Of a stretch of DNA of 31,985 nt, positions 1 to 31,985 are shown one piece after another; the first letter of the stretch is position 1, and each line of letters starts with the position of its first letter. This DNA is from an uncultured Blautia sp. (GTDB taxonomy: Bacteria; Bacillota; Clostridia; Lachnospirales; Lachnospiraceae). The notes under the pieces were generated by a model, which worked only from the letters and a program-made list of their open reading frames with translations, did no database searches and had not been told where the DNA came from. The DNA is taken from the NCBI GenBank assembly GCA_900556555.1, contig USPF01000026.1:1-31985 (forward strand). Reading direction: 5' to 3'. The position numbers and the translations under genes are program-made.

Positions 1-475
1 GCGGGGAACGGTCAAGGCCGGGCGTCAGCCCATTCATTTCAGCCTTGACGGTTTCCTGCCGTCCTGCTACTTTTCCCGGAGTGTGGCCACACATCTGGTC
101 ACGGTGTCCAGAGCTTTGGGACTTTTTGTCCCATAGGCCGGGGGCGGAGGACGAGGGACGGGGGCTTTCATAATACGCCCTGTCTGCTGCTGAAATCAGC
201 CCTTTGTTTCCGGCTTACCAGCCCCAAACAAAGCCCTGCTTTCCTGCCGCGTCAAATGCCCTTGCCCTCCCCGGCGGCAACGGTATTTTCAGGGCAACGC
301 CGACAGAGCGTATAACACACTACACTTTGCTCCGCAAAGTCGTGTGCCAAATGGGGCGCTGCCCCCTTTGGAAACCCCCGCAACAAACAGGTGCTATGCA
401 CCCAGCCGGGAGCATAGCGCCGTTTGTTGTCAGCAGCCCGTTTCACGGTCTGCGTGTAGTTCCTTGTAAACTGAC
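1..475. mobile_element. GC-rich non-coding remnant of an integrative/mobilizable element
   Basis: The first ~475 bases are clearly richer in G and C than everything that follows, and composition changes abruptly around 470-490. No convincing gene is present. Only short open frames without a clear ribosome binding site occur. The segment holds several strong stem-loops: GTCAAGGC at 11-18 pairs with GCCTTGAC at 42-49, and two tandem hairpins lie at 316-371. This resembles, from memory, the intergenic segments near relaxase genes in Tn1549-like conjugative elements of Clostridia. That family link is inference. No relaxase, integrase or att site is visible in the window, so the element's body would lie to the left. 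Confidence 0.5.
316..371. other. Two tandem stem-loops, possible transfer origin (oriT)
   Basis: Hairpin 1 has perfect 7-bp arms ACTTTGC (324-330) and GCAAAGT (334-340) around a 3-nt loop, and is flanked by a second matching pair, CACAC (316-320) and GTGTG (342-346). Hairpin 2 pairs CCAAA-T-GGGGC (347-357) with GCCCC-C-TTTGG (361-371) around GCT. Stacked inverted repeats in a non-coding GC-rich block are typical of nicking regions of mobilizable elements. The assignment as oriT is inference; no nic site can be proven here. Confidence 0.35.
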
Positions 476-540
476 CTAATGATGTATAAAGATATAATAT
501 CATCTTTGTTTTTCAGATACAAGTGCTATTTTACAATTAT

Positions 541-1179
541 TTACCGGATCCGCATGAGATTTCCTCTATCCATTTCATAGACTTCATCGCATAAAACATC
601 AATATCTTCTTTGTTATGACTCGCCATCAAAATGGTTTTTCCATCCTGTTTCAATTCCTCAAAAAAAGTACGCATCTCTTTGATACCTTTTTTATCCAGT
701 CCGTTCATCGGCTCGTCTAAAATTAAAATTGGCTGCTCCTCCATGATTGCCTGGGCAATTGCAAGCCTTTGCCGCATACCCAGAGAATAATTACAAACCC
801 GCTTGCAAGACTTAGGATCTAACCCCACTTTTTTCATGATATTATAGATGTGTTCTTTATTTTTAGGATTCCTTAATCGGTAAAGAAAATCCAGGTTTTG
901 GTATCCCGTATAACTCCGAAGAAATGACGGTTCCTCTATAATAATTCCTGCCTCTGTCAGCATATCTATATCTTTTTTCATCTGCTTGCTCTGTATCCAT
1001 ATCTGTCCCTCGTCAAGATAATATAACCCACAGATACACTTAAAAAGTACGGTTTTTCCAGAACCATTATATCCCACAATTCCGTATATTTTCCCCTCTT
1101 CACAGCTTAATGAAACATCATTTAATACCTTATGATTACGAAAACTTTTTGACGCATTCCTTACTCTGATAACTTCCAT
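541..1179 (-). CDS. ABC transporter ATP-binding protein (BcrA-like)
   Basis: This is a 212-residue ABC ATPase. The Walker A motif GYNGSGKT is at residues 36-43, the signature YSLGMRQR at 131-138, Walker B ILILDEP at 151-157, and the H-loop histidine near 188. The Q-loop region reads IIIEEPSF, as in ATPases of bacitracin/lantibiotic-type resistance transporters (BcrA family), where a Glu replaces the usual Gln. It is the last gene of the minus-strand agr-linked run and sits 17 nt after the second permease. An AGGAG site lies just before the ATG. It should power the two six-helix-type permeases at 1197-2832 to export a peptide or lipid-like molecule. The substrate is unknown. Self-protection against, or export of, the neighbouring secreted product is an inference from context. 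Confidence 0.9.
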   Translation of the reverse strand: MEVIRVRNASKSFRNHKVLNDVSLSCEEGKIYGIVGYNGSGKTVLFKCICGLYYLDEGQIWIQSKQMKKDIDMLTEAGIIIEEPSFLRSYTGYQNLDFLYRLRNPKNKEHIYNIMKKVGLDPKSCKRVCNYSLGMRQRLAIAQAIMEEQPILILDEPMNGLDKKGIKEMRTFFEELKQDGKTILMASHNKEDIDVLCDEVYEMDRGNLMRIR

Positions 1180-1196
1180 ACACTCCTCCGATTTTC

Positions 1197-2039
1197 CTAA
1201 TTTTCCTTTGTTACCTCAAAATCTACCCTTGTTATTTTCCATATAATAGCTCCCGACAATATTACACAAGCCAAAAGGAGTACCCCTATCATGCTGGATA
1301 TCGACGAAACATTAACTTCCGAAATCCGCATCCAGGAAACAGGTGAACAATAGACCAGCCATGTAACATCATCTCCAATATTTTCTATAACAATGGGCAG
1401 AATCACAAACAACATTGCCGTCACATTTGCCCACAATCTTGACACATAGAGACTAACCATAAACATCCATAATCCAAGAAATAAAATCACAAAACTACTG
1501 ATAAGAACAGACAATCCAAAAGCCTGAACAGGTTCAAACCTACTGATGATATCATAGGAAATCAGAAATGGTATTTGGTATTCACTCCCTGCATTTGTAA
1601 TCGATAAGGTATAAAGGACTTTTCCCCACCCCTCATCTAAAATAATATTGGGAAGCAGCAACATGCCGGATATCACTTCTGCAAACAATACAAAAACAAA
1701 CGAACTCAAGATAATAGAGCCAATTTGTCCAAAGACCCATCTGACACGCCCAGTACGGATAACCTGATACAAAGTCCACTCTTTCATGAAAGGTACATCA
1801 GAAAAAAAATACACCACTGCTGCCATAAACAAAATCACAAAATAGACATCAGATATTAAAAAAGGAAAAATCCACGGGCTAACCGGATAATCCACGAAAG
1901 CAGAAAAATCTTTCACTGGTGACAAAAAAATATGATAAATGACCCCTAAAAGAAGCAGAAGTGTAAACGTTTTTACTGAAAAAAATTTATCTATAAAAAC
2001 TCTCCAGGATAATTTTATTTGAGAACAAATCCTATTCAT
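1197..2039 (-). CDS. ABC-2-like permease subunit
   Basis: This 280-residue membrane protein has about six hydrophobic segments. One lies near the N-terminus after a basic stretch, two or three in the middle (LISDVYFVILFMAAVVYFF; ILSSFVFVLFAEVIS), and the rest towards the C-terminus, ending in a charged tail. This is the usual shape of ABC-2-type export permeases. Its start overlaps the end of the upstream permease gene by 8 nt, indicating translational coupling, and the ATPase gene follows 17 nt downstream. No soluble catalytic domain is seen. With the permease at 2032-2832 it should form the membrane channel of one exporter. Sequence similarity to a named family could not be judged by eye. 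Confidence 0.75.
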   Translation of the reverse strand: MNRICSQIKLSWRVFIDKFFSVKTFTLLLLLGVIYHIFLSPVKDFSAFVDYPVSPWIFPFLISDVYFVILFMAAVVYFFSDVPFMKEWTLYQVIRTGRVRWVFGQIGSIILSSFVFVLFAEVISGMLLLPNIILDEGWGKVLYTLSITNAGSEYQIPFLISYDIISRFEPVQAFGLSVLISSFVILFLGLWMFMVSLYVSRLWANVTAMLFVILPIVIENIGDDVTWLVYCSPVSWMRISEVNVSSISSMIGVLLLACVILSGAIIWKITRVDFEVTKEN

Positions 2040-2832
2040 AATTCATTTTCCTTTTCAATTTCATATAGATTAGCCGTTCAAAGATCACAGAAAAAATCAC
2101 GCCGACCAGAACAGCATATCCAAATGAATAAATATCATGATTCCATATATTATAAGTTGCATTAAAAATATAAATCAGGTTTATCTTTTCTACATTTCCA
2201 AACAATGCCCGGCTGTAATAGGAAATAAAATAAAATCCAATAAAAGGAACTGATAAGGTCAGCAGTTTATTATTCACAAACAGGGAGACAAATGCAGCAA
2301 GTAAAGCCAATATCCCTGCCAGGATTCCATATTGCAAACCAAAGCATGCAAAGTATAAAAAGTACCATTTTTTCTTTAATATCCAGCGGAATCCACCTAC
2401 CGTTAATGCACTCTGGCAGATGGCCTCATCTTCACGAAACCAGGGTAATTGCAAATGCAGGAAACTTACATACAGCAACATACCCAGCATCATCGTACAT
2501 GCACTTACCAGCATAATCGTGAGAACTTTTGAACATGTATAACTGCGTAAATTTCCCCTTTCAATCTGCAAATACCCATATTTTTGTTCAAAGTCTTCGC
2601 AAAAACAGCATACAAATGGAAACACGGAAAAAATCAGGCTCAGCATAAACAACATTCCATATACAATCAGCCACACTACATAAACAACACTTGTATCACT
2701 GGCAATTCCCTCTAATGAAGCTATGTACATAACCATGCTCACACCGGCTACTCCCATCAAAAACTTCCAGGAACAAATTGCCCTCCTCATATCTACCCGC
2801 AAATAATCCAGGAAATTTAATTTTCTTTCCAT
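2032..2832 (-). CDS. ABC-2-like permease subunit
   Basis: This 266-residue membrane protein has about six predicted transmembrane helices, beginning with WKFLMGVAGVSMVMYIASL and ending with a strongly basic tail after FGYAVLVGVIFSVIFE. A GGGAGGAAG ribosome binding site precedes the ATG. The start overlaps the end of the lipoprotein gene by 16 nt and its own end overlaps the next permease by 8 nt, so lipoprotein, both permeases and the ATPase are likely one translationally coupled transcript. Length and topology fit the second permease half of a heterodimeric ABC exporter. The substrate is not evident. Confidence 0.75.
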   Translation of the reverse strand: MERKLNFLDYLRVDMRRAICSWKFLMGVAGVSMVMYIASLEGIASDTSVVYVVWLIVYGMLFMLSLIFSVFPFVCCFCEDFEQKYGYLQIERGNLRSYTCSKVLTIMLVSACTMMLGMLLYVSFLHLQLPWFREDEAICQSALTVGGFRWILKKKWYFLYFACFGLQYGILAGILALLAAFVSLFVNNKLLTLSVPFIGFYFISYYSRALFGNVEKINLIYIFNATYNIWNHDIYSFGYAVLVGVIFSVIFERLIYMKLKRKMNYE

Positions 2833-3926
2833 ATAACTTCCTCCCCTGTCTGGGCATTTACAATATCCTGAAGGATTTGACCTGTGGAATTTTCCTTTGT
2901 AAAGAAAATCCAGACGGGCTGTACTTCATATTCTGATTCTGCGGCTTTGCTTTCCATATAGTGCAGGGATGCGGAAGTAACCTCATAGGTAGAATTTCCC
3001 AACAACATTCCATACTTCTTTTCAATTACTTCTGCTATTGCTGAAAAATCTTTTAGCTTATAAGTATCCTTTGTTTCTGAATAATCAAACACTTTTTCTA
3101 TTTGTAAAAACTGAATACCATTCTTGTTATATAGAACCTGAACAGGAGCGTTGTCTTCTGCTAATTCAGGCATTGTATCGTAAAATACATGATATTCTGG
3201 TATTCCTTCATACTCCTGCCGAATCAGAAAATAGTAAGAATCATCCTCTTGGGTCCAGTTTTCTTTATAGAACTGGCAGGCTTCATTCCCATCCATATCC
3301 ATAGCAGATTCTTCTTGCTTCATGGTTTCATAATCCAGTGCATAACAGGTATAGGTATCCTCTACCCTGATTCCCATATTTTCCAATGTGGCTTTTATAT
3401 TCTTAAAAGCACTCTCTTTTGTTTCAAATTTCAGATTATCTTCTGTGCTATATCTATCTGCATTGTAGTCTGAATATCCCTTTTGCAGACGAAAGGCATT
3501 GCTCACATAAACGTTAAACTTGGTTGAATAAGAGAGGGTCTCGGGAGAAACTGATAAAACACTCTGGTTTGTTCCTTCATACCATTTTTCTGAACCATTT
3601 TCTCCGCTATTATTAATTTCCTCATCTCCCATCAGACATTGCACGGCTTTTTCACAGTCAATTGTCTGTAAGGAAGCTGATATTTTTTTCATTCCACTGT
3701 TCTTTACTTTTTCAGGGACAGAAACCGCTGTGTCAAATTTTATATTACCTGCTTCGTGGCAATATTGTTCTGGAATTTCTACAGCAGACTGCGTTTCATT
3801 TATCACTTCATGATTGTGGCTTGTATTTATTCCGTTACTTATTTGGGGTTGTTTTTCTTCATGTTTACAGCCTGTACAAGCCATACCTAAGCATAACAGC
3901 AACACGGATAGTCTTTGTGATTTCAT
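2817..3926 (-). CDS. Putative lipoprotein of the agr-linked ABC operon
   Basis: This is a 369-residue protein starting at MKSQRLS. This start is chosen over an upstream in-frame ATG because TGGAGGAG lies 6 nt before it. The N-terminus is basic, then hydrophobic (LSVLLLCLGMACTGC), and ends at a Cys followed by charged residues. It looks like a lipoprotein signal, although the position -3 residue is Cys rather than the usual Leu. The mature part is acidic and has no motif I recognise. The C-terminal stretch PVWIFFTKEN...QDIVNAQTGEEVIW resembles the end of PepSY-like or YycH/YycI-like extracellular domains, which is only a weak resemblance. Overlap with the permease gene suggests it works at the outer face of the exporter, as a substrate-binding or sensing/immunity lipoprotein. 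That role is inferred. Confidence 0.7.
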   Translation of the reverse strand: MKSQRLSVLLLCLGMACTGCKHEEKQPQISNGINTSHNHEVINETQSAVEIPEQYCHEAGNIKFDTAVSVPEKVKNSGMKKISASLQTIDCEKAVQCLMGDEEINNSGENGSEKWYEGTNQSVLSVSPETLSYSTKFNVYVSNAFRLQKGYSDYNADRYSTEDNLKFETKESAFKNIKATLENMGIRVEDTYTCYALDYETMKQEESAMDMDGNEACQFYKENWTQEDDSYYFLIRQEYEGIPEYHVFYDTMPELAEDNAPVQVLYNKNGIQFLQIEKVFDYSETKDTYKLKDFSAIAEVIEKKYGMLLGNSTYEVTSASLHYMESKAAESEYEVQPVWIFFTKENSTGQILQDIVNAQTGEEVIWKEN

Positions 3927-3997
3927 GTTTTTCTCCTCCATTATTTGCACAAATCCTGGTTCAATAAACATACTGAACCAGGATTTTTATCATTCTT

Positions 3998-4420
3998 TTA
4001 CGGAGTATATCTACCTGTCACAGTCAGATGATTTCCATCTGCGGATGCACCAAATCTTGCCTTTAAATAATAATATACATTATATGGTGCATAAGATTTA
4101 TATGCCGCACTTTTTACAATATTTAAAGCTCCACTTCTCAAATCAACCTCATTTGATGTAACTGTATTATCCAGTTTCCTGGAGCGAACATAAATTGTTC
4201 CTGCCGCATCAAAACTTGTGGCCTTTGCATAATATCTCTGCTCACCATCTGCTTTCATCGTTTTTTTAGACATTGTATCGGTGTTTAATGATGGTTTTGA
4301 ACTAACTGTAAATATAAAATCAGTTGTCGCTGCATGGACAATTGGTGCTGTAGTTCCCGTAACACAAGCTGCCATTGCTAAAGCACAACCTAATTTTTTT
4401 AATGTGTTTTTTACTCTCAT
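3998..4420 (-). CDS. Small secreted protein with signal peptide, unknown family
   Basis: This is a 140-residue protein. The start MRVKNTLKK is preferred because GGGAGG lies 7 nt upstream of it. A classical Sec signal is visible: a basic N-region, a hydrophobic core (LGCALAMAACVTGTTAPIV) and a VHA|A cleavage site near residue 30. The mature ~110 residues are rich in Thr, Ser, Tyr and Lys, lack Cys, and end in LTVTGRYTP, a pattern suggesting a small beta-sandwich. I do not recognise a named family. It lies between agrB and the lipoprotein/ABC genes, on the same strand, 97 nt after agrB, so it is the best candidate for the quorum-regulated secreted product. It might be a bacteriocin-like or surface-acting protein. 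Toxicity is speculation. Confidence 0.75.
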   Translation of the reverse strand: MRVKNTLKKLGCALAMAACVTGTTAPIVHAATTDFIFTVSSKPSLNTDTMSKKTMKADGEQRYYAKATSFDAAGTIYVRSRKLDNTVTSNEVDLRSGALNIVKSAAYKSYAPYNVYYYLKARFGASADGNHLTVTGRYTP

Positions 4421-4517
4421 AATAATCCTCCCAATCTTTAGAATAGTGAAAATCAATGACAATTTTTATTATCTTTATTTTTCTTATGATTTCAATCCCT
4501 TTTGCACGAAATGACAT

Positions 4518-5102
4518 TTATCTGTCTTTTCTGGTCATTCTCCATATCTTTTCCACAATGCAAGGAATCTGTAGTCCTGCTGCCAGCAATATTCCTACCC
4601 CAAAACTGACAGCAGTTTTTCTGTTTCCAATCAAAAATAACAAGATAACTAATCCATTTAATACGCATACTAAGAAAATTGTCATCCTTTTCAAACTATG
4701 TTTCTCATCTTCATCCAGTGGCCTGTTTTCATGGTCTATAGGACTGAATATCATCAGATTTACTGATGCAATTCCAGCAGCCACCAGAATGATCCAATCG
4801 TGTGTCAAATGTGTTGCAAATTGGATGCACAGGGATAACAGTATAACTGAACTCATCATGCAATGAGATAGCTTCTTTGCATGATAGCCACCACTAAACT
4901 TCCGGAGTATCATAAACGGTATCACAACCAGGATACCTGTCCTTATACTTCCGAAGTAAAAACCAATGGTGCCTGCAAGGAAAAGCGGCAGTATCAATAG
5001 AACTGCACTATGTAATGCATATTCATAAAGTTCTTTTTCTTCCTCATGTATGGCATTATGCTGAATCATCCACTTTACCACTATCCCTGTACACTTCTCC
5101 AC
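4518..5102 (-). CDS. agrB: AgrB-family peptide-processing membrane endopeptidase
   Basis: This is a 194-residue protein of the AgrB family, the membrane cysteine protease that cuts the C-terminal tail off AgrD and helps form the thiolactone. The diagnostic block RKFSGGYHAKKLSHC carries the expected catalytic His74 and Cys81, seven residues apart as in Staphylococcus AgrB (H77/C84). Five to six hydrophobic helices flank it. The GTG start at 5100-5102 is chosen because AGGAG lies about 9 nt upstream and the resulting length fits the family. A longer ATG frame beginning at 5165 would overlap agrD deeply. The GTG shares one base with the agrD stop codon, so agrD and agrB are translationally coupled. 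The order agrD then agrB is the reverse of the staphylococcal operon. Confidence 0.92.
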   Translation of the reverse strand: MEKCTGIVVKWMIQHNAIHEEEKELYEYALHSAVLLILPLFLAGTIGFYFGSIRTGILVVIPFMILRKFSGGYHAKKLSHCMMSSVILLSLCIQFATHLTHDWIILVAAGIASVNLMIFSPIDHENRPLDEDEKHSLKRMTIFLVCVLNGLVILLFLIGNRKTAVSFGVGILLAAGLQIPCIVEKIWRMTRKDR

Positions 5103-5254
5103 TATTTCTTTCTCCTGTACTTCATTAATTCTTTCGGTGCCTTGGGCTGATAAAAAATGACGCAAGATGTAGTATTAGCTTCTGCACGCAGTACCATATC
5201 TAATGCATTTTTCATTCCCTTAGCAACCGATTTTGTAATCTCTTTCTTAACCAT
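5102..5254 (-). CDS. agrD: AgrD-family cyclic peptide precursor
   Basis: This is a 50-residue peptide with the three AgrD parts. Residues 1-25 form an amphipathic leader rich in Lys, Ala, Met and Val. The core NTTSCVIFY has a Cys31 able to close a five-residue thiolactone ring with Tyr35. The C-terminal recognition tail QPKAPKELMKY resembles the staphylococcal tail ending in VPKEL. The predicted mature signal is therefore a short N-terminal tail plus the ring C-V-I-F-Y, but the N-terminal cut is not visible. The start MVKKEITKS is chosen because GGGGGAGGG lies a few bases upstream. It is the first gene of the minus-strand run and shares one base with agrB. The kinase/LytTR pair encoded divergently is the expected receptor system. 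Confidence 0.9.
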   Translation of the reverse strand: MVKKEITKSVAKGMKNALDMVLRAEANTTSCVIFYQPKAPKELMKYRRKK

Positions 5255-5299
5255 GCCCTCCCCCTTCCATAAAAATTTGTCATTGATTTTCATATTCCT

Positions 5300-5369
5300 A
5301 TCATATCCGATTCTCAAAAAATTTTCGACCTGTTTGGTACGAATGAAAGAAATCCTGCCGATATTGGTA
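5300..5369 (-). promoter_or_regulatory. agrD promoter with weak -35 and repeats
   Basis: Read on the minus strand, a good -10 TATGAT (5300-5305) is preceded at 17 bp by a poor -35 TCGAAA (5323-5328), as at activator-dependent agr P2/P3 promoters. TACCAA occurs just upstream (5334-5339) and again 30 bp further (5364-5369) in similar context. These are candidate LytTR-regulator sites, although 30-bp spacing differs from the ~21 bp of AgrA sites. Activation is inferred. Confidence 0.45.
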
Positions 5370-5473
5370 TAATCTTCCTCTTTTACAGAAAAATATAAGG
5401 TATAACAGAACTTTTTGTATAAAATATTTAGTTTATTACATGTAGTACAGAATTATTCTGTTTTACTTTGTTC

Positions 5474-5502
5474 CAAATTGTATTTTCTACTGATACAATT
5501 TG
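5474..5502. promoter_or_regulatory. 10-bp inverted repeat before the XRE gene
   Basis: CAAATTGTAT (5474-5483) and ATACAATTTG (5493-5502) are a perfect inverted repeat with a 9-bp centre, ending 11 bp before the XRE GTG start. Its position fits an autoregulatory operator for the XRE protein. A second, shorter dyad CAGAAT-T-ATTCTG is nearby, around 5449-5461. Operator function is inferred. Confidence 0.5.
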
Positions 5503-5513
5503 TATGAAAGAAG

Positions 5514-5864
5514 GTGGCTCAAATAAAAAGTAGATATATCATTATGGGAAAACGTATCCAGACAAGAAGAAAAGAATTAAGAATTAAACAGGCAATGTTT
5601 GCCGAAACACTTAATATTTCTACAAATCATTTGTCTGCTATTGAAAATGGTAAAGAAAAACCAAGTTTTGATACATTTGTAAATATTTGCAATTGTCTTA
5701 ATGTCACACCGGATTATCTTCTTTTAGGAGATATGTATCCACTCAATATTCCTAAAAATATTGCCGCACAGTTGCAATTGTGCAGTCCTTCAGATATTGA
5801 GCTTGCCCAAGAATTTATCGAATTACTGGTACAGCGAAACGCAAACCGCCATACCTCAGATTGA
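5514..5864 (+). CDS. XRE-family helix-turn-helix regulator
   Basis: This is a 116-residue protein with an N-terminal HTH_3 domain. RIQTRRKELRIKQAMFAETL is the first helices, NISTNHLSAIENGKEKPSFDTF the recognition region, and CLNVTPDYLLLGD the usual end of the domain. The C-terminal ~35 residues are helical (SPSDIELAQEFIELLVQRN) and may dimerise. The GTG start is uncertain because the site AGAAGG sits too close to it. The in-frame ATG at 5544 (MGKRIQTRR) is the alternative but has no better site. It is divergent from agrD and upstream of the LytTR regulator, so it may repress one or both directions through the inverted repeat at 5474-5502. Placement of an XRE gene inside an agr locus is not the staphylococcal layout. 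Confidence 0.85.
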   Translation: MAQIKSRYIIMGKRIQTRRKELRIKQAMFAETLNISTNHLSAIENGKEKPSFDTFVNICNCLNVTPDYLLLGDMYPLNIPKNIAAQLQLCSPSDIELAQEFIELLVQRNANRHTSD

Positions 5865-5909
5865 TTTTAAACCAAAATCAACTAAAATCTGTCTTTTCAT
5901 ACGCATTTT

Positions 5910-5960
5910 TTGTATTTAACTCCTCTATATGGTATGATGTATATAAATCTACCCATATAG
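5910..5960 (+). promoter_or_regulatory. Promoter of the response-regulator/kinase pair with dyad
   Basis: A -35 TTGTAT (5910-5915) and a -10 TATGAT (5933-5938) are 17 bp apart, so the response-regulator/kinase pair has its own promoter separate from the XRE gene. An 8-bp inverted repeat, CTATATGG (5925-5932) and CCATATAG (5953-5960), brackets the -10 and predicted start, where a bound protein would block transcription. Confidence 0.55.
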
Positions 5961-5976
5961 AAAGTCTGGTGAAAAA

Positions 5977-6684
5977 ATGCGTATTTTAATTTGTGATGAT
6001 GATGAACTTATCCTAGAACAGTTAAAGAAATATATGACCCTTTTCTTTGAAACAAACCGTATAAAATGTCCTGAACTACTGTCCTTTACAAGTGGTGAGG
6101 ATTTATTAAATGATAAGGGAGAAAAAGATATTGTATTCCTTGATATTGAAATGCCTGGGATGAATGGAATTTATGTTGGAAATGAACTGAAAAAAACAAA
6201 TAAAAATGTCCTTATTTTTGTGGTGACTTCTTATTCTGAGTACCTTGATGAAGCCATGCGTTTTCATGTATTCCGCTACCTGTCCAAACCGCTGGACAAG
6301 CAGCGTCTTTTCCGGAATATGAAAGATGCCCTGGCTCATCTAAATACCACAACTGAGAAAATTCCTATCGAAACCCGTGACGGGATTCACACGCTTCCTG
6401 CATCGCAGATTATTGCAGTCGAAGCCCAGGGCAGAAAAGTAATCGTACACACCACTTTGCAGGATTTTATTTCTGTGGAAAATATGAACTACTGGATGGA
6501 ACATCTTCCCAAAAACTGTTTCTTCCAGACCCACCGCAGTTTTATTGTAAACTTTGAACATGTAGACAATTTTGACCATACAACTGTACATCTTGCAAAT
6601 CAACAGGTAATAGCATACTTAACTCGTAGAAAATACAGTGCTTTTAAAAATGCTTACCTTCTATTTCTGGAAAGTATGAGGTGA
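5977..6684 (+). CDS. LytTR-type response regulator (AgrA-like)
   Basis: This is a 235-residue response regulator. The receiver domain (1-~120) has the acidic pocket DDD at 7-9, the phospho-acceptor Asp56 in IVFLDIEMPGMNG, a Thr/Ser switch near VVTSYSE and the conserved Lys in LSKPLD. The C-terminal LytTR DNA-binding domain (about 135-232) reads IPIETRDGIHTLPASQIIAVEAQGRKV and FFQTHRSFIVNF, close to AgrA/ComE-type regulators. It should be phosphorylated by the kinase encoded 7 nt downstream and activate the divergent agrD promoter. A GGTGA site precedes the ATG. All key residues are present. Confidence 0.92.
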   Translation: MRILICDDDELILEQLKKYMTLFFETNRIKCPELLSFTSGEDLLNDKGEKDIVFLDIEMPGMNGIYVGNELKKTNKNVLIFVVTSYSEYLDEAMRFHVFRYLSKPLDKQRLFRNMKDALAHLNTTTEKIPIETRDGIHTLPASQIIAVEAQGRKVIVHTTLQDFISVENMNYWMEHLPKNCFFQTHRSFIVNFEHVDNFDHTTVHLANQQVIAYLTRRKYSAFKNAYLLFLESMR

Positions 6685-6691
6685 ACTATTT

Positions 6692-7990
6692 ATGGAGAGA
6701 ACCTTATTATTGTTTTTTAGTTTTTTCATAGAAGCTATTATTCTTTGGCAGTATGCCTCTAGTCTTTTTCTTCCTAGATACTCTGAAATAGTCAGTGCAA
6801 TATTTTTGTGTGCCTTATATTGTTTTCTCTTCTTCTTTTCGCTACTCCAATATCCACTTTTGAATGCAATTCTTTTCTTGGTGGTAAATATACTTTTTTT
6901 TCTTTTGTATTTTAAATTAACTTTTTCCTCTGCTCTCCTTCATTCCTCTATCATTACAGGAATTATGAGTGTATCTGAATTAGCTGCTATGGGTATTGTA
7001 TTAAAATTTTATCCGCAATTTTCTTCCACAGACAATATTGGGAGTGTATTTTTTGTGATGCTTAGTAAAAGTTTATTCTTTACTATTATTTATTTTCTGA
7101 CGCACATATTCAAACAAAAACAGGCGGTTCAGAATCCATATGACTCATCAGAATTGTTTCTAACACTGATTCCTCTTTCCTCCATTTTTGTTATGTTTAC
7201 TTTTCTAAACATTGGAGAAACTTCGTCTTTCGTTTCTCCGACAAATATCATGGTAACAATCAGTGCATTCTTCCTTATACTAACAAACCTACTGGTATTC
7301 GGAATCACACAATACAACCAGAAAAAAAGCCGTGAATTTACAGAAATGCAGCTGCTCCTTCAAAAAGAATCCGATTCTGCCGAATATTATAAAATGCTGC
7401 TGTCGCAAAATGAAAACCGGAGTATTTTAATTCATGATATCAAGAAGCACCTACAGTCCATCAAACTGTTAAATGAGCACGGGGAAACCGAAAAAATAGA
7501 ATCTTACATCAGCCATCTTATAGCGGCTTCTGATTTGAAGGAAACTGCCAGAATCTGTGACAATGCCATGCTAAATGCGATTTTGAACCGATGCCAGCGG
7601 CAATGTATGGAAAAGGGGATTGGATTTCATGCAGATATCCGCAAGAATCTGCTCCGCCAGATGAGCCAGAATGACCTGACCTCCCTGTTTTGTAATCTTC
7701 TGGACAATGCAGTGGAAGCTGCGGAAAACATCCCTGATTCTTTTATTGACCTTATGGTGCAAAAGAAAGAGAACACTCCCTTTGTTGTCATTGTCCTTGT
7801 AAATTCATGTAGAAGTATGCCGGATTTTGACCAGAACGGTTTTCCCGTTTCGCATAAATCCGGCATAGGCAGACATGGCTTTGGCATCAAAAGTATCCGG
7901 AAAGCAGTCGGCCAGTATCAGGGGGATTTAAAAATGTATTACGATGATACCACGGCTACATTCCATACGATTATAACCTTGAAGCAGTAG
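6692..7990 (+). CDS. AgrC-like sensor histidine kinase (GHKL type)
   Basis: This is a 432-residue kinase with about six transmembrane helices in residues 1-205, typical of peptide-sensing AgrC proteins. A dimerisation helix with phospho-His248 in ILIHDIKKHLQSI follows. The C-terminal GHKL ATPase has an N-box NLLDNAVEAAE (Asn near 335) and a G-box in GRHGFGIKSIRKAV. It lacks the classical HisKA domain, as expected for the AgrC/CitA-like group. The gene lies 7 nt after the response regulator and is almost certainly cotranscribed with it. Its ligand is predicted to be the agrD-derived thiolactone. The membrane part is very Phe/Leu rich and gives no ligand information by eye. Confidence 0.92.
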   Translation: MERTLLLFFSFFIEAIILWQYASSLFLPRYSEIVSAIFLCALYCFLFFFSLLQYPLLNAILFLVVNILFFLLYFKLTFSSALLHSSIITGIMSVSELAAMGIVLKFYPQFSSTDNIGSVFFVMLSKSLFFTIIYFLTHIFKQKQAVQNPYDSSELFLTLIPLSSIFVMFTFLNIGETSSFVSPTNIMVTISAFFLILTNLLVFGITQYNQKKSREFTEMQLLLQKESDSAEYYKMLLSQNENRSILIHDIKKHLQSIKLLNEHGETEKIESYISHLIAASDLKETARICDNAMLNAILNRCQRQCMEKGIGFHADIRKNLLRQMSQNDLTSLFCNLLDNAVEAAENIPDSFIDLMVQKKENTPFVVIVLVNSCRSMPDFDQNGFPVSHKSGIGRHGFGIKSIRKAVGQYQGDLKMYYDDTTATFHTIITLKQ

Positions 7991-8005
7991 CTAAACCGTA
8001 ATACT

Positions 8006-8054
8006 AAACGATGTGTGAAGTTTGAATAATTAACTCAAACTTCACACATCGTTT
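8006..8054. terminator. 20-bp perfect hairpin after the kinase gene
   Basis: Positions 8006-8025 and 8035-8054 are perfect reverse complements (20 bp, from AAACGATG to CATCGTTT) around a 9-nt loop, 15 nt after the kinase stop codon. It is too long for a minimal terminator and no T-run follows on the plus strand, so it may act as an RNA 3'-end stabiliser or processing site as well as, or instead of, a terminator. Confidence 0.6.
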
Positions 8055-8130
8055 GGTGTGTTTCACCTAAAAAATCAATCCTTTCATCCATAAAAGGTAT
8101 TAACATCAGGAAAGCATTTATAAAGTTCAG

Positions 8131-8432
8131 AATTTTTCCAGCTAGACCATAAATAGGTCAAATCTCGTAATTTCCTCGTTCCAGCCTACTTTTTGTTCCC
8201 CCAAATAGGTGGGATTGCATGTTTTTCTCATATAAGCCTACATTTTTCTGACTCCAATAGGCTAAATTCCAAGATTTCCTCTTTTCAACCTATTTTTTTC
8301 TCTCGAATTATAAGTTGGATTTACAGAATCTTGCTCAACAGCCTATTTATCTCCAAAATAAGTAGGTCTGATTTCAGAATTTATTAAAATCCACCTATTT
8401 GTACCTAAAAAAGGTAGGCTAAAAATCACAAA
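8131..8432. repeat. Array of six ~52-bp hairpin-forming tandem repeats
   Basis: An otherwise gene-free stretch is built from imperfect units. CCTA begins at 8185, 8237, 8289, 8342 and 8394 (steps 52, 52, 53, 52). TAGG begins at 8154, 8206, 8258, 8363 and 8415, with TAAG at 8311 in the remaining unit. Each unit therefore carries A(G/A)CCTA, a T-rich spacer of about 15 bases, then TAGG(C/T)T, which can pair as a short hairpin, followed by an A/T-rich linker often containing GATTT or AATTT. In unit 3 both arms change together (AACCTA with TAAGTT), hinting at selection for pairing. No protein is encoded. The function is unknown. Confidence 0.8.
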
Positions 8433-8441
8433 ACAACATTT

Positions 8442-8495
8442 TCAACCGAAAAAGCATTGGAACAGGGGTTCATCTTCAATAATTAAAATATGCAT
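8442..8495 (-). pseudogene. 17-codon stump of a response-regulator gene
   Basis: On the minus strand an ATG at 8493-8495, with an ACAGGAG site about 7 nt upstream, opens the frame MHILIIEDEPLFQCFFG and then stops. MHILIIEDEPL is the canonical first strand and acidic pocket of a receiver domain. The rest of the gene is missing and the 52-bp repeat array begins right where the frame ends. It is read as the 5' remnant of a deleted response regulator, not a functional gene. Confidence 0.7.
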
Positions 8496-8515
8496 TTTTT
8501 CACTCCTGTAAATCT

Positions 8516-8549
8516 CAAAAAGGGCTCGTATCTTGAGATACGAACCCTT
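8516..8549 (-). terminator. Terminator of the NlpC/P60 gene
   Basis: On the minus strand a 14-bp stem (AAGGGTTCGTATCT pairing with 8520-8533, one wobble pair) is followed by a T-run, 19 nt after the hydrolase stop codon. Confidence 0.85.
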
Positions 8550-8568
8550 GTATGTATAAGTTTTTTAC

Positions 8569-9915
8569 TTACTGAACAATACGTCTAACTGCAATATAGC
8601 TTCTGTATAATGCGTTAGCTGTGTATTTGATACCACCCTTTGGATATGGTGCACTGTTAGAAGCATGTACAATACCGCCATCTCCTGTAAGGATTGCTAC
8701 ATGACCAGGATATACGATAAGATCTCCTGCACGAGCCTGAGAATAATCAATTCCTACACCTGAGTAAGCCTGTGCATCACTTACACGTGGTAAGCTGTAA
8801 CCAAAGTGACCATAAATCTGCTGTGTAAATCCAGAGCAGTCAATACCATTTGTCAGGCTGTTTCCGCCATATACATATGGATTTCCGATGAACTGCATCG
8901 CATAAGCTACAACCGCTGCACCTGTTCCACTGTTATAAGATGGAGCACTTGGCTTGGATGGTGCTGCAGGTTTTGATGGTGCAGATGGTTTATTTGTATT
9001 GTTGTTTGCGTTATTGTTGTTATTATTATTATTTGTGTTGTTATTATTGTTAGTGTTATTGTTTGTATTGTTATTTACATTATTGTTATTATTATTTGTA
9101 TTTCCACCTGTAACAGCATTTCCGCCAGTGCTGTTATTCTGCTGCTGCTGAGCCTGCTGTTGCGCTTGCTGCTGTTTTCTTGCCTCTTCTTCCTGCTGCT
9201 GAATCTTCTTCAGCTCTGTATTCTGCTGCTGAATCAGTTCTTTGTACTGCTGAGCCTGTGCTTTTGCATTTGCAATCTGTGCTTCATAGTTAGATGCAGT
9301 AGCTTTAAATTCTTCCACTTTAACTTCCAGGCTTGCTTTTACACCTTCCTGCTCATTCTTAGCAGTTTCTAATTCATGTTTTTCATTTTCAAGCTGCTCT
9401 TCCAAATCTTTGACTTCCTGAACGATAGCCTTCATCTCTTTCAGTTCGTCTCTGTCGTACTGATACATTTTCTCTGTATTTTCTGCTTTGGAAAGCATAG
9501 TAGCTAAACTGTCAGATTCTAATAAAATCTGTGCCCAGGTATCACTACCACCGTTTTCATACATGTACTGAATTCTCTTCTTCATAGATTCATACTGTTC
9601 GTCACGGTCAGCCTCTGCCTGTACCAAATCTTCTTTTGTTTCCTGGATATCTACTTCTTTATTTGCGATTTCATCAGCTAATAAATCAATCTGAGTCATA
9701 GCTTCTACAATCTGCTGCTCTGTAGTGCTGATCTGTCCTAACAAAGCCTGTTTTTTACCTTCCAGGCTGCTTGCCTGAGCCTGTGCTGCTGAAAGCTTAT
9801 TCTGTGTTGCCGCTTTCTCAGCCTGTAAATCATCTTTTCTTGCTGCTGAAACAGGAAGAACCTGTGCTGCAGTCATTGCAAATATCAGTGACAGACATAC
9901 TAATTTTTTCTTCAT
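8569..9915 (-). CDS. Secreted PcsB-like NlpC/P60 peptidoglycan hydrolase
   Basis: This is a 448-residue secreted cell-wall hydrolase. A signal peptide (MKKKLVCLSLIFAMTAAQVLPVSA) is followed by a long coiled coil (about 25-245) with many Gln and Glu, as in PcsB/CwlO-type proteins activated by FtsEX. A low-complexity linker (about 250-330) contains long Asn/Thr runs and PSAPSKP repeats. The NlpC/P60 domain has catalytic Cys360 in GIDCSGF, His405 in YPGHVA and His417 in IVHASN. The start MKKKLVC is chosen over an ATG eight codons upstream because it opens the signal peptide and GGGGAAG lies just before it. It likely cleaves stem-peptide bonds during division. It is a single gene with its own promoter and terminator. 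Confidence 0.93.
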   Translation of the reverse strand: MKKKLVCLSLIFAMTAAQVLPVSAARKDDLQAEKAATQNKLSAAQAQASSLEGKKQALLGQISTTEQQIVEAMTQIDLLADEIANKEVDIQETKEDLVQAEADRDEQYESMKKRIQYMYENGGSDTWAQILLESDSLATMLSKAENTEKMYQYDRDELKEMKAIVQEVKDLEEQLENEKHELETAKNEQEGVKASLEVKVEEFKATASNYEAQIANAKAQAQQYKELIQQQNTELKKIQQQEEEARKQQQAQQQAQQQQNNSTGGNAVTGGNTNNNNNNVNNNTNNNTNNNNNTNNNNNNNNANNNTNKPSAPSKPAAPSKPSAPSYNSGTGAAVVAYAMQFIGNPYVYGGNSLTNGIDCSGFTQQIYGHFGYSLPRVSDAQAYSGVGIDYSQARAGDLIVYPGHVAILTGDGGIVHASNSAPYPKGGIKYTANALYRSYIAVRRIVQ

Positions 9916-9965
9916 ACTTCCCCTTTGCCTTTCATTCATTTATTTATTATACTCAAAAATTAATC

Positions 9966-10060
9966 TTTGTAACAATTTCGAAACATTTTTAGACTTCCTG
10001 TATATAGTACCACAGTTTTTTTTTATTTGCAAGTCTTATATCCATTTTTTTGTAACAATT
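9966..10060. repeat. Two identical 12-bp motifs upstream of the hydrolase gene
   Basis: TTTGTAACAATT occurs at 9966-9977 and 10049-10060 in the 329-bp region between the hydrolase and the PsiE-like gene, one copy on each side of the hydrolase promoter. TGTAAC resembles a WalR/VicR half-site, a plausible regulator of a wall hydrolase, but the second half-site at 5-bp spacing is poor. Apart from this and the promoter, the region shows only A/T-rich sequence. Confidence 0.35.
10004..10032 (-). promoter_or_regulatory. Promoter of the NlpC/P60 hydrolase
   Basis: On the minus strand -35 TTGCAA (10027-10032) and -10 TACTAT (10004-10009) are 17 bp apart, giving a long A/T-rich 5' leader of roughly 80 nt before the start codon. 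Confidence 0.6.
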
Positions 10061-10244
10061 ACTTAAAAATTACTCTCGTTTTTTTATGGTTTTTTCCTGA
10101 AAAACTGCTTCGTTTTTCCCTTTGTTTATGGTATGATAGAAGCATAAATAAGCAGTTGATAAATTGTTAAATGAAATTATTACAAATTTCTTTCACAAGA
10201 ATTTTCAAGGTGTGCAAAAAATATTATAAAGGGGTTTTTACATT

Positions 10245-10649
10245 ATGAAACGGAAATTAAACGAAATCATTTACACCATATCGCGGTACACGGAAATTGT
10301 TTTATCTGCAGTTATGCTTCTTGTGATCATTATTTTGATTATACCAATGATATACAATTTTGTATCGATTCCTTTGCTGGACATTACACCGGAACAGTTT
10401 ACACAATTTCTGGGAAATGCCCTGACTTTGCTCATTGGCGTGGAATTTGTAAAAATGCTTGCAAAACATACTGCTGAGAATCTTCTGGAAGTCCTCATGT
10501 TCGCCATTGCCAGACAGATGGTTGTGGAGCATCTGAATATGACAGAAACCCTCATCGGTGTCATTGCAATCGCTATTATCTTTACAGTCAGAAAATACCT
10601 GTTGCTGAAAAATTCCAATGACAAGGAAAAATCTTACGACAAATTATAA
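10245..10649 (+). CDS. psiE: PsiE-like small membrane protein
   Basis: This is a 134-residue protein with four hydrophobic segments, for example IVLSAVMLLVIIILIIPMIY near the N-terminus and TLIGVIAIAIIFTVRKYLLL near the C-terminus. The conserved stretch LLEVLMFAIARQMVVEHLNMTETL between helices matches my knowledge of the phosphate-starvation-inducible PsiE family, whose members are about 135 residues. The molecular function of the family is unknown. AAAGGGG lies about 11 nt before the ATG. It is a single gene ending in a terminator shared with hisD. No phosphate (Pho) box could be recognised. Confidence 0.75.
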   Translation: MKRKLNEIIYTISRYTEIVLSAVMLLVIIILIIPMIYNFVSIPLLDITPEQFTQFLGNALTLLIGVEFVKMLAKHTAENLLEVLMFAIARQMVVEHLNMTETLIGVIAIAIIFTVRKYLLLKNSNDKEKSYDKL

Positions 10650-10660
10650 AAATTCTTATA

Positions 10661-10698
10661 AAAACGGTCACTCCATACAAGGGGTGACCGTTTTTTTT
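10661..10698. terminator. Bidirectional terminator between psiE-like gene and hisD
   Basis: AACGGTCACTCC pairs with GGGGTGACCGTT (one G-T pair) around ATACAA, with an A-run before and a long T-run after. It can serve the plus-strand psiE-like gene and the minus-strand hisD, whose stop codon overlaps its edge. Confidence 0.85.
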
Positions 10699-11968
10699 AT
10701 CTGCTGTTTCTCATTCTCGCCTCTGCTGCCTCGGCGTGTCCCATCAAGCCTTCTCCCTGTGCCATACGGGATACTAAAGGTGCCAGGCTTTCCATAGCTT
10801 CTTTTGTCATACTCTGGTGTGTACAGGTTTTCAGGAAAGTACCCACCCACACACCACCTGTATATCTTGCTGCTCTTAGTGTTGGCAAGGTATGGTTTGT
10901 GCCGGAAGCATAATCTCCAAACACCTCTGCTGTATTTTCTCCTATGAAAAGAGAACCGTAATTATATAATTGACCTGCCACTTTCTCAGGTTCTTTTACA
11001 TTGATTTCCAGGTGTTCCGGTGCATAATCATTGGCAATCTGAACAGCCTCTTCCAAAGTATCTGCCAGAATCACTTCACCGTAGGCTTCCCAGGATTTTC
11101 TGGCAATTTCTGCTGTTTCCAGTACAGATAATTCTTTTTCTACTGCCTCTATTACAGCTTTTCCGAACTTCTCATCTGTGGTGATCAGCATCCCCTTTGC
11201 ATTTGGATCATGCTCAGACTGGGCAAGAAGATCTGCTGCCACGATTTCCGGTGTACCGCTTCCATCTGCAATGACAAGAACCTCGCTTGGTCCTGCCACG
11301 AAATCAATTCCCACCTGTCCATAACACTGCCGCTTCGCTTCTGTTACGAACCTGTTTCCCGGTCCAACGATCATGTCTACCGGCTGAATTTCTTCTGTTC
11401 CATAAGAAAATGCTGCAATGGACTGTGCCCCGCCTACTGCATAGATTTCATCTGCCCCTGCGATATCCATGGCTGCCAGGGTTTTTGGATTAATCTTGTT
11501 TGTCTCTTTCATGACAGGGGAGCAGGCTGCTACTCTTGCTACTCCCGCTGTCTTAGCAGGAATCACCAGCATCAGTGCCGTAGAATACAGCGGGTAATTT
11601 CCTCCCGGCACATAACAGCAACAAGATTTCACGGGAATAATTCTGTGTCCCAGATAAATTCCAGGTGCTGGGCTGAAGTTTTCCAATGGTTTCACGGTTT
11701 CTCTTTGTGCCTTTGCAAAGGCCCGGATATTGTCTGCTGCTGCCTTTAGATCCGCTATCTCCTGAGCAGATAACTGAGCATAGGCTTCTTCTATTTCCGC
11801 TCTGCTCACACGGAGGGAATCCCGCATGCAGCCATCGAATTTCTGATTATATTCTTTTAATGCTGCATCCTTGTTTTCTCTAACATAATCAATGATTTCT
11901 CCTACTGTTTTCGTGAGGTTTCTTCTATCTTCTTCTGTTCTCTTTTGTGATTCTTTTATAATTTTCAT
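10697..11968 (-). CDS. hisD: Histidinol dehydrogenase
   Basis: This is a 423-residue HisD, the NAD-dependent enzyme that oxidises L-histidinol to L-histidine in the last two steps of histidine biosynthesis. Zinc and catalytic residues are visible in [11 protein letters not shown] (Gln and His), APEHLEI (catalytic Glu-His pair), [14 protein letters not shown] (Asp) and the C-terminal [14 protein letters not shown] (His). The glycine-rich [12 protein letters not shown] and the [18 protein letters not shown] blocks are also typical. Length matches the family (about 430). It stands alone, without other his genes nearby. Its promoter has a 19-bp spacer, so it may be controlled by the divergent MerR-type gene. 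Paralogues acting on other alcohols exist, so histidine synthesis is likely but not certain. Confidence 0.95.
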
Positions 11969-12001
11969 ATTCCATGAACTCCTTGTTCTTTTGTTTCTGC
12001 T

Positions 12002-12032
12002 ATTGTAGAGTATGGAGTCTGGCTCATGTCAA
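12002..12032 (-). promoter_or_regulatory. hisD promoter with 19-bp spacer
   Basis: On the minus strand a perfect -35 TTGACA (complement at 12027-12032) and a -10 TACAAT (12002-12007) are separated by 19 bp. An overlong spacer between good boxes is a hallmark of MerR-activated promoters. The spacer contains TGGAGT, identical to one half of the palindrome at 12063-12078, although the other half is degenerate. A -10 at 17 bp (TCTACA) is the alternative reading. Confidence 0.5.
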
Positions 12033-12062
12033 CCTGTTTTTCTTTTAAAATACTGCCAAAAC

Positions 12063-12078
12063 CTGGAGTGCACTCCAG
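12063..12078. promoter_or_regulatory. 16-bp perfect palindrome, candidate MerR operator
   Basis: CTGGAGTGCACTCCAG is a perfect palindrome 48 bp upstream of the MerR-type start codon. Its form (GGAGT-CACTCC) resembles operators of MerR-family regulators such as the NmlR/AdhR group. A possible -10 (TAAAAT or TACTAT) lies at 12087-12100. Confidence 0.6.
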
Positions 12079-12126
12079 ATTTGTGATAAAATAATACTAT
12101 TAAATTTCCAGGAACAGGAGAACATT

Positions 12127-13362
12127 ATGCGTATTGGAAAAGTATCAGAGCTTTATCATATTTCAGTGGATAATCTTTACTATTATATTAATTATGGTTT
12201 GCTGGTTCCACCACGGCCCAAAGGACAATATCTTTTTGACCAGGCTACCTTGAAGGATCTGGAATGGATTCTGGAACTAAAAGAACTTGATTTTTCCCTA
12301 CGGGAAATCCACATTATTTTATCTTTAAGACGTATTTCCGGCCTGGCTGACGCCCAGGATGTGGAAGAATTAAAAGCCATCTATGCCGGAAAGAGAGATT
12401 TTTGCACCCGGGAAATCCAGCGGAAACAGGAAATCATCAGCCGCCTGGATCAGAAAATCCTGGAATTAAACCAGCATCCTGCCACAGCAGACTTAAAAAC
12501 AGGCGTTCCCCTGACCATGCTTTCTCTGCTATGCTGTCCTGTATGCCACAGCCCCCTGTCTCTTTCCGAAGTGGAGATGGATCAGCGGTTTATTTACCAT
12601 GGAACTCTTGAATGCAGTTGTGGTTACCAGGCAAAGATTGACAAAGGCATTCTCATGACACCGAATAAAAATACCAACCTTCAGGATACTCCTGATGTAA
12701 CCAGAGAACTGTATAAGGATTTACCCCCGGAACTGATCAGTATGTTCCAGCGTTCTTATAACTGGATGCTCAAATGCATGGAAGAAACAGACCTTCACCA
12801 CAAGGTTATTGCCGAAACCTATATCAATGCCTGGTTTTTCATGCATAACCACCTGGAGTATCTGCCTGCTGACAGCCAGTATCTGGTCATTGACAAGTAT
12901 CCGGAAACCTTGCTGATGTATAAGCATCTCATTGAAAAGCAGCGGCCGGATCTGGATATTCTTTATCTGGCAGACAGCAGCACGGTCTTTCCACTGAAAT
13001 CAGAATGTATTGACATCCATCTGGATTTTTTTGCTGTGAATGAACACAATTTCTATCATGATACTTTTTTATACCGGGAAATCCTGCCTTATATGAAAAA
13101 GCAGGCTGATTTTATAGGAACGTATTTTTATTTTGAGCATGCTCCCAGATCCATGCGTCTGCTGCTGGGTACATACCCTGAATGCTATTCCCAGAATTTC
13201 AGTCTTTCTTATTTCCATCAGTCATTGAAAGAGGAAAACATCGAAATTCTTGCAGAAGAAGATTGCGGTTTTACTACAGATTCCGGAAACAACCTGGGAT
13301 TTGGATTTCATGTGAAGGGTGAAAAAATGCACCTTCTTCCATATCACGGAAAAAGGTGCTGA
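12127..13362 (+). CDS. MerR-type regulator fused to zinc ribbon and methyltransferase-like domain
   Basis: This is a 411-residue three-part protein. Residues 1-70 are a MerR winged-helix domain (MRIGKVSELYHISVDNLYYYINYGLL). About 75-115 is the helical dimerisation linker. A zinc ribbon follows with Cys137-x2-Cys140 (CPVC) and Cys163-x-Cys165 (CSCGY). Residues ~190-400 resemble a class I SAM-dependent methyltransferase fold (YLVIDKYPETL; TVFPLKSECIDIHLDF) but lack an obvious GxGxG SAM loop, so this part may only bind a ligand. Typical MerR proteins are 120-280 residues. An AACAGGAG site precedes the ATG, and a palindromic operator lies upstream. Targets are likely its own gene and perhaps divergent hisD. 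It ends 6 nt from the convergent aminopeptidase gene. Confidence 0.75.
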   Translation: MRIGKVSELYHISVDNLYYYINYGLLVPPRPKGQYLFDQATLKDLEWILELKELDFSLREIHIILSLRRISGLADAQDVEELKAIYAGKRDFCTREIQRKQEIISRLDQKILELNQHPATADLKTGVPLTMLSLLCCPVCHSPLSLSEVEMDQRFIYHGTLECSCGYQAKIDKGILMTPNKNTNLQDTPDVTRELYKDLPPELISMFQRSYNWMLKCMEETDLHHKVIAETYINAWFFMHNHLEYLPADSQYLVIDKYPETLLMYKHLIEKQRPDLDILYLADSSTVFPLKSECIDIHLDFFAVNEHNFYHDTFLYREILPYMKKQADFIGTYFYFEHAPRSMRLLLGTYPECYSQNFSLSYFHQSLKEENIEILAEEDCGFTTDSGNNLGFGFHVKGEKMHLLPYHGKRC

Positions 13363-13368
13363 TAAGAT

Positions 13369-14637
13369 TTAAGCAAATAATTTTTTCGCTGCTTCTACGA
13401 GATAATAGGTATCTTTCACGCCTACTGTTTCATATGGAGAGTGCATAGCTAACTGTGGAAGCCCGATATCAACACTGTTTAAAGCAACTTTGGTATTTGA
13501 AATATTTCCAAGGGTAGAGCCTCCCGGGATATCAGAGTTGTTGGTAAAGGTCTGATACGGGACTTCTGCCTGGCTGCACAAATCTTTGAACATAGCCGCA
13601 GACACCGCATCTGTACAGTATTTCTGATTTCCGGAATATTTGATTACAATTCCCTGGTTCAGAACCGGGCGGTTTACCGGGTCTGCTTTTTCTGTATAGT
13701 TTGGATGGAGTGCATGTCCATTGTCTGCTGAAATCATGAAGCTGTCTGCCAATGCTCTTAAATAATCTTCATAATCCATGCCAAGGCCACGTACCATACG
13801 CACCAGCACATCATAGAGGATGGTAGATGCTGCACCCTGTTTGGTACTGCTTCCTACTTCTTCGTTATCTAATACACAGTGTACGGCTGCGTATTCCTTT
13901 TTCTCTCCTCCAAGGAATCCCTTCAAAGATGCAAAGGCACACTGAAGATCATCCAGTCTTCCTATAGATAAAAATTCTTCCTGTGCACCCCAGATACAGC
14001 CTTTCTGCCTGTTGTACAGAAACAGATCATGTCCCAGAATGTCTTCTGCTTTTACACCTGCTGCCTGTGCGATGGTTTCCATAAACGTATCCTTTGCTGC
14101 AATCTCTCCATACAGGGGCAGCATATCCTTCTGGGCACTATACTGATATCCCTCATTGGCCTGGCGGCTCATATGAATAGCAAGGTTTGGAATCATCAGA
14201 AGGTCTCTGTCCACATCCACAAGTTTTGTGACAAAGGTATCATTTTCTTTTACTACCACACGGCCTGCCACTGAGAGAGGGCGGTCAAACCATGGAGCAC
14301 AGAGCATTCCGCCGTACCGCTCCACATTCAGTTTCACATATTTATTTTCTACAGCCATCTCCGGATTATCTTTAATCTTAAAAGAGGGAGAATCGCTGTG
14401 GCTTGCCATAATACGGAAACCTTTCAGCTCTTCCTGTGGTATGGCAAATGCAATCAGTGCAGAATCATTTCTGGTAACGAAATAATGACCGCCTTTTTCA
14501 AGGTTCCATTTATCTCTTTCTTTTAATTCTGAATATCCTTCCTGTTCCAGAATTTCTTTCATAGTTGCTACTGCCTGAAAACAGGTTGGACTCTTTTCAA
14601 TAAACTGTATCAATTCTTTTGCTGTCTGCTGAAACAT
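13369..14637 (-). CDS. apeB: M18-family aspartyl-type aminopeptidase
   Basis: This is a 422-residue cytosolic zinc aminopeptidase of family M18. Metal and catalytic blocks are present: MASHSDSPSFKIKD (His and Asp near 83-85), DNEEVGSSTKQGA (Glu pair), MISADNGHALHPNYTEK and the C-terminal NNSDIPGGSTLGNISNTK with a final HSPYE. Length matches bacterial M18 enzymes, which remove acidic or hydrophobic N-terminal residues from peptides. It lies 18 nt downstream of the Mo-subunit gene on the same strand and could be read through from the hydroxylase operon, although no functional link is apparent. It is convergent with the MerR-type gene with only 6 nt between the stop codons and no clear terminator. 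Confidence 0.93.
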   Translation of the reverse strand: MFQQTAKELIQFIEKSPTCFQAVATMKEILEQEGYSELKERDKWNLEKGGHYFVTRNDSALIAFAIPQEELKGFRIMASHSDSPSFKIKDNPEMAVENKYVKLNVERYGGMLCAPWFDRPLSVAGRVVVKENDTFVTKLVDVDRDLLMIPNLAIHMSRQANEGYQYSAQKDMLPLYGEIAAKDTFMETIAQAAGVKAEDILGHDLFLYNRQKGCIWGAQEEFLSIGRLDDLQCAFASLKGFLGGEKKEYAAVHCVLDNEEVGSSTKQGAASTILYDVLVRMVRGLGMDYEDYLRALADSFMISADNGHALHPNYTEKADPVNRPVLNQGIVIKYSGNQKYCTDAVSAAMFKDLCSQAEVPYQTFTNNSDIPGGSTLGNISNTKVALNSVDIGLPQLAMHSPYETVGVKDTYYLVEAAKKLFA

Positions 14638-14655
14638 ATTTTAGCCTCTTTTCTA

Positions 14656-16947
14656 CTATTTACTTTCCTGTCTTTTTAATAATTCCATTGCAATTTTTTC
14701 TGCGGTGATAGGCATTTCACGGATACGGACGCCCACGGCATTATAAACTGCGTTTGCAATGGCAGGACATGGTGTATTGATAACAATTTCCCCAATGGAT
14801 TTCGCACCAAACGGGTGGGATTTTTCATAGCTTGGAGCAAAGTCCACACGGATTTTTCCCACATCCTGTCTGGATGGAATCTTGTACTGCATCAGGGAAT
14901 TGTTTCTGAGCTGTCCTTTTTCATTATACTGGATATCTTCATAAAGTGCCATACCGATTCCCTGGGCCAGTCCGCCTTCTATCTGAACTCTTGCCAGATT
15001 TGGATTGATCGGCGTTCCGCAGTCTGTTACAGCTACATAATCCAGAAGTTCGATTGCTCCTGTCTCGGTATCGATCTCTACTTCTGCCATACCAGCCATA
15101 AATGGAGGCGGTGAGATTTTAGAAGAACGGGATGCAGATGCCTGAAGGCTGGTATTGTTTCCGCAAGTTCCTTTGACTGCGATCTCTTCCAGAGAAACAC
15201 TTTTTTCCCCGTCAAGTTCATATACTCTTTTGCCGTCAAAATCCACATCTTCCAGATTTTTCTCTAACATAGATGCACCTAATTCTTTAATCTTCCCACA
15301 AAGCTGCTGGCAAGCGTCTGCAACTGCAATTCCTGTGATATAGGTTGTAGCTGATGCATAAGAACCGGAATCATAAGGTGAAACATCTGTATCTACACCG
15401 AATACTACGATATTATCAAAATCTGTTTCCAGGATGTCTGCTGCCATCTGGGAAAGAATGGTATCACACCCTGTTCCCATATCGGTTGCACCCAGGCTTA
15501 ATGTATAGGAGCCATCTTCTCCAAGCTTAATGGAAGCCCCTCCTACGTCAACCCCTGCAATGGAAGAACCCTGCATGGCAAGTGCTGCTCCCACGCCCCG
15601 GATTTTTCCGTTTCCCATATCTTTTCTCGGATATTTTTCATCCCAGCCAATCATTGCTTTTGCTTTTTCTACACACTGATCCAAGGTACAGCTCGTCACA
15701 ACCGGACTTCCGTCATATCCCAGGAAGGGGTCTCCTTCTCTGGATAAATTCAGTTCTCTGAATTTCACCGGATCCATGCCTATCTTGTAAGCCAGTTCAT
15801 CTACTGCGGATTCCACAGCAAAGATTCCCTGTGTTGCCCCGTATCCTCTGTATGCACCTGCTGACATGCGGTTTGTATAGACCACCTCATAGGTGAAACG
15901 GTATGCTTCTTTTTTTCCGTATAGTCCCAATGGCTTATGTCCAGAAAGACCTACTGTTGTAGGACCATGCTCACCATAAGCACCTGTATTAGATAAGGTA
16001 TGGATATCCATTGCCTTCAAAATTCCATTTTCGTCTGCTCCCAGGCGTACGGTCACTTCCATCTCATGGCGTGGGGAAGAGCAGATTTGTGATTCATAAC
16101 GGCTGAACACTAGTTTTGCAGGACGTTTTGTCTTCAGGGTCACAAGTGCCGGATAAACTTCTGTCACCGCAGTCTGTTTCGCACCGAAACCGCCTCCGAT
16201 ACGTGGTTTCACAACACGGACATTAGAAGCACCGATTCCAAGGGCACGGCCCAGGATTCTTCTGACATGAAATGGCACCTGGGTAGAAGTAACCACATTC
16301 ATTCGGCCAAAATAATCTAAGTATGTGTAGCTTCGGAAGGTTTCCATCATGGCCTGCTGGTTGGCTTTTGTATGATAGGTTTTTTCAACTGTGTATTTGC
16401 AATGTTTCAAAACCTCATCCACATCTCCTGCACTCTCTTCCTTCATAGCACAGAGGTTTCTCTTGTTGTCAGCACCAACCGGAACCTTGGATTCCCAGTC
16501 TTCTTCGGGATGGATCACAACAGGATTATCTTTCGCCTCATGGAAGTCAAGCACAGCATCCAGAACCTGATATTTTACTTTGATTAATTTTAATGCTTTG
16601 TCTACTGCCTTCTCTGTCTCTCCTGCAACAATGGCAACGTTATCTCCAACAAAACGGACTCTCTGGTCAAGAATCAGCCTGTCATAGGGGCTAAGCTCCG
16701 GATAGGTCTGTCCTGCAAGGGTAAAACGCTGCTGTGGGACGTCTTTATAAGTGAGTACACAAGCAATCCCAGGAACTTTCAGGGCAGCTTCTGTATGAAT
16801 TTCTTCAACCAGGGCGTGAGCATGAGGACTTCTTAAAAGCTTAACGATCAGGCAGTCCTTGGGTGCAATATCATCTGTATATACCGGCTGTCCTGTCACC
16901 AGTGCCATAGAATCTTTTTTCTGCACAGAGGTATTTACATATTTCAT
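14656..16947 (-). CDS. xdhA: Xanthine dehydrogenase-family molybdenum-binding subunit
   Basis: This is a 763-residue large subunit of a molybdenum hydroxylase. The N-terminal a/b hammerhead domain (DSMALVTGQPVYTDDI...LLRSPHAHA) precedes the molybdopterin domains, with RIGGGFGAKQ, AGAYRGYGATQGIFAVE and AGVDVGGASIKLGEDG. The likely catalytic Glu720 lies in GAKSIGEIVINTPCPAIANAV. Length fits the separate-subunit type (about 760). It starts 2 nt after the 2Fe-2S subunit gene. The enzyme hydroxylates a heterocycle such as hypoxanthine/xanthine using water. The true substrate cannot be read from sequence, and no purine transport or cofactor-maturation gene (XdhC-type chaperone, moaA, yqeB) is present in the window. 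Confidence 0.92.
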   Translation of the reverse strand: MKYVNTSVQKKDSMALVTGQPVYTDDIAPKDCLIVKLLRSPHAHALVEEIHTEAALKVPGIACVLTYKDVPQQRFTLAGQTYPELSPYDRLILDQRVRFVGDNVAIVAGETEKAVDKALKLIKVKYQVLDAVLDFHEAKDNPVVIHPEEDWESKVPVGADNKRNLCAMKEESAGDVDEVLKHCKYTVEKTYHTKANQQAMMETFRSYTYLDYFGRMNVVTSTQVPFHVRRILGRALGIGASNVRVVKPRIGGGFGAKQTAVTEVYPALVTLKTKRPAKLVFSRYESQICSSPRHEMEVTVRLGADENGILKAMDIHTLSNTGAYGEHGPTTVGLSGHKPLGLYGKKEAYRFTYEVVYTNRMSAGAYRGYGATQGIFAVESAVDELAYKIGMDPVKFRELNLSREGDPFLGYDGSPVVTSCTLDQCVEKAKAMIGWDEKYPRKDMGNGKIRGVGAALAMQGSSIAGVDVGGASIKLGEDGSYTLSLGATDMGTGCDTILSQMAADILETDFDNIVVFGVDTDVSPYDSGSYASATTYITGIAVADACQQLCGKIKELGASMLEKNLEDVDFDGKRVYELDGEKSVSLEEIAVKGTCGNNTSLQASASRSSKISPPPFMAGMAEVEIDTETGAIELLDYVAVTDCGTPINPNLARVQIEGGLAQGIGMALYEDIQYNEKGQLRNNSLMQYKIPSRQDVGKIRVDFAPSYEKSHPFGAKSIGEIVINTPCPAIANAVYNAVGVRIREMPITAEKIAMELLKRQESK

Positions 16948-16949
16948 GC

Positions 16950-17423
16950 TTACATTCCCTCCTTTTCCTGCTGTTTTTTATATTCCAGATATTTCAGTAC
17001 ACTTCTGGTCTGTCCCATAAAGCCACTGCATCTGCATAAATTCCCTGCCATATATTCATTGATTTCTTCTTCTGTTGGGTCATCCAGTTCTTTCAGCATC
17101 GCAAAAATATTCATCATAAATCCAGGATTGCAGAACCCGCACTGCTCTGCACCTTCTTTTGCAAGAAAGCTTCCGATTTCTTCTGCTTCCTCCTGCATCC
17201 CTTCCAGTGTAACCACATGTTTTCCGTCTGCCCTTGCCGCAAGAAAACTACAGGATAAAACAGGTTTTTCTTCTAATAAAACTGTGCAAAGCCCGCAGTT
17301 TGCTGTTTCGCATCCACGCTTCACACTGTAACATCCCTTTTCTCTTAATAAATCAAGAAGCAGGGTATCCGGCTCAATTTCTGCCTGGATTTTATTTCCG
17401 TTTAACCAGAATTTTATTTCCAT
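16950..17423 (-). CDS. xdhC: Xanthine dehydrogenase-family 2Fe-2S subunit
   Basis: This is a 157-residue small subunit with two 2Fe-2S clusters. The plant-type ferredoxin cluster uses Cys38, Cys43, Cys46 and Cys58 (RGCETANCGLC...SC). The second, all-helical domain uses Cys95, Cys98, Cys130 and Cys132 (QCGFCNPGFMMN; NLCRCSG). All eight ligands are present. It passes electrons from the molybdenum centre to the FAD subunit. It is located between the FAD gene (21 nt before) and the Mo gene (2 nt after), so the operon order is FAD, FeS, Mo. The symbol follows the subunit naming of the separate-chain enzymes and should not be confused with the XdhC maturation chaperone. Confidence 0.93.
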   Translation of the reverse strand: MEIKFWLNGNKIQAEIEPDTLLLDLLREKGCYSVKRGCETANCGLCTVLLEEKPVLSCSFLAARADGKHVVTLEGMQEEAEEIGSFLAKEGAEQCGFCNPGFMMNIFAMLKELDDPTEEEINEYMAGNLCRCSGFMGQTRSVLKYLEYKKQQEKEGM

Positions 17424-17444
17424 CTATATCTTCCTCCTGACTTC

Positions 17445-18266
17445 TTATTTCTCTGTCTCCAATGAAACTGCTTTTAGAAGAGCTCTCTTCACTAATACCT
17501 TTACCAGAAGGCTTCTGTATTCTTTGGAAGCTCTCATATTGCTACCTGTAGGAACCTGGCTCTGCACATACAGAGCAAACTTTTCTGCTGCTGCTTCCTG
17601 TTCTTTGGATGACAGTGCCTGGAAGTTCTCTAAAATTCCTTCCTGATCCCGGATGACTCTGGCTCTTGACAGGCATGCACCCAGAACTGCCCTGCACGCA
17701 TTCTCCGGTGAAATAGAGACAGCACATGCAAGTACAGGGAAATCTGTTTTGCTGTTTCTCTGGCTGAAATAAGCGGTTTTTAAGGGCTGTTTCTTCACGA
17801 TCACACGCACTAAAATATCACGGTCACGCCTGCTTGCTGCAAATTCTTCCATAGAAACAATTCCGCCTTTATATAATTCCACATAAGAATCCAGCGCAAG
17901 AAACATGGTCAGCACGTCGGAAAATCCAAATCTTCCAAAAATGCTGCCGCCTACAGTAGCACTATTCCGAAACTGCACTCCAACAATATGACGCAGGCTT
18001 TCTTTCATGGCACCATGTGTATAAGCATCCAGCCCCTTGTCTGTCTCCAAGGTTCTGAGAGATGTCATAGCACCGATACGGAATTCTTCTTCTGTCTCTT
18101 CTATGGTATCAAGACCCAATCCTGATAAATCAATGGCTGTACTTACCATTCTGTTTCCCATTTTTAGCCAGACCATACCACCCAACACACAGGCACTTCT
18201 CTTCTGGTTTAATTCGTAGGCTTCTTCCAGATTTTTTACCTTTCTGTATTCTTTGATTTTTAGCAT
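17445..18266 (-). CDS. xdhB: Xanthine dehydrogenase-family FAD-binding subunit
   Basis: This is a 273-residue FAD subunit of the CO-dehydrogenase/xanthine-dehydrogenase type. The FAD-binding motif is CVLGGMVWLKMGNR near 28-40, and NSATVGGSIFGRFGFSDVL forms the second flavin-contacting block. A C-terminal CO_deh_flav_C domain follows (KTAYFSQRNSKTDFPVLACAVSI). The start MLKIKEYRK is chosen because AGAGGAAAAG lies just before it. An in-frame ATG at 18359 lies inside the promoter. It is the first gene of the operon, downstream of a terminator-like hairpin in the leader. It passes electrons to NAD or another acceptor. At 273 residues it is near the usual 260-290. Confidence 0.9.
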   Translation of the reverse strand: MLKIKEYRKVKNLEEAYELNQKRSACVLGGMVWLKMGNRMVSTAIDLSGLGLDTIEETEEEFRIGAMTSLRTLETDKGLDAYTHGAMKESLRHIVGVQFRNSATVGGSIFGRFGFSDVLTMFLALDSYVELYKGGIVSMEEFAASRRDRDILVRVIVKKQPLKTAYFSQRNSKTDFPVLACAVSISPENACRAVLGACLSRARVIRDQEGILENFQALSSKEQEAAAEKFALYVQSQVPTGSNMRASKEYRSLLVKVLVKRALLKAVSLETEK

Positions 18267-18298
18267 CACTTTTCCTCTTAACTTTCTGAATAACTGCG

Positions 18299-18323
18299 AA
18301 AAAAGCACTGCTGATGCAGTGCT
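18299..18323 (-). terminator. Terminator-like hairpin in the hydroxylase operon leader
   Basis: On the minus strand AGCACTGC (18316-18323) pairs perfectly with GCAGTGCT (18304-18311) around ATCA and is followed at once by six Ts, a complete intrinsic terminator. It lies between the operon promoter and the FAD-subunit start, so it would stop transcripts about 40 nt after initiation unless antagonised. No competing antiterminator stem is obvious. Confidence 0.7.
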
Positions 18324-18345
18324 CCTATGTTGTTTTCCTTTATTC

Positions 18346-18375
18346 AGTATATCATACACATTTTAACAGAAGCAA
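18346..18375 (-). promoter_or_regulatory. Promoter of the molybdenum hydroxylase operon
   Basis: On the minus strand a -35 TTGCTT (18370-18375) and -10 TATACT (18346-18351, preceded by TGA) are 18 bp apart. Predicted initiation near 18339 leaves a leader of about 70 nt containing the terminator hairpin. Confidence 0.55.
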
Positions 18376-18475
18376 GCATTTTCTCTTTCCTTTTCTCCGA
18401 ATCTGTATTAGAATGTTACTGTTTAAAAGTATTTTTTTATACCACTATACATATGAAGGAGATAAGACAAAAATC

Positions 18476-19846
18476 ATGAAACAATCAACGGATTTGGGAA
18501 AGGACACAGTTCCTCTTCTTGTTCTGAAACTGGCAGTTCCTTCCATGATTGCCCAATTTGTCACTGTGTTATACAGTATCATTGACCGTATGTTTATCGG
18601 AAACATTAAGGAAATCGGAGATATTGCCCTTGCGGGTGTAGGGGTCTGCGGCCCTATTGTGACTCTGCTGACTTCCTTTGGAACCTTGATTGGACTGGGT
18701 GGCTCCATCCTCATGGCCATGCGTATGGGTGCAGGATTAAAAAAAGAGGCGGAATCCATTCTGGCACACAGCTTTGCCATGCTGATTATTTTTTCCGGGA
18801 TATTGACCTTGCTCTTTATGCTGACGAAAAACCATCTGCTGAACTGGTTTGGTGCAAGCCCCATGACTTTTCCCTATGCAAACACTTACATGACCATCTA
18901 TACCGCCGGAACTTTTTTCGCACTCATGGCCATTGGCCTGAATTATTTCATCACCTGCCAGGGATTTCCGGCAGTGGGAATGTTCACAGTTCTGATTGGT
19001 GCCCTGACTAATATTGTACTGGATCCTGTTTTTATTTTCCTGCTGGACATGGGTGTAGCAGGGGCTGCCTGGGCTACCGTAATTGCCCAGTTTGCATCCT
19101 GTGCTTTTGCTTTTTGCTTCCTGATTGGAAAGAAAGTTCCCATTAAGATTATCCGCCTGAAAAAAGAAATGTTTTCCAAAAACATCACTGCAAGAATTAT
19201 GGGACTCGGGCTCTCTCCCTTCCTGATTCTTGCAACAGACAGCGTTATCATCATTGTAATGAACACGGTGCTTCAAAAATACGGTGGTCCAAAAGAAGGA
19301 GATTTGCTCATCACCTGTGCCACCATTGTCCAAAGTTACATGATGCTGATTACAGGTCCTATGCTTGGTATCTCCAGCGGAACCCAGGCAATCCTCAGTT
19401 ATAATTACGGTGCAAAAGAAATTAAAAGGGTCCGGAAAGCAGAAAAGTATATTCTCATCCTCTGCCTTTGTTTTACATCATTCATGTTCATTCTGTCCAG
19501 GATTGTGCCGGAATATTTTATCCGAATCTTTACAAGAGAACCTGAACTTACTGACCTGTGTGTCTGGGGAATTCACATCTTTACTTTGATGATTATTCCC
19601 CTGAGTTTCCAGTATGTCTTTGTAGACGGCTTCACGGCTCTTGGAAGAAGCAAAACTGCATTGTTCCTCTCTATGTTCCGGAAAGGAGATTATATGCTGT
19701 TTACCATTCTGCTGCCAGCCTTTTTCGGGGCAAGGAGTTCTTTCTACGCACAGCCTCTGGCAGATGGGATTGCTGCCACAATGTCCATTATTGCATTTTT
19801 ACTTGTCTTTAACAAACATTTACGGAAACAGGAGGTATCTCTATGA
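18476..19846 (+). CDS. MATE-family multidrug/cation antiporter
   Basis: This is a 456-residue membrane protein with twelve predicted helices in two similar halves, typical of MATE exporters driven by Na+ or H+. The first half opens with PLLVLKLAVPSMIAQFVTVLYSIIDRMFIGNI, the family hallmark, and includes VGVCGPIVTLLTSFGTLIGLGGS. The second half begins near MGLGLSPFLILATDSVIIIVMN. The ATG at 18476 is chosen because it begins the conserved N-terminus (MKQSTDLGKDTVP) and AAGGAGAT lies about 13 nt upstream. The longer upstream frame has no family match. The gene overlaps the next lipoprotein gene by 4 nt (ATGA). The substrate is unknown. Confidence 0.92.
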   Translation: MKQSTDLGKDTVPLLVLKLAVPSMIAQFVTVLYSIIDRMFIGNIKEIGDIALAGVGVCGPIVTLLTSFGTLIGLGGSILMAMRMGAGLKKEAESILAHSFAMLIIFSGILTLLFMLTKNHLLNWFGASPMTFPYANTYMTIYTAGTFFALMAIGLNYFITCQGFPAVGMFTVLIGALTNIVLDPVFIFLLDMGVAGAAWATVIAQFASCAFAFCFLIGKKVPIKIIRLKKEMFSKNITARIMGLGLSPFLILATDSVIIIVMNTVLQKYGGPKEGDLLITCATIVQSYMMLITGPMLGISSGTQAILSYNYGAKEIKRVRKAEKYILILCLCFTSFMFILSRIVPEYFIRIFTREPELTDLCVWGIHIFTLMIIPLSFQYVFVDGFTALGRSKTALFLSMFRKGDYMLFTILLPAFFGARSSFYAQPLADGIAATMSIIAFLLVFNKHLRKQEVSL

Positions 19847-20490
19847 AAAAAACATTTTCTATACTAATGAAAACCGTTTTTCTCACTGCCCTTCTGGCTT
19901 TATCTGGCTGCGGGGAAGATGAACGTGCAAAGGAAGAAGCGGAACTGGATGCTGTATCTGCATCCTTAAACGGTACTCTTGTCCGTTATACAGGCTCTTT
20001 GCTTTCTATTGAAACGGAAGAAGGAAAAACCCTGACCTTTGATAATTGTTCCCGTGCAGAATTAGATTTAAAGAATGGAATCGTTCCTGGAAATGAAGTG
20101 CTTCTTGTGTATGTAGGGGCACTGAAAGACAGTGATACCAGCAAAGTCCGCATCCGGAAAATCGTTGTAGAAGACGATAATACTGGTTTGATTTCTACGG
20201 ATGAGGAAGGTACTGTCACAGGCTCTGTCGCATCTGGTGCTGTTTATTCTGATGCAGGCTATGACGAACCTGAAAGTGGAGTTTCCGTAGAAAAAACGCA
20301 TGGTACTGGTTATATTACCGGAGGCGTCAATGTCCGTTCCGATGCCAAAAAAGGTTCTGAGATTCTGGGACATCTTGGTTCAGGAGATACGGTTACAGTT
20401 ACAGGAATCTGCGAAAATGGATGGTACCGGATTGTATTTGAAGAAAGAACCGCTTATATCTGGAAAGATTATATTTCTTATAAGCAATAA
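19843..20490 (+). CDS. Lipoprotein with C-terminal bacterial SH3 domain
   Basis: This is a 215-residue protein. The signal peptide ends in the lipobox LSGC with Cys23, so the mature protein is lipid-anchored. Residues ~40-110 form a small beta-rich domain (GTLVRYTGSLLSIETEEGKTLTF...VLLVYVGAL). An acidic linker follows, then an SH3b domain at about 155-213 with GGVNVRSDAKKGSEILGHL, DTVTVTGICENGWYRI and AYIWKDYI, which commonly binds cell-wall peptide. Its ATG overlaps the MATE stop codon (ATGA), so the two are translationally coupled, although no joint function is known. It is 30 nt upstream of the broken GH43 gene. Confidence 0.85.
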   Translation: MKKTFSILMKTVFLTALLALSGCGEDERAKEEAELDAVSASLNGTLVRYTGSLLSIETEEGKTLTFDNCSRAELDLKNGIVPGNEVLLVYVGALKDSDTSKVRIRKIVVEDDNTGLISTDEEGTVTGSVASGAVYSDAGYDEPESGVSVEKTHGTGYITGGVNVRSDAKKGSEILGHLGSGDTVTVTGICENGWYRIVFEERTAYIWKDYISYKQ

Positions 20491-22095
<1,605 letters not shown>

Positions 22096-22097
22096 GT

Positions 22098-22147
22098 AAA
22101 AAGTATCCTGCAAACAGCTTTTATCCACTGTTTGCAGGATACTTTTA
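22098..22147. terminator. Bidirectional terminator between GH43 and GH3
   Basis: AAAGTATCCTGCAAACAG pairs perfectly with CTGTTTGCAGGATACTTT around a 10-nt loop, with A and T flanks on both sides. It ends both convergent genes and overlaps the GH3 stop codon. Confidence 0.88.
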
Positions 22148-24262
22148 TAATTCAATCTGGACTTCTACCGGTTTTTTTCCGCTCAAAGATTTGCTTCTTT
22201 CGTCCGGCTGTGAAACACCGGCAAACAATTTAAATTTCCTGCTATCCACATAACGATTTCCGGATTCATCCACTATTTTCATAGCTTTTGACGGTATTGT
22301 AAAATGAATTGTTTTACTTTCATTCTGTTTCATCTGTACTCTCTGAAATCCGCAAAGACTGTGGTTCTTCACTGCCCATGCAGACTCCATATCTTTTATA
22401 TAAATCTGCACAACATCCTCTGTGTCTCTTCCTTTATTTTCAACTTTCACTTCCAATTCAATATCTGAATCCTCTGTCACTTTGCTGATTACTTTTACCT
22501 CTGTAACCTGAACATCTCCATAGGTCAGTCCATATCCAAACGGATATAAAGGCTCTTTTTCAATATACCGGTATGTACGGTTTCTCATAGAATAGTCTGT
22601 AAACTCCGGCATATCTTCCAAATCTTTGTAGAATGTTACAGGAAGCTTTCCTGATGGAGAAACTTTTCCAAACAGCAAGTCTGCCACTGCTTTTCCTCCT
22701 CTTGCCCCTGGATACCAGGCCTGAAGGATTCCGTTACAATGCTGCTCTGCATAATTCAGGTCAATGGCACTTCCAGCCATCAATACCACAATCATAGGTT
22801 TACCAACTGCCGTTACCTTTTCGATTAATTCTTCCTGTGCTTTTGGAAGGTGAAGGTCTTTCTTATCACCGGATGCGTCGCTGTTTCCGGTATCACCTTC
22901 TTCCCCCTCCAGGGTTTCGTCCAGCCCTACACAGACAATTACCACGTCGCTGTGTTCAGCTGTGATTACTGCTTCTGAAATCCTGTCCTGATTCCATGCA
23001 AGGTTCTCTACTTTATCCCTGGAAAGATGACATCCTTCTGAATACAGCACGCGTACATCTTCCCCTGCTTCATCCTGAATTCCTTCCAAAAGTGTAATAT
23101 ATCTGGAAGAAGTTCCATGATAGTTTCCAATCAATGCAGCACGGCTGTTTGCATTTGGTCCTACAACTCCAATGGTTTTTAATTTTTCTTTGTTTAAGGG
23201 CAAAACACCATCATTTTTCAGCAAGACACAGCTTTTGTGAGCCATCTCGACAGCCGCTTCTATATGTTCTTTGCACTCTACTGCTTCATAAGGAATCTCA
23301 TCATATTCTGACCCATCAAACAATCCAAGCAGATATCTGGTTGTAAACAGCCTCTCTGCAGCCACCGTGATTTCTTCCTCTGAAATCAGTCCTTCTTCCA
23401 CTGCTGCCATGAGATGCAGGTATGTATTTCCACAGTTTACGTCACAGCCTTTCTTTAATGCCAGTGCTGCAGATTCTCTGGCATTTTTGGTCACCTTATG
23501 GTTTTCATGGAAATCCTTAATCGCCCAGCAATCGGAAACATAGTGCCCGTCAAAATTCCATTTTCCTCGCAACACCTCTTCCATAAGGTAATGATGCCCG
23601 CAACACGGCTCTCCGTTTGTTCTGTTATAAGCTCCCATAACAGCTTCTACGTCTGCCTCTGTCACCAATGCCTCAAATGCCGGGAGATATGTCTCCCACA
23701 TATCTTTCAAAGTTGCCCTTGCATCAAACTCATGACGGATTGCCTCTGGTCCACTATGTACAGCAAAATGCTTGGCACATGCTGCTGCCTTCATCACAGG
23801 CCCATCACCCTGAAGTCCTTCTACAAAACGTACACCCAGGCGAGAGCTCAGATATGGATCTTCTCCATATGTTTCATGGCCTCTTCCCCAGCGGGGATCA
23901 CGGAAAATATTCACATTAGGTGACCAGAATGTCAGTCCTTTGTAAATATCCCTGTCATTGTGTTTTGAATATTCATTATATTTTGCTCTGCCTTCCGTAG
24001 CAATAATATCTCCGACTTTCTGCATGGCGTCCTCATCAAAAGCTGCTGCCATACCAATTGCCTGGGGAAACATTGTTGCAACTCCTGCTCTTGCAACCCC
24101 ATGCAGAGCTTCATTCCAATAATTGTAGGTAGGAATTCCAAGACGCTCCACCGGTGATGCATCATATTTTAACTGGGATGCTTTTTCCATCAATGTCATT
24201 TTTGATACAAGTTCCTTGGCTTTTTCCCTTGCCTTAGCCCTTTCATTTCTATAATTTTTCAT
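22145..24262 (-). CDS. GH3-family beta-xylosidase-type glycoside hydrolase
   Basis: This is a 705-residue cytoplasmic GH3 enzyme without a signal peptide. The N-terminal TIM-barrel domain contains NYWNEALHGVARAGVATMFPQAIG, FWSPNVNIFRDPRWGRGHETYGEDPYL and AKHFAVHSGPE, typical of bacterial beta-xylosidases. The nucleophile is Asp244 in YVSDCWAI. The middle alpha/beta sandwich (VGPNANSRAALIGNYHG; VVIVCVGLDETLEGEEGDT) and a C-terminal fibronectin-III-like domain (about 590-690) follow. GGAGGG precedes the ATG. It should release xylose, or related sugars, from short xylan oligomers and works with the GH67 enzyme. It appears intact. A small dyad, TTGCT-AATAG-AGCAA, lies upstream. Confidence 0.93.
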   Translation of the reverse strand: MKNYRNERAKAREKAKELVSKMTLMEKASQLKYDASPVERLGIPTYNYWNEALHGVARAGVATMFPQAIGMAAAFDEDAMQKVGDIIATEGRAKYNEYSKHNDRDIYKGLTFWSPNVNIFRDPRWGRGHETYGEDPYLSSRLGVRFVEGLQGDGPVMKAAACAKHFAVHSGPEAIRHEFDARATLKDMWETYLPAFEALVTEADVEAVMGAYNRTNGEPCCGHHYLMEEVLRGKWNFDGHYVSDCWAIKDFHENHKVTKNARESAALALKKGCDVNCGNTYLHLMAAVEEGLISEEEITVAAERLFTTRYLLGLFDGSEYDEIPYEAVECKEHIEAAVEMAHKSCVLLKNDGVLPLNKEKLKTIGVVGPNANSRAALIGNYHGTSSRYITLLEGIQDEAGEDVRVLYSEGCHLSRDKVENLAWNQDRISEAVITAEHSDVVIVCVGLDETLEGEEGDTGNSDASGDKKDLHLPKAQEELIEKVTAVGKPMIVVLMAGSAIDLNYAEQHCNGILQAWYPGARGGKAVADLLFGKVSPSGKLPVTFYKDLEDMPEFTDYSMRNRTYRYIEKEPLYPFGYGLTYGDVQVTEVKVISKVTEDSDIELEVKVENKGRDTEDVVQIYIKDMESAWAVKNHSLCGFQRVQMKQNESKTIHFTIPSKAMKIVDESGNRYVDSRKFKLFAGVSQPDERSKSLSGKKPVEVQIEL

Positions 24263-24364
24263 TGTAGCCCTCCAAATTAATGTTTGTATATATATTTTAC
24301 CATATCCGCTTTATTATTCTGCCTAATAATTGCTCTATTAGCAACAATTCTTGCCTTTTTTAAC

Positions 24365-24412
24365 AAAAAAGCTGTAGCCTATGCTAAAAATGATTCGCAT
24401 AATCTACAGCCT
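24365..24412 (-). terminator. asnA terminator
   Basis: On the minus strand GGCTGTAGATTATGC pairs with GCATAGGCTACAGC (one bulge) and a six-T run follows, about 10 nt after the asnA stop codon. Confidence 0.8.
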
Positions 24413-24421
24413 TCCCATTTA

Positions 24422-25429
24422 TTATAATATATCGATTCCTGCTTTCTGACAGGCTTCCAAGGTTTCTTCATCCCAGATAGATGCCTGCACTTCTCCCACG
24501 TGGGCTTTCCCTAGCAGAAGCATACAAGTTCTTGACTGTCCGATACCACCGCCTATTGTGAGAGGAAGTTTTCCTTCCAAAAGCATCTTATGAAAAGGAA
24601 GTTCTCTTCTATCATTGCATCCTGCTTTTGTAAGCTGTTCATCAAGAGATTTTTCATCCACACGAATTCCCATAGATGAAATCTCAAGTGCACATTGAAG
24701 CGGTTCATGCCAGAACAAAATATCGCAGTTCAGTTTCCAGTCATCATAGTCAGGAGCACGTCCATCATGCCTCTGTCCTGATGCAAGTATATCTCCAATC
24801 TGCATGATACATACTGTTTTATGTTCTTTGGTATAAAGATTCTCTCTTTCCTTCGGAGTTTTATCCGGATATAAATCCTCTAACTCCTGAGATGTGATGA
24901 AAGTGACATCACGGCACAGTTCTGTATCCAGACTCTCATACTCATATTTCAACTCATCCAAGGCATTGCAGATGGCACCTACAATACGGTTCACAACAGA
25001 CTGAAGATATTTCAAATTTCTCTCCTCTTTTGTGATTACCTTTTCCCAATCCCATTGATCCACATACACAGAATGAAGATTGTCCAGTTCTTCGTCTCGG
25101 CGGATTGCGTTCATATCTGTCAAAAGTCCTTTTCCCACATAGAAATCATACCTATACAAAGCCATACGCTTCCACTTAGCCAGAGAATGCACTACCTGCC
25201 CATTGGTACCTGCATCCGGAATATCAAAAGTAACAGCCCGCTCCACACCGTTCAAATCGTCATTTAAACCAGAAGACGGATCTACGAATAAGGGTGCCGT
25301 CACTCTCTTTAATTTCAGAGCCATGCAGAGCTTCTTTTCCATAAGGTGTTTAATGGTTCCTATAGCTTCCTGTGTCTCGTAACGATTCAAACAGGAATAA
25401 TACTGCTCCGGTATTATTACTCTTCCCAT
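24422..25429 (-). CDS. asnA: Aspartate-ammonia ligase (asparagine synthetase A)
   Basis: This is a 335-residue AsnA, which makes asparagine from aspartate, ammonia and ATP and resembles the catalytic core of class II aspartyl-tRNA synthetases. Recognisable blocks are VTAPLFVDPSSGLNDDLNGVERAV at the start, AKWKRMALYRYDFYVGKGLLTDMNAIRRDE, HSVYVDQWDWEKVI and LPLTIGGGIGQSRTCMLLLGKAHVGEVQASIW at the end. Length fits the family (about 330-340). AAAGGAGAGG precedes the ATG. It has its own promoter and terminator, and sits as an intact housekeeping gene in the middle of a decaying xylan island. No functional link with its neighbours is apparent. Confidence 0.97.
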   Translation of the reverse strand: MGRVIIPEQYYSCLNRYETQEAIGTIKHLMEKKLCMALKLKRVTAPLFVDPSSGLNDDLNGVERAVTFDIPDAGTNGQVVHSLAKWKRMALYRYDFYVGKGLLTDMNAIRRDEELDNLHSVYVDQWDWEKVITKEERNLKYLQSVVNRIVGAICNALDELKYEYESLDTELCRDVTFITSQELEDLYPDKTPKERENLYTKEHKTVCIMQIGDILASGQRHDGRAPDYDDWKLNCDILFWHEPLQCALEISSMGIRVDEKSLDEQLTKAGCNDRRELPFHKMLLEGKLPLTIGGGIGQSRTCMLLLGKAHVGEVQASIWDEETLEACQKAGIDIL

Positions 25430-25475
25430 ATGTTCCTCTCCTTTAAAACTTTACATTCTTAAAATTCTGATTTCT

Positions 25476-25504
25476 ATTGTATTACAAAACCCGCTGTATG
25501 TAAA
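25476..25504 (-). promoter_or_regulatory. asnA promoter
   Basis: On the minus strand -35 TTTACA (25499-25504) and -10 TACAAT (25476-25481) are separated by 17 bp, about 45 nt before the asnA start. Confidence 0.65.
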
Positions 25505-25517
25505 TAAGAACTTATTC

Positions 25518-26160
25518 TCAAATTTTAGTAACGTGCTCTACAATTTCAGCTTTCTTTTGTATTCCTGCTTCCGGACCTAAATAAGACGTTTTTGTAATAG
25601 TCGGAAAAACCTGATGTCCGCAGCAGCGTTTCAGCCCATCTTCCCAGTATCTCAAAAGCCCATCCTTATTTGTCAGATAACTCCATTCTTCCCCATATGG
25701 ACTTTCTTCTCCTTTTACAAAATCCCCGGTACTTAACCGATGGTTCTTTCGAAATCCCATTTTCTACATATATATAAATATCCTCTTTATCCAGGCTCTT
25801 TTTATCTGAGGTCAGAATCTTTTTTTCATAAGATGGATATCCGGCATCTCCCCAGAAGCAGCATGCACTTACTCCCAAGAGCTCTGAAATATGGAATCCA
25901 TAAACTTCCCACTTTCCTTTTATACCGCACAGTTCCGGCAATCTTTCTTCCAGCTTCCCTGCAATTTCTCCGCTTCCTGCCGTTACTGCTAATACTGCCT
26001 GCTCAAGAACATCTGCCTCTTTTCTTACAGCAGTATGCATCCCCAGCGTCTTTTCTACATCTTTTGCTACCTTCACAGCAATACGCCTGACTCCTTTCCC
26101 TTCTTCCTCAGGTACCAGAAAACTTAGTTCCTGATTTCTGGCAAGTTCCATCATAGCCAT
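25518..26160 (-). pseudogene. GH115 alpha-glucuronidase, deleted and frameshifted
   Basis: Two overlapping minus-strand frames together spell pieces of one GH115 enzyme. The first begins at the ATG at 26160 (AGGAG 7 nt upstream) and gives the N-terminal domain, including GKWEVYGFHI, ELLGVSACCFWGDAGYP and EPSVKYRGF. In GH115 proteins, roughly a hundred residues of the active-site barrel should follow EPSVKYRGF. Instead the homology jumps, in another frame, to GEESPYGEEWSYLTNKDGLLRYWEDGLKR and YLGPEAG, then stops at 25518. Most of the catalytic domain and the whole C-terminus are missing, so it cannot be active. It originally removed methylglucuronic acid from xylan, overlapping in role with the intact GH67. 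Identification is from remembered family motifs. Confidence 0.8.
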
Positions 26161-26179
26161 ATAATTTCTCCTTTCTGGC

Positions 26180-26212
26180 AAAAAGAGCCACAGCAATGCT
26201 GTAGCCCTTTTT
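26180..26212 (-). terminator. Terminator downstream of the binding-protein remnant
   Basis: On the minus strand GGGCTACAGC pairs with GCTGTGGCTC around ATT, then a T-run follows. It separates the binding-protein fragment from the GH115 remnant. Confidence 0.8.
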
Positions 26213-26226
26213 ATTCTTAGCTTTTT

Positions 26227-26628
26227 TTAATATCCAAGTGTATCTTTTGTTTTTTCAAAGATTTCATTTGTCAGCTCTGTATATTCCTGGCTTCCTTTGC
26301 CTTCACAGTCTTTCACGTAAGCATCCCAGTCTGCATCTAAATCTCTCTTGCCTGAAATAAATTCCAGAGCTGCAGTATTTACATAATCCATCAGAGATAC
26401 TTTAATCAGGTTCAGTTCCTCTTTTTCCATTTCGTCTGCCAGTACCGGTGGCATTAAGGTTGCTTTTTCTTTATTTGCATCGATTCTCTCATTCCATTCT
26501 TTTTTTACATGATTTAACAAAGAATCCTTTTTGTTCCTGACTTTCATTGGTTTTGGTTCTTTTGTTTTTGTCATGTCTTTACCACTTTCTCTTTCATATT
26601 TTCCTTTTCCATAGTTAATAGATTGCAC
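26227..26628 (-). pseudogene. C-terminal remnant of a sugar ABC-transporter binding protein
   Basis: The open frame is 133 codons from a GTG at 26628 that overlaps the GH67 stop region. An ATG 18 codons later (MTKTKEPKP) is an alternative start. The last ~75 residues, LADEMEKEELNLIKVSLMDYVNTAALEFISGKRDLDADWDAYVKDCEGKGSQEYTELTNEIF (given as a block for its pattern), match the C-terminal end of extracellular solute-binding proteins of LplA/YtcQ type, where Yv...F-I-x-G-x-x-x-l-D-x-D-W-x-x-Y-v is characteristic. The ~450 residues of signal peptide and ligand domain are absent, and no permease genes are near. It is read as the remnant of an oligosaccharide importer. Confidence 0.7.
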
Positions 26629-28597
26629 GGTTTTTATTGTCCGGAATCATACTCTTTCTATAGAAATAGGAATTAATCTGGTCTCTCCATTCCTTTGAAT
26701 GGTCCTTTTGATGCCCCAGACGCTTCTGCACTCTCAGGAATACTTTTTCAGGAACTTTACCTTTCAAAGAATCCCAGAGGGCTGCCATCTCTTCCACATC
26801 CTCCGCTCCTTCAAAATGTGTATCATAGATATGCTGAATCAACGTCTTTCCAGATTTTAATTCATAGGTGTACGGTATGTAATGGAAAAACAATAATAAT
26901 TCTTCCGGGCATATTTCGATAGCATCATACATAGAAGTATTTGGTTCCAGATATTGCTGTGCATATCCTGTTCCATTATGGCTTCTGTCTACGCCTAATC
27001 CCAGATGATCCGCCCTGTGATAAGTACCCCAGCGGTCATATTCATAGCCATCTACATTTGGTCCGTAATGATAGTTTGGGTTTACCATCCAGCCGATACC
27101 TAATGGAGAAGTATATTTCTCATATGCAGGCCAGGACATCATGAGGATTTTCTCTATCTTTTCCAGTACCTCTTCATCCTGTCCAAAAGTGCAGCGTATC
27201 CATTCCTGTGCAATCTCTTCTGCACTAAGAGAAGCATCAAAACTCAGTCTTCCAAATCCATAGAAGTTGGCGGCTGCTAAATCATGTCCTGTCCAGTTTT
27301 CATCATTTCCCGTATTGGCCACTGCTGCCATACCACAGTTATGATTTCTCATGGTTCTTCCCGTCACAATGTCTTCCACTGTATCCAGGTTCTCACTGCA
27401 ATGTGTGTGGAAACCTAAAATTTCTTTGAACATGGGAATCAGATAGCACACATGTCTCTGCTGCCCTGTATATTCTTGTGCAATCTGAACTTCCAGCATT
27501 TCATTGGTATGTTCCATCCCGCCAAACAAAGGGGAAACCGGCTCCCTTACTTGGAAATCCATAGGCCCGTTCTTGACCTGCAAAATAACGTTATCCAAAA
27601 ACTGTCCGTCTAAAGGTTTGAAATTATCATATCCGGATCTTGCCCTGTCTGTCTTTCTGTCTCTCCAGTCCTGCTGGCAGTTATATACAAAACAACGCCA
27701 GATAATTAACCCCTCATAAGGTTTTACAGCCTCTGCCAGCATATTGGCTCCATCCGCATGGGTTCTTCCATATGTGAAAGGACCTGGTCTTCCTTCTGAA
27801 TCCGCCTTTACCAGAAACCCTCCCAGATTTGGAAGTCTGGTGCAGAGTTCTTTCATTTTTTCCTTCCACCAGATTTTTACTTCTTCCTTGCAGGGGTCTG
27901 CACTTTCCAAGCCCCCAAACTCCATAGGTGCTGCAAAATTCAGGCTCAGAAACAGGCGTATTCCGTAGGAAGAAAATATATCACTCATTTCTTTTAATTC
28001 TTTCTGAAACACCTCGTCAATCAGCCATGTCGCCCGGTCTTTTACGTTTACATTGTTGATAACTACTCCGTTGATTCCAACTGAAGCTGCCAGTCTTGCA
28101 TATGCCCTGGTTCTGTCATTTACCACAACCTGATTGTTTTCAAAGAAAAAGGATTCTCCCGAATATCCTCTTTCGATAGAACCATCCATATTATCCCAAT
28201 GATTCAGCATTCTAAGCGGTGAATCCGGCGTTTTTCTTATGCAGCTGTTCTTCATTGTTCTGCCGCATTGGAGTTCTCTGGCTAAATGAAATACACCATA
28301 CAAGATTCCGGCCTCACCTGCTGAGGTAATGAGAAGCTGTTCACCTTTTTGACAAATCTCATAACCTTCTTTTCCCACTTCCTGGTTCTCATCCAGCAAC
28401 AGTAAAACTCCGGCTTCTTCCTGGCAATGAGTTTCCGTCATAGGATATCCCAAGATTTCCTGTGCTGCCGCCTGTAATTCCTGCACTGCATTTCTTGCGA
28501 TAGCTCCCTGGAAATTGCTGTAAACTGAATTTGTACTCCAGCGCATCGCCAGTTGTGGATTTCGTCTGTATGACAGCCATGCTTTTTCAAATTCCAT
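26615..28597 (-). CDS. aguA: GH67 alpha-glucuronidase
   Basis: This is a 660-residue intracellular alpha-glucuronidase that removes (4-O-methyl-)glucuronic acid from the end of xylo-oligosaccharides. The N-terminal beta-sandwich (FEKAWLSYRRNP...GILYGVFHLARELQCG) leads into the catalytic barrel. The acid Glu lies in LVKADSEGRPGPFTYGRTHADGANML and the paired base residues lie in VKNGPMDFQVREP (Asp) and MLEVQIAQEYTG (Glu). The C-terminal helical dimerisation domain follows (NYHYGPNVDGYEYDRWGTYHRADHLGLGVDR). Length is slightly below the usual ~680. GAGGAAAG precedes the ATG and there is no signal peptide. It appears intact. Its promoter region has been invaded by an IS relic. Confidence 0.95.
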   Translation of the reverse strand: MEFEKAWLSYRRNPQLAMRWSTNSVYSNFQGAIARNAVQELQAAAQEILGYPMTETHCQEEAGVLLLLDENQEVGKEGYEICQKGEQLLITSAGEAGILYGVFHLARELQCGRTMKNSCIRKTPDSPLRMLNHWDNMDGSIERGYSGESFFFENNQVVVNDRTRAYARLAASVGINGVVINNVNVKDRATWLIDEVFQKELKEMSDIFSSYGIRLFLSLNFAAPMEFGGLESADPCKEEVKIWWKEKMKELCTRLPNLGGFLVKADSEGRPGPFTYGRTHADGANMLAEAVKPYEGLIIWRCFVYNCQQDWRDRKTDRARSGYDNFKPLDGQFLDNVILQVKNGPMDFQVREPVSPLFGGMEHTNEMLEVQIAQEYTGQQRHVCYLIPMFKEILGFHTHCSENLDTVEDIVTGRTMRNHNCGMAAVANTGNDENWTGHDLAAANFYGFGRLSFDASLSAEEIAQEWIRCTFGQDEEVLEKIEKILMMSWPAYEKYTSPLGIGWMVNPNYHYGPNVDGYEYDRWGTYHRADHLGLGVDRSHNGTGYAQQYLEPNTSMYDAIEICPEELLLFFHYIPYTYELKSGKTLIQHIYDTHFEGAEDVEEMAALWDSLKGKVPEKVFLRVQKRLGHQKDHSKEWRDQINSYFYRKSMIPDNKNRAIY

Positions 28598-28684
28598 AAG
28601 TTCTTTCCTCTTTTCTTGTGCATTTTTTGCTTTTTCTTAGAAATCACTTTGTGCCCTTGTGCATATTTGTTCTTTGTAGTATCT

Positions 28685-28751
28685 ATTATAGGTATTTTTT
28701 TTCTGACGTGTCTGTCTATTATTGCCGGGAATTATGCAAATATTGCGTAAT
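28685..28751 (-). promoter_or_regulatory. GH67 promoter with upstream dyad
   Basis: On the minus strand a perfect -10 TATAAT (28685-28690) lacks a good -35 at 17-18 bp. A dyad with arms ATTATGCAA and TTGCGTAAT (28731-28751, one mismatch) is centred about 63 bp before the predicted start, a common place for an activator. The regulator is unknown. The AraC gene at 29518-30417 is a candidate by proximity only. Confidence 0.5.
28734..28751 (+). repeat. Left direct repeat flanking the IS relic
   Basis: ATGCAAATATTGCGTAAT here matches ATGCAAATGTTGCGTTAT at 29431-29448 in 16 of 18 positions. Similarity extends weakly further left (both have TTGCC about 12 bp before). The pair brackets the transposase relic and may be a decayed target duplication or two operator copies. 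Confidence 0.65.
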
Positions 28752-28779
28752 GTTTTTGTACCTATAGTTTTCTTTGTGT

Positions 28780-29297
28780 ATTCAAAAAGGAACCCATCAT
28801 CGGTCTTGGGCTCCTTCTGGACCGGAACCAGGTTCCGGTCGGTATGAAGATGTATCCGGGAAATGAGTCAGAAAAACCCATTCTGCGTGATGTGATCGAT
28901 GGACTTAAAAACAGGAAATAAAGCAAAAACAAGGATGAATCAGGCTGCCATCGATAAGGACCTCGCACTTGCCGGATACAATCTTCTGGTCACATCCGAA
29001 ACCCAGATGACAGATCAGGATATTTACTGTACTTACCATAATCTGTGGAGGATTGAAGAATCCTTTAAGATTATGAAATCAGACCTGGATGCACGGCCGG
29101 TATTTCTCCAAAAAGAAAATACGATTAAAGGCCACTTTTTGATCTGCTATTTAACAGTTCTCTTAGAGAGGATTTTTCAATTTAAGATACTGGATGAAAA
29201 ATATTCAACTTCAGATATATTTAGGTTCATTAAAGATTTCAGGGTAACAAAAGGCGAACATAAATATATAAACACCATTTTTGATTATAAACTATAA
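28780..29297 (+). pseudogene. IS1634-like (IS4-group DDE) transposase relic
   Basis: Two plus-strand segments in different frames match parts of one transposase. The first, to the stop at 28919-28921, includes PIIGLGLLLDRNQVPVGMKMYPGNESEKPILRDVIDGLK. The second (open from 28899 to 29297) includes YNLLVTSETQMTDQDIYCTYHNLWRIEESFKIMKSDLDARPVF and GHFLICYLTVLLERI. The latter holds the third catalytic residue, Glu in RIEESF, and the Y-R/K motif that follows. The region between GLKNRK and the second segment, carrying the second catalytic Asp, is missing, as is the whole N-terminus. It cannot transpose. Confidence 0.8.
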
Positions 29298-29309
29298 TAA
29301 CAAACACAG

Positions 29310-29332
29310 AAGGACTGCCGCTGGCAGTCCTT
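29310..29332. terminator. Hairpin just after the transposase relic
   Basis: AAGGACTGCC and GGCAGTCCTT form a perfect 10-bp stem around GCT, 12 nt after the relic's stop codon. Only two Ts follow, so terminator strength is doubtful. Confidence 0.5.
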
Positions 29333-29430
29333 CCAAACCTTAAAGTTTGTACTATTTTTTAATCTCTGATACCAAAGTCAGGTTCTACTCTACTTTCCAT
29401 CTTTTCACCTCTTAAATCTTGCCCCGTTCC

Positions 29431-29448
29431 ATGCAAATGTTGCGTTAT
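29431..29448 (+). repeat. Right direct repeat flanking the IS relic
   Basis: ATGCAAATGTTGCGTTAT matches the left copy at 28734-28751 in 16 of 18 positions, in the same orientation. Its inner arms ATGCAA and TTGCGT also form an imperfect dyad. Confidence 0.65.
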
Positions 29449-29460
29449 CTAAAATATATC

Positions 29461-29500
29461 AAAAAAAGAAACCAGGTTCTCTGTTTCCAGACTGGTTTCT
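29461..29500 (-). terminator. Terminator of the AraC operon
   Basis: On the minus strand AGAAACCAG pairs with CTGGTTTCT around a 16-nt loop and a run of Ts follows, 17 nt after the AraC stop codon. Confidence 0.8.
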
Positions 29501-29517
29501 GATTTTTGCCAGGTGTT

Positions 29518-30417
29518 TTACCCCTCCCATGTGTTTTTAGGAAAGACATAAATCTTACTTCTGTATTCACTTGGCGAACATCCTTTAATGGATTTAAATG
29601 TACGGTTAAATGCACTGATGGATGAGAATCCTGAATTCATTGCTATATCTGTAATGCTGAGCACTGTCGCATACAATAGCTCTTCTGCTTTTGTGATTCT
29701 CCGTTCATTCAGATATTCATAAAAAGTTTTATCCATACACTGCTTAAAAATTCTTGTAAAATGAAATTTAGAAAAACCGCTGATTGCTGCTACTTGTTCC
29801 AAAGTTATATTTTCCTGATAATGATGGTTAATATAACTACAGGCATTTAAGACAGTCTCCATATACTCTTTCTGTTTCGAGGCCCCATTGTTATCTCTTT
29901 CTGTATTTTTGCTATAAACCCCCTCTGCAGCCTTCCTTCCCAAAGTTGCAAATATGCTGATTAGTTCTGCATATATTACAGCTTCACAAAATGGCTGTTT
30001 TTCTCCATATTCTTTTACAATACCATCCATTTTTTTCTTTACATACACATATAACGTTTGGTCTTCATCGTCTTTCTTTAAGAACGTAATTGGCGGCAAC
30101 ATACTAAGCAATGTCTCCATTTCTTTCAATGAATGGAGCAGCGAGACATCAAATTGCAGAATAATCCTTTCTCCAGAAAGTGGGGCTGCCAAAGAATGCA
30201 TAACACTGGTATTGATAATGATAATATCGCCTTCCTTTAAATCATACCGGACATCTTCTGACACAACCTGATAGGTTCCCTGAATAGGCATGATCATCTC
30301 TATTCCCGCATGCCAATGTTCCGGATAATCCTCATATTCTCTATTATGATATAAACGAAGCCCCATAGAATTTCCATATTTAATGGTTTCATGAATTCCA
30401 TCTAAAATTTCAATCAT
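29518..30417 (-). CDS. AraC-family regulator with cupin sensor domain
   Basis: This is a 299-residue regulator. Residues 1-~120 are an AraC-type cupin domain (HNREYEDYPEHWHAGIEMIMPIQGTYQVV...GDIIIINTSVMHS) that probably binds a sugar. Residues ~195-295 are the two-helix-turn-helix DNA-binding domain (ITLEQVAAISGFSKFHFTRIFKQ and SITDIAMNSGFSSISAFNRTFKSIKGCSPSEYR). AAGGGA lies about 7 nt before the ATG. It starts 9 nt after the DivIVA-like gene, so it is read from that operon's promoter, unusual for a carbohydrate regulator. Its position beside the xylan island suggests control of GH67 or GH3, but this is inference. Confidence 0.88.
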   Translation of the reverse strand: MIEILDGIHETIKYGNSMGLRLYHNREYEDYPEHWHAGIEMIMPIQGTYQVVSEDVRYDLKEGDIIIINTSVMHSLAAPLSGERIILQFDVSLLHSLKEMETLLSMLPPITFLKKDDEDQTLYVYVKKKMDGIVKEYGEKQPFCEAVIYAELISIFATLGRKAAEGVYSKNTERDNNGASKQKEYMETVLNACSYINHHYQENITLEQVAAISGFSKFHFTRIFKQCMDKTFYEYLNERRITKAEELLYATVLSITDIAMNSGFSSISAFNRTFKSIKGCSPSEYRSKIYVFPKNTWEG

Positions 30418-30426
30418 AATAATCCC

Positions 30427-31044
30427 TTATTTCTTTGTTGCTTTTTCGATTTCTTCAGCAATTTTTCTTTTAATTCCATTCATCTGCTGGTATGTCTCAC
30501 CCAGGCTTTCCTGTGTCTTATTAATGATATTCACATACTCTGTGATTTTAAACTGTGCCTCAGAAACCACTTCCCGGACTGCCTCATAATCTTCCTTACA
30601 TCCTGCACGTTTCTCTGCATCCTTCCAGTTCTCACGCAGCACCTTATTCTCTGCCCTAAGACGGAGAATCTCTTTTGCCAGCTTTTCTTTAATATTCTGT
30701 TTTTCTTCTGCTTCTCTGTCTCTGTCTGCTTCAGCCTCTTTACACTGTACCTTAATCTGCTCGAAATCACCGGCTGTTTTTTCAAGATTATCTTTCAAGC
30801 TGCTGTTCTCTTCTTCCAGATTCTTGATTTTCTCGTGCTGTTCCCCTGCAAGGGCAGAAGAATTCGTTTCTTCCTGCTGAAGAAGAGATTCTAATTCCTG
30901 AACCTTTAATCTCAGCTTTACCAGTTCATCTTCATATTCTTTCTTCATGCGGAACATCTCGTCATTTAAGTTTTCCACATATTCCATAACTTCGTCTTTT
31001 CGGTATCCGCCCACAGCAGTGCGGAAAGTAAGTTCATTCTCCAT
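30427..31044 (-). CDS. DivIVA-like coiled-coil protein
   Basis: This is a 205-residue protein. The N-terminal FRTAVGGYRKDEVMEYVENLNDEM matches the membrane-binding DivIVA/GpsB start (GYxxxEVxxF/Y). Residues ~28-135 are a strongly charged coiled coil (heptads of Leu, Glu and Lys), and the C-terminal ~50 residues form another helix pair ending in basic residues. DivIVA-type proteins gather at curved membrane (poles, septum) and recruit division or wall factors. AAGGGGAG precedes the ATG. It lies between the DUF975 gene (24 nt before) and the AraC gene (9 nt after). It is shorter and less typical than canonical DivIVA, so it is a DivIVA-domain protein of unknown partner. Confidence 0.8.
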   Translation of the reverse strand: MENELTFRTAVGGYRKDEVMEYVENLNDEMFRMKKEYEDELVKLRLKVQELESLLQQEETNSSALAGEQHEKIKNLEEENSSLKDNLEKTAGDFEQIKVQCKEAEADRDREAEEKQNIKEKLAKEILRLRAENKVLRENWKDAEKRAGCKEDYEAVREVVSEAQFKITEYVNIINKTQESLGETYQQMNGIKRKIAEEIEKATKK

Positions 31045-31068
31045 GTTTATTCTCCCCTTTGTATTAAA

Positions 31069-31764
31069 CTAAAATGTCTCCCCTTGTCCTCCATATGAAT
31101 TTCCCATGTTCTGCTTCTGCATCCAGTTGTCTCTAAGCACCACATACAATTCTGCATTGGCTGCATGTACATAAGGAAGGGTCCAGAAAATCCCCGCAAG
31201 GCCACAGGTAAATGCAGATGCAATCCACCAGCCTATGAAAGAGACATCCAAAATAAAAGCTTCCATTTTTTGTCCCATCATCATATCCCGGGATATGGCA
31301 AAGGCATCCTGTGCAGGAAGATCCGGCTGCTCTGCCAGGATATAAGGTATCATCCTGTACTCATAACTTTTGATAATGCCGGGTACAAACAGCAGCAAGG
31401 TCCACAGAGAAATCTTCAAATCCTTCAAAAACATAATCCATACTACATTTCCATAGTTTCCATTTTGGAATCCAAACAAAACCTTGGATACCGGTGCTTG
31501 GTAATCTCTGTTTTCCACAAAGAAACGGCAGCTTCCAACAAGAAATACATTTCCAAGAAAGATGGCAAGCAATAAGGAAATCCCACTGACGCTCACCTCG
31601 ACACTGCCTGGCAAATCAAACCCATACTCACCTAACTGCCGGACGATTGCAGCATCCAGACCCAGGATCAGGCTTATAAGAAAAGCTGCCAGCACGCAAT
31701 TTCCATAATTTTGTTTCATAGCACCTTTGGCATAATTTTTTAGCCCAGCTCTGTCCCAAAACAT
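31069..31764 (-). CDS. DUF975-family membrane protein
   Basis: This is a 231-residue integral membrane protein with about five or six helices. The family pattern is clear: NYAKGAMKQNYGNCVLAAFLISLI at the start, VPGIIKSYEYRMIPYILAEQPDLPAQDAFAISRDMMMGQKMEAFILDVSFIGWWI in the middle, and GIFWTLPYVHAANAELYVVLRD at the end. The function of DUF975 proteins is unknown. GGGAGGG precedes the ATG. It is the first gene of a three-gene minus-strand operon with the DivIVA-like and AraC genes, hinting at a membrane or envelope role. Confidence 0.88.
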   Translation of the reverse strand: MFWDRAGLKNYAKGAMKQNYGNCVLAAFLISLILGLDAAIVRQLGEYGFDLPGSVEVSVSGISLLLAIFLGNVFLVGSCRFFVENRDYQAPVSKVLFGFQNGNYGNVVWIMFLKDLKISLWTLLLFVPGIIKSYEYRMIPYILAEQPDLPAQDAFAISRDMMMGQKMEAFILDVSFIGWWIASAFTCGLAGIFWTLPYVHAANAELYVVLRDNWMQKQNMGNSYGGQGETF

Positions 31765-31820
31765 ATCATCCCTCCCTTATTTTTATTCTATTTCTATCTT
31801 ATCACGCATGAATAAATTCT

Positions 31821-31849
31821 TCCATAAAAAATGCACAAAAATCTGACAA
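31821..31849 (-). promoter_or_regulatory. Promoter of the DUF975 operon
   Basis: On the minus strand -35 TTGTCA (31844-31849... read as TTGTCA) and -10 TATGGA (31821-31826) lie 17 bp apart, about 57 nt before the DUF975 start codon. The -10 is imperfect. Confidence 0.45.
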
Positions 31850-31869
31850 AATTTTTTTCAAAAAAAGTA

Positions 31870-31898
31870 TTGACATTTATTCTTTTATGTCATATAAT
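31870..31898 (+). promoter_or_regulatory. Consensus promoter of the tRNA-Arg gene
   Basis: TTGACA (31870-31875) and TATAAT (31893-31898) are both perfect and exactly 17 bp apart, 34 bp before the tRNA, as expected for a highly expressed stable RNA. Confidence 0.9.
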
Positions 31899-31932
31899 AA
31901 ATTTCGTTGTGAGGCACAACAGTAAATAACAT

Positions 31933-31985
31933 GTGCGTTTAGCTCAGCTGGATAGAGCGTTTGGCTACGGACCAAAAGGTCGGGG
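31933..31985 (+). tRNA. tRNA-Arg (anticodon ACG), cut by the window end
   Basis: The 5' 53 nt of a tRNA are present: acceptor strand GTGCGTT, the D arm with GCTC and GAGC stems, and the anticodon arm TTTGG-CTACGGA-CCAAA. The anticodon is ACG (Arg, CGU codons, with A34 expected to be edited to inosine). The T arm and 3' acceptor strand lie beyond the window. Confidence 0.95.

Follow-up and report, generated by a model that had tools for sequence, protein, structure and literature searches.

A candidate quorum-controlled, bacteriocin-like effector/immunity locus in an uncultured Blautia sp.

According to our analysis, the window (the whole stretch of 31,985 nucleotides of contig USPF01000026.1, assigned to an uncultured Blautia sp.) contains what is probably, judged from its sequence, a quorum-controlled, bacteriocin-like effector/immunity locus with cognate immunity; we favour this reading with some reserve. 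On the minus strand, agrD and agrB precede the genes for a secreted protein and a lipoprotein, followed by three ABC transporter genes, and the genes for an XRE regulator, AgrA and AgrC are divergent from them (Table 1). All ten genes lie where the first-pass annotation had placed them, and its remark on the layout also held, agrD-agrB being divergent from XRE-agrA-agrC rather than part of a single agrBDCA operon. The system is undescribed in the open-licence PMC literature searched, and the consulted portions of PMC12328743, PMC11352710, PMC7278147, PMC10838665 and PMC13289728 contain no description of it.

Table 1. Features of the locus, with positions in the window
Feature	Position	Strand	Evidence
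ABC transporter ATPase, final gene of output cassette	541..1179	-	PF00005 112 bits
ABC permease 2	1197..2039	-	6 TM predicted by hydropathy
ABC permease 1	2032..2832	-	5 TM predicted by hydropathy
Lipoprotein, YycI-like predicted fold, proposed cognate immunity/receptor protein	2817..3926	-	lipobox-like N-terminus (...GMACTGC)
16-nt inverted repeat (94%), secreted-protein/lipoprotein gene interval	3951..3986	.	repeat pair I21
Sec-secreted protein, proposed effector	3998..4420	-	140-aa precursor, mature about 110 aa, C-terminus GRYTP
Conserved promoter-like element, ~97 bp	4445..4540	-	alignments A9/A10, nhmmer, genome search, promoter scan
agrB, AIP-processing protease	4518..5165	-	PF04647 120 bits; H95/C102
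agrD, 50-aa AIP precursor	5102..5254	-	TIGR04223 47.6 bits
Inverted copy of the promoter element's 3' end (TTGTCATTGATTTTCA)	5273..5292	+	repeat pair I5, 95%
Palindrome ACAGAATTATTCTGT, candidate XRE operator	5447..5461	.	sequence
XRE-family regulator	5514..5864	+	PF01381 48.7 bits
agrA, LytTR response regulator	5977..6684	+	PF00072, PF04397; D56
agrC, GHKL sensor kinase	6692..7990	+	PF14501 75.5 bits; H248; 7 spans predicted by hydropathy

Components of the locus

The agr genes are complete, including the catalytic residues of AgrB, AgrA and AgrC. AgrB and AgrD both score above their family cut-offs (23 bits for PF04647 and 19 bits for TIGR04223), AgrC is a polytopic protein with a GHKL domain, and AgrA combines the receiver and LytTR families listed in Table 1. 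The His and Cys of AgrB are seven residues apart, a spacing that was compared with that of the corresponding residues of S. aureus. Since orthologous AgrBs have 188–193 aa, the true agrB start is probably the GTG that overlaps the agrD stop at about 5102. The thiolactone region of AgrD is predicted around CVIFY, preceding QPKAPKEL, with ring boundaries that we presume by analogy. The AgrB His/Cys pair, the AgrD family peptide, the LytTR regulator and the GHKL kinase are shared with the AgrBDCA systems of Staphylococcus and Clostridia. The known output of agr is an RNAIII-type RNA, whereas the locus in the window has a dedicated output cassette alongside. Orthologues of the XRE regulator are found beside agr genes of this clade in L078, L081, L082, L084 and L087; the palindrome ACAGAATTATTCTGT may be the XRE operator, and related sites are located 5' of XRE in L078, L082, L084 and L087. 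No Rfam matches were found within the locus.

The secreted protein carries a Sec signal peptide (such peptides were called by eye or by a simple script rule, not by a dedicated predictor) and belongs to a family of 39 members, itself counted, among 5.8 billion proteins; 33 of the 39 have G-[RK]-[YW]-T-P as their C-terminal end. Searches of the protein against Pfam, NCBIfam and PADLOC gave no family beyond chance, and its AlphaFold model, a predicted beta-sandwich (pLDDT 77), had no significant structural match. By these sequence comparisons it is a member of an unannotated and undescribed family. Bacteriocins of the lactococcin 972 type are likewise small, Sec-exported, unmodified proteins with ABC or membrane genes alongside; however, none of the 16 family members scanned matched PF09683 at E <= 0.5.

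The lipoprotein, by its AlphaFold model (pLDDT 79), may share a fold with YycI/YycH and Eubacterium rectale EUBREC_2869. In Foldseek the latter structure (5coz) was the top match with E 1e-17, followed by YycI 2o3o with E 2e-6 to 2e-5 and a probability of 1.00, at TM scores of only 0.33–0.35 (query) and 0.46–0.49 (target). At the sequence level the match to 5coz was weak, and PF07435 (YycH/YycI) was found in one of 25 members of the lipoprotein family (E 0.03). YycI and YycH are encoded with WalKR, whereas here the lipoprotein gene is placed within the ABC/effector cassette, apart from WalKR.

The curated NCBIfam family nearest to the ATPase is TIGR03740 (lantibiotic protection, LanF type), at 168 bits and thus below the cut-off of 309.75. 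The ATPase is kept in the cassette across relatives, as are permease 1 and, 3' of it, permease 2. No Pfam family was assigned to permease 1 in 15 homologues and no NCBIfam family to the window protein; permease 2 of the window has neither a Pfam nor an NCBIfam family and no PDB relatives by sequence, and its 15 homologues gave one chance NCBIfam match. In having a single ATPase, two different permeases and a lipoprotein next to the gene of a secreted product, the cassette matches LanFEG with LanI. The differences are the ATPase score under the family cut-off, permeases without a LanE or LanG match, the YycI-like predicted fold of the lipoprotein, and an effector that would be a Sec-secreted folded protein. 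No modification enzymes were recognised by eye near the locus. The inverted repeat between the secreted-protein and lipoprotein genes was absent from the terminator calls; it may possibly be an attenuator or an mRNA end.

A conserved promoter-like element

The seven minus-strand genes had been proposed to form one signal-plus-output unit. The same-strand run is real and contains a strong promoter-like element in the interval from agrB to the gene of the secreted protein. It consists of paired half-sites 21 bp apart, a -35 sequence TTGAAA (4490–4495), a 16-bp spacer and a -10 sequence GATAAT (4468–4473), the last of these identical in all 11 aligned copies. The window holds one strong copy only (E 9e-24, this copy being part of the search model), and a regional promoter scan was not enriched over shuffles (14 found, shuffle mean 10.1).

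The search of 397 genomes placed the element at 19 sites in 12 genomes at E <= 1e-4, a line set after the list had been inspected, and weaker places were not used; at E 0.01, 46 of the 397 genomes show some match. Strong copies occur in 11 of the 17 genomes with an AgrA at least 50% identical to that of the window, and are absent from the other six, vs one of the 380 remaining genomes (Fisher 2e-16). Restricting the comparison to genomes independent of the model gave 4/10 in the clade vs 0/379 elsewhere (2e-7). The element is also found 5' of other secreted proteins (L078, L089, L130) and of an orphan lipoprotein at a distance of 0.9 Mb (L129). The best-scoring copy (L028) is in genome G381, where no AgrA of the clade was detected at E <= 1e-50. 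These distributions support the view that the conserved promoter-like element marks outputs of this agr clade, and the shared promoter sequence suggests that the agr switch turns on the genes for the secreted protein and for presumed self-protection.

In the agrD promoter, the core site that adjoins the -35 box was only weakly detected (region p 0.019 in the window and 0.008 in L089) and was not significant in four other modules. The inverted copy TTGTCATTGATTTTCA, a motif first spotted by eye in the window, stands there immediately 5' of the agrD ribosome-binding site and is present in 6/6 orthologous modules examined.

Linkage, gene loss and divergence among relatives

The secreted protein, lipoprotein, permeases and ATPase constitute a conserved cassette that is found without agr too. 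Searches with the lipoprotein and secreted protein, in which agr was not used, yielded 27 loci, and within about 5.5 kb agrA and agrC were present in eight and agrB in four. The proposed association of the agr locus with these genes is thus above chance, agrB being expected near about 0.1 of the 27 loci (P about 6e-6, under an assumption of independent loci that relatives do not satisfy). As to whether the cassette is independent of agr, the neighbourhoods pointed both ways: eight loci have the agrA/agrC pair alongside and 19 have none, and therefore the output module is not obligately linked to agr and quorum control is no general property of the effector. Among the 27 are partial loci (L031, a lipoprotein without ABC genes; L029, an ATPase remnant only) and three cut by contig ends (L042, L043, L044). 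They exclude L081, L083, L086 and L095, because these were found through AgrA, and L078, in which the secreted protein and ABC genes differ. The degenerate or cut L002, L003 and L005 are left out of the counts, four of 26 places (G113, G138, G150, G319), where the match fell within a long frame, were left aside, and neither L077 nor L080 proved to have a cassette.

The adjacency might be accidental, within a variable genomic island, with the element reflecting shared ancestry of intergenic DNA. The first 480 bases of the window, directly beside the cassette, resemble conjugative-element DNA, most loci have no agr, and some agr-less copies of the element adjoin agrB remnants (L081, L086 and the second copy in L029), as shared ancestry predicts. 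However, the agr gene arrangement differs among relatives too (in L073, agrA, agrC, agrD, agrB, the secreted protein, lipoprotein, two permeases and ATPase follow one another on one strand), and the linkage recurs across several arrangements far over expectation. Moreover, the element also occurs at a distance from any agrB found (L028, L129) and is kept, with its invariant GATAAT, where the downstream genes are unrelated (L078, L089). We regard an accident as very improbable.

The ABC transporter had been suggested as a possible exporter, and together with the lipoprotein it could export or mature the secreted protein as the quorum-controlled product. In every place with a convincing secreted-protein match, the ABC genes accompany it, and the order is fixed with the single exception of L075. 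The secreted protein nevertheless bears its own Sec signal, and the nearest family of the ATPase, below cut-off, is one of lantibiotic protection. In addition, the lipoprotein and ABC genes persist without the protein: it is missing from 11 of the 20 lipoprotein-found loci (two of them cut by contig ends), and eight loci have full permease/permease/ATPase sets with no secreted protein adjoining (L001, L032, L033, L034, L037, L081, L083, L086; the genome of L034 encodes one elsewhere, at L042). Export is thus unsupported, and we consider it quite unlikely. Conversely, the secreted protein and the lipoprotein share a gene run in 16/16 family loci (15 with full ABC genes, one at a contig end) and in both matches of the class-wide search. 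An effector with immunity fits better than a cargo with its exporter, because of the Sec signal, these 16 shared runs and the frequent occurrence of lipoprotein and ABC genes alone.

Among 14 agr-linked loci, agrBD and the secreted protein are jointly present or jointly absent in 12 (Fisher 0.026, from a hand-made table). Five relatives keep agrA/agrC and the lipoprotein and have neither agrBD nor the secreted protein; ABC genes have decayed in L029 and L030, so the putative immunity set that was kept is intact in only three of the five. Remnants of agrB or agrD in L081, L086 and L029 show past loss.

A further reading is that the secreted protein is a public good, or a surface or host-interaction protein. 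The YycI-like lipoprotein and the ABC transporter would then serve in signal relay or uptake, sensing or recycling it. The lipoprotein and ABC sets without effector resemble effector/immunity evolution instead, as do the two diverged secreted-protein copies in L038 and again in L071. So does the paired divergence in the tandem cassettes of L136, where identity is 58% for the secreted protein and 79% for the lipoprotein, compared with 98–100% for the permeases, 99% for the ATPase and 96% (DNA) for the gap between the secreted-protein and lipoprotein genes. In the diverged segments dS is high as well as dN, which indicates segment replacement and not positive selection. We hold the public-good reading to be unlikely, with a somewhat better chance than export. 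Under the preferred effector/immunity reading, the asymmetry of gene loss and the divergence pattern argue that the lipoprotein and ABC transporter would serve immunity, not export.

Proposed mechanism and significance

We propose that AgrB, as expected from its family, would trim and cyclise AgrD into an autoinducing peptide, which AgrC would detect, phosphorylating AgrA. Phosphorylated AgrA would bind and activate the conserved element described above, a putative promoter, and so switch on the effector, lipoprotein and ABC transporter. The effector would leave the cell via the Sec pathway and act extracellularly, most likely on related bacteria. The YycI-like lipoprotein would recognise the effector that the cell itself makes, and clearing it from the membrane would fall to the LanFEG-like ABC complex. 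XRE may act at the agrD/XRE region as a second input, probably a repressing one.

More broadly, we give about even chances to the following picture, drawn from comparison of the genomes. Clostridia would possess an undescribed Sec-secreted bacteriocin-like family, recognisable by G-x-[YW]-T-P at the C-terminus, that is accompanied by a YycI-like immunity lipoprotein specific to it and by an ABC partner of generic kind. Within a single Lachnospiraceae clade, agr/XRE would have captured this family via a dedicated promoter element, which would drive other secreted proteins as well. Several lineages would be "armoured eavesdroppers," which dropped signal and weapon together and kept receptor and immunity.

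According to the portions consulted of a review on the rumen, how quorum sensing affects gene regulation in that environment is still unclear (PMC10838665). If our reading is true, gut Lachnospiraceae would gain a concrete output of quorum control, one whose promoter signature can be searched for, and the study of bacterial antagonism would gain a secreted-protein family together with an immunity lipoprotein fold. The natural gene-loss genotypes would then allow the theory of social cheating to be tested in the gut.

The agr locus and its proposed output cassette

According to our analysis, all ten genes listed in the first-pass annotation are present as given. AgrB and AgrD score above their family cut-offs and AgrA and AgrC above domain cut-offs, and the expected catalytic residues were found in AgrB, AgrA and AgrC, the small AgrD being the exception. 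The true start of agrB is probably a GTG overlapping the agrD stop. To judge by its relatives, of which Lachnoclostridium sp. An131, Eisenbergiella and a Eubacterium MAG are named, the organism probably belongs to the Lachnospiraceae. A near-perfect 23-bp inverted repeat 3' of agrC (8003–8057) is probably a terminator, and the agr locus is adjoined by the gene of a predicted secreted cell-wall hydrolase of NlpC/P60-like type, whose linker is long and Asn-rich (8569–9939). At the other end, bases 1–480 share, over most of their length, 77–79% identity with parts of plasmids from gut Firmicutes (GC 58.5% in bases 1–470 vs 36% in the locus), and this conjugative-element-like segment terminates directly beside the cassette ATPase gene.

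Genes of the agr locus and the adjoining cassette in the window
Feature	Position	Strand	Remark
agrD	5102–5254	−	First in transcription order of the minus-strand run
agrB	4518–5165	−	Second, after agrD
Secreted protein	3998–4420	−	Third
Lipoprotein	2817–3926	−	Fourth
Permeases	2032–2832, then 1197–2039	−	Downstream of lipoprotein
ABC ATPase	541–1179	−	Last in the run
XRE	5514–5864	+	
agrA	5977–6684	+	
agrC	6692–7990	+	

The secreted protein, the proposed effector, has a Sec-type signal peptide and a mature part of about 110 residues, modeled by AlphaFold as a beta-sandwich (residues 32–140 mostly confident). No significant match to the model was found among solved folds, and no Pfam, NCBIfam or PADLOC family scored above chance. 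When 5.8 billion proteins were searched with a profile, by a method that requires shared 5-residue words and thus misses distant members, 39 family members came up, counting the one in the window; none has an informative name. The exact C-terminal motif G-[RK]-[YW]-T-P occurs in 33 of them and a YTP end in two more, while three of the other four carry a fused piece of permease 2. Among more distant members from the fetched loci, the C terminus is WTP, WCP, WAP, WNP or WSP, or in some cases different. P0008, P0009 and P0011 join the N-terminal half of the secreted protein to the permease 2 C terminus, with the reading frame kept or shifted as judged by eye; such fusions would represent natural deletions in which effector and immunity genes go together.

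Profile searches of 397 family genomes gave 26 places in 20 genomes for the secreted protein and 20 places in 17 genomes for the lipoprotein, and larger regions round the matches were read with iterative HMMs. These revealed a conserved cassette of secreted protein, lipoprotein, permease 1, permease 2 and ATPase. Among the 22 secreted-protein places examined, 19 fall in the 16 loci where the secreted protein is convincing; the lipoprotein belongs to the same gene run in all 16, and the full ABC set is present in 15, the remaining locus being cut by a contig end. Gene order diverges in one locus (L075, lipoprotein last), and the secreted-protein gene of L028 is frameshifted. Class-wide, a secreted-protein match at E ≤ 1e-6 was found in 2 of 371 genomes, both with a complete cassette. 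Of the 22 places examined in the family, the other three were rejected: L077 and L080 are without a cassette and probably signal-peptide matches, and L078 has a different secreted protein with a different ABC set.

Linkage to agr and a shared promoter-like element

Linkage was counted over 27 loci found without using agr. The agrA and agrC genes lie beside eight of them (L029, L030, L032, L037, L042, L073, L074, and L076), and agrB beside four (L042, L073, L076, and L074, where it is broken). A search of 24 genomes for AgrB returned 30 genes, all in 10 genomes, and agrB within 5 kb of a cassette was expected about 0.1 times (P about 6e-6, loci taken as independent). The arrangements vary, the extreme being L073 with nine genes in a single run. 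The proposal that agr is wired to the secreted protein holds in outline; that of a single obligate unit does not, since 19 of the 27 loci have no adjoining agrA/agrC pair, which indicates a modular cassette. At L074:9300–9500, an AgrD-like peptide, GQASLYLMFQPKEPE, has Ser at the usual Cys position, suggesting a lactone rather than a thiolactone.

The reverse search of the 397 genomes gave 15 loci whose AgrA shares 62% identity or more with that of the window. Five adjoin a lipoprotein gene and complete or decayed ABC genes (L029, L030, L081, L083, and L086), two (L078, L089) have other secreted proteins next and an ABC ATPase further along, and three (L082, L084, L087) carry agrDB without the cassette; the others lie at contig ends or near other genes. 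A more distant relative, L095 (AgrA about 50%), combines agrBD, agrCA and a complete cassette.

A block of about 97 bp upstream of the secreted-protein gene (4445–4540, minus strand) is conserved in unrelated contexts. All 11 aligned copies share GATAAT, and TTGAAA is almost as constant; the two are 16 bp apart in 10 of the copies. A promoter scan of the region placed the window copy among its top two matches, with no enrichment overall (14 matches vs 10.1 in shuffles). Directly upstream of the −35/−10-like pair come two blocks of conserved half-site sequence, TGACCA... and TGTCGTTT..., separated by 21 bp, a spacing typical of LytTR sites. An eight-copy profile revealed further copies in L029 (a second one), L078, L084, L085, L088, L089, and L095, and an 11-copy model 19 places in 12 genomes (E ≤ 1e-4, 397 genomes). 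Copies at this threshold occur in 11 of 17 genomes having an AgrA at least 50% identical to the window's vs 1 of 380 others (Fisher 2e-16), and in 4 of 10 vs 0 of 379 with model-source genomes excluded (2e-7). The exception, genome G381, holds the top-scoring copy, yet no AgrA of this clade.

Other copies precede a secreted-protein gene located after another agrB (L130), a 225-aa membrane-like ORF (L132, E 6e-5) and, 0.9 Mb away from agr, an orphan lipoprotein gene (L129); weaker L132 copies, missing the 1e-4 line (E 1e-3, 3e-3), are found ahead of the gene for a small Cys-rich secreted protein and farther along. At L078:14294–16301 the element stands upstream of a 618-aa gene whose TIR-like and STALD-like parts are similar to those of Thoeris defence proteins, a possible quorum-controlled defence. 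At L082:10118–12626, orthologous agrDB and the element lead into a gene that, by eye, resembles glycosyltransferases, and into another kind of ABC set; the output may have been replaced there.

The 3' end of the element is repeated, inverted, directly before agrD in all six orthologous modules examined (p ≤ 0.007 for each region, own copy excluded; opposite strand negative). In the window the 21-nt copies (4447–4467 and 5272–5292, 95% complementary) flank agrBD on both sides, and the agrD-side copy overlaps a plus-strand promoter-like match (5277–5304); the two copies show no co-variation within loci. Judged from sequence, quorum control of the output appears likely.

Proposed immunity, export and gene loss

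The ABC genes had been proposed to form an exporter. The Sec signal on the effector and the repeated occurrence of lipoprotein/ABC sets without it speak against export and for immunity; the secreted protein was undetected in 11 of the 20 lipoprotein-search loci, two of which end at contig ends. The modeled lipoprotein structure best matches EUBREC_2869 (5coz), followed by Bacillus YycI with modest TM-scores. Lantibiotic protection is the best curated family for the ATPase, at a score well below cut-off, and the permeases had no family match. Between the two tandem cassettes of L136, amino-acid identity is 58% for the secreted protein and 79% for the lipoprotein, against 98–100% for the permeases and 99% for the ATPase; the DNA separating secreted protein from lipoprotein is 96% identical. 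The secreted protein and the lipoprotein thus stand out as a putative allele-specific pair. The secreted-protein pair has two non-synonymous and no synonymous changes in the signal peptide, and dN 0.42 and dS 0.47 in the mature part; with dS this high as well, the pattern points to replacement or conversion of a segment spanning a pair that is diverging, and is no proof of positive selection. A hairpin between the secreted-protein and lipoprotein genes (3951–3986) sits where an effector/immunity attenuator would be expected. We regard an effector/immunity cassette as the reasonably probable reading.

In 14 agr-linked loci tabulated by hand (the window, L004, L029, L030, L032, L037, L042, L073, L074, L076, L081, L083, L086, and L095), five have both agrBD and an intact secreted protein, seven have neither, and two are discordant (L004, L074; Fisher 0.026 over 14 loci). 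Pieces of agrB persist in L081 and L086, along with the agrD end, and by the second element of L029, indicating true losses; no remnant was found in L030 and L083, which show absence only. L081, L083, and L086 retain the lipoprotein/ABC set intact; in L029 and L030 it is decayed. The four genomes holding these five loci (G383, G078, G265, G266) had no secreted-protein match elsewhere, and AgrB or pieces of it occur elsewhere in G383 and G078, the two covered by the AgrB search.

No description of the cassette or the promoter element was found in the open-licence PMC literature. Excerpts of PMC10838665 report agrA/agrB in 199 rumen genomes and call quorum-sensing effects on rumen gene regulation unclear; an excerpt of PMC11352710 suggests that, in a Lachnospiraceae strain, bacteriocins may be under the control of cyclic lactone autoinducers.

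In conclusion, we lean, somewhat less firmly than for either part, toward a quorum-controlled output that is also an effector/immunity system. The loss pattern fits cells that would still hear and resist, and would no longer signal or attack.
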